DNA of 64,000 bases from positions 1,612,001 through 1,676,000 of the forward strand of contig NZ_JACHMW010000001.1 of NCBI RefSeq assembly GCF_014205115.1, read 5' to 3'. Shown piece after piece: positions 1-64,000 of the stretch. This stretch comes from Micrococcus endophyticus. GTDB taxonomy: Bacteria; Actinomycetota; Actinomycetes; Actinomycetales; Micrococcaceae. The notes under the pieces were generated by a model. That model was given only the letters and a program-made list of their open reading frames with translations, was not told the origin of the DNA and searched no databases. The translations under genes were made by a program, and so were the position numbers. Every line of letters starts with the position of its first letter. Position 1 is the first letter of the stretch.

Positions 1-666
1 GACCTCACGAAGACGATCTCCAAGAAGGACTACCCGCGCATCAAGGTCGGCACGCTGACCCTGAACCGCAACCCGGAGAACCACTTCGCGCAGATCGAGT
101 CCGCCGCGTTCAACCCGGGCAACATGGTCCCCGGCGTGGGCCTGTCCCCGGACCGCATGCTCCTGGGCCGCTCCTTCGCGTACCACGACGCCCAGCTGTA
201 CCGCGTGGGCGCCCACGTGAACCAGCTGCCGGTGAACCGCCCGAAGAACGAGGTCCACAACTACGCGTTCGACGGCCAGATGTGGTACGACCACACCGGC
301 TCCCGCTCCACCTACGCGCCCAACTCCAACGGCGACTCCTGGTCCGACGAGACCGGCCCCGTGGACGACGGCTGGGAGGCGGACGGCACCCTGACCCGCG
401 AGGCCCAGGCCCTGCGCAAGGACGACGACGACTTCGGCCAGGCCGGCACACTGGTCCGCGAGGTCTTCACCGACGCCGAGCGCGACGCCTTCGTGGAGAC
501 CGTGGTCGGTGCCCTGGACGGCGTCCGCGAGGACGTCCAGGCCCGCGCCTTCCAGTACTGGAAGAACGTGGACGCCACGATCGGCCAGCGCATCGAGGAC
601 GAGGTCAAGAAGGGCCAGGGCGACGACATCCCCGGCGCCGCCGGCGGCGGCGAGGCCCGCATCTGA
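1..666 (+). CDS. katA: Catalase, C-terminal part (5' end outside window)
   Basis: Heme catalase, disproportionating hydrogen peroxide in the cytoplasm. The reading frame is open from base 1, so only the last 221 residues are present. Near residue 61 of this fragment is [14 protein letters not shown], the family segment R-x-F-x-Y whose Tyr (codon 181-183) is the proximal heme ligand. It is preceded by NPxNxFAQIES and PGxxxSPDRML, both typical of clade 3 small-subunit catalases. The tail ends in a Gly/Ala-rich stretch. A strong hairpin 45 nt after the stop closes the transcript. Start, promoter and the catalytic His lie upstream of the window and cannot be judged. Identification is secure; the symbol katA is by family. 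Confidence 0.93.
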
Positions 667-710
667 TCGACCGGACCTGACCGGCGCCCGCGCGGCGTCG
701 GCGAGTCCAC

Positions 711-744
711 GGCGGCCGCTCCCTCTCACGAGGGGGCGGCCGCC
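711..744 (+). terminator. Hairpin terminator of catalase gene
   Basis: A 15-bp stem (711-725 with 730-744, one G-U pair) with the 4-nt loop TCAC follows the catalase stop. There is no T-run after it, as at the other hairpins in this window. Confidence 0.75.
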
Positions 745-810
745 GTCGTCGTGTCAGGTGGGCGCGCAGAGCCGTGCGGGAGTGCAGAGCCGATCACGCA
801 CCCCCGCAGC

Positions 811-866
811 GCAGAGACGGCGAGGGCCGCGGGGAGATCCTCCCCGCGGCCCTCGCCGGCTCTGCG
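811..866 (-). terminator. Long hairpin at 3' end of the minus-strand membrane protein gene
   Basis: A perfect 17-bp core stem (819-835 with 841-857) is extended outward by a further GCAGAG/CTCTGC match with a small bulge. It lies just downstream of the minus-strand stop at 875 and faces the catalase terminator, so each convergent gene has its own hairpin. Confidence 0.75.
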
Positions 867-874
867 GTGTCAGG

Positions 875-2719
875 TCAGCGCTTGTTCCGGCGGCGCTCCT
901 GCGCCTCGGCCAGCTTCGCCTTGAGCACCTTCACGGCCTTGTCCTTGGCCGGGATCGCGACGTTGTCGCGCAGCGGGATGGCCACCTTGTCGCGCACGGT
1001 CTCGAGGACGGTGCCCGCGGCCGCGCCGGCCTGGGCCAGCTTCGAGTCCCCGGCGGAGGCGTCCGTGCGGGCAGTGCCCGGGCGCACGGCGTCCGCGCGG
1101 GTGGCGTCCTGGACCGGCAGGGCGGCGCCCTCGGTGTCGTCGGCGGCCGGCTCCGCGTCCGTGGGCACGGACGAGGTGGAGGTGTCCGGAGACGTGGACG
1201 TCGCCGGGGCGGCCGGCGTCGTGGAGACCGGCGTCATGTCCTCGCGGCGGTGCGGCGGGGTCACGGCGCCGGGACGGTGCGCCGCGGCGGGCGTGGCCGG
1301 GGCCGCGTCGACGTCGGCCTCCGGCGCGGCCGGCGCCGGGGCGACGTCCTCGCGGCGGTGTGGCGGGGTCACGACCTCGTCCTTGCGGGAGTCCGCGGCG
1401 GCCGCGCCGGGGTCCAGCTCCGGCGCGCCGCCCAGGGGCGTCGCGGGGGTGGTGCCGGCGTGCGTCTCCGGGGCGTCGGCGCGGCGGGCGGGCGGGGCGG
1501 TCTCCGTCTCGTCCTCGGCCGGCACCTCGTAGGCGACGCGGCCGGGCATGCCCGGCGTGCCGTCGATCTTGGAGGAGGCGGGCACCTCCGCACGCGGGGT
1601 CGAGGCGGCGGCCGCGATCCCGGCGGCGCCGGCTGCACCGGCGGCGGAGGCGGCACCTGCGGCGGAGGCCGGGGCGCCCTGGGTCGCGGCGCCCTCGGCC
1701 ACGGCCTTCTGGTCCACGGTCACGCCGGTCCCGCCGGCGACGCCCTCAGCCACGGCGCGCTCGGCGTCCCGGTCCTGGCCGGCGTCGTCGCCGCGCGAGT
1801 CGTCGGTCTCGGGGGAGGACTCGCGGGAGGCCGCGGTGGCCTGGTCGTCCTCGTCCTGCTCGGCCGTCACCACGACGACCGAGCCGTGCTCGGTGGTGGC
1901 CACGGTGTGGGCCTCGAGGTGCGCGTCGTCGGCCACGGCGTCGCCACCCGAGGGCAGGTCCGCGGCCGGCGGGACGGCGTGGGCGTCCTCGCTCAGCGGC
2001 ACGGTGCCGTTCACGGGCTCGGCGCCGGCGGCGTCCTGGGCGGTGCGGTCCGCCCGGTCGTCCTGCACGGTGGTCGCGCCGGCCGACGACGGCGCGGCGG
2101 GCGTCTGCGCGACCGGGGACGGCGAGGCCGGGGTGGACGGGACGTCGGCGGCGGCGTCCTCCTGGTCCACGGTCACGCCGCGGCCGCCCGCGACGCCGGC
2201 GGCGCCCAGGCCCACGGCGGCAGCGGCGGCGCCGGCCGCTTTGACGGAGGCGTTCGGGCCGCGGGTGTCGGCACCGGCCGGGGCCACGGGCGCCGCGGGC
2301 CGGGCCGGCTGATCGGACGCGTCCTGCTGGTCCACCGTCACGCCGGAGCCGGCGGCCACGCCGTCGGCGGGCAGGGAGTCGGCGTCCGAGGCAGCGGCGA
2401 CCGGGGCGACGTCGTCGAGCTGGGAGAGCCGGGTCGTGCCGGCAGCCGCGCCGGCCGCGGCGGCCGGGGCGGCGTCGTCACCCGTGGACGCGACGGTGTG
2501 GGGGCGGGCGTCGGCGTCGTGGGTCTCCTCGAGTGCGTCCTCGTGCGAGGCCTCCGCGCCCGCGGCGGTCGGCGTCACGCGGCGGCGCTCCAGCTGCGCC
2601 TCCGCCGCCTCAGCCTCCGCGGCCCGACGGCGACGCGAGGCCACCACCGAGAGGATGATCAGGATCAACAGGACCACGATGATCGCGCCGATGATCCAGT
2701 AGAGGGTGGACTCTCCCAT
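875..2719 (-). CDS. Membrane-anchored low-complexity protein with GVTVDQ and VTPPHRRED repeats
   Basis: 614 residues; family not recognised. Start ATG at 2719, with GAGGAG about 5 nt upstream; longer upstream frames are antisense to purU. Residues about 7-27 form one hydrophobic helix (IIGAIIVVLLILIILSVV) followed by RRRR, which predicts an N-terminal anchor with a cytoplasmic remainder. The rest is rich in Ala, Pro, Asp, Thr and Glu and looks disordered. It contains three spaced copies of a block ending G-V-T-V-D-Q (near residues 126, 181 and 332), each preceded by GVAxG, and two copies of VTPPHRRED (near 450 and 488). The C-terminus turns basic and helical (KDKAVKVLKAKLAEAQERR). A long anchored scaffold or envelope-organising role is possible but inferred. 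It diverges from purU, and a large hairpin closes its transcript. Confidence 0.8.
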   Translation of the reverse strand: MGESTLYWIIGAIIVVLLILIILSVVASRRRRAAEAEAAEAQLERRRVTPTAAGAEASHEDALEETHDADARPHTVASTGDDAAPAAAAGAAAGTTRLSQLDDVAPVAAASDADSLPADGVAAGSGVTVDQQDASDQPARPAAPVAPAGADTRGPNASVKAAGAAAAAVGLGAAGVAGGRGVTVDQEDAAADVPSTPASPSPVAQTPAAPSSAGATTVQDDRADRTAQDAAGAEPVNGTVPLSEDAHAVPPAADLPSGGDAVADDAHLEAHTVATTEHGSVVVVTAEQDEDDQATAASRESSPETDDSRGDDAGQDRDAERAVAEGVAGGTGVTVDQKAVAEGAATQGAPASAAGAASAAGAAGAAGIAAAASTPRAEVPASSKIDGTPGMPGRVAYEVPAEDETETAPPARRADAPETHAGTTPATPLGGAPELDPGAAAADSRKDEVVTPPHRREDVAPAPAAPEADVDAAPATPAAAHRPGAVTPPHRREDMTPVSTTPAAPATSTSPDTSTSSVPTDAEPAADDTEGAALPVQDATRADAVRPGTARTDASAGDSKLAQAGAAAGTVLETVRDKVAIPLRDNVAIPAKDKAVKVLKAKLAEAQERRRNKR

Positions 2720-2890
2720 GGGGTGCTCCTCGGTCGTCTGGGGCGACCGGCCTTCCCGGGCGCCTCGTCTCGCCCTCCCGTGCCGCCGCACGACGGGCGG
2801 GGGGACGTGGAGACGAGGATGCCACACGCCCGGGCGCCACGACCATGGATCAGGCCCGTCATCCTGCGGATGTGCGCGGGTCCGACCCCC

Positions 2891-2896
2891 TACGAT
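2891..2896 (+). promoter_or_regulatory. -10 box TACGAT, leaderless purU
   Basis: TACGAT lies 7 nt before the purU ATG with no Shine-Dalgarno between, so the transcript is predicted to begin at or next to the start codon. Confidence 0.6.
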
Positions 2897-2903
2897 CGAC
2901 GCC

Positions 2904-3809
2904 ATGGACACGGCGACCCTCTCCCCCAGCCCGACCCCCGCCTCCGGCGCCGAGCACGCCCACGTGCTCACGCTCGCCTGCACCAACCGGATGGGCATCG
3001 TGCACGCCGTCTCCGGCGCCCTCCTGCAGGTCGGCGCGGACATCACGGAGTCCCAGCAGTACGACTCCCCCGAGTCCGGGGACTTCTTCATGCGCGTCGA
3101 GTTCGTCACGCCCGCCCGCCGCGAGGAGGTCGCCGCGGCCCTCGAGCCCGTGCGTGAGGAGTTCGGCATGCGGATGGGCCTCTGGGACGCCGGGCACCGC
3201 ATGCGCACCCTCGTGATGTGCTCCAAGGACGGGCACACCCTCAACGACCTGCTCTTCCAGCAGCGCGCCGGGACCCTGCCCATCGAGATCCCCGTGGTGG
3301 TCTCCAACCACCTCGAGCTGCAGTCGCTGGCCTCCTTCTACGGCGTCCCGTTCATCCACGTGCCCGTCTCCGCGGACCCGGACAGCCGGGACTCCAAGGC
3401 CGCCGCCGAGGACCGGCTGCGGGGCCTGATCGCGGAGTACGACATCGAGCTCGTGGTCCTGGCCCGCTACATGCAGATCCTCTCGGACGAGCTGTGCCGG
3501 GACCTGGCCGGGATGGCCATCAACATCCACCACTCGTTCCTGCCCTCGTTCAAGGGCGCCCGCCCCTACCACCAGGCCCACGAGCGCGGCGTGAAGCTGA
3601 TCGGCGCCACCGCCCACTACGTGACCGCCGACCTGGACGAGGGCCCGATCATCGCGCAGTCCGTGCAGCCGGTGACCCACGCGCAGACCGCGGCCGACTT
3701 CGTGGCCCGCGGCCGCGACGTCGAGGGCTCCACCCTGGTGCAGGCCGTCCGCTGGCACGCCCAGCACCGCGTGCTCGCCGACGGGCGCCGGACCGTGGTG
3801 TTCAGCTGA
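2904..3809 (+). CDS. purU: Formyltetrahydrofolate deformylase
   Basis: Hydrolyses 10-formyl-THF to THF and formate, balancing one-carbon pools and supplying formate. 301 residues. An N-terminal ACT-like regulatory domain (about 14-90, opening with LTLACTNRMGIVHAVSGAL) is followed by a formyltransferase-fold domain (about 100-290). The catalytic Asn-His-Asp set is visible as INIHHSFLPSF and TADLDEGPII. Start chosen at ATG 2904, because the ACT domain begins right after it and a TACGAT -10 sits 7 nt upstream; a longer frame to 2706 would add residues with no homology signal. The two-domain structure separates it from PurN, which is also in this window (24539-25102, minus). Confidence 0.95.
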   Translation: MDTATLSPSPTPASGAEHAHVLTLACTNRMGIVHAVSGALLQVGADITESQQYDSPESGDFFMRVEFVTPARREEVAAALEPVREEFGMRMGLWDAGHRMRTLVMCSKDGHTLNDLLFQQRAGTLPIEIPVVVSNHLELQSLASFYGVPFIHVPVSADPDSRDSKAAAEDRLRGLIAEYDIELVVLARYMQILSDELCRDLAGMAINIHHSFLPSFKGARPYHQAHERGVKLIGATAHYVTADLDEGPIIAQSVQPVTHAQTAADFVARGRDVEGSTLVQAVRWHAQHRVLADGRRTVVFS

Positions 3810-3858
3810 GCCGACGACGGCGCCCCGCCGGGCCCTGACCGCGCGCGTCCCCGAGGCC

Positions 3859-3864
3859 TAGGCT
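3859..3864 (+). promoter_or_regulatory. -10 box TAGGCT, leaderless start
   Basis: TAGGCT lies 6 nt before ATG 3871. There is no ribosome-binding site in the gap, which predicts a leaderless mRNA. Confidence 0.6.
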
Positions 3865-3870
3865 GGGCCC

Positions 3871-4392
3871 ATGGCCCACATCATCACCGTCGCGGGCGCC
3901 GGACCGCGCATCCACGAGTCCGTCTTCCTCGCCCCGACCGCCGCGATCACCGGCGACGTCGAGATGGCCGAGCGCTCCTCCGCGTTCTACGGGGTCTCCG
4001 CCCGCGGCGACTCCGCGCCCATCCGCGTGGGCGAGCGCACCAACCTCCAGGACAACGTGGTGCTCCACGCGGACGAGGGCTTCCCGTGCACCCTGGGCGC
4101 CGGCGTCTCCGTGGGCCACTCCGCCGTGGTGCACGGCGCCACCGTGGAGGACGACTGCCTGATCGGCATGTCCGCGACCGTCATGAACGGGGCCGTGATC
4201 GGCGCCGGCTCCCTCGTGGCCGCCGGCGCCCTCGTCCTGGAGGGCACGCAGGTCCCGGCCGGCTCGCTCGTGGCGGGCGTGCCCGCGAAGGTCCGCCGCC
4301 CCCTCACGGACGAGGAGCGGGAGGGCCTGAAGAAGAACGCGGCCACTTACCTGCGGCTCTCCGCCGCGCACCGGGACGCCGTCACCGGCTGA
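3871..4392 (+). CDS. Gamma-carbonic-anhydrase family hexapeptide-repeat protein
   Basis: 173 residues. Left-handed beta-helix protein made of hexapeptide turns (GDV, GDS, GER and GAGV-type repeats over residues 28-140) with a C-terminal helix, matching the single-domain gamma-class carbonic anhydrase/PaaY/CaiE group in length. His66, His83 and His88 (VVLHADE, VGHSAVVHG) occupy the positions of the three metal-binding histidines, so a zinc or iron site is likely intact. Whether it hydrates CO2, acts as a thioesterase like PaaY, or has another role cannot be told from sequence. It lies between purU and a 2-hydroxyacid dehydrogenase on the same strand but has its own leaderless-type start. Confidence 0.88.
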   Translation: MAHIITVAGAGPRIHESVFLAPTAAITGDVEMAERSSAFYGVSARGDSAPIRVGERTNLQDNVVLHADEGFPCTLGAGVSVGHSAVVHGATVEDDCLIGMSATVMNGAVIGAGSLVAAGALVLEGTQVPAGSLVAGVPAKVRRPLTDEEREGLKKNAATYLRLSAAHRDAVTG

Positions 4393-4416
4393 ACCGGGTC
4401 CGGAGGATGTGGGACG

Positions 4417-5421
4417 GTGGGCGCCATGCCCACCTCTTCCGCTCTCCCCCGCACCCGACCCGACGACGCCTCCGAACGCCTGCTTGTCCTCCCCGCAGCC
4501 GAGGACCTCGCCGGCACCCCCTACGCCCTCGCCCGTCAGCTGGCCGAGCAGGCCGTGGCCGACGTCGGCGGCGCCGCCGTGACCGAGGGCGACGCCTCCG
4601 CCACTGCCCTGCTGATGGTCCGCCCGATCCCGGTCGACGCGCTCGCCGCGGCCCTGGCCGCCCACCCCCGTGTGAGCTGGGTGCAGCTCCCGTTCGCCGG
4701 GATCGAGCGGTTCGTCCCCCTTGTGCGCAGCCACCCGGACATCGTGTGGACGTCCGCCAAGGGCACCTACGCGCCGCCGGTGGCCGAACACGCGCTGCTG
4801 CTCACCCTGGCCCTGCTGCGGGACCTGCCCGCGCGCGTGCGCGCCACCACGTGGGGCCCCTCCTCCGGCCGCACCCTGAACGGCTTGAACGCCGTGGTCG
4901 TGGGCGGCGGCGGGATCGCCCAGGAGTACATCCGCCTGCTGAAGACCTGGGACGTGCACGTCACCGCGGTCCGCCGACGCGCGGGCGAGGTCCCCGGCGC
5001 GGACCGCACCGTCACGACCGACCGCCTCGACGAGGTCCTGCCCGGTGCGCAGGTCGTGATGATCGCCGCGGCCGCCACGGACGAGACCCGCGGCCTGTTC
5101 GACGCCGACCGCCTCGCCCTCCTGGACGAGGACGCCGTGCTCGTGAACATCGCCCGCGGGACGCTGGTGGACACGGACGCCGTCGTCCGGGCGCTCGCGG
5201 CGGGCCGGCTGCACGGCTACGGCACGGACGTCACCGACCCCGAGCCGCTCCCGGACGGCCACCCGCTCTGGACCGAGGAGCGCGCCCTCATCACGCCGCA
5301 CACGGCGGACACCCCGGAGATGTGCGTCCCGCTGCTTCACGCGCGGGTCGAGCGGAACCTGCGGGCCCGCGCGGCCGGGACGGAGCTGGAGGGCTTGGTG
5401 GACGCCGAGGGCGGGTACTGA
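4417..5421 (+). CDS. D-isomer specific 2-hydroxyacid dehydrogenase family protein
   Basis: 334 residues; NAD(P)-dependent oxidoreductase of the D-2-hydroxyacid dehydrogenase family (cytoplasmic, interconverting 2-oxoacids and D-2-hydroxyacids). The C-terminal two-thirds carry the nucleotide-binding Gly motif VVGGGGIAQEY, the catalytic Arg in NIARGTLVD, Glu in DPEPLPDGHPLW and His in ITPHTADT. Substrate is unknown; glyoxylate/hydroxypyruvate reductase-like members are common. GTG 4417 is preferred because GGAGGA ends 9 nt upstream; the in-frame ATG at 4426 would be 18 nt from it. The 3' end converges on the sugar-importer ATPase with only 27 bp between stops; small hairpins overlap the stop. 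Confidence 0.85.
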   Translation: MGAMPTSSALPRTRPDDASERLLVLPAAEDLAGTPYALARQLAEQAVADVGGAAVTEGDASATALLMVRPIPVDALAAALAAHPRVSWVQLPFAGIERFVPLVRSHPDIVWTSAKGTYAPPVAEHALLLTLALLRDLPARVRATTWGPSSGRTLNGLNAVVVGGGGIAQEYIRLLKTWDVHVTAVRRRAGEVPGADRTVTTDRLDEVLPGAQVVMIAAAATDETRGLFDADRLALLDEDAVLVNIARGTLVDTDAVVRALAAGRLHGYGTDVTDPEPLPDGHPLWTEERALITPHTADTPEMCVPLLHARVERNLRARAAGTELEGLVDAEGGY

Positions 5422-5448
5422 CCCGCCCCCGGCGTCCGCGGCGCCGGC

Positions 5449-6744
5449 TCAGCGACGGGTGGCGGCGGCCTCGCGGTCGGCGGCGGCGTCGCGCTCGGCG
5501 GCCACCTCGATCTGACGACGGCGCTCCTCGGCGGCCCGGCGGGTCAGCTCGGCGCCGGCCTCCGGGTCGCGGGTGAGGTTCTCACCGGTCTTCGGGTCGA
5601 ACAGGTGCACGCGCGTGGTGTCCACCCACAGGCGGGTCGGCGTGCCCGGGCGGGCCCGGGACTCCCCGGAGAGGGTGGCGACGACGACGGGCCGCAGCTC
5701 GTCCGCGTCCAGGTCCTTCGCCAGGGAGGAGAGCATCTCGGCCACCTCCGGGTCCGGCTCGAACTCGATGTAGCCGTACTGCTCGTGACCGAGCCACTCC
5801 AGGTGCGTGAGGGTCGCCTCGAACGTGGAACCCTGGCCCAGGCGGTGGTCCTCCACGAGGTCCGCGTCCTCGAAGAACTCGGGGCGCAGCCCCAGGAACA
5901 CGACGTCGCGGCCCTCGGCGGCGCGCGCCTTCTCGGCGGGCACGGGGATCTCGCCGATCGGCGAGGACAGCACGTGGCCGCCGTCCTTCTCCTTGAGGGA
6001 GGCGGGCAGGAAGTTCATCGACGGGGAGCCGATGAAGCCGGCCACGAACAGGTTCAGCGGCTGCTCGTAGAGCTCGCGGGGGCTGGCCACCTGCTGCAGC
6101 ACGCCCTTCTTGAGCACGGCCACGCGGTCGCCGAGGGTCATGGCCTCGGTCTGGTCGTGGGTCACGTACACGGACGTGGTGGCCAGGCGGCGCTGCAGCT
6201 GCGAGATCTCGGCGCGCATCTGGCCGCGCAGCTTGGCGTCCAGGTTGGACAGCGGCTCGTCGAACAGGAATGCGTCGGCCTCGCGGACGATCGCGCGTCC
6301 CATGGCCACGCGCTGGCGCTGGCCGCCAGAGAGGTTGCCGGGCTTGCGCTCGAGGTGGTCGTTCAGCTCGAGCACCCGGGCGGCGTGGCGCACCTTGCGG
6401 TCGATCTCCTCGTCCGAGGGCTTGCCGTCCTTGATCAGGCGCAGCGGGAACGCGATGTTCTCGTACACCGTCAGGTGCGGGTACAGCGCGTAGTTCTGGA
6501 ACACCATGGCGAGGTTGCGGTCCTTGGGCGCCGCCTCGTTGACGCGCCGCCCGTCGATCAGCATCTCGCCGTCGGAGATGTCCTCGAGGCCCACGATCAT
6601 GCGCAGCAGCGTGGACTTGCCGGAGCCGGAGGGGCCCACGAGGATGACGAACTCGCCGTCCTCGATCTCGAGGTTGACGTCCTTGATGGCGTGGAAGCCG
6701 TCGTCGTAGGTCTTGTCGATGTGGTTCAGGGTGATGGAGGCCAT
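5449..6744 (-). CDS. sugC: ABC transporter ATP-binding protein, UgpC/MalK/SugC type
   Basis: 431 residues; cytoplasmic ATPase of a carbohydrate importer. Walker [10 protein letters not shown] (about 38-46), signature [14 protein letters not shown], Walker [14 protein letters not shown] and H-loop [10 protein letters not shown] are all present. A C-terminal regulatory OB-type (TOBE/MalK) region occupies about 240-380, and a charged tail follows. It is last in the order binding lipoprotein - permease - permease - ATPase, the order of mycobacterial lpqY-sugA-sugB-sugC. It follows the second permease by 37 nt with its own AAAGGA ribosome-binding site. The trehalose assignment rests on operon order and the lipoprotein's resemblance to LpqY; a MsmK/UgpC-type ATPase serving several importers is an alternative. 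Confidence 0.9.
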
Positions 6745-6781
6745 TGGTGGGGGTCCTTTCAGGAGGTCTCGTGCGGGGGCC

Positions 6782-7699
6782 TCAGCCCTTGACCGCGCCG
6801 TTGGTCAGGCCGGCCACGATCTGGCGCTGGAACAGCAGCACCAGGACCACGATCGGGATGGTGACGATGATGGCCGCCGCCGAGATCGCGCCGGTGGGCG
6901 ACTCGAACTGCGAGGCGCCCGTGAAGAACGCCAGCGCCGCCGGCACGGTGCGCGCCGTCTCGGTGGAGGTCAGCGAGATGCCGAACACGAAGTCGTTCCA
7001 GGCGATGAAGAAGGCGATAATCGCCGTCGTGAAGACGCCGGGGGCGGCCAGCGGGACGATCACCTTGCGGAACGCCTCCAGGGGCGTGGCCCCGTCCACC
7101 TGCGCGGCCTGGTCGAGCTCCCACGGGATCTGGCGGAAGAACGCGGCCAGGGTCCAGATGGAGATCGGCAGGGTCAGGGACAGGTAGGGGATGATCAGGC
7201 CGATCCACGTGTCGTACAGCCCGAGGGTGCGCCACATGTTGAACAGCGGCGTCACCAGGGAGATGACGGGGAACATCGAGACCATCAGGGACACCGTGAG
7301 CACGAGCCGCTTGCCCGGGAAGTCCAGGCGGGCGATCGCGTAGGCGCACAGCGTGGCCAGGATGACGGCGATGATCGTGGCGATCACGGTGATGCCGATC
7401 GAGTTGCGCAGCGCCGTGAGGAACAGCTCGCGTGAGCCGCCCACGAAGATCTCCTCGTAGTTCACGGTGGACCACTGGGAGGGCAGCAGCTTGCCGTTGG
7501 CGAGGTCGGCGGGCGTCTTGAAGCTGGTCGCGAAGATCGAGAACAGCGGGAAGAGGCACCAGACGCCGATCACGACGGTGAGGATCCACCACAGTGCGGT
7601 GGACTTCCCGGTGCCGCGACGGTGGGGCGCGCGGCCCTCGGGCCCGCGGCCTTCGGGGGCGCGGCCCTCGGTGGCGGGAGCGGATGCGGCGGTGCTCAC
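6782..7699 (-). CDS. sugB: Carbohydrate ABC transporter permease, SugB type
   Basis: 305 residues. Inner-membrane permease of the MalG family with about six hydrophobic helices. The cytoplasmic EAA loop is visible as [20 protein letters not shown], the docking site for the ATPase. Residues 1-30 are a Gly/Arg/Glu-rich low-complexity extension (repeated [12 protein letters not shown]). Start is GTG 7699, with GGAGG 6-7 nt upstream. Its first bases overlap the stop of the preceding permease (GTGA), indicating translational coupling. It ends [10 protein letters not shown], typical of MalG-type permeases. Confidence 0.92.
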
Positions 7700-8667
7700 T
7701 TGGAACCTCCTCGGTCGGCCAGGTCCACCTTGAAGCCCTTGACGGCGATGACCGCCATGAGGGCCACGCACAGGAACAGGATCACGGAGACCGCCGAACC
7801 CATGCCGATCTCGAGCCGGCCGATGGACGTGCGGTAGGCCAGCAGCGAGAGGACCTCGGTGCCGTAGGCGCCGTTGGTCATGATGTAGATGGAGTCGAAG
7901 ATGCGGAACGCGTCCATCGCGCGGAACAGGACGGCCACCATGATCGAGGCCTTCATGTTCGGCAGGATGACCAGCTTCATCCGCTGCCACCACGAGGCGC
8001 CGTCGACGGCGGCGGCCTCCGTGAGGTCACCCGGCACCTGGGCCAGACCGGCCAGCAGGAGCAGGGAGATGAACGGCGTGGTCTTCCAGATCTCGGAGAG
8101 CATGATCACGGACAGCGCGGTGCTGCTCTGCGCGAACCAGTTCAGGTCCGCGTCGACGCCCGGCAGCCACTCGAACCAGGCGTTGATGTAGCCCGAGTCG
8201 ATCGAGAACATGTAGAACCACGCGAACGCGGAGACCACGGTGATGATGCCGTACGGCACCAGGATGATCGTGCGGATCAGGCCGCGGGTCTGCTTGATGG
8301 CGTGGTGCATGGCCAGAGCCAGCAGGAAGCCGAGGATGAGCTCGACCACCACGGTCACCACGGTGATCAGCAGGGTCACCCCGAGGTCCTTCCAGAACAC
8401 GGAGTCCGAGAGGATCACGCCGTAGTTGCCCAGGCCCACGAACTCGCGGTCGTCCGGGGCGGTGAGCCGGTACTTGAACAGCGAGTCGTAGAGGGCCTGC
8501 AGGATCGGGTACAGGACCACGAACAGCATCACGAAGAACGCGGGGCCGGCCAGGAGCCAACCGAGACGCACCTCGGACTTCGCGCGCTGGGACTTCACCC
8601 GGCGGGGGCGGCGACCCTCGGCGGTGCGCGGGGTGGATGCGGCGGGTGCGGTGTCGACGTGGCTCAC
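7696..8667 (-). CDS. sugA: Carbohydrate ABC transporter permease, SugA type
   Basis: 323 residues. MalF/UgpA-family membrane subunit with about six transmembrane helices after a basic N-terminal stretch. The EAA loop appears as EAAAVDGASWWQRMKLVILP. Start is GTG 8667, with AGGGGAG upstream; the GTG overlaps the TGA of the binding-protein gene by 4 nt, and its own TGA overlaps the next GTG in the same way. The three genes are therefore chained by stop/start overlaps, which should keep subunits near stoichiometric. Partner of the 6782-7699 permease; substrate probably an alpha-glucoside such as trehalose (inference from the operon). Confidence 0.92.
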   Translation of the reverse strand: MSHVDTAPAASTPRTAEGRRPRRVKSQRAKSEVRLGWLLAGPAFFVMLFVVLYPILQALYDSLFKYRLTAPDDREFVGLGNYGVILSDSVFWKDLGVTLLITVVTVVVELILGFLLALAMHHAIKQTRGLIRTIILVPYGIITVVSAFAWFYMFSIDSGYINAWFEWLPGVDADLNWFAQSSTALSVIMLSEIWKTTPFISLLLLAGLAQVPGDLTEAAAVDGASWWQRMKLVILPNMKASIMVAVLFRAMDAFRIFDSIYIMTNGAYGTEVLSLLAYRTSIGRLEIGMGSAVSVILFLCVALMAVIAVKGFKVDLADRGGSK

Positions 8668-9968
8668 AGCAGACGCTCCCCTCTCAGGACTTCCTCGATG
8701 AAGTCGTCGGTCTCGGCGGGGGTGGACTCGGAGACGCCCGACGGCGGCGCGTAGCGCTGCTGGATCGCGGTGGAGACCTCGTTGTAGTACGGGGTCTGCG
8801 GCCGCGGGGCGCCGAGGTCGAGGGACTCCCGGATGGTGTCCGCCATGGGGAACTTCTCGGCGACCTCGGGGGCGTCGTAGGCCGCCGGGTCGGCGGGCGG
8901 GTTGCCGTTCTCGACGAAGTACTGGCTCTGATGCTCGGTGGTGGTGATGCAGGAGATCGCGTCCCACGCGAGGTCCTGGTGCTCGGACTTCGCGCCCACG
9001 CCCAGGTTGATGCCGCCCACGGGCGGCGCGGCGTCCTTGTCCTCGACGGTGCGGGGGTAGACGGCCCAGCCGATGTCCTCGGGCAGGTCCTCCGGCAGCG
9101 AACCCTCCTCCACGGAGCCGAGGGTGGCCGGCCAGACGAACGGCCAGTTGACCATGAACGAGCCGTCCTGGCCCTGGAAGAGCAGCATGGAGGCGTTCTC
9201 GTCCTGGGTCGGCAGGCCGGCGCTTCCGAGGCCCTCCTTGCCGATCGTGGAGATGATCCGCGCGGCCGTGCGGCCGGCCTCGGAGTCGAGGTTCGTGGTG
9301 ACTTCCTCCGTGGGCGCCTCGGCGTTGGGGATGATCTGCTCCCCGCCGCCCTCGATGAGCGCGTTGAGCCACACGGTCATGGACTCGGCACGGGCGCCCT
9401 GGACGCCCAGGTCCTTGTCCTGGCTGCGGGCGACCTCGATCAGCTGGTCCCACGTGACGGGCTGGGACATGTCCAGCCCCGCGGCCTCGGCGACCGACTT
9501 GCGGTACCAGAGCAGCTGCGTGTTGGCCCAGAACGGGACCGTGACGAGCTCGTCCTTCCAGCTGGCGGCCGCGAGGGCGCCCTCCAGGGCGTTGTCCTTC
9601 GCGTAGGCCTGCATCTCCTCCGGCACGGGGGCCAGGAAGCCGGGCTCGGCGAGCTCGGGGACGAACGGCGGGTCGAGGGACATGATGTCCATCGACGTGT
9701 CGCCCGCGGCGAGGCGGCGGGTCAGCTGCTCGCGCTGGGAGGCGGCGTCCGTCGGGAGCATGGACGTTTCGATTCTGTACCGGCCGTTCGCGGCGTCGGT
9801 GCACTGGGCGGCGATCTTCGCCTGCCCGCCGTCGTCGGGGTTGGTGTACCAGGTCAGGGTGGGCGTCTGCTCGGCCGGGGCACACCCGGCCAGGATGAGC
9901 GCGCCCGCAGCGACGGCGCCGGCCAGCGTGGCCCGGCGTCGTTGACGTACCCGCGTGTCGTGTCTCAC
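8664..9968 (-). CDS. lpqY: Sugar-binding lipoprotein of ABC importer, LpqY-like
   Basis: 434 residues. Extracytoplasmic solute-binding lipoprotein: basic N-terminus, hydrophobic stretch and lipobox LILAGC with the lipidated Cys near residue 30. The mature part is a family 1 carbohydrate-binding fold, with Trp-rich substrate segments (WYTNPDDGG, MVNWPFVWPATL). Overall organisation resembles mycobacterial LpqY, the trehalose-recycling receptor. Start chosen at GTG 9968: GAGG sits 8 nt upstream and the signal peptide begins immediately; a longer frame to 10151 lacks support. First gene of the four-gene operon. The upstream 90 bp hold an inverted repeat (see 9984-10021). Confidence 0.9.
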   Translation of the reverse strand: MRHDTRVRQRRRATLAGAVAAGALILAGCAPAEQTPTLTWYTNPDDGGQAKIAAQCTDAANGRYRIETSMLPTDAASQREQLTRRLAAGDTSMDIMSLDPPFVPELAEPGFLAPVPEEMQAYAKDNALEGALAAASWKDELVTVPFWANTQLLWYRKSVAEAAGLDMSQPVTWDQLIEVARSQDKDLGVQGARAESMTVWLNALIEGGGEQIIPNAEAPTEEVTTNLDSEAGRTAARIISTIGKEGLGSAGLPTQDENASMLLFQGQDGSFMVNWPFVWPATLGSVEEGSLPEDLPEDIGWAVYPRTVEDKDAAPPVGGINLGVGAKSEHQDLAWDAISCITTTEHQSQYFVENGNPPADPAAYDAPEVAEKFPMADTIRESLDLGAPRPQTPYYNEVSTAIQQRYAPPSGVSESTPAETDDFIEEVLRGERLL

Positions 9969-9983
9969 AAGTGGAACCTCATT

Positions 9984-10021
9984 CGATGCGATTCGGATGT
10001 GACGGCCATCATCACGCATCG
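9984..10021. promoter_or_regulatory. Inverted repeat upstream of importer operon, possible operator
   Basis: CGATGCG (9984-9990) and its exact complement CGCATCG (10015-10021) flank an inner GATG/CATC pair, in the short gap before the lipoprotein gene. A regulator site for sugar control is plausible, but no regulator gene is adjacent. Confidence 0.35.
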
Positions 10022-10056
10022 GAGCGATTCCTGCACGTTTCGCGGGCCCCTTTTTT

Positions 10057-12750
10057 TCAGCGGACGCGGCGGTTCGTCCGGGCGGTCGGCTCCGCGACGG
10101 CGGGATCCTCGGGCCACGGGTGCTTGGGGTACCGCCCGCGGTTCTCGGCACGGACCTGCCCGTAGGGGCCGGCCCAGAAGGACGGCAGGTCGGCGGTCAC
10201 GGCGAGCGGGCGGCCTGCCGGGGAGAGCAGGTGCAGGACCACCGGCTCACGACCGTCCGCCACAGCGGGGGTGACACGCGCCCCGAAGAACTCCTGCAGC
10301 TTGGCGGCGACCACGGGCGGGGTGTCATCGTGGACGGCCGGATAGTCCACGACGACGCCGCGCCCGCTCGGCACGGACAGGCGCTCGGGGGCGAGCTCGT
10401 CCAGCCGGCCCGCCTCCGGCCAGGGCAGGGCGCCGCGCAGCAGCGCCTCGGCGTCCAGGCGCGCGAGGGGCCGTCCCGCGGCCAGGTCGGCGGCGAGGCC
10501 GCCGACCAGCGCGTCCAGGCCGGGCAGCGCCGTGTCCGAGAGGTCCGGCCACGGCGCGCCGAGGACGCGGTGGAGCAGGTGCACCCGGCGGCGCAGGTGT
10601 TCGGCCCGGCCGCGCGGGTCGAACCGGGCGAGGCCGTCGGCGGCGAGTGCGGCGCGCACGGTCTGCGCGGCGGCGTCGGGGGCGACGGGTGCCGGCGTCT
10701 CCGCCAGCACGAGCGCGCCCAGCCGGTCCACGCGGCGGCCGGTGAGCCGGTCCCCGCGCCAGTCGGCGGTGTCCTCGGTGCGCCGCAGGCCCGCGCCGGC
10801 GAGTTCGGCGAGCGGCCGGTCGATCGGCGCGGCCGCGCGGATCGCGGCACCCGTGCCGGCCGCGTCCCCGGCCACGCGGGCGACCTCGGCCACGGCCAGC
10901 CACTCCTGCCCCGCCAGGCCGCCGCCGACGGCGTCACGGGGCAGGGCCGCGCGGGTGCCGGAGGCGAGCAGGTATGCCCCCTCCTCCCCCGCGCGTCGGG
11001 CGATCCACGCGGGGAAGGCCAGGGCGGCCACGAGGCCGGCGGGGTGCCGCCGCGCGGTGGCGGCCTCGAGCCCGGGCCCGTCCGGCTCCCGCGTCTCCGG
11101 GGCGTGGTGCGCGCGCCGACGGGCCAGGCGCTCGAGCCGATCCGCCTCCCGGCGCCACCGCCCGGCCTCCGGGTGCCGGCCGTCCCGCAGGGCCGCGACC
11201 AGCGCCTCGAGGTCGGCACCGGAGGCGCGCAGGTCCAGGGCGAGGGCCGCCGTCGCCTCGGCCGCGGGGCGGGGCCCCGCCAGCGGTGCCGCCCGCAAGA
11301 GGGCGTGGCCGAGCGGCGGGTCCAGGGGCAGCTCGGCCAGGACGGCGCCGTGCGGGGTGATGCGCCCGTCCGTGTCCACCGCGCCTAGGGAGGCGAGCGT
11401 CCGCTCGGCGGCGGCCATCGCGTCGGCCGGCGGGTCCTCGGGCAGGGTCAGCCCACGGCCGCCCGGGGCGCCCCACGCCGCGAACGCCAGGGCCACCGGC
11501 GCGAGGTCGACGACGGCGAGGGCCGGCGTCGGGGCTGCGGGCGCGGTGCCCAGGGCCGCGGCGGTGTGGCAGCGGACCACGGTGCCGGGGCCGAGGCGGG
11601 CGGAGCGGCCCGCACGCTGGCCGGCGGCCGCACGCGAGGCCTGGACGGTGACGAGCCCGGCCATGCCCCGCCCCCGGTCCCGGCGCGGCTCGCGGGCCAG
11701 ACCCGAGTCGATGACGAGGCGCACCCCCGGCACGGTCAGCGAGGACTCGGCGACCGCCGTCGCGACGACGACGCGCGGCACGGTGGGGTCGGCGCGGCCG
11801 GCGAGCGCGGCGTCCTGGTCGGCGGGTTCCTGGCGGCCGTGCAAGACGCGGACCTCGGTGTCCGGGGCGAGCGCGGCGAGACGACCCGCGACGGCCTCGA
11901 CCTCGGCCACGCCGGGCAGGAAGGCGAGGGCGTCCACGGTCGGGTCGGCCTCGAGCGCCTCGGCGTGGGCGCGCGCGGCCGTGGCCGCGACGTGGTCGAG
12001 GAAGGCCCGGTCCACGCGGCCCTCGGCGGTGAGGCGGTGGCCGCGGAAGGGGGCGTGCTCCTCGCGCAGCGGGTGCAGCACGGCCGGAGCGGAGACCACG
12101 GGCAGGGGCGCCTCCTCCCCCATGCCGCGGGCCCAGCGGGCGGCCAGGGCCGCCGCGTCCACGGTGGCGGACATGGCCACGAGCGCGAGTTCGGGACGCA
12201 GCTGCCGCAGATCGGCGAGGAGGGCGAAGAGCACGTCCGTGTCCAGGTCCCGCTCGTGGACCTCGTCCAGGACCACCGCGCCCACGCCGTCGAGCCCGGG
12301 GTCGGCCAGGAGGCGGCGCAGCAGCAGGCCCGGGGTCACGAACTCGACGGCCGAGTCCCCGCCGCCCGCCGCGTCGCCGCGCACGGCGTAGCCGACGGCG
12401 GCGTCCGCGAGCCGAGCCCGCGCGTCGGAGTCGGCGCCGGGCTGCGCGTCGGCCGCCGCGGCCAGCACAGCCGTGCGCAGCCGCCGCCACGCCGCGCGCA
12501 CCGCGACCCGCCGCGGCTGCGTGACCAGGACCCGCCCACCGCCGTGGTCCGCGAGCCGGACCGCGAGCGCGGGCGGGACCACGGTGGTCTTGCCCGTGCC
12601 CGGGGGCGCCTCGACGACGGCCGCCCCGCGCGCGCCCAGCGCCGCCTCGAGGTCCGGCAGGGCGGCGGTGAACGTCAGGCCGGCGCCGAGGCGGTCGAGG
12701 GCGGCGGAGAGGGCGGAGGGGACGGCGACGGGATCGACGGGGGTGGGCAT
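10057..12750 (-). CDS. hrpB: ATP-dependent RNA helicase HrpB (DEAH-box)
   Basis: 897 residues, the usual HrpB length. Superfamily 2 helicase: Walker A PPGTGKTT (about 45-52), motif Ia TQPRR, DEAH-type box DEVH in VVLDEVHERD, motif III SAT, and motif VI in the QRAGRSARLGPG region. These are followed by the HA2/ratchet region and the HrpB-specific C-terminal domain (DYPAVHDDTPPVVAAKLQEFFG, LLSPAGRPLAVTADLPSFW). Cytoplasmic; the precise RNA target is not known for the family. ATG 12750 is preferred: CACAAT lies 7 nt upstream, fitting the local leaderless pattern, and homology begins at once. Alternative ATG 12759. It diverges from a PP-loop gene. Confidence 0.9.
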   Translation of the reverse strand: MPTPVDPVAVPSALSAALDRLGAGLTFTAALPDLEAALGARGAAVVEAPPGTGKTTVVPPALAVRLADHGGGRVLVTQPRRVAVRAAWRRLRTAVLAAAADAQPGADSDARARLADAAVGYAVRGDAAGGGDSAVEFVTPGLLLRRLLADPGLDGVGAVVLDEVHERDLDTDVLFALLADLRQLRPELALVAMSATVDAAALAARWARGMGEEAPLPVVSAPAVLHPLREEHAPFRGHRLTAEGRVDRAFLDHVAATAARAHAEALEADPTVDALAFLPGVAEVEAVAGRLAALAPDTEVRVLHGRQEPADQDAALAGRADPTVPRVVVATAVAESSLTVPGVRLVIDSGLAREPRRDRGRGMAGLVTVQASRAAAGQRAGRSARLGPGTVVRCHTAAALGTAPAAPTPALAVVDLAPVALAFAAWGAPGGRGLTLPEDPPADAMAAAERTLASLGAVDTDGRITPHGAVLAELPLDPPLGHALLRAAPLAGPRPAAEATAALALDLRASGADLEALVAALRDGRHPEAGRWRREADRLERLARRRAHHAPETREPDGPGLEAATARRHPAGLVAALAFPAWIARRAGEEGAYLLASGTRAALPRDAVGGGLAGQEWLAVAEVARVAGDAAGTGAAIRAAAPIDRPLAELAGAGLRRTEDTADWRGDRLTGRRVDRLGALVLAETPAPVAPDAAAQTVRAALAADGLARFDPRGRAEHLRRRVHLLHRVLGAPWPDLSDTALPGLDALVGGLAADLAAGRPLARLDAEALLRGALPWPEAGRLDELAPERLSVPSGRGVVVDYPAVHDDTPPVVAAKLQEFFGARVTPAVADGREPVVLHLLSPAGRPLAVTADLPSFWAGPYGQVRAENRGRYPKHPWPEDPAVAEPTARTNRRVR

Positions 12751-12807
12751 CGGGACCATTGTGCCCGTGCGGCGGAGTCGGCCGGTGGCTGAGCCGGGAC
12801 CCGGGGG

Positions 12808-12813
12808 TAGGGT
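12808..12813 (+). promoter_or_regulatory. -10 box TAGGGT of the PP-loop protein gene
   Basis: TAGGGT upstream of the PP-loop gene. No start codon lies 6-7 nt after it, so a leader of roughly 50 nt to GTG 12869 is implied, unless a non-standard start is used. Confidence 0.4.
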
Positions 12814-12868
12814 CAGATTCCCACGGCGACAGCAGCGAAACAGGGGCCGCAGGATCGCGTTCACGGAC

Positions 12869-13984
12869 GTGGACGTCTCGAACGACGGTGTCATCACCTG
12901 CGCCGTCCATCGCGACGGGGAGGCTCAGGAGCTCTGGTTCCGTCTGCCCTACGCCTTCACCCCGGTCCCGGATCTCATCGCCGCGGTGTACGCCGGTCTG
13001 TGCGGCGAGGTGTTCGACGAGGTCCAGATCGACCTGCCGATCGGTCCGCGGCTGAGCGCCGCCATGGACAAGATGACGGGCGCCCGCGTGGAGCACGCTC
13101 CGGGCACGGACCGCAGCCGCGAGCCTGGCACGGCGCAGGCGTTGAACTTCTCCGGCGGTTTCGACTCGCTAGCGGCCCGGCTCATCATGCCGGAGGCCCA
13201 TCTCGTCTCCCTGGACTTCGGCGGACGGTTCGCCCGGGAGCGCCCCGTGTACTCACGGTTCCCCATGCACATCGTGGAGACCAACCTGGTGGATCTCGGC
13301 CTGAACCTGCACGGCAACGAGGCGTTCATGTCCTCGGCCGGCCTCCTGCTGCGGGACGAACTGGACCTGGCCGTGCTGGGCTCCGGCGACATCCAGGCCT
13401 CGTCCCTTCCCTCGGCGTTCACCGGGCCGGTACCTCAACGGGCGACCCCGGTGGCCGAGGTCCTGGGGCTCGGGCCGGCCTCCCCCGTGGCCGGCGTCTC
13501 GGAGGCGGGCACGATGCTCGTCTGCGCGCGGCGCCGGCCGGAACTGCTGCTGGACGTGCTGGCCTCCGTGGCCCACCGCGGAGAGGTGAAATACCACCGC
13601 AAGCGGCTGCTCCTCGAGGCAGTCGCGCGGCGCGCAGGGCTCGATCTCGCCCTGCCGGACCTACCCGTGCTGGGGCAGCCGCGAAGGTGGGGCGCCGTGT
13701 TCGCCGACGACCTCGCGGCCCTGTATGTGCTGCGCATCCTCGGGCCGGAGGCCGCATCCCTCCTCTACAACGAGGAAGGCATCCCCGGTCCCGTGCTGGA
13801 GCGCGTTCCGGCCACGTCTCTGGCCTTCATGGAGCGGTTCAATCCGCAGGCCTACGCGGGACTGCCCCCGGAGCTGCTCGGCGAGTGGTACGCGCGGCTG
13901 CTCCGCCTCGGCGTGCCCCCCTATGAGCGTCAGGACTGGTTCGACGCGGCCACGGCCATGAAGGCCGTGCGCAACCAGCTCTGA
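12869..13984 (+). CDS. PP-loop (SGGxDS) ATP-pyrophosphatase-like protein of unknown function
   Basis: About 371 residues. The one clear motif is LNFSGGFDSLAAR (SGGFDS near residues 95-100), the P-loop of the N-type ATP pyrophosphatase superfamily that includes QueC, TilS-like, asparagine synthetase B and NAD synthetase enzymes. These adenylate a substrate with release of pyrophosphate. No zinc-binding Cys cluster (QueC) and no glutaminase domain (AsnB) is visible, so it fits none of the named branches. The N-terminal about 90 residues look like a beta-rich domain; the C-terminal half is helical. Start uncertain: GTG 12869 is the first in-frame start near the homologous region; in-frame GTGs at 12761 and 12767 lie upstream of the likely -10. 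Same strand as the downstream glutaminase-like gene, 62 nt away. Confidence 0.7.
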   Translation: MDVSNDGVITCAVHRDGEAQELWFRLPYAFTPVPDLIAAVYAGLCGEVFDEVQIDLPIGPRLSAAMDKMTGARVEHAPGTDRSREPGTAQALNFSGGFDSLAARLIMPEAHLVSLDFGGRFARERPVYSRFPMHIVETNLVDLGLNLHGNEAFMSSAGLLLRDELDLAVLGSGDIQASSLPSAFTGPVPQRATPVAEVLGLGPASPVAGVSEAGTMLVCARRRPELLLDVLASVAHRGEVKYHRKRLLLEAVARRAGLDLALPDLPVLGQPRRWGAVFADDLAALYVLRILGPEAASLLYNEEGIPGPVLERVPATSLAFMERFNPQAYAGLPPELLGEWYARLLRLGVPPYERQDWFDAATAMKAVRNQL

Positions 13985-14033
13985 GGCCGCCGTCACCGCC
14001 TCCGCCACGCTGTCCCGGGACTGCCCCACTGAC

Positions 14034-14039
14034 TAGGCT
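14034..14039 (+). promoter_or_regulatory. -10 box TAGGCT, leaderless glutaminase-like gene
   Basis: TAGGCT ends 7 nt before ATG 14047; predicted leaderless start. Confidence 0.6.
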
Positions 14040-14046
14040 GTGACCC

Positions 14047-15894
14047 ATGACCACACCCGTCCAGGAGCACCTCGATCGCCTCACGTCGGCCCACACGGGC
14101 GAGGGGGAGGTCCCGGACGGGCTGGGCGTCGCGATGCTCATGGTGGACGGGCACCGCTACGTCTCCGGATCCATGACGTCCGTGCCTCTGGCCACGCTCG
14201 CCTCTCCCCTGTTCCATGCGCAGGCCCTCGAGGACCTCGGTGCGGTGCGGGTGGGCGAGCGCGTGGGGGCCGCCCCCGTGCGCGACCTGGACCACCGGGT
14301 CGAGGTGGACGCCGTCACGGGCCTGCCCCACAACCCGCTGCAGAACGCGGGCGCGGTGGCCACCGCCTCCCTGGTGAAGGGCCGCGGCGGCCGCGACCGC
14401 ACCGCACGCATGATGCAGCTGCTCTCCGCACTGTTCGACCGCGAGGTCACCGTCACGGAGACGTCCGCGCGCGCGGAGAACCGCGCCCAGCATCACACCC
14501 GGTCCGCTGCGTGGCTGATGAAGTCCCTCGACACGCTGGACGCCGACCCCGAGACGCTGCTCGAGGACATCGCCACGGTGCGTGCCGCCGCCGTGACCGT
14601 GGAGGACCTCGCCCTGCTCGCCGGCACCCTCGCGCACGGCGGTGTCCACCCCGTCACCGGAGACCGCGTGCTGAGCGAGGAGACGGTCCGCGGTGTGCTC
14701 TCCGTGATGGACTCCTGCGGCATGGACACCCGGGACTCCCGGTGGGCGTACGACGTCGGCCAGCCCGGCTGGGCGTCCACGCGCGGCGGCACGGTGCTCG
14801 TGGTGGTGCCGGGCCATCTCGGTCTGGCGCTGCAGTCGGACACGACGGACGAGAACGGGCTCGGCGCCGCGGCGATGGCCGCCCTGCGGACCATCGTCGA
14901 GGACTTCGAGCTGCACCCGTCGGTGGTCACCGGCTCCCCGCGCGCGGCCCTGCGCACCCACTACCGGATCGACCAGGCGCCCTCGGGCACCGTGCGCAGC
15001 GCCGTCGTCCTCGAGGCGCTCGGGCGCTTCGCGGACACCGTGCACGTCCTCGAGCTGGGCGGTCACCTCGGCTTCAGCCAGGTGGACGCGATCGCCCGCG
15101 TCAGCCGCGGGTTGCCGGAGGCCCTCGAGACGCTCGTGGTGGACATGCGCTCGGTCAGCTCCATCTCCCGTCCGGCCCGGCTGCTGGTGGCCCAGTGGTT
15201 CGCCCGCGCGCTGGGCAACGGGCTCGACGTCGTCGTCGTGGACCGGGACGCCGCGGAGATCAAGGAGCTGATGGCGGCCGTCGAGGAGTCCGTGGAGGTC
15301 GACCTGCCCGAGCCGCTGCAGGATGAGGCCGAGGGGGTGGACCCCGCCACCGAGGGCGCGCAGTTCGTGTTCTTCGACTCCCGCTCGCGTGCTGCCCAGT
15401 GGGCCGAGCAGCGGCTGCTCTCCCTGCACGCCCCCCACCTGCTGCCGCGGGACGCCCAGGAGGCGGCCGTGGCACCCCTGCTGCAGCACCTCTCCGCGGA
15501 CGACGCGCGCCTGCTCGAGTCCATGATGGACGAGCGGGTCTATTCGGACGGCCAGATCATCCGCCGTGCCGGCCAGCCGTTCGGCGGCATCTACGTGATC
15601 GTCTCCGGCACCGTGGAGCTCTCGGGCCAGGGCACGGGCAGCCGCCGCGTGCGCCGCACCCTGCTCACCCCGGGGATGACGTTCGGCGAGATGGCCCTCG
15701 GCCAGCCCGGCCGCCAGCCCTCCACCGTCCGCGCGCGCGGGCCGGTCACGGCGCGCGTCCTCACCGCCCAGGTGATGGTCGCGCTCCAGGAGGGCTTCCC
15801 CCAGCTGGCCCTTGCCCTGTGGGAGGCGCTGGCCCGCGACGCGTTCACCGCGCTGAGCCAGCTCATCCGCGAGACCGGCGCACTGCAGGATTGA
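14047..15894 (+). CDS. Glutaminase-like (catalytically degenerate) - STAS - cyclic-nucleotide-binding fusion protein
   Basis: 615 residues in three parts. Residues about 15-290 align with serine-dependent glutaminase (GlsA), with family segments ALEDLG (60-65), HNPLQNAGAVA (95-105), LAGTLAHGGVHPVTG (191-205) and SVMDSCGM (219-226). The catalytic S-x-x-K is replaced: the aligned stretch reads LASP at 51-54, so both Ser and Lys are gone. The Tyr/Gln-Cys-Ser segment reads IATVRAA (175-181), and the lysine-containing SGVGGG-type loop reads GWASTRGG (241-248). Residues about 325-415 are a STAS domain (VDMRSVSSIS), and about 475-605 a CRP-type cNMP-binding domain (DGQIIRRAGQPFGGIYVIVSG). Hydrolysis of glutamine is unlikely; a sensor or scaffold reading a cyclic nucleotide is the inference. 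No cyclase gene is in the window. Confidence 0.85.
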   Translation: MTTPVQEHLDRLTSAHTGEGEVPDGLGVAMLMVDGHRYVSGSMTSVPLATLASPLFHAQALEDLGAVRVGERVGAAPVRDLDHRVEVDAVTGLPHNPLQNAGAVATASLVKGRGGRDRTARMMQLLSALFDREVTVTETSARAENRAQHHTRSAAWLMKSLDTLDADPETLLEDIATVRAAAVTVEDLALLAGTLAHGGVHPVTGDRVLSEETVRGVLSVMDSCGMDTRDSRWAYDVGQPGWASTRGGTVLVVVPGHLGLALQSDTTDENGLGAAAMAALRTIVEDFELHPSVVTGSPRAALRTHYRIDQAPSGTVRSAVVLEALGRFADTVHVLELGGHLGFSQVDAIARVSRGLPEALETLVVDMRSVSSISRPARLLVAQWFARALGNGLDVVVVDRDAAEIKELMAAVEESVEVDLPEPLQDEAEGVDPATEGAQFVFFDSRSRAAQWAEQRLLSLHAPHLLPRDAQEAAVAPLLQHLSADDARLLESMMDERVYSDGQIIRRAGQPFGGIYVIVSGTVELSGQGTGSRRVRRTLLTPGMTFGEMALGQPGRQPSTVRARGPVTARVLTAQVMVALQEGFPQLALALWEALARDAFTALSQLIRETGALQD

Positions 15895-15903
15895 CAACCC
15901 ACG

Positions 15904-15931
15904 GGGGCAGCGTCCCGTCGGACGCTGCCCC
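15904..15931. terminator. Bidirectional hairpin between convergent genes
   Basis: Perfect 12-bp stem (15904-15915 with 15920-15931), loop CGTC, between a plus-strand and a minus-strand stop. No T-run on either side. Confidence 0.75.
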
Positions 15932-15940
15932 GCGGGCGGC

Positions 15941-17539
15941 TCACCGCCCCAGCACGTGCCGCAGCGCGCCCTCCAGTTCGGGGTCGCGCATGGCGTATCC
16001 GGAGGCGAGCAGCCGGTCGGCTACGGCCTTCTGGTCCGCCCGGACGGTCTCCTCGGCGCCCTCGGCCCCGAGCAGCAGGCGCGGGCCGAAGCCCGGCGTC
16101 GGCACCGCGGCGGGACGGCGCAGCACGCGGCCCAGGATCGCGGCGAACTCCTTTGCCGTGACCGGCTCGGGCGCCACGGCGTTCAGCGGGCCGGTGACGC
16201 CGTCGTCGAGCACCGCGTGGGCGAAGGCGCCGGCGATGTCGTCCACCCCGATCCAGCTCAGCCACGGGCTGCCGTCGTGGCTCTCGCCGCCGGAGGACGC
16301 GATCGGCCCGCCCACGCCCGCCAGGAACAGCGGCAGCACCTGCTGCAGCATGCCCCCGGCCGGGCTCAGCACCACGCCGGTCCGCAGCATCGCCACCCGC
16401 GTGCCGGACGTCTCGGCGCGCCGGGCCTCCGCCTCCCAGTCCGCGACGACCTCGGCGAGGAAGTCGCCCCCAGGCTCCAGATCCTCCACGAGGCCGCCGC
16501 CGAACGGGCCCGTGCCCGCGTCCGCCCCGTAGTACCCGATCGCCGAGCCGTTCACGAGCGCCCGCGCCCGCGCGTCGTCCCCCTCCCGTGCGGTGATCCG
16601 GGCGAGCGCGTCGACGAGGGTGCGCGTGCCGCGCACGCGCGAGTCATGCACGGCCTCCTTGTGCGCGTCCGAGAACCGGCCGGCGATGGGCTCGCCCGCC
16701 AGGTTCACCACGACGTCGGCCTCGGCCAGGGCCTCCTCGTCCACGGTCTCCCGGCCGGGGTCCCACAGCGCCGCATCCAGCGCACCGGCCTTCTTCGGGC
16801 TCCGTACGAGCCGGACGACCCGGTGCCCGCCGCCGCTGAGCAGGGCACAGAGCTGCCGGCCGATCAGTCCGCCGGACCCCGTCACCGCGACCGTGCGGGC
16901 CGGTCCGCCGACGAGGGGGCCGGGGTGGGCGGCATGGAAGTCCAGGTCATCGGCCATCACGCGGGCGCGGTAGGCGAACTGGCGTCCCAGCTCCGCCTCG
17001 AAGGCCTCATGTGTGCGGCGCGAGGCCGCCGTGCCGAGACCGGGCACGCGGGACATGAGGGACTCCCCCGGAAGCGCGTACTCGATGTGGTCCGTGACCA
17101 CCGTGCCGCGCCGCCCGTCCGCCGTGTCCGCCTCACCGGGCGCGGCTTCGTCGAGCAGGTGGGTATGCCTCCAGGAGGCCAGTGGTCCGGAGACCATCTC
17201 GTCCCGGAACATGCGGCCCTCCTCGTAGGCCGTGTGGCGGGCCCTCCACGGCACCGCAGGCGCGGCACCGCCGGGGAGGCGAGAGGCGACAGCGTCCGGC
17301 AGCAGGCCGGTGAGCATCCCGTGGGCCGCACCGGCGAACAGGCCGGCCGCCCCGGGGGCCTGGATGCGCAGCCGCGACTCGGAGCCCACACGGAGGCCGT
17401 CCGAGGGCCCCTGGACCACCTCGCCGGCGAAGGGCGGGGTGAGCCGCTCCAGCGCGCCGGGGTTCTCCAGCCAGCGGAAGACGACCTCACGCGGGTGGCG
17501 CAGGAGGGTGCGGTGCTCGAAGACGCGGATCTCGGTCAT
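15941..17539 (-). CDS. SRPBCC - NAD-dependent epimerase (TIGR01777/YfcH-type) fusion protein
   Basis: 532 residues. Residues about 1-190 form a SRPBCC/polyketide-cyclase-like ligand-binding domain, opening HPREVVFRWLENPGALERLTPPF. Residues about 200-530 are an SDR-type epimerase of the TIGR01777 family: nucleotide-binding TGSGGLIGRQL, VVNLAGEPIAGRF, the SAIGYYG active-site segment, and a C-terminal DUF1731-like region (PTPGFGPRLLLGAEGAEETVRADQK). The fusion is a known actinobacterial arrangement, but substrate is unknown. ATG 17539 is chosen because the SRPBCC fold starts within ten residues; CACGCT lies 7 nt upstream, again in leaderless spacing. It diverges from the MGMT gene. Confidence 0.87.
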   Translation of the reverse strand: MTEIRVFEHRTLLRHPREVVFRWLENPGALERLTPPFAGEVVQGPSDGLRVGSESRLRIQAPGAAGLFAGAAHGMLTGLLPDAVASRLPGGAAPAVPWRARHTAYEEGRMFRDEMVSGPLASWRHTHLLDEAAPGEADTADGRRGTVVTDHIEYALPGESLMSRVPGLGTAASRRTHEAFEAELGRQFAYRARVMADDLDFHAAHPGPLVGGPARTVAVTGSGGLIGRQLCALLSGGGHRVVRLVRSPKKAGALDAALWDPGRETVDEEALAEADVVVNLAGEPIAGRFSDAHKEAVHDSRVRGTRTLVDALARITAREGDDARARALVNGSAIGYYGADAGTGPFGGGLVEDLEPGGDFLAEVVADWEAEARRAETSGTRVAMLRTGVVLSPAGGMLQQVLPLFLAGVGGPIASSGGESHDGSPWLSWIGVDDIAGAFAHAVLDDGVTGPLNAVAPEPVTAKEFAAILGRVLRRPAAVPTPGFGPRLLLGAEGAEETVRADQKAVADRLLASGYAMRDPELEGALRHVLGR

Positions 17540-17612
17540 GCAGGCCAGCGTGGCACAGATGGTGGAGGCGCGAACACCTGCCCGGGCCGGAGCCGTGGAG
17601 GACAATGACGGG

Positions 17613-18206
17613 ATGGACCTGCTTCCCGAGCTGCGCTGGACCGCCGCCGCCCTGCCAGCCACCGACCTCACCCTCGTGGCCGTGTACTCCCCCGAGGACG
17701 ACGCGGTCCGCGCCTCCGGCGTGGCCGTCCCCGAGGCCGCCGAGCCGCACGCCGCGGCCATCGGGCGCCTCCTCGAGACGCTCATGGACCGGCTCGAGGC
17801 CCTGGACCCGGCGACCGCCGACCGCGAGATGAACCCGCGGCCGGTGGAGCCGCGCGAGGGCGTGGACCAGCCCGTCGCCGACGCCCTCGCCGCCTACGCC
17901 GCCGGGGACGTTGCCGCGCTCGACGCGCTGGCCGTCGTCCAGCCCGGCACGGCGTTCCGGCGCCGGGCCTGGGACGCGCTGCGCGCCGTCGCCCCCGGCT
18001 CGCCCGTCACCTACGCGGGCCTGGCCGAGCGCTGCGGCGCCCCCAAGGCCGTGCGCGCGGCCGGCGGCGCGTGCGCCGCCAACCTGACCGCCGTCGTCGT
18101 GCCCTGCCACCGCGTGGTCCGCTCCGACGGCGGCCCCGGGCAGTACCTCTACGGGACGGCCGCCAAGGAGGCGCTGCTGACCCACGAGGCCGCGCACGCC
18201 GGCTGA
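17613..18206 (+). CDS. ogt: Methylated-DNA--[protein]-cysteine S-methyltransferase (MGMT)
   Basis: 197 residues. Suicide DNA-repair protein removing O6-alkyl groups from guanine. The acceptor Cys is residue 165 in VVVPCHRVV, followed by the GGPGQYLYG loop. The helix-turn-helix (PVTYAGLAERCGAPKAVRAAGGACAANL region) carries the R-A-x-G arginine-finger segment. The N-terminal domain is short and divergent. Start at ATG 17613: GACAAT lies 6 nt upstream, consistent with a leaderless mRNA. Ends in a long hairpin shared with icd. The symbol ogt is used by family resemblance; specificity between Ogt-like and Ada-C-like forms cannot be decided. Confidence 0.9.
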   Translation: MDLLPELRWTAAALPATDLTLVAVYSPEDDAVRASGVAVPEAAEPHAAAIGRLLETLMDRLEALDPATADREMNPRPVEPREGVDQPVADALAAYAAGDVAALDALAVVQPGTAFRRRAWDALRAVAPGSPVTYAGLAERCGAPKAVRAAGGACAANLTAVVVPCHRVVRSDGGPGQYLYGTAAKEALLTHEAAHAG

Positions 18207-18270
18207 GGCCCGCCCGCGCTCACGGCGCCGAAGCCTCCCGTTCCCCGCACGAAAGTGCCGCCCGGATGCC

Positions 18271-18319
18271 CGAGGGCCCCGCCCCGGAAGCGACGGATCG
18301 CTCCGGGACGGGGCCCTCG
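18271..18319. terminator. Bidirectional hairpin between MGMT and icd
   Basis: Stem of about 22 bp (18271-18293 with 18298-18319, one G-T pair and a slight offset) with a CGGA-type loop, between convergent stops. No T-run. Confidence 0.8.
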
Positions 18320-18332
18320 GTGGCTCGGCCGA

Positions 18333-20564
<2,232 letters not shown>

Positions 20565-20627
20565 TCACTCCTTCTGGCCGCGCTCGTGGCGCGGCCCTGA
20601 TGGGCATGGGACTGGTGTCTCGTCGCC

Positions 20628-20656
20628 AATCTACCGTCCGTGCCGGACGCGTCACA
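20628..20656 (-). promoter_or_regulatory. Putative icd promoter
   Basis: On the minus strand a TGTGAC -35-like box (20651-20656) is 17 nt from TAGATT (20628-20633). This predicts a leader of about 65 nt before the icd ATG. Confidence 0.5.
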
Positions 20657-20692
20657 CCGTGTGGAGACACGCGACGACGTCGGCCGCCCGCC

Positions 20693-21148
20693 TCAGCCGC
20701 GCCGCTCGTCCCCGTCCTCGCGCGGGTACCAGGCCGGCGACGGGTCGGCCGGGGGCGCTCCCTCGGGCCCGGGGCCCGAGCCGGCGCCGGTGGGTCCGCG
20801 GAAGGCCTCCCCCAGCCGGGCCGCGTGGTCGACCTCCGCCTGGCGGCGTCGTCGGGCCCGCTCCCCCGCGGTGAAGGCCTGCACGCCGCCGACCGCCATG
20901 AAGGCGGCGAAGGCGATGCCCATGAAGCCGAAGAAGGAGCCCAGCGCCGAGAGCGCGGCCAGCAGGGCCAGTCCGAGCAGGCCGAATCCGAGCACGCCCT
21001 GCACCGCCCACGGGCGGCCCTCGGCCCGGCGCGTCCCGGCGGCCGCGAGCGGCAGCCGGGCGATCCCGCCCAGCACCATGCAGGCCAGCAGGCCGAGCCA
21101 GCCGGAGCCCACCATCAGGTCGCGCATCATGTCGCCGCCGAACATCAT
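20693..21148 (-). CDS. Small integral membrane protein, hypothetical
   Basis: 151 residues; family not recognised. Three hydrophobic segments (about 14-32, 47-68, 72-92) are followed by a basic stretch (ERARRRRQ) and a Pro/Gly/Asp-rich cytoplasmic tail. Starts MMFGGDMM at ATG 21148, 6 nt after a TAGTCT -10 box, so a leaderless transcript is predicted. It sits alone between icd and purH on the same strand, with about 140 bp on either side. DUF3017-type small membrane proteins occur near purH/mdh in other actinobacteria, but I cannot confirm that relation here. Confidence 0.7.
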   Translation of the reverse strand: MMFGGDMMRDLMVGSGWLGLLACMVLGGIARLPLAAAGTRRAEGRPWAVQGVLGFGLLGLALLAALSALGSFFGFMGIAFAAFMAVGGVQAFTAGERARRRRQAEVDHAARLGEAFRGPTGAGSGPGPEGAPPADPSPAWYPREDGDERRG

Positions 21149-21154
21149 GGCCTC

Positions 21155-21160
21155 AGACTA
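21155..21160 (-). promoter_or_regulatory. -10 box TAGTCT, leaderless membrane protein gene
   Basis: TAGTCT on the minus strand, 6 nt before ATG 21148, with no ribosome-binding site. Confidence 0.6.
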
Positions 21161-21284
21161 GGGCGCACCCTGCACCCGATCCACGACGACGACGGCGCCC
21201 GGGGCCGCGTCGGGACCGGGCAGGACAGCTCCACCCGGGGACGGCGCCTTCCACGACCGCTCGCCCCCGCCGTGGACCCCTCGG

Positions 21285-22991
21285 TCAGCCGTGGAAGAAG
21301 TGGCGCGCGCCGGTGAGGTACATCGTGATCCCGGCGGCCTCGGCCGCGGCCACGACCTCCTCGTCCCGGACGGAGCCGCCCGGCTGGACCACGGCGCGCA
21401 CACCGGCGTCGATGAGGATCTGCAGGCCGTCCGCGAACGGGAAGAACGCGTCGGAGGCGGCCACCGCGCCGCGGGCGCGCTCCGGGGCGCCCTCGCCGGA
21501 GACGTTCTCCGCGCCGCCGGCGGTCGTGACCTCGGACGTCGTCACGTCCTGCCCGCCGGTCTGCGCGGCGCCCAGGGTGTTGGCGCGCTCGACGGCCAGG
21601 CGGCAGGAGTCGAGGCGGTTGACCTGGCCCATGCCCACGCCGACCGTGGCGCCGTCGTGGGCCAGCAGCACGGCGTTGGACTTGGCCGCGCGCACGGCGC
21701 GCCACGCGAAGGCCAGGTCGGCGAGGGTGGCCTCGTCGGCGGCCGGGCCGGCGGCGAGGGTCCAGGTCGCGGGGTCGTCGCCGTCCGCGTCCACCGCGTC
21801 CGAGATCTGCAGCAGCATGCCGCCAGAGACCTGCTTGGCCTCCACCGCGTCCCGCAGGAAGCCCTCGGGCAGGCTCAGCAGGCGCAGGTTCTTCTTGGCG
21901 GAGAGGATTTCCAGGGCCTCGGGCTCGAACGCCGGGGCCACGACCACCTCCGTGAACACGTCCTTCACCTGGGCGGCCATGGCGGCGGTGACGGGGCGGT
22001 TGGCCGCGATCACGCCGCCGAACGCGGAGACCGGGTCGCACGCGTGGGCCTTGGCGTGCGCCTGCGCGATGTCCGTGCCCTCGCCCGTGACGGCCAGACC
22101 GCACGGGTTGGCGTGCTTGACGATCGCCACGGCCGGGACCGGGTGGTCGAAGGCGGCGCGCACCGCGGCGTCGGCGTCCACGTAGTTGTTGTAGCTCATC
22201 GGCTTGCCGTGCAGCAGCTCGGCCTGCGCGATGCCGGGGGCCGCCGAGGAGTCCAGGTACAGTGCCGCGGGCTGGTGCGGGTTCTCGCCGTAGCGCAGGA
22301 TCTGCGCTCGCTCGAGGGACAAGCCGGCGTAGGGCGGGAACACGGAGATCTCGTCCGCGTCCGTGTCCTCGCCGAAGTGGGCGGCGGTCCAGGCGGCCAC
22401 GGCGTTGTCGTACCCGGCGGTGTGGGCGAAGGCCAGGGCGGCCAGGCGCCGGCGGGCGCGCAGGTCGAAGCCGCCGGACTGGGCGGCCTGGACCACCTCT
22501 CCATAGCGGGCCGGGTCCACGACGATCGCCACGGACGCGTGGTTCTTCGCGGCCGCGCGCACCATGGACGGCCCGCCGATGTCGATCTGCTCGACGACGG
22601 CGTCCTCCGCGGCGCCCGAGTTCACGGTGTCCACGAACGGGTAGAGGTTCACGACGACGAGGTCGAACGGCTCCACCTCGAGATCGCGCAGCTGGGTCAC
22701 GTGGTCCTCGCGACGACGGTCCGCCAGGATGCCCGCGTGCACGCGCGGGTGCAGCGTCTTCACCCGGCCGTCCAGGCACTCCTGGAACCCGGTGACCTCG
22801 GCGACCTCGGTGACGGGCACGCCGGCGGCGGCGATGCGCTGGGCGGTGGAGCCGGTCGAGACGATCTGCACGCCCGCGGCGTGGAGCCCGGTGGCGAGCT
22901 CCTCGAGGCCGGTCTTGTCGTACACGGAGATCAGGGCCCGCTTCAGGGGCACCGTGTCCAGGACGGTGGTGGTGGGCTGGGCAGAGGTCAC
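21285..22991 (-). CDS. purH: Bifunctional AICAR transformylase / IMP cyclohydrolase
   Basis: 568 residues. Performs the last two steps of IMP synthesis. The N-terminal MGS-like cyclohydrolase domain (about 17-200) shows [14 protein letters not shown] and [15 protein letters not shown]. The transformylase domain follows, with the catalytic [10 protein letters not shown] (Lys-His), [11 protein letters not shown] and [11 protein letters not shown]. An unusual insert of about 25 residues rich in Thr/Glu/Gly (near 490-515) lies between the VGMGQVNR and ASDAFFPF motifs. Start GTG 22991, with GAAGGAG 8 nt upstream; upstream frames are antisense to the transporter. purN, normally just upstream, is separated by the MFS gene. 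Confidence 0.96.
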
Positions 22992-23029
22992 GAGGGGCGC
23001 TCCTTCGAGGGGGTCCGGGTGCGTCCTCC

Positions 23030-23051
23030 AGCATAGGCCGGGCCGCATAAT
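23030..23051. promoter_or_regulatory. Divergent promoter region: purH (-) and MFS gene (+)
   Basis: TATGCT on the minus strand (23030-23035, about 40 nt before purH GTG) and CATAAT on the plus strand (23046-23051, about 77 nt before the MFS ATG) are plausible back-to-back -10 boxes. The -35 boxes are weak. Confidence 0.45.
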
Positions 23052-23127
23052 GGCCCTGGGTCCGCGCACGAGTGCGACGCGCCTCTCCCAGCACCCGAGC
23101 ACCGCACCGATCGAACGGGAACCGACC

Positions 23128-24552
23128 ATGGCCTCCTCCACTCCGCCCCGCCCCGGCGACGCCGACGCGCACCCCGCGCCCGCCGTCGTCGCCCCCGCCC
23201 GCTCCGGGGACGCCCCGCCCACCGGCGAGGCCATCGTCCAGGACCTGCCCTGGCGCTGGTCCGTGCAGGGCCGGATCTTCTTGATCGGCGGCCTCGGGTT
23301 CATGTTCGACGCGTGGGACGTGGCCCTCAACGGCGTGATGATCCCGCTGCTGCGCGAGGAGTGGGCCCTGGCGCCGGCGGACGCCGCGTGGATCGGCACG
23401 GCCAACCTGATCGGCATGGCCGTCGGTGCGTTCCTGTGGGGCACGATCGCGGACCGGATCGGGCGCAAGGCGGCCTTCGCGTGGACGCTGGCGATCTTCT
23501 CCGTGTTCACCCTCGCGGGCGCGCTGACGGACTCGCTGCTGTGGTTCGCCGTGTTCCGCTTCGTGGCCGGCGTCGGCCTGGGCGGCACCATCCCCGTGGA
23601 CTACGCGCTCGTGGGCGAGTTCACCCCGCGCCGCCTGCGCGGCCGCGTCCTGGCCGCGATGGACGGCTGGTGGCCCGTGGGCGCCGCGCTGTGCGGCCTC
23701 GTCTCCGCGTGGCTCGTGGGCACGTGGGGCGACTGGCGCCTGCCGCTGCTGGCCATGGTGCTGCCGGCTCTGCTCGCGTTCGTGGTGCGCCTGGGCATCC
23801 CCGAGTCCCCGCTGTTCCTCATGAGCCGCGGCCGCGAGGCCGAGGCCCGCAAGGTCATCGACCGCATGGTCGAGGCCACCGGCGCCGAGCGCCGCGAGTA
23901 CGTCATGCCCCCGGTGGAGCAGGAGCGCGCCGGCGGCGTCCTCGCCCAGCTGGCCGCCGTCTGGCGGTTCTCCCCGCGCATCACCGCGGTGACCTGGGCC
24001 CTGTTCGTGGCCATCATGGTCGTCTACTACATCGCCCTGCAGTGGCTGCCGACGTTCCTCATCGACGCCGGCTACGCCGAGGGCCGCGCCTTCATCATGA
24101 CCTCCGGCATGGCCGCCGCCGGCCTGCTGGGCGTCGTGGTGGCCACCGTGCTGATCGAGGTCACCGGCCGCCGCTGGCTGCTGGGGGTGAGCGCCGTCGT
24201 CGCCAGCGCCCTTCTGGTGTGGCTGGCGAGCGTGCTGGGCGTGCCCTCCGCGGTGCTGCCGCTCGTGCTGGCCTTCGGGTTCGTGGTGCAGATCGCGATC
24301 CCGGTGCTCTACACGTACGTCTCCGAGCTCTACCCGACGACGCTGCGCGCCTCCGGCTTCGGCTGGGCCTCGGCGGCGTCCCGGGTGGGCGCGGGCCTCG
24401 GCCCGCTGTTCTTCGTGGGCACGCTGGTGCCGGCGATGGGGCTGCCGGCCGCGTTCGCCGTCACCGGCGGCCTGGTGCTGCTCGCGTGCGTCGCGATGCT
24501 CGCGCTGGCCCCTGAGACCCGGGGCCGCGCCCTCGAGGTCAGCGCCGACTGA
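23128..24552 (+). CDS. MFS transporter, metabolite:proton symporter type
   Basis: 474 residues with about twelve transmembrane segments. Signature loops of the sugar porter/aromatic acid:H+ symporter branch are present: first-half [13 protein letters not shown] (D-R-x-G-R-K), [18 protein letters not shown] after TM4, a central [14 protein letters not shown] loop, and [16 protein letters not shown] after TM10. The N-terminal about 45 residues are Pro/Ala-rich and cytoplasmic. Substrate unknown; organic acids or nicotinate-type compounds are typical for relatives. ATG 23128 is chosen as the first Met before the fold, although its ribosome-binding site (GGGAA) is weak. It stands between purN and purH on the opposite strand, and its stop overlaps the purN 3' end by 14 nt. 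Confidence 0.85.
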
Positions 24553-25102
24553 GCTCGCCGAGCACGCGCAGCAGCAGGGCCCGCTCCTGGACCTTGATGC
24601 GCTCGTGCAGCTCGGACTCGGTGTCCGTGTCCAGCACGGGCACCGCGGCCTGGGCGAGGATCGGGCCGGTGTCCACGCCGGCGTCCACCACGTGCACGGT
24701 GCAGCCGCTGACCTTCACCCCGTGGGCGAGGGCGTCGCGCACGCCGTGGGCCCCCGGGAACGAGGGCAGCAGCGCCGGGTGGGTGTTGAGGATGCGGCCC
24801 TCGAAGCGCTCGAGCAGGGGCGCGCCGAGGATGCGCATGAACCCGGAGCACAGCACCCAGTCGGGCTCGTGGGCGGCCACCGCGTCGGCGAGCGCCACGT
24901 CCCACGCGTGCCGGTCGGCGTGGTCCCGCGGGGAGACCACGAACGTCTCGATGCCGTGGGCGCGGGCGCGGTCGAGGCCGCCGGCGTCGGCGACGTCGGC
25001 GCCCACCGCCGCGATCTCGACGTCGAGGGCCCCGGACGCGACGGCGTCCAGGACGGCCTGCAGGTTGGTGCCGGAACCGGAGACGAGGGCCACGATGCGC
25101 AT
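24539..25102 (-). CDS. purN: Phosphoribosylglycinamide formyltransferase
   Basis: 187 residues. Transfers formyl from 10-formyl-THF to GAR in purine synthesis. Substrate loop VSGSGTNLQAVLDA at the N-terminus. Catalytic Asn-His-Asp set: NTHPALLPSFPG and HVVDAGVDTGPI. Start ATG 25102, with TACGAT 6 nt upstream on the minus strand: a leaderless start whose -10 overlaps that of the divergent plus-strand gene. Its 3' end overlaps the transporter gene tail-to-tail by 14 nt, so no separate terminator is seen there. Confidence 0.95.
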   Translation of the reverse strand: MRIVALVSGSGTNLQAVLDAVASGALDVEIAAVGADVADAGGLDRARAHGIETFVVSPRDHADRHAWDVALADAVAAHEPDWVLCSGFMRILGAPLLERFEGRILNTHPALLPSFPGAHGVRDALAHGVKVSGCTVHVVDAGVDTGPILAQAAVPVLDTDTESELHERIKVQERALLLRVLGELSRR

Positions 25103-25108
25103 GCGCCC

Positions 25109-25118
25109 ATCGTAGGGT
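25109..25118. promoter_or_regulatory. Overlapping divergent -10 boxes of two leaderless genes
   Basis: TACGAT on the minus strand (25109-25114) serves purN, 6 nt from its ATG. TAGGGT on the plus strand (25113-25118) serves the next gene, 6 nt from GTG 25125. The boxes share two base pairs, so the two polymerases should exclude each other. Confidence 0.55.
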
Positions 25119-25124
25119 GAGGGG

Positions 25125-25565
25125 GTGTCCGCACCGCTCCCCTCGACCCCGCCCCGCCCGCCGCAGGACGACGCCCCGGACCCGGGTCGCGCCCGCACCG
25201 GCCGCATCCTGCTGTGGCAGTCCGTGGCGCTGCTGGGCATGGTGCTCAGCCTCTCCCTCGTGCTGCCGTGGAAGCTCGCGGCGCTGGTCCTCGGGCTCGT
25301 CGCCCTCGTGCTGGGCGTGCGCGTCTGGCTCACGAGCCGTGGCGAGCGGCGCGCCGGGCTGCCCCGCGCGGTCGCGGCCGGCGGCATGGCGCTGGCGCTC
25401 TTCGGCACGACGACGGCGGCGCTGCCGCTGCTGGCCTGGGACGCGACGGTCGAGCTGGAGCGGTGCACCTCCTCGGCCCTGACCGTCCGGGCGCAGCAGG
25501 CGTGCGCGGACGCCTTCACCCGCGCCGTGGAGGAGCGCACGGGCGTGCCGCAGCTGCGGCCCTGA
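25125..25565 (+). CDS. Small membrane protein, hypothetical
   Basis: 146 residues, not recognised. A Pro-rich cytoplasmic N-terminus (about 25 residues) is followed by three hydrophobic stretches (LLWQSVALLGMVLSLSLVL; LAALVLGLVALVLGV; MALALFGTTTAALPLL). A C-terminal soluble segment carries two Cys (ERCTSSAL, QQACADAF) that could pair if extracytoplasmic. Start GTG 25125 lies 6 nt after the TAGGGT -10, so the transcript should be leaderless. Divergent from purN with overlapping promoters; no operon partner. Followed by a 15-bp tandem repeat. Confidence 0.7.
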   Translation: MSAPLPSTPPRPPQDDAPDPGRARTGRILLWQSVALLGMVLSLSLVLPWKLAALVLGLVALVLGVRVWLTSRGERRAGLPRAVAAGGMALALFGTTTAALPLLAWDATVELERCTSSALTVRAQQACADAFTRAVEERTGVPQLRP

Positions 25566-25578
25566 ACCGGAGTGCGGG

Positions 25579-25630
25579 CTGCCGGAGCCCGGACTGCCGG
25601 AGCCCGGACTGCCGGAGCCCGGACTGCCGG
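25579..25630. repeat. 15-bp tandem repeat, about 3.5 copies
   Basis: Unit CTGCCGGAGCCCGGA is repeated at 25579-25593, 25594-25608 and 25609-25623, with a partial copy to 25630. It lies between convergent stops; each unit can fold on a neighbour (CCGG/CCGG), so it may also act in termination. Confidence 0.85.
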
Positions 25631-25663
25631 CGTCCTGGCCTCCGGCGTCGGAGGCGGTCCGGC

Positions 25664-27010
25664 TCAGTCCCGGGACCGGCGCGGCCGGGGGCGCTCCGCC
25701 GCCACGGCGGCCTCGGCCGGCGGAATGAAGCGGCGTCCCGCGAGCGCGAGCGCCACGAGGTAGCCGGCGGCGCACCCCAGCGCGACCCACCCGGCCACGG
25801 CCGCGCACACGGCCCACACGTTCGCCCCGATGTCCGTCAGCGTGCCGACCCCGAGCGTGCCCGAGGTGAGGGCCAGCGGCACCAGCAGCAGCAGGCCCGC
25901 GAGCAGCCCGGTCAGCACGGCCAGGGCCAGCGTGGACAGCGCGAGGGACACGGCGCGGTGGCCGGTGCGGGCGTCCAGCCAGTCGTCCAGGTGGTTCTCC
26001 CCCTCGCGCAGCAGCCACACGCCGGCGGCCACGCCGGCGGCGATCGGCACGGCCAGGAACAGGGGGTGCCACGGCGCCCAGGCGGCGGGCAGCGCCCCCA
26101 GCGCGGGCAGGGCGGGGGCGGCGGCCGGCGTCGCCCCGAACACCGAGTAGAGGCTGTCCGAGCCCACGGAGAACCCCGGGCCCGCGGTCCACGCGATCGC
26201 CCAGCCCGTGAGCGTGGGCAGCCAGCCGATCTGCAGGACCGCCAGCAGCAGGCCGCCGAACGGGCCGGCGTCGATCGCCTGGGCCAGGGTGACCACCGCC
26301 GGCCACTCCACCGCCAGACGCACCGCCACGAGCAGGGCGCTCAGCGCCGCCAGCACCAGCAGGGCGACGACGGCGGCCCGGACCACGGACCACGCGTAGG
26401 ACCCGGCCCAGCGCTCGTACTGGGAGCGGCGGGCGATCCGCTCCGTCAGGTCCAGGCCGATCAGGTGCGCCCACGTGCCCGCCTCGCGCCGGGCGCCGGC
26501 GAGCGCCGCGATCCCGAACAGCAGGGCCGGCAGCAGGGCGGCGGCCCACGGGCTCACGCGCAGCTCTGGGGTGCCCGGCAGGAAGGCCACCGTCAGGCCC
26601 GCGAGCGCGTAGCCGACCACGGCCCCCGCGAACGCCTGCCACGCCTGGTCCCGGTAGGAGGCGCGGGCCAGGCGGCGGCCGGCCCGCCAGGAGAGCAGGA
26701 GCGGGATCAGGGTCAGGCCCCACGGGACCAGCCACGCGGTCCCCGAGAGCACGTGGCCCTCGGCCGTCGGGAGGAGGGTGGCCACCGTGACGGGCACCGC
26801 GTGCAGCGCCAGCCACAGGGTGCCGCCCACCTGGAGGGCGCCCTCGATCGTGGGCCGCTGGAACCCGCCGGTGGCCCACACGGCCAGGGTCGGGATCATC
26901 ACGGCCAGCAGGCTCAGCAGCGCGGTCACGAGCGCCTCGACCACCCCCTGCAGCCACAGGGGCAGGGGGACGGGGCGCAACAGGCGGGGCGCGGCGGGGC
27001 GGGAGCTCAC
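25664..27010 (-). CDS. Polytopic membrane protein, DUF6350-like
   Basis: 448 residues with roughly ten hydrophobic helices. It resembles the DUF6350 family by position and general character: in many actinobacteria such a protein lies between sucCD and purN-purH, and here it is directly upstream of purN on the same strand. Basic C-terminal tail (RPRPRRSRD). Function unknown for the family. GTG 27010 ([11 protein letters not shown]) is chosen, since CACCAT lies 6 nt upstream and hydrophobic sequence begins soon after; the longer frame to 27193 runs into the divergent glycosyltransferase promoter. Confidence 0.75.
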
Positions 27011-27127
27011 CCGTCCATGGTGCCACCCGAGTCCGGGTGCCCCCTGGACGGGGCGCGGGCCCCGAAGGTTCACCCCCCGGCCACCGCCGCGTCGCCGACC
27101 GGTGCCCGGGGCGTGGCCGTGGCCGCC

Positions 27128-27133
27128 TAGCGT
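27128..27133 (+). promoter_or_regulatory. -10 box TAGCGT, leaderless glycosyltransferase gene
   Basis: TAGCGT lies 7 nt before GTG 27141; the gap has no clear ribosome-binding site. Confidence 0.55.
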
Positions 27134-27140
27134 CCGGAGC

Positions 27141-29946
<2,806 letters not shown>

Positions 29947-29971
29947 CCCCTCGCCGGGGCTCCCTCCCTTC

Positions 29972-30032
29972 GACCGACGCGCAGCGACATCACCGCCGTT
30001 CCGAACGGCGGTGATGTCGCTGCGCGTCGGTC
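29972..30032. repeat. Palindromic repeat, copy 1 (29-bp arms)
   Basis: Perfect inverted repeat: 29972-30000 pairs with 30004-30032 around a 3-nt centre (CCG). The core is GCAGCGACATCACCG and its complement. It lies between the convergent stops of gdhA and a hypothetical gene, so it can terminate both. Same family as 30510-30570 and 31770-31828. Confidence 0.95.
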
Positions 30033-30035
30033 CTT

Positions 30036-30452
30036 TCAGGAGGGCAGCGCGGCGCGGCGCAGGGCGACGACGCCGCACGCCAGCAGCGCCAGCTCGCCCG
30101 CCCACTGGATCCACACCAGCCCGATCCCGTCCGGCGGCACCCCGGACATCACCCGCCCGGCGGAGGCGACGGCCTGGGCGAGCAGCGCCGCGACGATCAG
30201 GCCCGTGACGCTTCGCCGGTCCGGACGCGAGCCGATCATCAGCGCCGCGACCGCTCCCAGCAGCGGCAGCGCCGTCAGCACCCCCTGGGCCAGGACGAAG
30301 GGGACGGCGTCGGCGGCCAGCCGGTCCGGCGGGATCAGCAGGGGCGCGAGCAGCCCGCCCGGGAACACGGCCGCCCAGCTCAGGCTTGCCACCATCAGGA
30401 GGATGCGGTCCCGCGATGCGCGGCCGGACGGGGACGGCGATTCGGGCGTCAT
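30036..30452 (-). CDS. Hypothetical four-helix membrane protein
   Basis: 138 residues, not recognised. Four hydrophobic segments (about 17-38, 50-70, 81-100, 110-130) with a short Ser/Pro-rich N-terminus and a basic end; the layout resembles small DoxX-like or DUF-type membrane proteins without a distinctive motif. ATG 30452 is preceded by TACTGT at 6 nt: leaderless. The gene is bracketed by palindrome copies 1 and 2, one 4 bp past its stop and one about 60 bp before its start, so gene plus repeats may be one inserted cassette. Confidence 0.7.
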   Translation of the reverse strand: MTPESPSPSGRASRDRILLMVASLSWAAVFPGGLLAPLLIPPDRLAADAVPFVLAQGVLTALPLLGAVAALMIGSRPDRRSVTGLIVAALLAQAVASAGRVMSGVPPDGIGLVWIQWAGELALLACGVVALRRAALPS

Positions 30453-30458
30453 GGCCGA

Positions 30459-30464
30459 ACAGTA
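30459..30464 (-). promoter_or_regulatory. -10 box TACTGT, leaderless hypothetical gene
   Basis: TACTGT on the minus strand, 6 nt before ATG 30452. Confidence 0.55.
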
Positions 30465-30509
30465 CCGCCGGCCTCACACCGGGCGGGGCGGCCCCGCCCG
30501 AGTTCGCCC

Positions 30510-30570
30510 GACCGACGCGCAGCGACATCACCGCCGTTCCGACCGGCGGTGATGTCGCTGCGCGTCGGTC
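30510..30570. repeat. Palindromic repeat, copy 2 (27-bp arms)
   Basis: 30510-30536 pairs with 30544-30570 around a 7-nt centre. Same core as copy 1. It lies between divergent genes, so termination alone cannot explain it. Confidence 0.95.
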
Positions 30571-30713
30571 TTTCCAGGAGGGCAGCGCATGGGCACGACG
30601 GGGACGCTGCGCGGTCGTCGTCGGCTCCTGCACAGGGGCGCTCTCCCGGCGCGTCGACCACGGGCGCCGTTCCCCACGACGACGGCGGCCCACCGGGTCC
30701 GCACACTGGCGGC

Positions 30714-31811
30714 ATGACCGCGCTCGCCGACGTCGCCGACCTCCGCCCCGGGACCGGGCCGCTGCTGTGCGCGGCCCGCCGGGAGGACCTGGCCGCCCGA
30801 CGCCGACTCGAGCGCGCCTGGACCCGCGGCGACCTCGTCCGCCTCGCCGCGGGCGTGTACCTGCCGGCGCCCACCTGGACGGCGCTGAGCCCGTGGGACC
30901 GGTCGACCGCGTCCGCGGCCGCCCTGGCGCTCGCCCGGCCGGCCACCGTGTTCACCGGGCTGACCGCCGCCCGACTGCGGGGGCTGCCCGTCGCCCTCGA
31001 GCTGCCCGCCCTCGACCTGCGGGCCACCTCGCCCGGGCACCGCGGCGCCGCCCCGCTCACGTCCCGGCCTTTCTCTCCCGCACTGCTCGCCACGGGTGGT
31101 CGACTCCCCCGCCCGCCGCGACGTCGTCCCCGGTGGGGCCTCCCGCAGGCGCCGAGCACGGCGCCGGAACCGGTGGAGATCCGCCTCTCGGACGGCACCG
31201 GCCTCGGCTGGGGCCTGGCCGACGCGTCGGCCACGCTGCTCCTGGTGCTGGGCGCGGCGACGCCGTTCCGCGATGCCGTCGCGCCCCTGGACGTCCTGCT
31301 CGCCACCCACCCGGAGGCGTAGTCCTGGGCGCAGGCCGCCGAGGAGGCCCTGCCGACCCGGGCCGCGCGGGAGAGGCTCGAGCGCACCTGGTCCTTCGCG
31401 GCGGCCGGGTCCGAGTCCGCCGGGGAGTCCTACAGCCGCGCCCTGATGCACGAGCTCGGGTTCGCGGCGCCGACGGCACTGCAGCACCGGGACGCGACGG
31501 GCCGGGAGGTGGCCCGAACCGACTTCTGGTGGGCGGACGCGCGCGTGGCCGGGGAGTTCGACGGGATCGGCAAGTACGATCTCGGCCTGCACCGCGGGGA
31601 CGACGCCGCCCGCCGCGCGAGCATCCGGAGGGAGAAGGAGCGGGAGGTCGCCCTGCAGCTGGTCACGCGCGCAGTCGCGCACTGGACCTGGGAGGACCTC
31701 AGGGCGCCCGAGCGGCTGGCCCGGATCCTCACCGCGGCGGGCGTGCCGCGAACGGTTCGCCCCGAACCGACCGACGCCCAGCGACATCACCGTCGGGCAG
31801 AACGGCGGTGA
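30714..31811 (+). pseudogene. AbiEi-like winged-helix / DUF559-like nuclease-fold protein, interrupted by an amber stop
   Basis: The frame opens at ATG 30714 (CACACT 6 nt upstream, leaderless spacing). It encodes an AbiEi antitoxin-like winged helix (ARREDLAARRRLERAWTRGDLVRLAAGVYLP, then TGLTAARLRGLPV) and an intermediate domain to TAG 31320-31322. The same frame continues without another stop through SWAQAAEEAL and a DUF559/Vsr-like restriction-fold domain (SRALMHELG, ARTDFWWAD, EFDGIGKYD, IRREKEREVAL). A single C-to-T change in a CAG codon would explain the TAG. These AbiEi-DUF559 fusions are common in actinobacteria and are not proven toxin-antitoxin units; no AbiEii gene is nearby. The last about 13 codons and stop come from palindrome copy 3. 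Amber readthrough or a sequence error cannot be excluded. Confidence 0.8.
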
Positions 31812-31828
31812 TGTCGCTGGGCGTCGGT
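31770..31828. repeat. Palindromic repeat, copy 3 (23-bp arms)
   Basis: 31770-31792 pairs with 31806-31828, centre 13 nt. Compared with copies 1 and 2, GCGCAG has become GCCCAG on the left and CTGCGC has become CTGGGC on the right, a matched change that keeps the stem. Overlaps the 3' end of the interrupted reading frame. Confidence 0.95.
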
Positions 31829-31865
31829 TGTTCCTCGGGTGCGGGAGGGGACCGCGCGGCCCCGA

Positions 31866-32312
31866 TCAGCCCTGCAGCGCCGCCCGCTGCTCGGGGGTCA
31901 CCCGCACGGGCCGTCCGGTCGCGCCGTCCACGAACACCATCACGGAGGAGGCGGTGGCGCAGAGGGTGTCGTCCACGCCGTCGTGCAGGGCGTAGCCCAC
32001 GTGCACGGAGGCCGCCTTCACGGCCTCCACGCTCACGACGACGCGCAGCGGCACCGGCCGGTACGGCATCTGGGCGCGGTACTTCACGGTGTGCTCGGAG
32101 ATGAACGTGCGCACGCCGGGGGCCACGCCCTCCAGCAGGTCGATCGGCGGGGCCTCTCCCCCGCCGGCGCCCGTGTTGGCGGGCACGCCGAAGGCCGCCA
32201 CGCGGGCCTCCTCGAGCAGCTGCACCACGGCGATGTTGTTGATGTGGCCGTACGCGTCCATGTCCGCCCAGCGCAGGGGGATGCGGACCTCGACGGCGCG
32301 GGGCCCGGTCAT
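31866..32312 (-). CDS. Acyl-CoA thioesterase, hotdog fold (4HBT)
   Basis: 148 residues. Single hotdog domain: RWADMDAYGHINNIAVVQLLEEAR contains the catalytic Asp of 4-hydroxybenzoyl-CoA thioesterase-like enzymes and the N-N helix. A KYRAQMPYRPVPLRVVVSV strand and a C-terminal RVTPEQRAAL follow. Cleaves acyl-CoA thioesters in the cytoplasm; the chain preference is unknown. The ATG overlaps the TGA of the upstream App1 gene (ATGA), so the two are co-translated. Confidence 0.9.
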   Translation of the reverse strand: MTGPRAVEVRIPLRWADMDAYGHINNIAVVQLLEEARVAAFGVPANTGAGGGEAPPIDLLEGVAPGVRTFISEHTVKYRAQMPYRPVPLRVVVSVEAVKAASVHVGYALHDGVDDTLCATASSVMVFVDGATGRPVRVTPEQRAALQG

Positions 32313-33628
32313 CGGGAGCCGCCCGCCTCGGCCGCCTCCGCCTCGTCCGCCTCCGCCTCGTCCGCAGCGCCGTCCCCCACGGCCGCCTCGCCCGCCGGCA
32401 CGCGCGGCTCGGCGGCCGTGTCCGGGGCGTCGGCCTCGTCGCCCAGGGCGGCGGCGCCGTGCTCGGCGGCGGAGAGCACCTCGTCGTCGCCGAGGATGTC
32501 CTCCTTCCAGCCCTCGGGCTGGACGTCCACGAAGCCCACGGGCAGGATGCCGAGGTCCTCGAGCTGGTTGGACAGCGAGGCGCCGTCCGGGCCGTAGCAC
32601 CACGGGATGCCCGGGGTGGACCGGCGGGTGTCCTCCGCGCGGCCGCCGGCGAGGAGCGCCTCGGAGGGGGTGAGCTGGCGGATCACGATCGCCGCGACCC
32701 GGTCCGGGTGACGCTGCGCGAAGTCGGCGTAGATCTCGGGGTCGTGCTGGCCGTCGTCGCCCACGAGGATCCACTTGATGTCCGGGAACTGCTCGGCGAG
32801 CCGCTCGAGCTGGGTCTTCTTGTGCTCCTGGCCGGAGCGGAACCAGCGGTCCTTGGTGGGGCCCCAGCTGGTCAGCAGCAGCGCGCCCAGCGGGTAGAGG
32901 TTGCGCCCGAGGAAGCGGGTGAGGGTCTGGGCCACGTTCCACGCGCCGGTGGAGAGGTAGAGCACGGGGGCCTTGGGCTCGAGCTCGGCGACCCGGCGCA
33001 GCAGCACCGCCATGCCCGGGGTGGGCGTGCGGGCGTGCTCGTCGATCACGAAGGAGTTCCAGGCCGCCAGCAGGGGGCGCGGCAGGGAGGTGACCACCAC
33101 GGTGTCGTCGATGTCCGAGACGAGGCCGATGCGCGCGTCGGGATGGCAGATGTAGAGGTCCATGGTGACGTGCTCGTCGTCGCCCACGTGCAGGGTGGCG
33201 GTCCGCCAGCCGGGCTCCATCTCCACGTCCAGGACGGCGTCCACCACGCCCATGCGGTCCGTGCGGACCGTGGTGCGGGTGCCGCCCACCTCGACCTCGA
33301 CCTCGGCGTAGGCCATGGGCGGGGCCACGAAGTTGCGCCAGCCGCGCACCCCGTCCGCGACCATCTTGGAGATGCGGCGGCCGTTGAGGAACTCCTCGTC
33401 CGGGGCGATCACCACGCGGGAGAGGATCCGCACCCAGCTGGTGCTGCCGTAGCCGGTGAACGCCATGATGGTGGGCACGTGGCCGGCGCGCAGAGCGCGG
33501 GAGCGGTGCCACCGGTTCCACCCCTCCTGCAGGTGCGTGGCGACGTTCTCCACGGGGGTGGGGTCCCCCGGGGCGGCCAGGCGCGTGCGGCGCGGGAAGA
33601 CGGGGGCGGCGTCGGATGCTGCGGACAT
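32309..33628 (-). CDS. App1-family phosphatidate phosphatase-like protein
   Basis: 439 residues. The central HAD-like catalytic motif LVSDIDDTVVVT (D-x-D-x-T, near residue 175), the YLSTGAWNV motif and LVGDDGQHDPEIY (third HAD motif) match the App1/DUF2183 phosphatase family, which dephosphorylates phosphatidic acid in yeast. Bacterial members are poorly studied. An N-terminal beta-rich domain includes SYxGYGST-like FTGYGSTSWV. The C-terminal about 80 residues are Ala/Glu/Asp-rich and disordered. Start ATG 33628, with GATACT 7 nt upstream. Coupled to the thioesterase downstream, suggesting a lipid-turnover pair. Confidence 0.87.
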   Translation of the reverse strand: MSAASDAAPVFPRRTRLAAPGDPTPVENVATHLQEGWNRWHRSRALRAGHVPTIMAFTGYGSTSWVRILSRVVIAPDEEFLNGRRISKMVADGVRGWRNFVAPPMAYAEVEVEVGGTRTTVRTDRMGVVDAVLDVEMEPGWRTATLHVGDDEHVTMDLYICHPDARIGLVSDIDDTVVVTSLPRPLLAAWNSFVIDEHARTPTPGMAVLLRRVAELEPKAPVLYLSTGAWNVAQTLTRFLGRNLYPLGALLLTSWGPTKDRWFRSGQEHKKTQLERLAEQFPDIKWILVGDDGQHDPEIYADFAQRHPDRVAAIVIRQLTPSEALLAGGRAEDTRRSTPGIPWCYGPDGASLSNQLEDLGILPVGFVDVQPEGWKEDILGDDEVLSAAEHGAAALGDEADAPDTAAEPRVPAGEAAVGDGAADEAEADEAEAAEAGGSR

Positions 33629-33656
33629 GACCCCCAGTATCCCGCACGCCCCGCCG

Positions 33657-34082
33657 TCAGCGGACCTGCGGGACCAGCTCGGCAAGGCGGTCCAGCATGC
33701 GGCCCACCTTGCCGTTGGCGAGGGCGGCGCCGATGTGCCCCTCGGAGAACCGCTCGCCGCGCAGCACGTAGGTGAACAGGGTGCCGAGGTCGGCGAGGGA
33801 GGCGGCGGCGATCCCGGCGTCGCTGACGCGGTCCACGTGGCGCAGGTAGTCGACGTCGACGCCGGCCAGCTCCTGGGCGGCGGCGAGGCCGGGCAGCACG
33901 CGCGCGTCGTAGTCGGGCCAGCCGGCGCCCGTCACCGCGACGGGCGCCTCGGCGGTGGCGTAGCCCTCCGCGAGGAGGGTGCGCAGGGCCCGGACGGCGG
34001 CCACGCGCTGCGGGGTGGGCGCCTGGGGGCCGGTGAGGGTGATCTCGTCCTCGCCGGGGCTCGGGAGGGGGTGCTCGGTCAC
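33657..34082 (-). CDS. Hypothetical protein, DUF6508-like
   Basis: 141 residues. The segment WPDYDARVLPGL..., then VDYLRHVDR, then LFTYVLRGERFSEGHI and a C-terminal GKVGRMLDRLAEL, resembles DUF6508 proteins, whose function is unknown; the assignment is from memory of the motif order. Start GTG 34082, with GAGGAG 7 nt upstream. It lies 28 nt upstream of the App1 gene on the same strand, but App1 has its own leaderless-type -10. Confidence 0.65.
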   Translation of the reverse strand: MTEHPLPSPGEDEITLTGPQAPTPQRVAAVRALRTLLAEGYATAEAPVAVTGAGWPDYDARVLPGLAAAQELAGVDVDYLRHVDRVSDAGIAAASLADLGTLFTYVLRGERFSEGHIGAALANGKVGRMLDRLAELVPQVR

Positions 34083-34228
34083 GGGGAGTCTCCTCGTCGC
34101 TCGGGGGTCGTGGCTCGGGGTCGGCCCCATTCTCCCCCGCGCGGGTCGGGGACGCCCGGGCCGGCGGCCCGGACCGGGGGCAGCCCCGCCCTGGGGTGGC
34201 CCGGCCCCGGACCGGCAGCGGACCGGCC

Positions 34229-34234
34229 TAGGCT
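34229..34234 (+). promoter_or_regulatory. -10 box TAGGCT, leaderless IMPase gene
   Basis: TAGGCT lies 6 nt before ATG 34241, and no ribosome-binding site intervenes. Confidence 0.6.
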
Positions 34235-34240
34235 CGGGGC

Positions 34241-35152
34241 ATGAGCGCGCCCGTCCCCTCCCCCGCGGCCCTGCGCCGCATCGCCCTCGACGCCGCCGGC
34301 GCGGTGTCCGCGGACCTCGCCGCCGCCTTCCGCAGCCCGTCCGCGGCCGGTCCGGGGCCGGAGGCCAAGAGCACGCACCACGACCTGGTGACGGTCCACG
34401 ACCGGCGCACGGAGGCCCGGCTCGTCGCGGCGCTCACGACGGCGGTCCCCGGCTCCGCCGTCCTCGGCGAGGAGCTCGGCGCCCGCGACGGCGCGGGCGA
34501 GGCCGCTCGGCTGACGTGGATCGTGGACCCCGTCGACGGGACCTCGAACTTCGCGCACGGCTTCGCGATGTTCTCCGTGTCCGTCGCCGCCGCCGTGGAC
34601 GGGGAGGTGGTGGCCGGCGTCGTGCTGGACCCGGTGTCCGGGCTCGCCTTCTCCGCGGACGACGACGGCGCGTGGCTCGCCCGGCCGGGCGTGGCCGAGC
34701 GGCCGCTCGCCGACGTCGCTCGGCCGGCCCCGGCCGGGGGCGAGCGCGCCCAGAACCTGGTGACCTCCTACCCTGCGGGCGAGGCGCTGGCCCTCGAGGG
34801 CGAGGACGCGCTGCGCCGCTTCGGCCGGCTCGTCAGCGCCCACGCGACCGTGCGGCGGACGGTCTCCGGCGCCCTCGAGCTGGCCTACGCGGCGGCGGGC
34901 TGGGCCGACGCCGCGCTGTACGTGGACACCAAGCCGTGGGACGTCGCGGCGGGGCAGCTGATCCTGCGCCGCGCTGGGGGCAGGTGGCTCACGCCGGACC
35001 CGGCCGCGCCGTCGTCGGGTCGGCTCGTCGACGACGGCCCGCGCGCCCACACGTGCCCGTTCGCGCTCGCCGTCGCCCCGGGCCGCGAGGTGCCGACGAC
35101 GGCGGCGGTGCTGGGCGACATCGTCGCCTCGCGGGCGGCCGACCATGTCTAG
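34241..35152 (+). CDS. Inositol monophosphatase family protein
   Basis: 303 residues. Mg-dependent phosphatase of the FIG superfamily. Metal-binding residues are in GEELGA (about 75-80), in the signature WIVDPVDGTSNFAHGF (about 92-107), and in KPWDVAAGQLILRRAGG (about 230). Likely cytoplasmic substrates are inositol-phosphate, histidinol-phosphate (HisN) or related sugar phosphates; sequence alone does not choose. Leaderless start at ATG 34241. The stop codon TAG is also the first half of a -10 box (TAGAGT) for the next gene. Confidence 0.9.
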   Translation: MSAPVPSPAALRRIALDAAGAVSADLAAAFRSPSAAGPGPEAKSTHHDLVTVHDRRTEARLVAALTTAVPGSAVLGEELGARDGAGEAARLTWIVDPVDGTSNFAHGFAMFSVSVAAAVDGEVVAGVVLDPVSGLAFSADDDGAWLARPGVAERPLADVARPAPAGGERAQNLVTSYPAGEALALEGEDALRRFGRLVSAHATVRRTVSGALELAYAAAGWADAALYVDTKPWDVAAGQLILRRAGGRWLTPDPAAPSSGRLVDDGPRAHTCPFALAVAPGREVPTTAAVLGDIVASRAADHV

Positions 35153-35155
35153 AGT
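35150..35155 (+). promoter_or_regulatory. -10 box TAGAGT overlapping a stop codon
   Basis: TAGAGT begins with the TAG stop of the IMPase gene and would drive the FMN-barrel gene, with a leader of about 55-60 nt. Confidence 0.4.
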
Positions 35156-35219
35156 GGGTGTGAGCCCGATCTCAGCGCCGCGCCCGACGGCGCCCGTCCC
35201 GGCACGCCAGGAGGCCCCG

Positions 35220-35744
35220 ATGACCCCGCAGCACCACGACACCGCCGACGCCCCGTCGATGCAGCGCCCCGACCCCGTCGCGGAGCCCGGGGACCACCTG
35301 ATGTTCGAGCACCCGGACGGTGAGGCCGTCCTGGTGCTGGACGAGGACCAGGTCTGGCGACTGCTGCGCCGCGTGCGCCACGCGCGCCTCGGGCTGGCCG
35401 TGGACGGGCGGCCGGACATCGTGCCGGTGAACGTGCGGGCCCACGACGGCGCCATCTACTTCCGCACCGCGCCCGGCTCGAAGCTCGCCGAGCTCACGGT
35501 GAACCCGCGCGTCGTGGTGCAGGCCGACGGGATCCTGGCCGACCAGGCCTGGTCCGTGCTCGTGCATGGCACCGCGCGCCGCCTGGACACGGAGGCGGAG
35601 ATCGCGGAGGCCGAGTCCCTCGGCATCGAGCCGTGGGTGCCGACGCTGAAGGACTTCTACGTCCGCGTGGACGTCCAGCGCGTGTCCGGCCGCCACTTCG
35701 TGTTCGGCACCCACCCGGAGCGCAACGAGTCCCAGACCGACTGA
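35220..35744 (+). CDS. Pyridoxamine 5'-phosphate oxidase family protein (FMN-binding split barrel)
   Basis: 174 residues. A split-barrel fold is recognisable from LRRVRHARLGLAVDGRPDIVPVNV, IYFRTAPGSKLAEL (flavin phosphate contact region) and WSVLVHGTARRL. This is the layout of short PPOx-class proteins that bind FMN, F420 or heme; specificity is unknown. ATG 35220 is chosen because AGGAGG stands 5 nt upstream; the in-frame Met at 35145 lies within the preceding gene. Downstream the TPP-enzyme gene converges with only 22 bp between stops. Confidence 0.87.
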   Translation: MTPQHHDTADAPSMQRPDPVAEPGDHLMFEHPDGEAVLVLDEDQVWRLLRRVRHARLGLAVDGRPDIVPVNVRAHDGAIYFRTAPGSKLAELTVNPRVVVQADGILADQAWSVLVHGTARRLDTEAEIAEAESLGIEPWVPTLKDFYVRVDVQRVSGRHFVFGTHPERNESQTD

Positions 35745-35766
35745 CGCCGCGCGGGGCCGGGCCGCC

Positions 35767-37482
35767 TCAGACCTCCGGGGCCTCCCCCAGGTGGCTCGGC
35801 GCCCACATGGCCAGGCGGGTCTGGACCACGACGACGTTCGGCCCGTCCGCCTGGAACGCGCGCTCGAGCGCGCCGCGCACGTCCTCCACTCCCACCGTCT
35901 CGGCGGGCACGCCGAAGGAGGCGGCGAGGGCCTGGAAGTCCGGCCGGTCGAGCTCGGTGGCCGTGGCCTTGCCGAACGCGCCCTCCATGTACTCGCGCAG
36001 GATGCCGTACCCGCCGTCGTCGATGATCAGCCACGTCACCGCCGCGTCGTGCTGGCGGGCCGCCGCGAGCTCGGCGATCGAGTACATGGCCGAGCCGTCG
36101 CCGGCCACGGCGAGCACGCGCCCGTCGATCCCGGTGCGGCCCTGGTGGGCCAGGCCCACCGCGCCGCCGAACGCGGCCGGGAACCCGTAGCCGAGACCAC
36201 CGGCGCCCTGCGCCGAGTGGAACTCGCCGTCCTGCGCGTCCCAGCAGTTCCACGCCCAGTAGGCGGCGATGGTCATGTCCCAGTACGTCTGCATGGTCGA
36301 CGGGACGGCGGCGCGGATGTCCGCCATGAACCGGCGCTCCACGCCGAGGTCCTGGGCGTCGAGGCGGGCGGCGACCCGCCCCATCGTCTCGGCGACCACC
36401 TCGGCCGGGGTGCGGCCGTGCCAGACGGGCGCGTCCTCGGCCACCGGGCCGGACTCCCGCAGGGCCGCGGCGAGGGCCTCGAGCGCCTGGCCGGCGTCGG
36501 CGCGCACGCCGAGTGTGGGGTGGTTGGTCTCCAGCACGCGCGGCTCCGCGTCCACCTGGATGAGGCGGCCGCGCGGCTCGAGCGTGAAGTAGTTCGAGGT
36601 GACCTCGCCGAGCGAGGAGCCCACCACCAGCAGCACCTCCGCGTCCTCGAGCAGGTCCGTGACGAGGCGGTCCTCCACCCAGCCGCCGAGGCTGAGCGGG
36701 TGCTCCCACGGGAAGGCGGTGTTGCCGCCCGGCGAGCAGACCACGGGCGCCTGCAGCAGCTCCGCGACCTCCCGCAGGCTCTCCATCGCGGCGCGGCCGG
36801 AGCGGCGCACGCCGCCGCCGGCCACGATCGCCACCCGCTGGGCGTCGCGCAGCCAGCGCACGGACTCGTCCACGAGCTCGGCGCGCGGCGGGTGGTCGTA
36901 GGGCACGGCGAGGGCGTCCTCGACCGGGGGCACCAAGACCTCGCCGAGCAGCACGTCCTGCGGGATCTCGACCCACACCGGGCCCTGCGGCACGGTGACG
37001 GCCTCCGCCCAGGCGTCCTGGATGGCCGAGGGGATGCCCGAGGCGTGGTGCACCGTGAACTGGGCCTTGGTGACGTTGCGGGCGGAGGCCTTCTGGTCGT
37101 CCAGCTGGTGGAGCATGCCCTTGCGGCGGGCGCCGAGCCCGGAGAGCGGGATCTGGGAGGCCACCACGACCAGGGGCACGCCGGTGGCGTAGGCCTCCTG
37201 CAGGCCGGCGAGCGAGGTGAGCGCGCCGGGGCCGGTGGACAGGAAGAGGACGCCCACCTCGCCGGTGCCGCGGGCGTACCCGTCCGCGGCGAAGGCGGCG
37301 TTGTTCTCCACGCGGTTCGAGACGAACTCCAGCGGGGAGCGGGACAGTGCATCGAAGAGACCCAGGGCGTGCTGGCCCGGGATGCCGAAGACCGTCCGCG
37401 CGCCCAGGGCGTGGAGCGTCTCCACGGCCAGGTCGCCGCCGTTGCGCCGCGGGGCCGCCGTCGTCGCCTGCTCCGCGCTCAT
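35767..37482 (-). CDS. Thiamine-diphosphate enzyme, acetolactate synthase-like (possible 2-ketoarginine decarboxylase)
   Basis: 571 residues in the three-domain AHAS/benzoylformate decarboxylase layout. The N-terminal pyrimidine-binding domain has the catalytic Glu in [16 protein letters not shown] (near residue 59); a central NAD/FAD-like domain follows ([13 protein letters not shown]). The C-terminal PP domain has [17 protein letters not shown] ending in IIDDGGYG, where most relatives have NN. No regulatory subunit gene is adjacent, and the cluster is not biosynthetic: its ATG overlaps the TGA of the ureohydrolase gene. Pseudomonas AruI, a 2-ketoarginine decarboxylase, is an AHAS homologue acting upstream of a guanidinobutyrase, so an AruI-like role is my inference; other 2-oxoacid decarboxylases are possible. 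Confidence 0.85.
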
Positions 37483-38495
37483 CGGCCCTGCTCCTCTCCG
37501 GCAGCTGCGCGGGAGGCGCGGCGGTCGGCCATCAGGGTGATCAGGTCGTAGGCCACGTGGGACGCGGCGACGCCGGTCAGCTCGGCGTGGTCGTAGGCCG
37601 GGGCGACCTCCACCAGGTCGGCACCCACGATGTCCAGGCCGCGCAGCCCGCGCAGGATCTCGAGCAGCTCGCGGCTCGTGATGCCGCCGGCCTCGGGGGT
37701 GCCGGTGCCCGGCGCGTGTGCCGGGTCGAGGACGTCGATGTCCACGGAGATGTAGAGCGGCCGACCCCCGATGCGCTGGCGCAGCTGGTCCACGATCTCG
37801 TCCACACCCTTGCGGAACACGTCCGAGGAGGTGACGATGCCGAAGCCCATGCGGTGGTCGTCGTCGAGGTCCTTCTTGCCGTAGAGCGGGCCGCGGGTGC
37901 CCACATGCGAGATGGCCTCGGTGTCCAGGATCCCCTCCTCCACGGCGCGGCGGAACGGCGTGCCGTGGGTGTACTCGGCGCCGAAGTAGGTGTCCCACGT
38001 GTCCAGGTGGGCGTCGAAGTGCAGCAGGGCCACGGGCTCGCCGGCGCGGGCCGACGCGGCCCGCAGCAGCGGCAGCGCGATGGTGTGGTCGCCGCCGATG
38101 GTCATGAGCGAGGCGCCGTCCTCGGTCAGGTCCATCGCGTCCTGCTGGATCGCCTCGATGGCCTCGCCGATGTTGAACGGGTTCACCGCCATGTCCCCGG
38201 CGTCCACCACCTGGGCCTGCGCGAAGGGCGAGGTGTCCGTGGCGGGGTTGTACGGGCGCAGCAGCCGCGAGGACTGCCGCACGTGGCCGGACCCGAAGCG
38301 TGCACCGGGGCGGTAGGAGACGCCGGCGTCGAACGGCACGCCGACCACCTTGATCTCCGGGGCGACGCCGGCCGCGGCCGCCTCGTCCAGGCGCGGCAGC
38401 AGCGCGTAGGTGGGGGCGCCGCCGTAGCGGGGCACGAGGGCGGAGTTCACGGGGCCGAGGCGGCCGTTGTCCTCGACGCGGGGGATCTCGAGCAT
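37479..38495 (-). CDS. speB: Ureohydrolase (agmatinase/guanidinobutyrase family)
   Basis: 338 residues. Di-manganese hydrolase releasing urea from a guanidino compound. Metal ligands: GGDHT (His137), DAHLD (Asp161, His163, Asp165) and [19 protein letters not shown] (the DxD pair). Length and the [12 protein letters not shown] loop match the agmatinase/guanidinobutyrase branch rather than arginase. Substrate is open: agmatine, 4-guanidinobutyrate or guanidine itself. Start ATG 38495, with GAGAGG 8 nt upstream. First of a coupled pair with the TPP enzyme (4-nt ATGA overlap) and directly downstream of the XRE-cupin regulator. Confidence 0.9.
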
Positions 38496-38569
38496 CTGGA
38501 TGACCTCTCTGGGTGGTTCGGTTCGGTCTGGTCGGTGCGGCCTGTCAGGTGCGGCCGCGCCGGACGGGT

Positions 38570-39139
38570 TCAGGCGTGGCCCACGAGGGTCCACAGCACG
38601 ACGGCGGGGCGGTCGTCCGGATTGGCCCACGAGTGAGGCTCGCGGCCGGGAAGGGTGACGGTGTCCCCCTCCTCCAACAGGTGCACGGCCTCGGTGGTCC
38701 GCAGCTCGAGGCGGCCGGTGACCACGTGCACCGCCTCCATGCGGCAGTCCACGGTGTACAGCTCCGCCTCCCCGCGGCCGTGCGGCGCGATGTCCGCGCG
38801 CAGGATCTGCAGGTCGCGACGACCGCGCGGGGTGATGAGGCGCTCGCGGATGCCCTCGCCGCCGAGGCTGATCGCGGGGGCGTCGGCGAGGCGCACGACC
38901 GTCACCTCGGGCGCGTCCAGGACGTCGCCCGGGCTCGCGCCGAGCACCTGGCACAGGGTGACGAGCGTGCTCACGGACGGGCTCGTCAGGTCCCGCTCGA
39001 GGCGGGAGAGGAAGCCCTTGCTGACGCCGGCCGCCTCGGCCAGCTGGGCCACGGTGAGCCGCCGCGCCTCGCGCAGCGCGCGCAACCGGCGGCCGATCAG
39101 CGCCTGGCCCGGCGCGGTCTCGAGCGGGAGGGCCTTCAT
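38570..39139 (-). CDS. XRE-family regulator with cupin sensor domain
   Basis: 189 residues. N-terminal helix-turn-helix (about 16-70: [32 protein letters not shown], then [14 protein letters not shown]). C-terminal cupin_2 (about 115-185) with [25 protein letters not shown] and WTLV. This architecture is a ligand-responsive repressor or activator, typified by PuuR of polyamine catabolism, which suits a guanidino/polyamine cluster. Start ATG 39139, with AGGAAGGA 5 nt upstream. Divergent from the sodium symporter; the TGTTGC-N7-GCAACA site between them is the probable operator. It precedes the ureohydrolase by 74 nt and is likely co-transcribed. Confidence 0.9.
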
Positions 39140-39189
39140 CGCGTTCCTTCCTCGCGTCCGGCGACGTCGCGGTGTCACCCTGGACGACA

Positions 39190-39220
39190 TGTTGCCTGGG
39201 ATGCAACAGGTGTTTACCGT
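39190..39220. promoter_or_regulatory. Operator TGTTGC-N7-GCAACA with symporter promoter
   Basis: An exact 6-bp inverted repeat (39190-39195 and 39203-39208) overlaps a plus-strand promoter: -35 TTGCCT (39192-39197), 17-nt spacer, -10 TACCGT (39215-39220). The position between the XRE-cupin gene and the symporter suggests the regulator binds here and controls both directions. Confidence 0.6.
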
Positions 39221-39322
39221 AGACCCCGATCGTGTGATCGGCAACACGCCGGCCGCGCCCCGCCCACCCACAGCGCCTCCGCATCCCCGGCGCCCTGGAT
39301 CTCCTCGCCCCAAGGACCACCC

Positions 39323-40831
39323 GTGACCCTCAACCTGACCATCGTCGCCGTCTACCTGGTCGGCATGCTCGCCTTCGGCTGGTGGGGCAAGACCCGCGCC
39401 GCCAGCTCGGAGGACTACCTCGTGGCGGGCCGTCGCCTCGGGCCGGTGCTGTTCACCGGCACCATGGCCGCCGTCGTGCTCGGCGGCGCCTCCACCGTGG
39501 GCGGCGTCGGCCTGGGGTACGAGTTCGGGCTCTCCGGCGCGTGGCTCGTGGCCGCCATCGGCGTCGGCGTGCTCATCCTGTCGGTGGCGTTCGCCCCGAT
39601 CCTCGCCCGCCTGAAGATCTACACCGTCTCGCAGATGCTGCGCCTGCGGTACGGCCGCGGCGGGGCCTCCCACGCCTCCTCCTTCGTGATGCTCGCCTAC
39701 ACGCTCATGCTCGCCGCCACCTCCACCGGCGCCTACGCGTCGATCTTCGTGGTGCTCTTCGGCTGGGACCGCTGGCTGTCCGTCCTGGTGGGCGGCGGCA
39801 TCGTGCTGGCCTACTCCGTGCTCGGCGGCATGTGGTCCATCACCCTGGCGGACATGGCCCAGTTCCTCATCATGACCGTCGGCCTGTTCGCCCTCATGCT
39901 CCCCATCTCCCTGGCCAACGCCGGCGGCTGGGGTGCCATGCAGGAACGCCTGGGCACCGAGTTCTTCAGCTGGGACGGGATCGGCGTGCAGTCGATCGTC
40001 ACCTATTTCGTGGTCTACACCCTCGGCCTGCTGATCGGCCAGGACGTCTGGCAGCGTGTGTTCACGGCCCGCTCCCCGCGCGTGGCGCAGATCGGCGGCG
40101 CCACCGCGGGTCTGTACTGCATCGTGTACGGCGTCGCGGGCGCTGTGATCGGCATGGCTGCCCGCACCGTCACCGCGGACATCGCCGCCAAGGACGACGT
40201 GTTCGCGTGGGTCGCCCAGAACCTGCTGCCCGTCGGCGTCGGCGGCGTGGCCCTGGCGGCCGCCGTCGCGGCCATGATGTCCACCGCCTCGGGGGCGATC
40301 ATCGCGGCCTCGACCGTGATGCGCACCGACATCCTCCCGATCCTCCGCGGCGAGGCCGCCGCCTCCGAGGACGGCGCCACCACCGAGGACGAGGCCCCGG
40401 AGACCGCGGCGGAGCTCGCCTCGAACCGCGGATGGGTGCTGCTGCTCGGCGCCGTCGTGCTGGGGCTGGCGATCGTCGTCCCGGACGTGGTGGCGGCCCT
40501 GACCATCGCGTACGACATCCTCGTGGGCGGCCTGTTCGTCGCGATCGTCGGCGGCCTCGTGTGGAAGCGCGGCACCGGCACGGCGGCCCTGTGGTCCATG
40601 GTGGTCGGGACGGTGGGCACCCTCGGCACCATGGGCTGGCTCGAGATGAACGCGGCCGAGCCCTTCGAGGGCGTCTTCGCGAACGAGCCGATCTACGTCG
40701 GCTTGGCCGCCTCCGCCGTCGTGTACGTCCTCCTCAGCCTGGTGACCCGGCCCACCGACCCCGCGGTCCTCGAGGCCTGGCGGGTGCGCTCCCGCCACGG
40801 CGTCGACGCCGCGGCCCGAGAGCGTCTCTGA
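39323..40831 (+). CDS. Sodium:solute symporter (SSS family)
   Basis: 502 residues, about 13 transmembrane helices. SSS/PutP features: [22 protein letters not shown] at the first loop, [19 protein letters not shown], and the conserved [15 protein letters not shown] after TM6 followed by [20 protein letters not shown] (sodium site). A hydrophilic Glu/Ala loop lies near residue 350. Probably imports the guanidino or amino compound degraded by the divergent operon; the exact solute is unknown. Start GTG 39323, with AAGGA 6 nt upstream; about 100 nt of leader follows the predicted promoter. Confidence 0.9.
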
Positions 40832-40930
40832 CCAGGAATTCCGGGGCCTGCGGTCCTCCGACGCCCGCACGATGGCCGAGGCCAGGTGGTGCGGTGGCGG
40901 GCGATCCTTCCTCTGGCTCCTCCCGGCCCC

Positions 40931-40936
40931 TAGTGT
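40931..40936 (+). promoter_or_regulatory. Candidate -10 box TAGTGT for the formaldehyde dehydrogenase gene
   Basis: TAGTGT in the gap upstream of ATG 41029; implies a leader of about 90 nt. No convincing -35 box. Confidence 0.35.
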
Positions 40937-41028
40937 TGCCGACCAGCGCAGGACGGGGGTGTCCCCGCGGGGCCGTTCCGGCTTCCGCCTCACCCGGTCC
41001 TCGCTGGAGACAGAAAGGGAACAGTTTC

Positions 41029-42222
41029 ATGACCACCAAGAACCGCGCCGTGGCATTCCACGGCATCAAGGACGTGCGCGTCGACGAGCTGGACTTCCCC
41101 AAGCTGGAGATGCCTGACGGCTCCGCCGCCCCGCACGGCGTCATCCTCAAGATCGTCGCGACCAACATCTGCGGCAGCGACCTGCACATCTACCGCGGCT
41201 CCTTCCCCGTGCCCGAGGGCATGGTGCTGGGTCACGAGATGACCGGTCAGGTGCTGGAGGTCGGCAGCGACGTCCAGTTCCTCAAGGAGGGCGACCTCGT
41301 CTCCGTGCCGTTCAACGTGGCCTGCGGCCGCTGCCGCAACTGCCGCGCCGGCCGTACCGAGGTGTGTGAGACCGCCAACCCGGAGCAGGCGTGCGCCGCC
41401 TACGGCTTCAATCTGGGCAACTTCCAGGGCGGACAGGCCGAGTACCTGTTCGTGCCGTACGCCGACTTCCAGCTGCTGCGTTTCCCGGACCAGGAGCAGG
41501 CGATGGAGAAGATCCTGGATCTGGCCGTGCTCTCCGACATCCTCCCCACGGCGTTCCACGGTCTCATGGCGGCCGGCGCCAAGCCCGGCTCCACCGTCTA
41601 CATCGCCGGCGCCGGCCCCGTGGGCCGGTGCGCCGCGGCCGCCGCTCGACTGCTGGGCGCCTCGTGCATCATCGTGGGCGACCAGGACGCCTCGCGTCTG
41701 GAGCTGGTGCGCAAGCACGGCTGCGAGACCATCGACCTCTCCGTCACGGAGAACCTGCAGGACGCCGTGAACGACATCCTCGGCGAGCCGATGGTGGACT
41801 GCGCGGTGGACTACGTCGGCTCCGAGGCCCACGGCCTGGGCTCCGAGTCCGACGAGATGCAGCCGATCGCCGCCGTGAACCAGGTCCTGGACATCACCCG
41901 TCCGGGCGGTGCCACGGGCATCATCGGCATCTACGGGCCGGACCCGATCGCGGAGACGAAGGCCGAGCAGGAGGGCACCTTCCCGGTGGACTTCGGCAAG
42001 GCCTGGATCAAGTCGCCCCACATCATCGGCGGACAGGCGCCCATCATGCGCTACAACCGCCAGCTGATGATGTCGATCCTGTGGGACCGGATGCCGTACC
42101 TGACGGAGATGGTCAACCCGCGCGTGATCAGCCTGGACGAGGCACCCCAGGCCTACGCGGAGTTCGACCAGGGCTCTGTGGACAAGTTCATCATCGACCC
42201 CCACGGCATGATCGCCCGCTGA
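41029..42222 (+). CDS. fdhA: Glutathione-independent formaldehyde dehydrogenase (Zn-dependent)
   Basis: 397 residues, close to the 399 of Pseudomonas FdhA. Medium-chain zinc dehydrogenase: catalytic zinc residues in NICGSDLHIYRG and LGHEMTGQ; structural zinc Cys cluster CGRCRNCRAGRTEVC; nucleotide fold AGAGPVGRCAAAAARLLGA. Long-loop segments specific to the FdhA group are present (ANPEQACAAYGFNLGNFQGGQAEYL, DYVGSEAHGLGSE). Oxidises formaldehyde with bound NAD, or dismutates aldehydes. Start ATG 41029, with AAAGGGA 8 nt upstream. Ends in a 21-bp hairpin. It lies next to the guanidino cluster but on its own promoter; a role for it in aldehyde oxidation there would be speculative. Confidence 0.93.
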   Translation: MTTKNRAVAFHGIKDVRVDELDFPKLEMPDGSAAPHGVILKIVATNICGSDLHIYRGSFPVPEGMVLGHEMTGQVLEVGSDVQFLKEGDLVSVPFNVACGRCRNCRAGRTEVCETANPEQACAAYGFNLGNFQGGQAEYLFVPYADFQLLRFPDQEQAMEKILDLAVLSDILPTAFHGLMAAGAKPGSTVYIAGAGPVGRCAAAAARLLGASCIIVGDQDASRLELVRKHGCETIDLSVTENLQDAVNDILGEPMVDCAVDYVGSEAHGLGSESDEMQPIAAVNQVLDITRPGGATGIIGIYGPDPIAETKAEQEGTFPVDFGKAWIKSPHIIGGQAPIMRYNRQLMMSILWDRMPYLTEMVNPRVISLDEAPQAYAEFDQGSVDKFIIDPHGMIAR

Positions 42223-42241
42223 GCGGTCCGCCCCCGGCGGC

Positions 42242-42287
42242 ACGACGGCGCCCCTCACCTGCCCGCGCAGGTGAGGGGCGCCGTCGT
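42242..42287. terminator. Bidirectional hairpin, 21-bp perfect stem
   Basis: 42242-42262 pairs exactly with 42267-42287, loop CCGC, between the convergent stops of fdhA and a DUF202 gene. No T-run. Confidence 0.85.
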
Positions 42288-42297
42288 CGTCCGCGGA

Positions 42298-42621
42298 TCA
42301 AGCCGCGTGCAGCAGCGTGGCGGTGATCCCGAGGGCCGCCAAGCCCACCACCAGCGCGACCATGCCGGCCACCGACGCCAGGGCCGGCCGGGCCCACTCC
42401 CCGGCGATCCCGCGCGACTGCGCCACGTAGCGCCGGCGCTGGGTGGCCAGCACCGCTGCCCCGCCGACGGCCGCCACCACCGCAGGCCCGAAGGCCCACG
42501 CGCCGACGGCCGGCCACCACCTCAGGAACATGAGGCTGAGGACGCCCAGCGCCAGGACGGTGCGGCCCCAGCTCATCACGGTGCGCTCGGGCTGCAGCCC
42601 GGGGTCGTGGTGCAGGCGCAT
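42298..42621 (-). CDS. DUF202-family small membrane protein
   Basis: 107 residues, three hydrophobic segments. RTVMSWGRTVLALGVLSLMFLRW contains the family's E/R-R-T-x-x-(A/S)W core; its partner just upstream has ERTFLAWVRTALAL. Function is unknown for DUF202/YidH proteins; some relatives accompany VTC-like or transporter domains. The ATG lies 4 nt after the stop of the upstream DUF202 gene, so the two are co-translated and may form a hetero-oligomer. Confidence 0.8.
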   Translation of the reverse strand: MRLHHDPGLQPERTVMSWGRTVLALGVLSLMFLRWWPAVGAWAFGPAVVAAVGGAAVLATQRRRYVAQSRGIAGEWARPALASVAGMVALVVGLAALGITATLLHAA

Positions 42622-42625
42622 CGCC

Positions 42626-43045
42626 TCAGCCCCGCGGCAGGACGACGGCGAGCATCAGCACCACGACGGCGAGGACGACACCCCCCGCCAGGACCGGGAC
42701 GATCAGTGGCAGCGGCAGCGGACGGCCGCGGCGCATCGCGCGCTCCACCCGGAGCCATCGTGCACCCGCGCCCACGGCGAGCAGCGCCGCCAGGACGAGC
42801 AGCACCGTGCTCAGCGCCACCCGAACCGGTGGCGCGAAGAGGGCGCCGGTGAACGCCTCCACCGCGACCCCGCCGGCCAGCAGCGCCAGCGCCGTCCGGA
42901 CCCAGGCCAGGAACGTCCGCTCGTTGGCGAGCGTGAACCGGGGGTCCGGTTCGTCCCCACCCGCCAGGAGGCGGTGCTGCCAGGCCGGCCGGCCGCCGTC
43001 GTACGCGGTGGCCTCGGGGCCTTCGTGGGTCTCCGCTGCGTCCAT
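42626..43045 (-). CDS. DUF202/YidH-family membrane protein
   Basis: 139 residues. A hydrophilic N-terminus (about 40 residues) precedes the DUF202 core LANERTFLAWVRTALALLAGGVAV and two further helices. ATG 43045 is preceded by TACCAT at 6 nt, a leaderless start; the longer frame to 43984 is antisense to the metal transporter. Pairs with the following DUF202 gene and diverges from the VIT1-type transporter, with about 105 bp between starts. Confidence 0.85.
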   Translation of the reverse strand: MDAAETHEGPEATAYDGGRPAWQHRLLAGGDEPDPRFTLANERTFLAWVRTALALLAGGVAVEAFTGALFAPPVRVALSTVLLVLAALLAVGAGARWLRVERAMRRGRPLPLPLIVPVLAGGVVLAVVVLMLAVVLPRG

Positions 43046-43051
43046 GCGGCC

Positions 43052-43072
43052 ATGGTAGCGGCGGCGTAGACT
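43052..43072. promoter_or_regulatory. Divergent promoters: DUF202 pair (-) and VIT1-type transporter (+)
   Basis: TACCAT on the minus strand (43052-43057) is 6 nt from ATG 43045. TAGACT on the plus strand (43067-43072) implies a leader of about 70 nt to ATG 43151. Confidence 0.55.
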
Positions 43073-43150
43073 GGACGGTCGAGCACGCCCAGCCGCCGCG
43101 GCCCGCGACGGCGGCGCCCCATCCCCATCCCGCCCGTCCGATGGAGCCCC

Positions 43151-44281
43151 ATGAGTCCCGCCCATGCCGCCACCCCCGCGGCACTCCCCGAACCCACTCG
43201 TGAACAGGCCCGACGCTGGCGCCGCTACCTCGCCGACGAGATCGCCGAGGGCCAGATCTACCGCGACATCGCCGCCCGCAAGGACGGCGTGGAGCGCGAC
43301 ATCCTTCTGGGCCTCGCCGAGGCCGAGCGCCGGCACGAGCAGCACTGGCGGGCCCTCCTGGGCGAGCACGCCGAGAACCCGCCGCGCCCCTCCGTCCACC
43401 GCATCCTGCTGCGCTGGCTCGCGCGGATCTTCGGCTCCGTGTTCGTGCTGGCCCTGGCCCAGCGCGCCGAGTCGGACACCCCCTACGCGAAGGACCAGGA
43501 CGCCCCCGAGGGCATGGTGGCGGATGAGGCCATCCACGAGGAGGTCGTGCGCGGCCTGGCCGCCCGGGGCCGCGAGCAGCTGGCCGGCAACTTCCGCGCC
43601 GCCGTCTTCGGCATGAACGACGGGCTGGTCTCCAACCTGGCGCTCGTGATGGGCATCGGCGCGACGGGCGTGGCGTCGTCCGTGGTGCTGTTCACCGGCG
43701 TGGCCGGGCTGCTGGCGGGCGCACTGTCCATGGCGGCCGGCGAGTACGTCTCGGTGCGGTCCCAGCGGGAGCTGCTGGAGGCCTCCTCCCCCACCCAGGT
43801 CACCCTCGAGGCGGCCCAGCACCTGGACCTGGACCACAACGAGCTCAAGCTCGTCTACCTGGCCCGCGGCATGACGCCCGAGGACGCCGAGCACCGTGCG
43901 CTCGAGCGCCTCGGCTATCTCACGTGCGACTGCAACCCACAGTTCTCCGCCCGTCCCGACGGCTCCCAGGGGCCGGTGGACCACTCGGGTTCCTTCGCGG
44001 AGATCGGCTCGGCGTGGAGCGCATCCCTGTCCAGCTTCGCGTTCTTCGCCTCCGGCGCGCTCATCCCGATCCTGCCGTACATCTTCGGCATGTCCGGGCT
44101 GTGGGCCCTGGGCCTGGCAGCGGCGATGGTGGGCGTGGCCCTGCTCTTCACCGGCGGTGTGGTCGGGCTGCTGTCCGGCTCCTCACCGCTGGCTCGGGGC
44201 CTGCGCCAGCTCGCGATCGGCTACGGCGCCGCTGCCGTGACGTACGTGCTCGGCCTGCTCTTCGGCGCGAACCTGGGCTGA
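43151..44281 (+). CDS. Rubrerythrin-like - VIT1/CCC1 fusion, iron/manganese transporter
   Basis: 376 residues. The N-terminal ferritin-like domain (about 15-100) shows carboxylate/His ligands spaced as in rubrerythrin (ADEIAEGQIYRDIAARKDG, then LAEAERRHEQHW). The C-terminal VIT1 domain (about 145-376) has the signature FGMNDGLVSNLALVMGI, GLLAGALSMAAGEYVSVRSQREL, and a cytosolic helical metal-binding loop. Resembles membrane-bound ferritin MbfA-type exporters that move Fe(II) out of the cytoplasm. Start ATG 43151, with GGAG upstream; the predicted leader is about 70 nt. Control by the window's IdeR is possible, but I do not see a clear iron box here. Confidence 0.88.
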   Translation: MSPAHAATPAALPEPTREQARRWRRYLADEIAEGQIYRDIAARKDGVERDILLGLAEAERRHEQHWRALLGEHAENPPRPSVHRILLRWLARIFGSVFVLALAQRAESDTPYAKDQDAPEGMVADEAIHEEVVRGLAARGREQLAGNFRAAVFGMNDGLVSNLALVMGIGATGVASSVVLFTGVAGLLAGALSMAAGEYVSVRSQRELLEASSPTQVTLEAAQHLDLDHNELKLVYLARGMTPEDAEHRALERLGYLTCDCNPQFSARPDGSQGPVDHSGSFAEIGSAWSASLSSFAFFASGALIPILPYIFGMSGLWALGLAAAMVGVALLFTGGVVGLLSGSSPLARGLRQLAIGYGAAAVTYVLGLLFGANLG

Positions 44282-44304
44282 CCGACGCTCCTCCCCGGAC
44301 AGCA

Positions 44305-44343
44305 CACGGCCCCTGCCCCTCAGGACGAGGGACAGGGGCCGTG
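44305..44343 (+). terminator. Hairpin after VIT1-type transporter gene
   Basis: 17-bp stem (44305-44321 with 44327-44343, one G-U pair), loop AGGAC. Paired back-to-back with the sucD terminator. Confidence 0.75.
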
Positions 44344-44357
44344 GTGCATCGGCCTGC

Positions 44358-44391
44358 CGGTGCGGGGCGCCGGCTTCGGCGCCCCGCACCG
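44358..44391 (-). terminator. Hairpin after sucD
   Basis: Perfect 15-bp stem (44358-44372 with 44377-44391), tetraloop, 6 nt past the sucD stop. Confidence 0.8.
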
Positions 44392-44396
44392 CTGGA

Positions 44397-45317
44397 TCAG
44401 GCCAGGCCCTTCATGATCTCGCGCATGAGCTCGGCGGTCTCGGACGGGGTCTTGCCGACCTTCACGCCCGCGGCCTCGAGGGCCTCCTTCTTGGCCTGCG
44501 CGGTGCCGGCGGAGCCGGAGACGATGGCGCCGGCGTGGCCCATGGTCTTGCCCTCCGGGGCGGTGAAGCCGGCCACGTAGCCGACGACCGGCTTGGTGAC
44601 GTTGGCCTTGATGAACTCGGCCGCACGCTCCTCGGCGTCGCCGCCGATCTCACCGATCATCACGATGGCCTGGGTGTCCGGGTCGGCCTCGAACGCCTCG
44701 AGGGCGTCGATGTGGGTGGTGCCGATGACCGGGTCGCCGCCGATGCCGATGGCGGTGGAGAAGCCGAAGTCCTTCAGCTCGTACATCATCTGGTAGGTCA
44801 GGGTGCCCGACTTGGACACGAGGCCGATCGGGCCGGAGCCGGTGATCGTGGCCGGGGTGATGCCGGCCAGGGCCTCGCCCGGGGTGATGATGCCGGGGCA
44901 GTTCGGGCCGATGATGCGGGTCTTCGGCTTGCCGTCCTCGCCGGTCTTCGACTGGGACAGGGCGAAGAACTTCGCGGAGTCCTGCACCGGGATGCCCTCG
45001 GTGATGACCACGAGCAGCGGGATCTCGGCCTCGATGGCCTCGATCGCGGCGTCCTTGGCGAAGGCCGGCGGCACGAAGGCGACGGACACGTCCGCGCCGG
45101 TCTTCTCCATGGCCTCCGTGACGGAGCCGAAGACCGGCAGCTCGACGGCGTTGCCGTCCTTGTCCTCGTGGGACACGGTGGTGCCGGCCTTGCGGGCGTT
45201 GACGCCGCCCACGATGTTCGTGCCGGCCTTGAGCATCAGGCGGGTGTGCTTGGTGCCCTCGCCGCCGGTGATGCCCTGGACGATGACCTTGGAGTCCTTG
45301 TTCAGGTAGATCGACAT
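44397..45317 (-). CDS. sucD: Succinate--CoA ligase, alpha subunit
   Basis: 306 residues. Substrate-level phosphorylation step of the TCA cycle, with SucC. CoA-binding Rossmann domain at the N-terminus ([18 protein letters not shown]), [14 protein letters not shown], and the phospho-histidine loop [20 protein letters not shown] near residue 258. Start ATG 45317, with GAGGAA upstream, 27 nt after sucC. Terminated by a perfect 15-bp hairpin. Confidence 0.97.
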
Positions 45318-45344
45318 AGCTGTTTCCTCAGTCTTTCCGAACGG

Positions 45345-46514
45345 TCAGTTCGCGGAGTGGGCGAGCTCGGCGGCCTTGTCGGCGCCCTCGTCCATGGTGG
45401 CGGCCAGGGTGACGAGCGGGTGGTTCGCCTCCTGCAGGATGCGGCGGCCCTCCTCCACGGCGTTGCCGTCCAGGCGCACGACCAGCGGCTTGGTGGCGGC
45501 GTCGCCCAGGATCTCGAGGGCCTTGACGATGCCGTTGGCGACGGCGTCGCACGCGGTGATGCCGCCGAAGACGTTCACGAACACGGACTTGACCTGCTCG
45601 TCGCCCAGGATGACGTCGAGGCCGTTGGCCATGACCTCGGCATTGGCGCCGCCGCCGATGTCCAGGAAGTTGGCGGGCTTCACGCCGCCGTGCTGCTCGC
45701 CGGCGTACGCGACGACGTCGAGGGTGGACATCACGAGGCCTGCGCCGTTGCCGATCACGCCGACCTGGCCGTCCAGCTTGACGTAGTTGAGGTCGTTGGC
45801 CTTGGCCTTGGCCTCCAGCGGGTCCTCGGTGCGCTCGTCGACGAGGGCGGCGTGGCCCTCCTGGCGGAACTCCGCGTTCTCGTCGAGGGAGACCTTGCCG
45901 TCCAGGGCGAGGATCTTGCCGTCGCCGGTCTTCACCAGCGGGTTCACCTCGACGAGGGTGGCGTCCTCCTTCTCGAAGACGACCCAGAGCTTCTGGATGA
46001 CGTCGGCGACGTCGGCGCGCAGCTCCTCGGGGAAGCCCGCCTCGGCGACGATCTTCTGGGCGGTCTCGGCGTCGATGCCGGTCAGCGCGGAGACGGGCAC
46101 CTTGGCGAGGGCCTCGGGGCGTTCCTCGGCGAGCTGCTCGATCTCCATGCCGCCCTCGACCGAGCACATGGCCAGGTAGGTGCGGTTGGCGCGGTCCAGC
46201 AGCACGGAGAAGTAGTACTCCTCGGCGATGTCGGCGCCCTGGGCGATCATGACCTGGTGCACGGTGTGGCCCTTGATGTCCATCCCCAGGATGGCCTTGG
46301 CATGCTCGTACGCCTCGTCGGCGGTCTTGGCGACCTTGACGCCGCCGGCCTTGCCGCGGCCGCCGACCTTCACCTGCGCCTTGACGACGGTCACGCCGCC
46401 GATCTTCTCAGCGGCCGCCTTGGCCTCTTCCGGGGTCTGCGCAACGATGCCGGCCAGCACGGGAACGCCGTGCGCCTCGAACAGATCGCGCGCCTGGTAC
46501 TCATACAGGTCCAC
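45345..46514 (-). CDS. sucC: Succinate--CoA ligase, ADP-forming, beta subunit
   Basis: 389 residues. ATP-grasp nucleotide-binding domain (about 1-235: [42 protein letters not shown]) and a flavodoxin-like ligase domain ([36 protein letters not shown]). Forms an alpha/beta complex with SucD. Start GTG 46514, with GAAGGA 9 nt upstream. A TAGAGT -10 at 46649-46654 would give a leader of about 130 nt, which includes the palindrome TGACGTCA (46624-46631 region). Confidence 0.97.
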
Positions 46515-46648
46515 GGTGGTGAGTCCTTCTACGTCGAAGACAGGGACAGCCGGGGCGGTGGGGGACCACCGACGCGGCGGGAGGCGCGGGTGCGCGGCCG
46601 ACCGCGCGCGGCGCGCGCGGGCCTGACGTCACAGACGCCTCCACGGCC

Positions 46649-46654
46649 ACTCTA
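46649..46654 (-). promoter_or_regulatory. Candidate -10 box TAGAGT for sucCD
   Basis: Minus-strand TAGAGT between the pcrA stop and the sucC start; long leader of about 130 nt. No clear -35 box. Confidence 0.45.
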
Positions 46655-46716
46655 GTCGAGAGGATCGCGCCGCCCGCAGGCCTGCGCGGCGCATGACGCC
46701 CGGAGTGACGCGCCTC

Positions 46717-49299
46717 TCAGTCCTCGACCTTCGTCAGGGGCGCGTAGCGCAGCAGCAGCCGCTTCTGGGCGCCGGAGTCCTCGAAGGTCACGGTGGCCAC
46801 GGTCTTGTCCCCCGCCCCGGCGACGGCGTCCACTCGGCCCTGCCCGAAGGTCGCATGGGAGACGCGGTCCCCGGGGCTCAGGGCCACGATCTCCTTCTGC
46901 GGCTGGACCCGGCTGGGCGCCCGCCCGCGCACCACGGCGGAGGGCACGGTGAGGTCCGTCGGTTCGTCGCCGCGCGTCAGGCGCTGCGGGCGCGCGCCGC
47001 CGTCGTCGTCCCGGGACCGCCAGGCGGGCCGCCCGCCGCCGGAGCCCAACCGGCCCGCGTAGCGGGACGTGCCGGCGCCGGTGAGGCTGAGCGAGCCGGC
47101 CGAGCGCACGGCGCCCTCGCGCTCCCAGTCGATGAGCGCCTCGGGGATCTCCCCGAGGAACTGGCTGGGCGGGTTGAACTGGTGCTGGCCCCACAGCGAG
47201 CGCGCCTCGGCGCGCGTGAGGAACAGGCGACGGCGCGCTCGGGTGAGGCCCACGTAGGCCAGCCGGCGCTCCTCGGCGAGCTCCTTCTCGTCCGTCATGG
47301 ACCGCGCGTGCGGGAACACGCCGTGCTCCATGCCGGTCAGGAACACCACGGGGAACTCCAGGCCCTTGGCCGTGTGCAGGGTCATCAGCGTGACCTGGCC
47401 CTGGGCCTCGGCGAGGCTCTCCCCCTCCACGTCCGGCGCGGTGGGCAGCTGGTCCGCGTCCGCCACGAGGGCGACCTGCTCCAGGAAGTCGGAGAGCGTG
47501 CCGTCCGGCGTGGTCTTCTCGAAGGAGCGCACCACGGCCACGAGCTCGCCGAGGTTGTCCGCGCGGGACTCGTCCTGCAGGTCCTCGGACTCGCGCAGGG
47601 CGGCGAGCATGCCGGACTGCTCCAGGACGGCCTCGAGCACGGTGGCCGGGCCTGCGCTCTCGGCGACCTGGGCGAGGTCGTCCATCATCTGCACGAACCC
47701 GTTGACGGCCTTGAGCGAGCGGGTCGCCATGCCAGGGGCGTGCTCCGCGTCCCGCAGGGCGGCCGAGAACGTGGTCCGGTTCCGCTCGGCCCACGCGGCC
47801 ACGGCGCCCTCGGCCCGGTCCCCGATGCCGCGCTTGGGCTCGTTGAGGATGCGGCGCACGTTGACGTCGTCGTCCGGGTTCACGATCACGCGCAGGTACG
47901 CGAGCGCGTCCTTGATCTCCTTGCGGTCGTAGAACCGGGTGCCGCCGATCACGCGGTAGGGGATGCCGCGCGTGACCAGCCGCTCCTCGAGGGCGCGGGA
48001 CTGCGCGTTGGTCCGGTAGAACACGGCGACGTCGGCCGGCCGGATCCCGTCCTCGTCCTGCAGGCGGTCGATGGTGGAGGCGATCCACTCGGCCTCGGCG
48101 GACTCGTTCTCGGCGGCGTAGCCCACGATCGCGGCGCCGGCGCCCTCGGCCGTCCACAGGTCCTTCTTGCGGCGGTCCGGGTTGTTCGAGATGACCGCGT
48201 TGGCCGCGTCCAGGATGGTCTGCGTGGAGCGGTAGTTCTGCTCGAGCTTGATGGTCACGGCGTCCGTGAAGTCCTGCTCGAACTCCACGATGTTGCGGAT
48301 GTCCGCGCCACGGAAGGCGTAGATGGACTGGTCCGAGTCGCCCACCACGGTGAGCTCGCCGCCGGGGGTGTCCACCCCCTCGGGCTCGCCGGCGGGACCC
48401 GCGAGGAGGCGGATCAGGCGGTACTGGGCGTGGTTGGTGTCCTGGTACTCGTCCACGAGGACGTGGCGGAACCGGCGGCGGTAGTTGTCCAGCACGCGCG
48501 GGAACGCCTCGAACATGTGGACGGTCATGCCGATCAGGTCGTCGAAGTCCAGGGCGTTGGCCTGGCGCAGGCGCGCGGTGTAGTCCCGGTAGACGGCGGC
48601 GACGGCGCGGCCCCACGGGTCCCCCTCGGCCACGGTGGAGGCGTAGTCGTCCGCCTCCACGAGCTCGTTCTTCAGGGAGCTGATGCGGTTCAGGAGCGCC
48701 TTGGGGGCGAACCGCTTCGGGTCCAGCTCGTGGAGCTTGGCGATGGTGGTGACCAGGCGCAGGCTGTCCGCCGAGTCGTAGATGGTGAAGGTGGACTTCA
48801 GCCCGATGTTCGCGGCCTCGTTGCGCAGCAGGCGCACCGCCGAGGAGTGGAACGTGGAGATCCACATGCGCTGCGCCGTCGGGCCGATCAGCCCGGACAC
48901 GCGCTCGCGCATCTCCGCCGCCGCCTTGTTGGTGAAGGTGATGGCGAGGATCTCGTGCGGGCGCGCGCGACCGGTGGCCAGCAGCCACGCGATCCGGTGC
49001 GTGAGCACGCGCGTCTTGCCCGAGCCCGCGCCGGCCACGATCAGCAGCGGGGCGCCCGTGTGGGTGACGGCGGCGGACTGCTGCGGGTTCAGCCCCGCCA
49101 CGAGCGAGTCCGGGGTGTGCGCCGGCGCCGCATCCCGGCCCCAGGACTCCGGGTCGCCGCCCCACGCCTCCGGGTCCGCGGCCGCGCGGGTGACGGCCGT
49201 GGGCACGAGGCCGGGCAGGGCGGTCTCCGGATCCGCGTCGCGGCGGGTCCGGGCGGGGGTCAGGGGGGCGCGTCCGAGCGCGGAGAAGAGGTCAGCCAT
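46717..49299 (-). CDS. pcrA: ATP-dependent DNA helicase PcrA/UvrD
   Basis: 860 residues; superfamily 1A 3'-5' helicase for repair and replication. Q-motif GLNPQQSAAV, Walker A AGAGSGKTRVLTHRIAWL (near residue 90), ITFTNKAAAEMRERV, VDEYQDTNHAQYRL (DEYQ box), GDSDQSIYAFRGAD, EQNYRST, and C-terminal LMTLHTAKGLEFPVVFLTGME and YVGLTRARRRL. The N-terminal about 60 residues are a low-complexity extension. The tail ends in a Tudor-like RNA-polymerase-binding region (SPGDRVSHATFGQGRVDAV). ATG 49299 is 9 nt after a TAGACT -10, giving little or no leader. It sits immediately upstream of sucC, a common actinobacterial order. Confidence 0.96.
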   Translation of the reverse strand: MADLFSALGRAPLTPARTRRDADPETALPGLVPTAVTRAAADPEAWGGDPESWGRDAAPAHTPDSLVAGLNPQQSAAVTHTGAPLLIVAGAGSGKTRVLTHRIAWLLATGRARPHEILAITFTNKAAAEMRERVSGLIGPTAQRMWISTFHSSAVRLLRNEAANIGLKSTFTIYDSADSLRLVTTIAKLHELDPKRFAPKALLNRISSLKNELVEADDYASTVAEGDPWGRAVAAVYRDYTARLRQANALDFDDLIGMTVHMFEAFPRVLDNYRRRFRHVLVDEYQDTNHAQYRLIRLLAGPAGEPEGVDTPGGELTVVGDSDQSIYAFRGADIRNIVEFEQDFTDAVTIKLEQNYRSTQTILDAANAVISNNPDRRKKDLWTAEGAGAAIVGYAAENESAEAEWIASTIDRLQDEDGIRPADVAVFYRTNAQSRALEERLVTRGIPYRVIGGTRFYDRKEIKDALAYLRVIVNPDDDVNVRRILNEPKRGIGDRAEGAVAAWAERNRTTFSAALRDAEHAPGMATRSLKAVNGFVQMMDDLAQVAESAGPATVLEAVLEQSGMLAALRESEDLQDESRADNLGELVAVVRSFEKTTPDGTLSDFLEQVALVADADQLPTAPDVEGESLAEAQGQVTLMTLHTAKGLEFPVVFLTGMEHGVFPHARSMTDEKELAEERRLAYVGLTRARRRLFLTRAEARSLWGQHQFNPPSQFLGEIPEALIDWEREGAVRSAGSLSLTGAGTSRYAGRLGSGGGRPAWRSRDDDGGARPQRLTRGDEPTDLTVPSAVVRGRAPSRVQPQKEIVALSPGDRVSHATFGQGRVDAVAGAGDKTVATVTFEDSGAQKRLLLRYAPLTKVED

Positions 49300-49308
49300 G
49301 GCGGATCC

Positions 49309-49314
49309 AGTCTA
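49309..49314 (-). promoter_or_regulatory. -10 box TAGACT for pcrA
   Basis: Minus-strand TAGACT, 9 nt before ATG 49299; predicts a leader of 0-3 nt. Confidence 0.5.
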
Positions 49315-49480
49315 GGCGGGGGCGCGGACGGGACAGCGGCGCGGGGCCGGCCGCCCCGGCCGTCCGGGGCGACGGCCCGGCAGGGGCTAAGGTGTCCGGG
49401 GCGTTCTGCACGGGTGGCCGCGGACAGCGCCGCATCCCCCTGTCAACCCCGTCTCAGCGCCGCCCGGTCCAGGAGCCCCC

Positions 49481-50659
49481 GTGAGCAGCACCCCGAGCGC
49501 GCCCGCGAGCGCCGCCGCGCCCGCCTCCCCCCGAGCCCACTGGATGGACGCGACCCGCGGGTTCGCCGTCCTCCTCGTGGTGTTCACCCACACGTACACG
49601 ATGCCCCAGGGCATGGACGCGACGGTCAGCTCCGTGGTCTTCGCGAACGTGATCCAGGTGTTCCACTCGTTCCGCATGCCGATGCTGGTGTTCCTCTCCG
49701 GCGTCCTGCTCCCGCGCTCCGTGGCCAAGCCGGCCGGGACCTACTACCGCGGCAAGGCGGAGCGGATCCTGTGGCCGTTCCTCGTCTGGATGGTGCTGCT
49801 CGCCCTCGCCCTGGGCACCCCGCAGTCGCTGCTGTCCTGGGAGTACTGGCGCGGCGGCGCCTGGCACCTCTGGTTCCTGTGGGTCCTGATGCTCTGCTAC
49901 CTGGTGGGCCCCCTGACCCGGCGCGTCCCGGCGGTCCTGGTGGCCCTGGTCCTCTTCGTCCTGCTGCTCGAGTTCGTCAGCGGCCCGCGCGACTGGGTCC
50001 GGCCCCTCTACTGGGGCGTGTACTTCTTCCTCGGGGCGGCCGCCGGGCGGCTGCTGCCCCGGATGCGCCGGCTCCCCCTTCCCGTGGGCCTGGTGCTCGT
50101 GGCGCTGACCCTGGCGACCCTGGCCGCCCATCGCGCCGGGGAGATCGTGGTGAGCGAGCGCCACCCGTGGTCCGTGCTCACGGCGCTGCCCGGCATCCTG
50201 CTCGTGCTGTGGCTGGCCCCGCGCCTGCCCCGGCTGCGCTTCCTGGAGTTCTGCGGCCGCCAGTCCATGGTCCTGTACGTCACGCACATGCCGGTGCTGA
50301 TCCTGGCCGTGGGCTGGTTCCGCGAGCTCGCCGCCCTGCGCCCCATCGACTTCTACGTGGCGGTCGCGAGCGTGACCTTCCTGGTGCCGCTGGCCCTGGC
50401 GGCGGTCTATCCGCGGGTGCGCTGGCTCTTCGAGTTCCCGACGGCGTCCCGCGGCCGGGCGCCGCGCCCGCGGTCGGCCGCCGGCTCGTCGTCCGGGGTC
50501 TCGTCGGGGGCCTCCTCCGCGCCCGCCTCCTCCGGCGCGGGCTCGCCCGCCCGCGAGACGGTGGCGGCCGAGCCGGTGCTCCCCATCACGGCGCCGATGC
50601 CCGCCGTGCCGGCCCGGTCGCGGCCGGCGCAGCGGCCCCGGCCGCGCCGCGCCGGCTGA
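49481..50659 (+). CDS. Acyltransferase 3 family membrane protein
   Basis: 392 residues with about ten transmembrane helices; O-acyltransferase of the OatA/ExoZ (acyltransferase 3) family. HWMDATRGFAVLLVVFTHTYTM contains the catalytic-type His in the first helix region, and VFHSFRMPMLVFLSGVLLPRS and YYRGKAERILWPFLVW follow. The C-terminal about 70 residues are Ser/Pro/Arg-rich and disordered. Likely acylates a cell-surface glycan or lipid; in Micrococcus, succinylation of lipomannan is a known surface modification, but linking this gene to it is conjecture. Start GTG 49481, with AGGAG 5 nt upstream; TAAGGT at 49388-49393 is a possible -10. Confidence 0.87.
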   Translation: MSSTPSAPASAAAPASPRAHWMDATRGFAVLLVVFTHTYTMPQGMDATVSSVVFANVIQVFHSFRMPMLVFLSGVLLPRSVAKPAGTYYRGKAERILWPFLVWMVLLALALGTPQSLLSWEYWRGGAWHLWFLWVLMLCYLVGPLTRRVPAVLVALVLFVLLLEFVSGPRDWVRPLYWGVYFFLGAAAGRLLPRMRRLPLPVGLVLVALTLATLAAHRAGEIVVSERHPWSVLTALPGILLVLWLAPRLPRLRFLEFCGRQSMVLYVTHMPVLILAVGWFRELAALRPIDFYVAVASVTFLVPLALAAVYPRVRWLFEFPTASRGRAPRPRSAAGSSSGVSSGASSAPASSGAGSPARETVAAEPVLPITAPMPAVPARSRPAQRPRPRRAG

Positions 50660-50771
50660 CCCTGCCGGGGCGCCGTCAGGTGTGCCGGACCGTGGCCCGG
50701 CCCTGCTCGACCCCGCCCCCGGACGGCAGACCGGCACGGGTCTGGGAGGATGGTCCGCGGAGGTGCCCCCG

Positions 50772-51443
50772 TTGTCTCAGAAGCCCCGCAAGTCCCGTCC
50801 GTCCCGCGCGTCGCAGTCCGGCGCGCGCTCCGGCTCGTCCGCCGCGCGCGCCGCCGGCGGCGCCGAGCGCGCCCGCCCCACCCTGCGGGACCTGAACATC
50901 CGCGAGGACCTCGCCGCCGCCGGGCGCCAGGAGGGCAGCCCCGCCATCCCGGTGAGCGCGCTGATCGTCACCACGCTGCTCGTGGGCGCATACCTGCACC
51001 TGCTGGTGCTCCAGCAGATGACGCAGCTCACCGGCGGCTTGGCCATGCCCGACTCGATGCTCTTCTACGGGCAGGACCACGTCCGCGCGCTCTCCGCGGT
51101 CATGGACGACGCCGCGCGCGGCCAGCTCAACTGGGTGCACAAGACGGCCGGCGTGATCTTCCCGATCGCCGTGGCGCTCACCCTCGCCGCCGTGGGCGCG
51201 TGGCGGCTGCGGCCGGCCGCCGCCAAGTGGGGCGCCCTCGGCGTCGGCGTGCTGTTCGCGGTGGTGGACATCGCGGAGAACATCGCGATCGAGGAGGCCA
51301 TCGCCGCCGGCGGCCCGGGCACCGGCCTCGCCGCCGCCCTGACGCTCGCCCGCTGGGTCCTGCTGGCGCTGATCGCGCTGGCGATCGTGGTGATGCTGTG
51401 GGCCGGGCGCCGCCGTCGCGAGCCGGCCGCCCGGCGTCGCTGA
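50772..51443 (+). CDS. Membrane protein, hypothetical
   Basis: About 223 residues, not recognised. A long basic, Ser/Arg/Ala-rich N-terminus (about 55 residues) is followed by four hydrophobic helices (VSALIVTTLLVGAYLHLLVL; KTAGVIFPIAVALTLAAVGAW; WGALGVGVLFAVVDIAENIAI; LARWVLLALIALAIVVMLW) and an Arg-rich end. The start is ambiguous: TTG 50772 has GCGGAGG 8 nt upstream and gives a conventional basic N-terminus; GTG 50763 is three codons earlier. The gene ends about 50 bp before the tRNA-Arg gene. Confidence 0.65.
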   Translation: MSQKPRKSRPSRASQSGARSGSSAARAAGGAERARPTLRDLNIREDLAAAGRQEGSPAIPVSALIVTTLLVGAYLHLLVLQQMTQLTGGLAMPDSMLFYGQDHVRALSAVMDDAARGQLNWVHKTAGVIFPIAVALTLAAVGAWRLRPAAAKWGALGVGVLFAVVDIAENIAIEEAIAAGGPGTGLAAALTLARWVLLALIALAIVVMLWAGRRRREPAARRR

Positions 51444-51453
51444 GCGCCTCCGC

Positions 51454-51459
51454 TAGACT
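51454..51459 (+). promoter_or_regulatory. Candidate -10 box TAGACT for tRNA-Arg
   Basis: TAGACT about 37 nt before the mature tRNA 5' end. A hairpin with GGACCGG/CCGGTCC ends (51468-51493) lies between and may end the upstream gene or mark the tRNA leader. Confidence 0.45.
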
Positions 51460-51495
51460 CGCTCACCGGACCGGCGGGCACCCCGCCCGGTCCGC

Positions 51496-56400
<4,905 letters not shown>

Positions 56401-56415
56401 CCCGTCCCCGGACGG

Positions 56416-56449
56416 CCGTGACGCCGGGGCCTCGGCCCCGGCGTCACGG
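56416..56449. terminator. Hairpin between serC and the DUF3027 gene
   Basis: 16-nt arms (56416-56431 and 56434-56449) form a stem of about 15 bp with a tight loop between convergent stops. No T-run. Confidence 0.8.
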
Positions 56450-56480
56450 ATCGTCGGCGGCCCGACGGCGGCGCGGGGCG

Positions 56481-56972
56481 TCAGCCCTTCCCGTCGCCCT
56501 CCGGCGCGGACTGGCCGGCGGGGGCGGCAGCGCCGGGCACGCGGCCCTCGGCCACGGCCCGCAGGCGCTCGCGCTCCTCCTCGCTCACGCGCTCGGCGTA
56601 GGGCACCCACGGCGGGGCCACGAGTGCGCCCTCGCCGGCCACCAGGCCGGTCTCGCACACCGTCACGAGGCGCGAGCGCGGCGCCCGGGCGATCGTGGCG
56701 TACCAGAGCCAGCCGGCGTATCCGGGCAGCCGGGACTCGAAGCGGTGGGTGACCAGGCGGTCGTCGTCCACGAGCACGTCCACGTGCTCGCCCACCTCCT
56801 CCGGCGCAGCCAGCCCGGCCAGGCCCGCGCGGGCCTCGTCCACGGCGGCGGCGAGCAGGTCGTCGCGGCGCGGCGCGCGACGGCGCGCGGGCGGGGCCTT
56901 CACGACGGCCTCCCTGGCGGCGGGCGCCGCCTGCCCCTGCTCGACGGGCGTAGCGTCCTCACGGTCGGTCAT
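56481..56972 (-). CDS. DUF3027-family protein
   Basis: 163 residues. The core GYAGWLWYATIARAPRSRLVTVCETGLVAGEGALVAPPWVPYAERV is characteristic of actinobacterial DUF3027 proteins; function unknown. Ala/Pro-rich ends. It is the second gene after the cold-shock-domain gene, 3 bp apart, and this pairing recurs in other actinobacteria (from memory), so a shared RNA-related role is a reasonable guess. The cognate operon start lies upstream of 57359. Confidence 0.87.
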   Translation of the reverse strand: MTDREDATPVEQGQAAPAAREAVVKAPPARRRAPRRDDLLAAAVDEARAGLAGLAAPEEVGEHVDVLVDDDRLVTHRFESRLPGYAGWLWYATIARAPRSRLVTVCETGLVAGEGALVAPPWVPYAERVSEEERERLRAVAEGRVPGAAAPAGQSAPEGDGKG

Positions 56973-56975
56973 GGC

Positions 56976-57359
56976 TCAGGCCTCCAGGTCGTCGGCGACG
57001 CGGCGCAGCACCTGCGCCATCTTCTTCGCCTGGCCGCTCTGGGGGTACTGGCCGCGGCGCAGGCCGTTCGAGGTCTCGTCCAGCCACCGGATGAGGTCCT
57101 CCATGAGGACCGCCATCTCCGCCGGCCGGGGCCGGTGGTTGCGGACCGAGGAGGGGGCGGCGTCGAGCACGCGCAGGGACAGCGCCTGCTTGCCGCGGCG
57201 GCCCTCGGCCACCCCGAACTCGACGCGGGCGCCCCCGCGCAGCTCGGTCACGCCGGCGGGCAGCGCGGAGGAGGGCACGTGGACCTCCTCGCCCTCGTCG
57301 GTCTGGGCGAAGCCGAAGCCCTTGGCTGAGTCGTAGAACTTGATGCGTCCGGTGGGCAT
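56976..57359 (-). CDS. Cold-shock domain protein with C-terminal extension
   Basis: 127 residues. N-terminal OB-fold cold-shock domain (about 1-65): MPTGRIKFYDSAKGFGF carries RNP1, and EEVHVPSSAL the RNP2 region (V-H-V). The C-terminal about 60 residues (VLMEDLIRWLDETSNGLRRG, KKMAQVLRRVADDLEA) form a helical domain absent from ordinary CspA. Binds single-stranded RNA/DNA. Start ATG 57359, with GAGGAG about 12 nt upstream; upstream frames are low-complexity. Heads the two-gene unit with DUF3027. Confidence 0.9.
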   Translation of the reverse strand: MPTGRIKFYDSAKGFGFAQTDEGEEVHVPSSALPAGVTELRGGARVEFGVAEGRRGKQALSLRVLDAAPSSVRNHRPRPAEMAVLMEDLIRWLDETSNGLRRGQYPQSGQAKKMAQVLRRVADDLEA

Positions 57360-57556
57360 GTGCGGCACCTGCTCCTCGTCGTCGGTGTCCCCCGCGTCGC
57401 GCCGGCGCCCTGGGCTGCCGTGCGCTCGTCTCGGGTCGGCGGGGTCCGGCGCCGGCGCGGCGGTGCGCCGCGGCATCGGTGCGGTCCAGCCTGGCCGTGC
57501 GCCCGGAGGTGACGGCGGAGGACGTGGTCGTCAATGACCTCCCAGGATAGCCCGAC

Positions 57557-57562
57557 TAGAGT
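57557..57562 (+). promoter_or_regulatory. -10 box TAGAGT, leaderless small membrane protein gene
   Basis: TAGAGT lies 7 nt before ATG 57570. Confidence 0.6.
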
Positions 57563-57569
57563 GGCGGGC

Positions 57570-57833
57570 ATGTCGCAGACCACCGCCCGCCCCGCCCCCG
57601 CGCCCTCCGCCCCCGCCGCCGACCGGCGCGGCGGCCGCGGCGTCGTCCTGGTGCTCGGGGTGACGGTCACCGCGGTGTCCTTTGTGGCGTTGCTGGGCCT
57701 GCTCGCGGCGTACTTCTTCTCCTGGCCCGCGGTCCCCGCCCTGTACGCGCTGGCCATGTTCGGGCTGCCGGTGGGCTTCTCGCTGATGCTGCTGCACGTG
57801 GTGCTGGGCGCCGTGCGCCGCTCGCGCCTCTGA
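57570..57833 (+). CDS. Small two-helix membrane protein, hypothetical
   Basis: 87 residues. A Pro/Ala-rich N-terminus (about 25 residues) and two hydrophobic helices (VVLVLGVTVTAVSFVALLGLLAAYFF and LAMFGLPVGFSLMLLHVVLGAV) with a basic end. No motif recognised. ATG 57570 follows TAGAGT by 7 nt, so leaderless. It lies just upstream of the two-component genes on the same strand, separated by a 9-bp inverted repeat. Confidence 0.7.
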   Translation: MSQTTARPAPAPSAPAADRRGGRGVVLVLGVTVTAVSFVALLGLLAAYFFSWPAVPALYALAMFGLPVGFSLMLLHVVLGAVRRSRL

Positions 57834-57867
57834 CGGATCGCCCCGGGCGGGCGGCATGCCCGCGCGG

Positions 57868-57893
57868 GACAGCCTGTCCAGCAGGCTGTCAGC
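57868..57893. promoter_or_regulatory. Inverted and direct repeats upstream of response regulator gene
   Basis: GACAGCCTG/CAGGCTGTC arms (57868-57876, 57882-57890). Also a direct repeat CTGTC(C)AGC at 57874 and 57886, spaced 12 bp. It may be an autoregulatory site of the response regulator or a terminator of the small gene before it. Confidence 0.4.
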
Positions 57894-57925
57894 GACCTCC
57901 CAGGTTGGCCGGGTTGACTGGCGCC

Positions 57926-58633
57926 ATGCAGTCTCAGAACCCCGAAGCACGCCTCCTCGTGGTGGACGACGAGCCCAACATCCGCGAGCTGCTCTCCACG
58001 TCCCTGCGCTACGCCGGTTTCGAGGTCACGGCCGCGGCCAACGGCCGGGAGGCCCTGGACGCCGCCGAGGAGTTCCAGCCGGACCTCGCCGTCCTGGACG
58101 TGATGCTCCCGGACATGGACGGGTTCACCGTCACCCGCCGCCTGCGCGCCGCGGGCCGCCACTTCCCCGTGGTGTTCCTGACGGCCCGGGACGGCACCGA
58201 GGACAAGATCACGGGCCTGACCGTGGGCGGGGACGACTACGTCACCAAGCCGTTCTCCCTGGACGAGGTGGTCGCCCGCATCCGCGCGGTGCTGCGCCGC
58301 ACCGCCTCCCTGGACGACGACGCGGCGGTGCTGCGGGTGGGCGACCTCGAGCTCGACGACGACGCGCACGAGGTGCGCCGCGGCGGCGAGGTCGTGGAGC
58401 TCTCCCCCACGGAGTTCAAGCTCCTGCGCTACCTGATGATGAACCCCAACCGCGTGCTGTCCAAGGCCCAGATCCTGGACCACGTCTGGGAGTACGACTT
58501 CAACGGGGACGCCTCGATCGTGGAGTCCTACATCTCGTACCTGCGCCGCAAGATCGACGTGGGCGGTCGCGAGAAGATGATCCACACCAAGCGCGGCGTC
58601 GGCTACATGCTCCGCGCCGCGGACAAGCGCTGA
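57926..58633 (+). CDS. Response regulator, OmpR/PhoP family
   Basis: 235 residues. Receiver domain (about 8-122) with acidic pair DDE (14-16), phospho-acceptor Asp58 in LAVLDVMLPD, Thr/Lys switch residues (LTAR; Lys108 in VTKPF). OmpR-type winged-helix DNA-binding domain (about 135-232: LSPTEFKLLRYLMMNPNRVLSK, SYISYLRRKID, HTKRGVGYML). ATG 57926 is preferred; TTGACT lies 6 nt upstream in leaderless spacing, and the in-frame TTG at 57905 adds only seven residues. It is followed after 1 nt by its histidine kinase. Resembles actinobacterial PrrA/TrcR-type regulators; target unknown. Confidence 0.92.
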   Translation: MQSQNPEARLLVVDDEPNIRELLSTSLRYAGFEVTAAANGREALDAAEEFQPDLAVLDVMLPDMDGFTVTRRLRAAGRHFPVVFLTARDGTEDKITGLTVGGDDYVTKPFSLDEVVARIRAVLRRTASLDDDAAVLRVGDLELDDDAHEVRRGGEVVELSPTEFKLLRYLMMNPNRVLSKAQILDHVWEYDFNGDASIVESYISYLRRKIDVGGREKMIHTKRGVGYMLRAADKR

Positions 58634-58634
58634 C

Positions 58635-60443
58635 GTGGGCGGGCGGCTCGACGCCGCGGCGGCCCGCGCCCGCCATCCGCGCGCCTGGCTGAGCTCCGCG
58701 TGGCGGGGCCAGTCCCTGCGCACCAAGCTGGTCGTGATGATCACGGTGCTCATGCTGGCCCTGGTCGCCGTGACCGCGATCGCCACCGCCGCCCTGTTCC
58801 GCCAGGAGGCGGTCCGCCAGCTGGACGAGGACATGGCCGCCAACCGGGACACGGTCTCGATGTACCTGGCCAACGTCGCCCAGACGGGCGAGTACTACAT
58901 GCCGCAGCTGCCCATCCTGCGCTACTACGGCGTCGTCTGGGACAACGACGGCGACCGCGTCGTCCAGACGCCCGTGGTGCCGGGCTCGGACGAGCCCGAC
59001 CTGCCCTCGATCACCCCGGAGCGGGCGCTCGAGATCGGCTCGGCCTCCTTCGAGGTGGCGGGCACGCAGGACGAGTCCAGCCGGTGGCGCGTGCAGCTGT
59101 ACGGGCTGAGCAGCGGCGACGGCACCATGGCGGTGGCCCTGCCCCTGGAGGGCGTGCGCTCCTCCGTGGAGCGCGTGACCTCGCTCGTGGTCACCATCGG
59201 CCTGCTCGGGACGGCGGGCACCGTGATCGTGGCCAACCTGGCGGTCCAGCGCGCGTTCCGCGCCTTGAACCGCGTGGAGCGCACCGCCGCCAAGATCGCG
59301 GCGGGCGACTTGACCCAGCGCGTGGAGAGCGCCGCCCCGGACACCGAGGTCGGCCGGCTCTCCCGCTCGCTCAACGCGATGCTCGCGCACATCGAGTCCG
59401 CCTTCCGGGACAAGGAGGTCTCGGAGGACAAGATGCGGCGCTTCGTGCAGGACGCCTCCCACGAGCTGCGCACCCCGCTGGTGACGATCCGCGGCTTCTC
59501 CGAGCTCTACCGGCACGGCGGGCTGCGCGAGGAGGAGGACGTCGCTGCGGCCATGCAGCGCATCGAGTCCGAGGCCACCCGCATGACCCGCCTCGTGGAG
59601 GACCTGCTCACGCTGGCTCGCCTGGACGAGCAGCGCCCGCTCGAGCTGGCCCCCGTGGACCTGCTGATCCTGGCGATGGACTCCATGATGGACGCCTCCG
59701 TCAACGCCCCGGACCGCAAAGTCACGCTCGTGGGGCTCGACGGCGGCCGGGCCGGCTCTGCGCCGATCGTGGGCGACGAGAACCGGATGCGCCAGGTGGT
59801 GGTCAACCTCATGGCCAACGCGCTGCGCTACACCCCGGCGGGCACCCCGATCGAGATCGCCGTGGGCACCGTGGACCCCCTGGGCGGACCCGGGGCCGCG
59901 GGCGACGGCGAGGGCCGGACCTCCGTGATCGAGATCCGCGACCACGGGCTGGGCGTGTCCGAGGAGGACGCGGCCCGCATCTTCGAGCGGTTCTACCGGG
60001 CGGACACCTCCCGGCACCGCGAGACCGGCGGCACCGGCCTGGGCCTGGCGATCGTCGCGGCGATCGTGGCCCAGCACGGCGGCTCCGTGCGGCTGCTGGA
60101 GACCGAGGGCGGCGGCGCCACGTTCTCCGTGCACCTGCCGTGGGCCCCGTTCGAGGACGACGACGACCTCGAGGACGAGGACGACGCCGGCGCCGTGGCG
60201 GAGTCGGAGGACGCCGCCGAGGCGTCCCACACCGGCCCCCTCGGCCTGGTCGCGCCCTCGGGGGCGGGGGCCAGCGTCGTGGACGCGGCCCGGCGCAGCC
60301 GCCTGCTGCGCGCCGGCGTGCGGTTCCGGCGGGCCTCGGCCGAGCGCCGCCGTCGGGCCGGGACTCCTGCACAGGCCCCCGCCGAGGGCGCTGCATCCCC
60401 AGGCGAGGAGGAGCCCGGCCCCGCCGCACCCGACCGTCCCTAG
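58635..60443 (+). CDS. Sensor histidine kinase
   Basis: 602 residues. TM1 (LVVMITVLMLALVAVTAIATAAL, about 32-54), an extracytoplasmic sensor of about 130 residues with no recognised fold, TM2 (LVVTIGLLGTAGTVIVANLAV, about 183-203), HAMP (about 205-257), HisKA with phospho-acceptor His276 (DASHELRTPL), and HATPase_c with NLMANALRYTPAG (N box), IRDHGLGVSEED (G1) and GGTGLGLAI (G2). The C-terminal about 90 residues are an acidic then Arg-rich disordered tail. GTG 58635 begins 1 nt after the regulator stop, with no clear ribosome-binding site, implying coupling. Confidence 0.92.
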   Translation: MGGRLDAAAARARHPRAWLSSAWRGQSLRTKLVVMITVLMLALVAVTAIATAALFRQEAVRQLDEDMAANRDTVSMYLANVAQTGEYYMPQLPILRYYGVVWDNDGDRVVQTPVVPGSDEPDLPSITPERALEIGSASFEVAGTQDESSRWRVQLYGLSSGDGTMAVALPLEGVRSSVERVTSLVVTIGLLGTAGTVIVANLAVQRAFRALNRVERTAAKIAAGDLTQRVESAAPDTEVGRLSRSLNAMLAHIESAFRDKEVSEDKMRRFVQDASHELRTPLVTIRGFSELYRHGGLREEEDVAAAMQRIESEATRMTRLVEDLLTLARLDEQRPLELAPVDLLILAMDSMMDASVNAPDRKVTLVGLDGGRAGSAPIVGDENRMRQVVVNLMANALRYTPAGTPIEIAVGTVDPLGGPGAAGDGEGRTSVIEIRDHGLGVSEEDAARIFERFYRADTSRHRETGGTGLGLAIVAAIVAQHGGSVRLLETEGGGATFSVHLPWAPFEDDDDLEDEDDAGAVAESEDAAEASHTGPLGLVAPSGAGASVVDAARRSRLLRAGVRFRRASAERRRRAGTPAQAPAEGAASPGEEEPGPAAPDRP

Positions 60444-60446
60444 CGT
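60441..60446 (+). promoter_or_regulatory. -10 box TAGCGT overlapping the kinase stop codon
   Basis: TAGCGT starts with the TAG stop of the kinase gene; would give the WXG100 gene its own mRNA with a leader of about 45 nt. Confidence 0.4.
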
Positions 60447-60498
60447 GGTGCCCGGCGGCGCCCGCCGCCACCAGCATCGAAGCAGAGGGGACAGGCAC

Positions 60499-60789
60499 AT
60501 GAGCATCGTGCAGATCGACGTCGAGGACCTGCGGGCCAAGAGCGGGGCCGTGGAGGGCTCCATCGGACGCCTCCAGGCCGAGGTGGGCGCCATGGAGGCG
60601 CACCTGCGCCAGCTGCAGGACACGTGGCGCGGCCAGGCGGCCGCCAACTTCCAGGGGGTGCTCACCGAGTGGCGGGCCACCCAGCAGCGCGTCGAGGAGT
60701 CGCTGGCCGGCATCCGCCGCGCCATGGACGCCGCCGCCCAGCAGTACCAGGACGCGGAGGCCGCGAACGCCGCCATGTTCCGCCACTGA
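60499..60789 (+). CDS. WXG100-family (EsxA-like) protein
   Basis: 96 residues, the usual WXG100 length. Two predicted helices with the hairpin W-x-G turn in LQDTWRGQAAANFQGVL (near residues 42-45); the C-terminal helix has Tyr in QQYQDAEAAN, similar to the YxxxD/E secretion signal (Y-Q-D-A-E). Small ESX/type VII secretion substrate or structural factor. No EccC, EccB or second Esx gene occurs in the window, so it is an orphan here. ATG 60499 follows GAGGGGA by 8 nt. Own -10 overlaps the kinase stop. Confidence 0.92.
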   Translation: MSIVQIDVEDLRAKSGAVEGSIGRLQAEVGAMEAHLRQLQDTWRGQAAANFQGVLTEWRATQQRVEESLAGIRRAMDAAAQQYQDAEAANAAMFRH

Positions 60790-60802
60790 GCGGGTGTGCG
60801 CA

Positions 60803-60838
60803 CCGCGGGGCGCGGCCGAGGACGGCCGCGCCCCGCGG
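60803..60838 (+). terminator. Hairpin after WXG100 gene
   Basis: Perfect 16-bp stem (60803-60818 with 60823-60838), loop AGGA; no T-run. Confidence 0.8.
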
Positions 60839-60847
60839 CGTGCTTCC

Positions 60848-60853
60848 TAGAGT
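60848..60853 (+). promoter_or_regulatory. -10 box TAGAGT, leaderless DUF4031-HD gene
   Basis: TAGAGT lies 6 nt before ATG 60860. Confidence 0.6.
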
Positions 60854-60859
60854 GGTGCC

Positions 60860-61792
60860 ATGACCGTCCTGATCGACCCGCCGGCTTGGCCGGCCCACGG
60901 CACCGTGTTCGCCCACCTCGTCTCGGACGCCTCCCTCGAGGAGCTGCACGCGTTCGCGCGCGCGGCCGGGCTGCCCGAGCGCGCGTTCGACCGGGACCAC
61001 TACGACGTCCCCGCCCACCGGTGCGAGGAGCTCGTGGCCCGGGGCGCCGTGCCCGTGAGCGGGCGCGAGCTGGTCCGCCGGCTCGTGGCCTCCGGCCTGC
61101 GGGTGCCCGCCCGCGGCCGCGCCGAGAAGCGGGACGCCGTCCTGGCCCGGCGCTGGGCCGCGCTCTTCGAGGGCACCGGGGCGCGGGCGGAGGCCGTGGA
61201 CGCGGCCGGCCGAGACCTGCGGGAGCGCTGGGCGCAGCCGCACCGGCACTACCACGACCGCTCCCACCTGCTGGCCGTGCTCGAGGCCGTCGACCTGCTC
61301 GAGCGGGCCGGCGCGGACCCGGGCCCGGAGCCCCGGGCCGTCCGGTTGGCCGCGTGGTTCCACGACGCGGTCTACGCCGGCGACCCGGCCGCCCCCGCGG
61401 GCCAGGACGAGGCCGACTCCGCCGCGCTGGCCGCGCGGATGCTCGCCGCGCCCGCGCTGGCGTTGCCGGCCGCCGTCGTCGGCGAGGTGCGACGCCTGGT
61501 GCTGCTCACCGCCGGCCACGACCCCGCCCCGCAGGACGCCGCCGGCGCCCTGCTCTGCGACGCCGACCTCGAGGTGCTTGGCCGCTCCCCCGAGGCGTAC
61601 CGGCGGTACGTGCAGGCCGTGCGCCGCGACTTCGCCCACGTGCCGGACGCGGACTGGGCGCGCGGGCGCGCCGCCGTGCTCGAGTCCCTGCTCGGGGCGG
61701 AGCGCCTGTACCGCACGGCCCCGGGCCGCGCCCACTGGGAGGCGGCGGCCCGCCGCAACCTCGAGGCGGAGCTGGCGACCCTTCGCCCCTGA
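60860..61792 (+). CDS. DUF4031 - HD domain fusion protein
   Basis: 310 residues. N-terminal about 90 residues: DUF4031-like (MTVLIDPPAWPAHGTVFAHLVSD, FDRDHYDVPAHR). C-terminal about 200 residues: HD-type metal-dependent phosphohydrolase, with HRHYHDRSHLLAVL, WFHDAVYAG (the H-D pair) and LLCDADLEVLG (final Asp). The HD half resembles small HD proteins presumed to act on nucleotides; neither half has an assigned substrate. Fusion of the two suggests they act on related ligands. Leaderless start at ATG 60860. Confidence 0.85.
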   Translation: MTVLIDPPAWPAHGTVFAHLVSDASLEELHAFARAAGLPERAFDRDHYDVPAHRCEELVARGAVPVSGRELVRRLVASGLRVPARGRAEKRDAVLARRWAALFEGTGARAEAVDAAGRDLRERWAQPHRHYHDRSHLLAVLEAVDLLERAGADPGPEPRAVRLAAWFHDAVYAGDPAAPAGQDEADSAALAARMLAAPALALPAAVVGEVRRLVLLTAGHDPAPQDAAGALLCDADLEVLGRSPEAYRRYVQAVRRDFAHVPDADWARGRAAVLESLLGAERLYRTAPGRAHWEAAARRNLEAELATLRP

Positions 61793-61824
61793 CCCCCGAC
61801 CCCGCCCCACCCCCGCCCCCTGCA

Positions 61825-61894
61825 CTTTCGTTCGGGAAATCGTCGTTACCATCCCGTCCTCCTCGCCGGGTGACGACGATTTCCCGAGCGAAAA
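61825..61894. repeat. Imperfect inverted repeat, second palindrome family
   Basis: Arms 61825-61850 and 61869-61894 match at 23 of 26 positions, with core CGGGAAATCGTCGT, and an 18-nt loop. It is markedly more AT-rich than its surroundings and unlike the plain GC terminators. Lies between the HD-protein stop and the groEL terminator. Confidence 0.85.
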
Positions 61895-61947
61895 CGCCCC
61901 CGGTTCTGCCCCCCGTCCCTGCCCCCTCCCCCGCTCCCGCGGACGCA

Positions 61948-61987
61948 GCGAGGCCCGCCCTCCCCGGACGGGGAGGACGGGCCTCGC
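61948..61987 (-). terminator. Hairpin after groEL
   Basis: 18-nt arms (61948-61965, 61970-61987) with one mismatch, loop GGAC, about 40 nt past the groEL stop. Confidence 0.78.
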
Positions 61988-62028
61988 GTGCTGGGCGCCC
62001 GGACGGACCGGGCGGGCTCAGCGGCTGA

Positions 62029-63744
<1,716 letters not shown>

Positions 63745-63812
63745 TCACCGGTGGACAGGTCCTCCTCCACGGCGCCGGGCCGGCCGGGGTACGGCTGGCA
63801 GTCGCGCCTTCG

Positions 63813-63855
63813 GAGTGCTAACCCCATTATGAGCACTCGCCCGGGGAGAGTGCAA
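63813..63855 (-). promoter_or_regulatory. CIRCE operator (HrcA) and groEL promoter
   Basis: AGCACTC (63832-63838), 9 nt, GAGTGCA (63848-63854) is a CIRCE element with one change per half relative to TTAGCACTC-N9-GAGTGCTAA. A third, perfect half-site GAGTGCTAA sits at 63813-63821. On the minus strand TTGCAC (63850-63855), 18-nt spacer, CATAAT (63826-63831) is the promoter, so CIRCE covers the -35 box and spacer. Confidence 0.85.
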
Positions 63856-63896
63856 AAGGCCGGAGCGCCGCACGCCGCGGTGTCCGCGGACGGCGG

Positions 63897-63941
63897 ACGG
63901 CCCCCGCCCGGGGCGCCGCGGGGCGCTCGGGCGGGGGCCGT
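63897..63941 (-). terminator. Hairpin after the truncated minus-strand gene
   Basis: Perfect 14-bp stem (63897-63910 with 63928-63941) and a 17-nt loop, about 20 nt past the stop at 63960. Confidence 0.7.
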
Positions 63942-63959
63942 CGGGGCCCGGACGGACCG

Positions 63960-64000
63960 TCAGCCGGTGACGACGACGGCGACGCCGTTGACCTGCAGGT
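63960..64000 (-). CDS. C-terminal end of a gene that starts beyond the window
   Basis: A TGA at 63960-63962 on the minus strand closes a frame reading LQVNGVAVVVTG to the window edge. The hairpin right after it and the gap of about 105 bp to the groEL promoter support a real gene end. Too short to identify. Confidence 0.5.
   Translation of the reverse strand, partial: LQVNGVAVVVTG

Follow-up and report, generated by a model that had tools for sequence, protein, structure and literature searches.

The window analysed here, a 64,000-nt stretch of the Micrococcus endophyticus genome, carries three long palindromes of one family (family 1), which lie together with a small hydrophobic gene and a disrupted nuclease gene between the genes for glutamate dehydrogenase and a thioesterase-like protein:

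28606..29946, + strand: glutamate dehydrogenase gene, left neighbour of the unit
29972..30032, no strand: palindrome copy 1 (family 1), 61 nt, 30-nt arms, 100% complementary
30036..30452, - strand: small hydrophobic gene, 138 aa, between copies 1 and 2, its 3' end duplicated beside copy 2
30510..30570, no strand: palindrome copy 2 (family 1), 61 nt, 30-nt arms, 97% complementary
30714..31757, + strand: AbiEi-like plus Vsr-like nuclease gene (family 1), a pseudogene with an in-frame TAG at 31320-31322
31769..31829, no strand: palindrome copy 3 (family 1), 61 nt, 26-nt arms, 96% complementary, with a paired G-C swap
31866..32312, - strand: thioesterase-like gene, right neighbour of the unit

All three palindromes had been reported in the first-pass annotation, and all are present, with arms slightly different in length (30, 30 and 26 nt) from the 29, 27 and 23 given there. 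The compensatory change that it described in copy 3 was confirmed (GCGCAGC...GCTGCGC versus GCCCAGC...GCTGGGC), as were the gene contexts, with converging neighbours at copies 1 and 3 and diverging neighbours at copy 2. Within copy 1, the motif GACCG (29972-29976) and its variant CACCG (29991-29995) lie 19 nt apart, and the pair is mirrored on the right arm. The palindrome core is non-random in the window, since its 13 occurrences at up to two mismatches, against 3.3 expected, were reached by none of 100 window shuffles. Copy 1 has a folding energy of -63 kcal/mol (z = -13), and the window copies as a group fold at z = -11 to -13 relative to shuffled sequence. An Rfam scan of the window returned a tRNA as its sole match, with no known RNA at the palindromes. 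Other long inverted repeats in the window, at 807-869, 42242-42287 and 61826-61893, are unrelated in sequence to family 1.

Copies 1 and 2 share a common stretch of 80 nt (29971-30050 and 30509-30588; 96%), which takes in the 3' end of the small membrane gene. A search of ten other Micrococcus genomes gave no homologue of this gene, nor did Pfam give a match, and it looks as if it became trapped between two palindromes. In copy 3, a TGA at 31809-31811 now ends the reading frame of the nuclease pseudogene, and a TGA in the arm of another family-1 palindrome (2487-2547 of locus L067) likewise ends an upstream oxidoreductase gene; in both cases, therefore, the stop codon and a short, new C-terminal end come from the palindrome.

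The nuclease gene had been annotated as a broken AbiEi/DUF559 gene, and this proved correct: it has 70% identity to an intact relative, at full length, and is interrupted by a single in-frame TAG. The gene is intact at the same place in three other Micrococcus genomes, framed by two palindromes in each. An AbiEii nucleotidyltransferase toxin gene is absent beside the window copy, whose neighbours are glutamate dehydrogenase, the small unmatched gene, the thioesterase-like gene and APP1. According to a structure model (pLDDT 93, pTM 0.90) and its fold matches in the PDB, the product has two parts, an AbiEi-like DNA-binding half and a Vsr-like nuclease half. Foldseek matched AbiEi (6y8q, probability 0.99), Rv2827c (1zel, 0.84) and Vsr (1vsr, 0.75), with modest E-values, the best being 8.5e-3. 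In the model, residues 238-329 follow the order helix, three strands, helix, strand, which fits a predicted PD-(D/E)XK core, and the C-terminal domain has a conserved pattern, D...EFDG..K, with D274, E285, D287 and K291 invariant in an alignment of 55 relatives. With Pfam, a few members showed weak signals for AbiEi and DUF559, DUF559 being sub-threshold in one of them, and PADLOC gave weak AbiEi matches; NCBIfam had no match in the six members tested, nor did a sequence search of solved structures. Carriage by phages or plasmids was considered and rejected, with no relative in the viral contigs searched and two weak, partial ones among plasmids.

Using a covariance model built from 22 family-1 copies, we identified ten clear members in the 2.71-Mb genome from which the window was taken and, in other Micrococcus species, about eleven at most; almost every member is exactly 61 nt long. 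These counts derive from the search. The palindrome is not confined to the window, and its copies have covarying pairs. Across the genus, 11 of 27 pairs have changed on both sides, with a covariation score of 0.159 versus 0.078 for shuffled alignments, where the cells count sequences and not events. The earlier suggestion that the stem is maintained by selection or copied as a unit is upheld insofar as the covariation is real, but selection alone does not follow from it, as hairpin selection and arm-to-arm copying fit the pattern alike. The idea of a REP/MITE-like element or of cassette ends holds in that a dispersed family frames an AbiEi/DUF559-type gene; the tyrosine transposase proposed as its partner is not there. 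No Y1_Tnp domain (PF01797) was found in the genome, and a RAYT was accordingly rejected as the partner of the palindromes. A role as a DNA-uptake sequence was also rejected: with 16 occurrences in the genome, almost always within palindromes, the half-site GCGACATCACCG is far too infrequent. Two Micrococcus genomes, G068 and G154, have some palindromes of the family and no detectable nuclease, which indicates that palindromes persist without it. The lone copies examined are intergenic, with one overlapping a gene end.

The window locus is not the only unit of its kind in this genome. At 1893-1894.6 kb, a second unit has an open nuclease frame that is flanked on both sides by a palindrome of its own (family 2), of which seven full-length lone copies and one partial copy lie elsewhere. 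Cellulomonas triticagri carries a cognate palindrome on both flanks of its nuclease gene and at three other full-length places, and this palindrome had no full-length match in nine other genomes. In Micrococcus G166, every one of several nuclease genes is paired with a different palindrome type, two of which also occur as lone copies.

Searching by palindrome sequence, we did not find family 1 outside Micrococcus; matches in other genera of the bacterial family look like chance. The wider association emerged only from a search that started with the gene. Relatives of the window gene are present in 9 of the 11 Micrococcus genomes searched, and long palindromes adjoin most of them, often on both sides, with a sequence that differs for each gene lineage. 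When named genomes were scanned with the protein alignment, 80 loci were found, of which 79 were scored; they span Micrococcus, Arthrobacter, Pseudarthrobacter, Nesterenkonia, Cellulomonas, Naasia, Williamsia, Propionicimonas and others. Counting palindromes with a score of at least 15, we found 59 close to the genes (up to 600 nt away, 94.7 kb in all) versus 11 in the 371 kb beyond (binomial p ~ 3e-30), and a stricter detector gave 38 near the genes versus 3 further out. Furthermore, a flank comparison that was independent of any palindrome search showed that the left and right flanks match each other at 51 of 78 loci, versus 1 of 78 control pairs taken further out (Fisher p ~ 1e-19). In total, 61 of the 79 loci show a palindrome or a flank match and 18 show neither. 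Protein distance and palindrome distance were correlated over 42 loci (Mantel r = 0.54, reached in 0 of 2000 permutations), and related nucleases thus keep related palindromes.

The arms have a common anatomy despite their different sequences. Each arm, of about 27-29 nt, has a motif of 5 to 10 nt at its outer end that is repeated next to the loop. Of 31 non-redundant palindromes, 17 have the two occurrences exactly 19 nt apart, compared with a mean of 0.7 and a maximum of 5 in 1000 trials with shuffled arms. Family 1 has GACCG / CACCG as its motif, at this 19-nt spacing. Family 2 is laid out as GGATCGACGG, 9 nt, GGATCGACGG, a 5-nt loop and the mirror image; here the motif is nearly invariant and the first three spacer positions flip as pairs between TTT/AAA and AAA/TTT. 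A conserved motif beside a spacer that is constrained mainly to pair suggests that the sequence is read and that symmetry or a hairpin is needed as well. At two loci, in Williamsia deligens (L210) and Galbitalea (L221), further spaced copies of the motif lie beside the palindromes, like an iterated array.

Comparison between species revealed gain and loss at several sites. The site next to gdhA, which in the window holds three palindromes together with the nuclease pseudogene and the additional small gene, has no palindrome in G154, G179 and G068, a single palindrome in G014, a palindrome-nuclease-palindrome arrangement in G108, G044 and G139, and a shortened nuclease with one palindrome in G166. 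At the ackA site, a family-1 palindrome is present in two species, a palindrome of another type occupies the same spot in one, and three have none. At position 1306078 the palindrome is found in the window's own genome and is absent from seven relatives, which is most simply read as a gain. In the best pair of occupied and empty sites, the 941-kb site and its 95% identical counterpart in G139, the latter lacks about 72 nt (the palindrome and about 11 nt more), the direction of the change being ambiguous. No clean target-site duplication was seen at the occupied and empty sites compared. At the orthologs of the 2239-kb site in G044 and G139 (L261 and L262), about 1.6 kb of extra DNA, with no long hairpin detected in it, lies where other species have the palindrome.

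The explanation that we favour, to which we would give odds of about two in three, is that a chromosomal family of AbiEi-like plus Vsr-like (PD-(D/E)XK-type) nucleases has the palindromes as its cognate sites, and that the lone palindromes are non-autonomous copies. Binding, cutting and nuclease-driven dispersal are all inferred. The autonomous unit would be palindrome, nuclease gene, palindrome; lone palindromes would be non-autonomous copies of the same site, and the window would represent a unit whose nuclease has been killed by the TAG and in which an extra gene was caught between two palindromes. Since the paired inverted repeats to which AbiEi proteins bind are 23 bp long (PMC7319586), close in size to one arm, the AbiEi-like half is a natural candidate for reading the palindrome. 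In the proposed scheme it would read the motif that is present twice, 19 nt apart, in each arm, with two protein molecules, one per arm, on double-stranded DNA or on an extruded hairpin. The nuclease part would then cut or nick at the palindrome, and repair might copy the palindrome, or a gene between two palindromes, into new intergenic places.

The strongest rival is that the palindromes are operators through which the AbiEi-like half autoregulates, the scattered copies forming a small regulon while the nuclease part acts elsewhere. It owes this rank to the AbiEi relatives, antitoxins that autoregulate through the paired 23-bp inverted repeats in their promoters (PMC7319586), and the left palindrome is usually found about 150-230 nt upstream of the matched gene start. 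However, the gene also has a matching palindrome on its downstream side, and lone copies often (4 of 7 in family 1) sit where two genes converge, an arrangement in which a promoter would not be expected. The spacer positions covary in pairs, which a double-stranded operator does not need. These three observations speak against operators as the whole story, as does the copy gain at 1306078, and we regard this reading as unlikely.

A passive role for the palindromes, as recombination-prone sites that gain and lose cassettes, the nuclease among them, without the nuclease acting on them, is less probable again. It would accommodate the gdhA locus, where, depending on the species, the number of palindromes ranges from 0 to 3 and that of the genes they enclose from 0 to 2, and also the unrelated small gene lying between copies 1 and 2 with its 80-nt duplication. 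Nevertheless, it leaves unexplained both the repeated framing of one nuclease family by palindromes of different sequence and the co-divergence of protein and palindrome. Least probable, by a little, are bidirectional terminators copied by recombination with an incidental link to the nuclease: the hairpins are very stable, several lie between converging genes and the palindrome-less gdhA site of G154 has an ordinary terminator-like hairpin instead, but the palindromes are enriched on both sides of one gene family relative to about 370 kb of neighbouring DNA, their sequence is gene-specific with a 19-nt motif repeat, most family-2 copies lie between tandem genes, and the window copies lack the T run after the stem of an intrinsic terminator.

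Cognate sites of a nuclease, our preferred reading, have their closest parallel in the REPtrons (RAYT / TnpA-REP with REP), in which a coding sequence lies between two palindromes and non-autonomous copies are scattered (PMC2817692, PMC8266576, PMC3733652). The likenesses extend from the framing of the gene by two palindromes of one family and the solo copies scattered through the genome to gene-specific palindromes that co-evolve with the protein, a chromosomal gene in low copy and the retention of complementary stem changes. The enzyme, however, is AbiEi-like plus Vsr-like and not a Y1 HUH (IS200/IS605-like) transposase, PF01797 being absent from the genome, and neither the family-1 nor the family-2 alignments, with their flanks, contain a GTAG or similar head. 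The palindromes are also longer, at about 60 nt versus 20-40 in REPs, they repeat a motif 19 nt apart within each arm, and they number about ten per genome, whereas REPs often number hundreds. Because it lacks both the defining enzyme and the GTAG head, the arrangement is not a REPtron; at most, by analogy, the framed-nuclease system may work like one.

Vsr acts at T:G mismatches in methylation sites. The C-terminal domain here has a Vsr-like fold with conserved acidic and lysine residues, as in Vsr and DUF559 nucleases, but unlike Vsr the family has a DNA-reading half of its own and its own palindromes. The N-terminal half has the fold of the AbiEi of type IV toxin-antitoxin systems (6y8q, Rv2827c); in contrast to those antitoxins, it is fused to a nuclease, its palindromes flank both sides of the gene and are scattered as well, and the window copy has no AbiEii neighbour. 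Like MITEs and small insertion sequences, the system has short non-autonomous copies alongside autonomous gene-bearing units, but each end is a complete palindrome, not half a terminal inverted repeat. The sites compared showed no clean target duplication.

A palindrome-framed nuclease gene with scattered lone copies is a widespread and apparently undescribed arrangement in Actinobacteria; the literature searched, in most cases titles and abstracts, does not describe a nuclease-palindrome link. Whether it forms a separate, non-HUH class, in which a 60-nt palindrome is recognised and spread by its own fusion of an AbiEi-type reader with a Vsr-type nuclease, is in our judgement evenly poised; REP-like biology would then have arisen at least twice, from unrelated enzymes. 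If the favoured explanation is right, uncharacterised actinobacterial AbiEi/DUF559-type genes gain a partner sequence and a testable job, and a lifestyle of gene plus scattered palindromes exists independently of HUH transposases. It would also explain families of long intergenic hairpins otherwise annotated as terminators. Each gene would name its own substrate, the adjoining palindrome, so that recognition is directly testable with gene/palindrome pairs and swaps.

Finally, a tRNA gene is the direct neighbour, at about 110-230 nt, of four of the seven lone family-2 palindromes (L276, L278, L279 and L280, near 114, 1869, 1025 and 982 kb of the genome, respectively), and the family-1 copy at L067 also has a tRNA gene as its neighbour. 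This adjacency may reflect a target preference, or merely intergenic space that is rich in tRNA genes.
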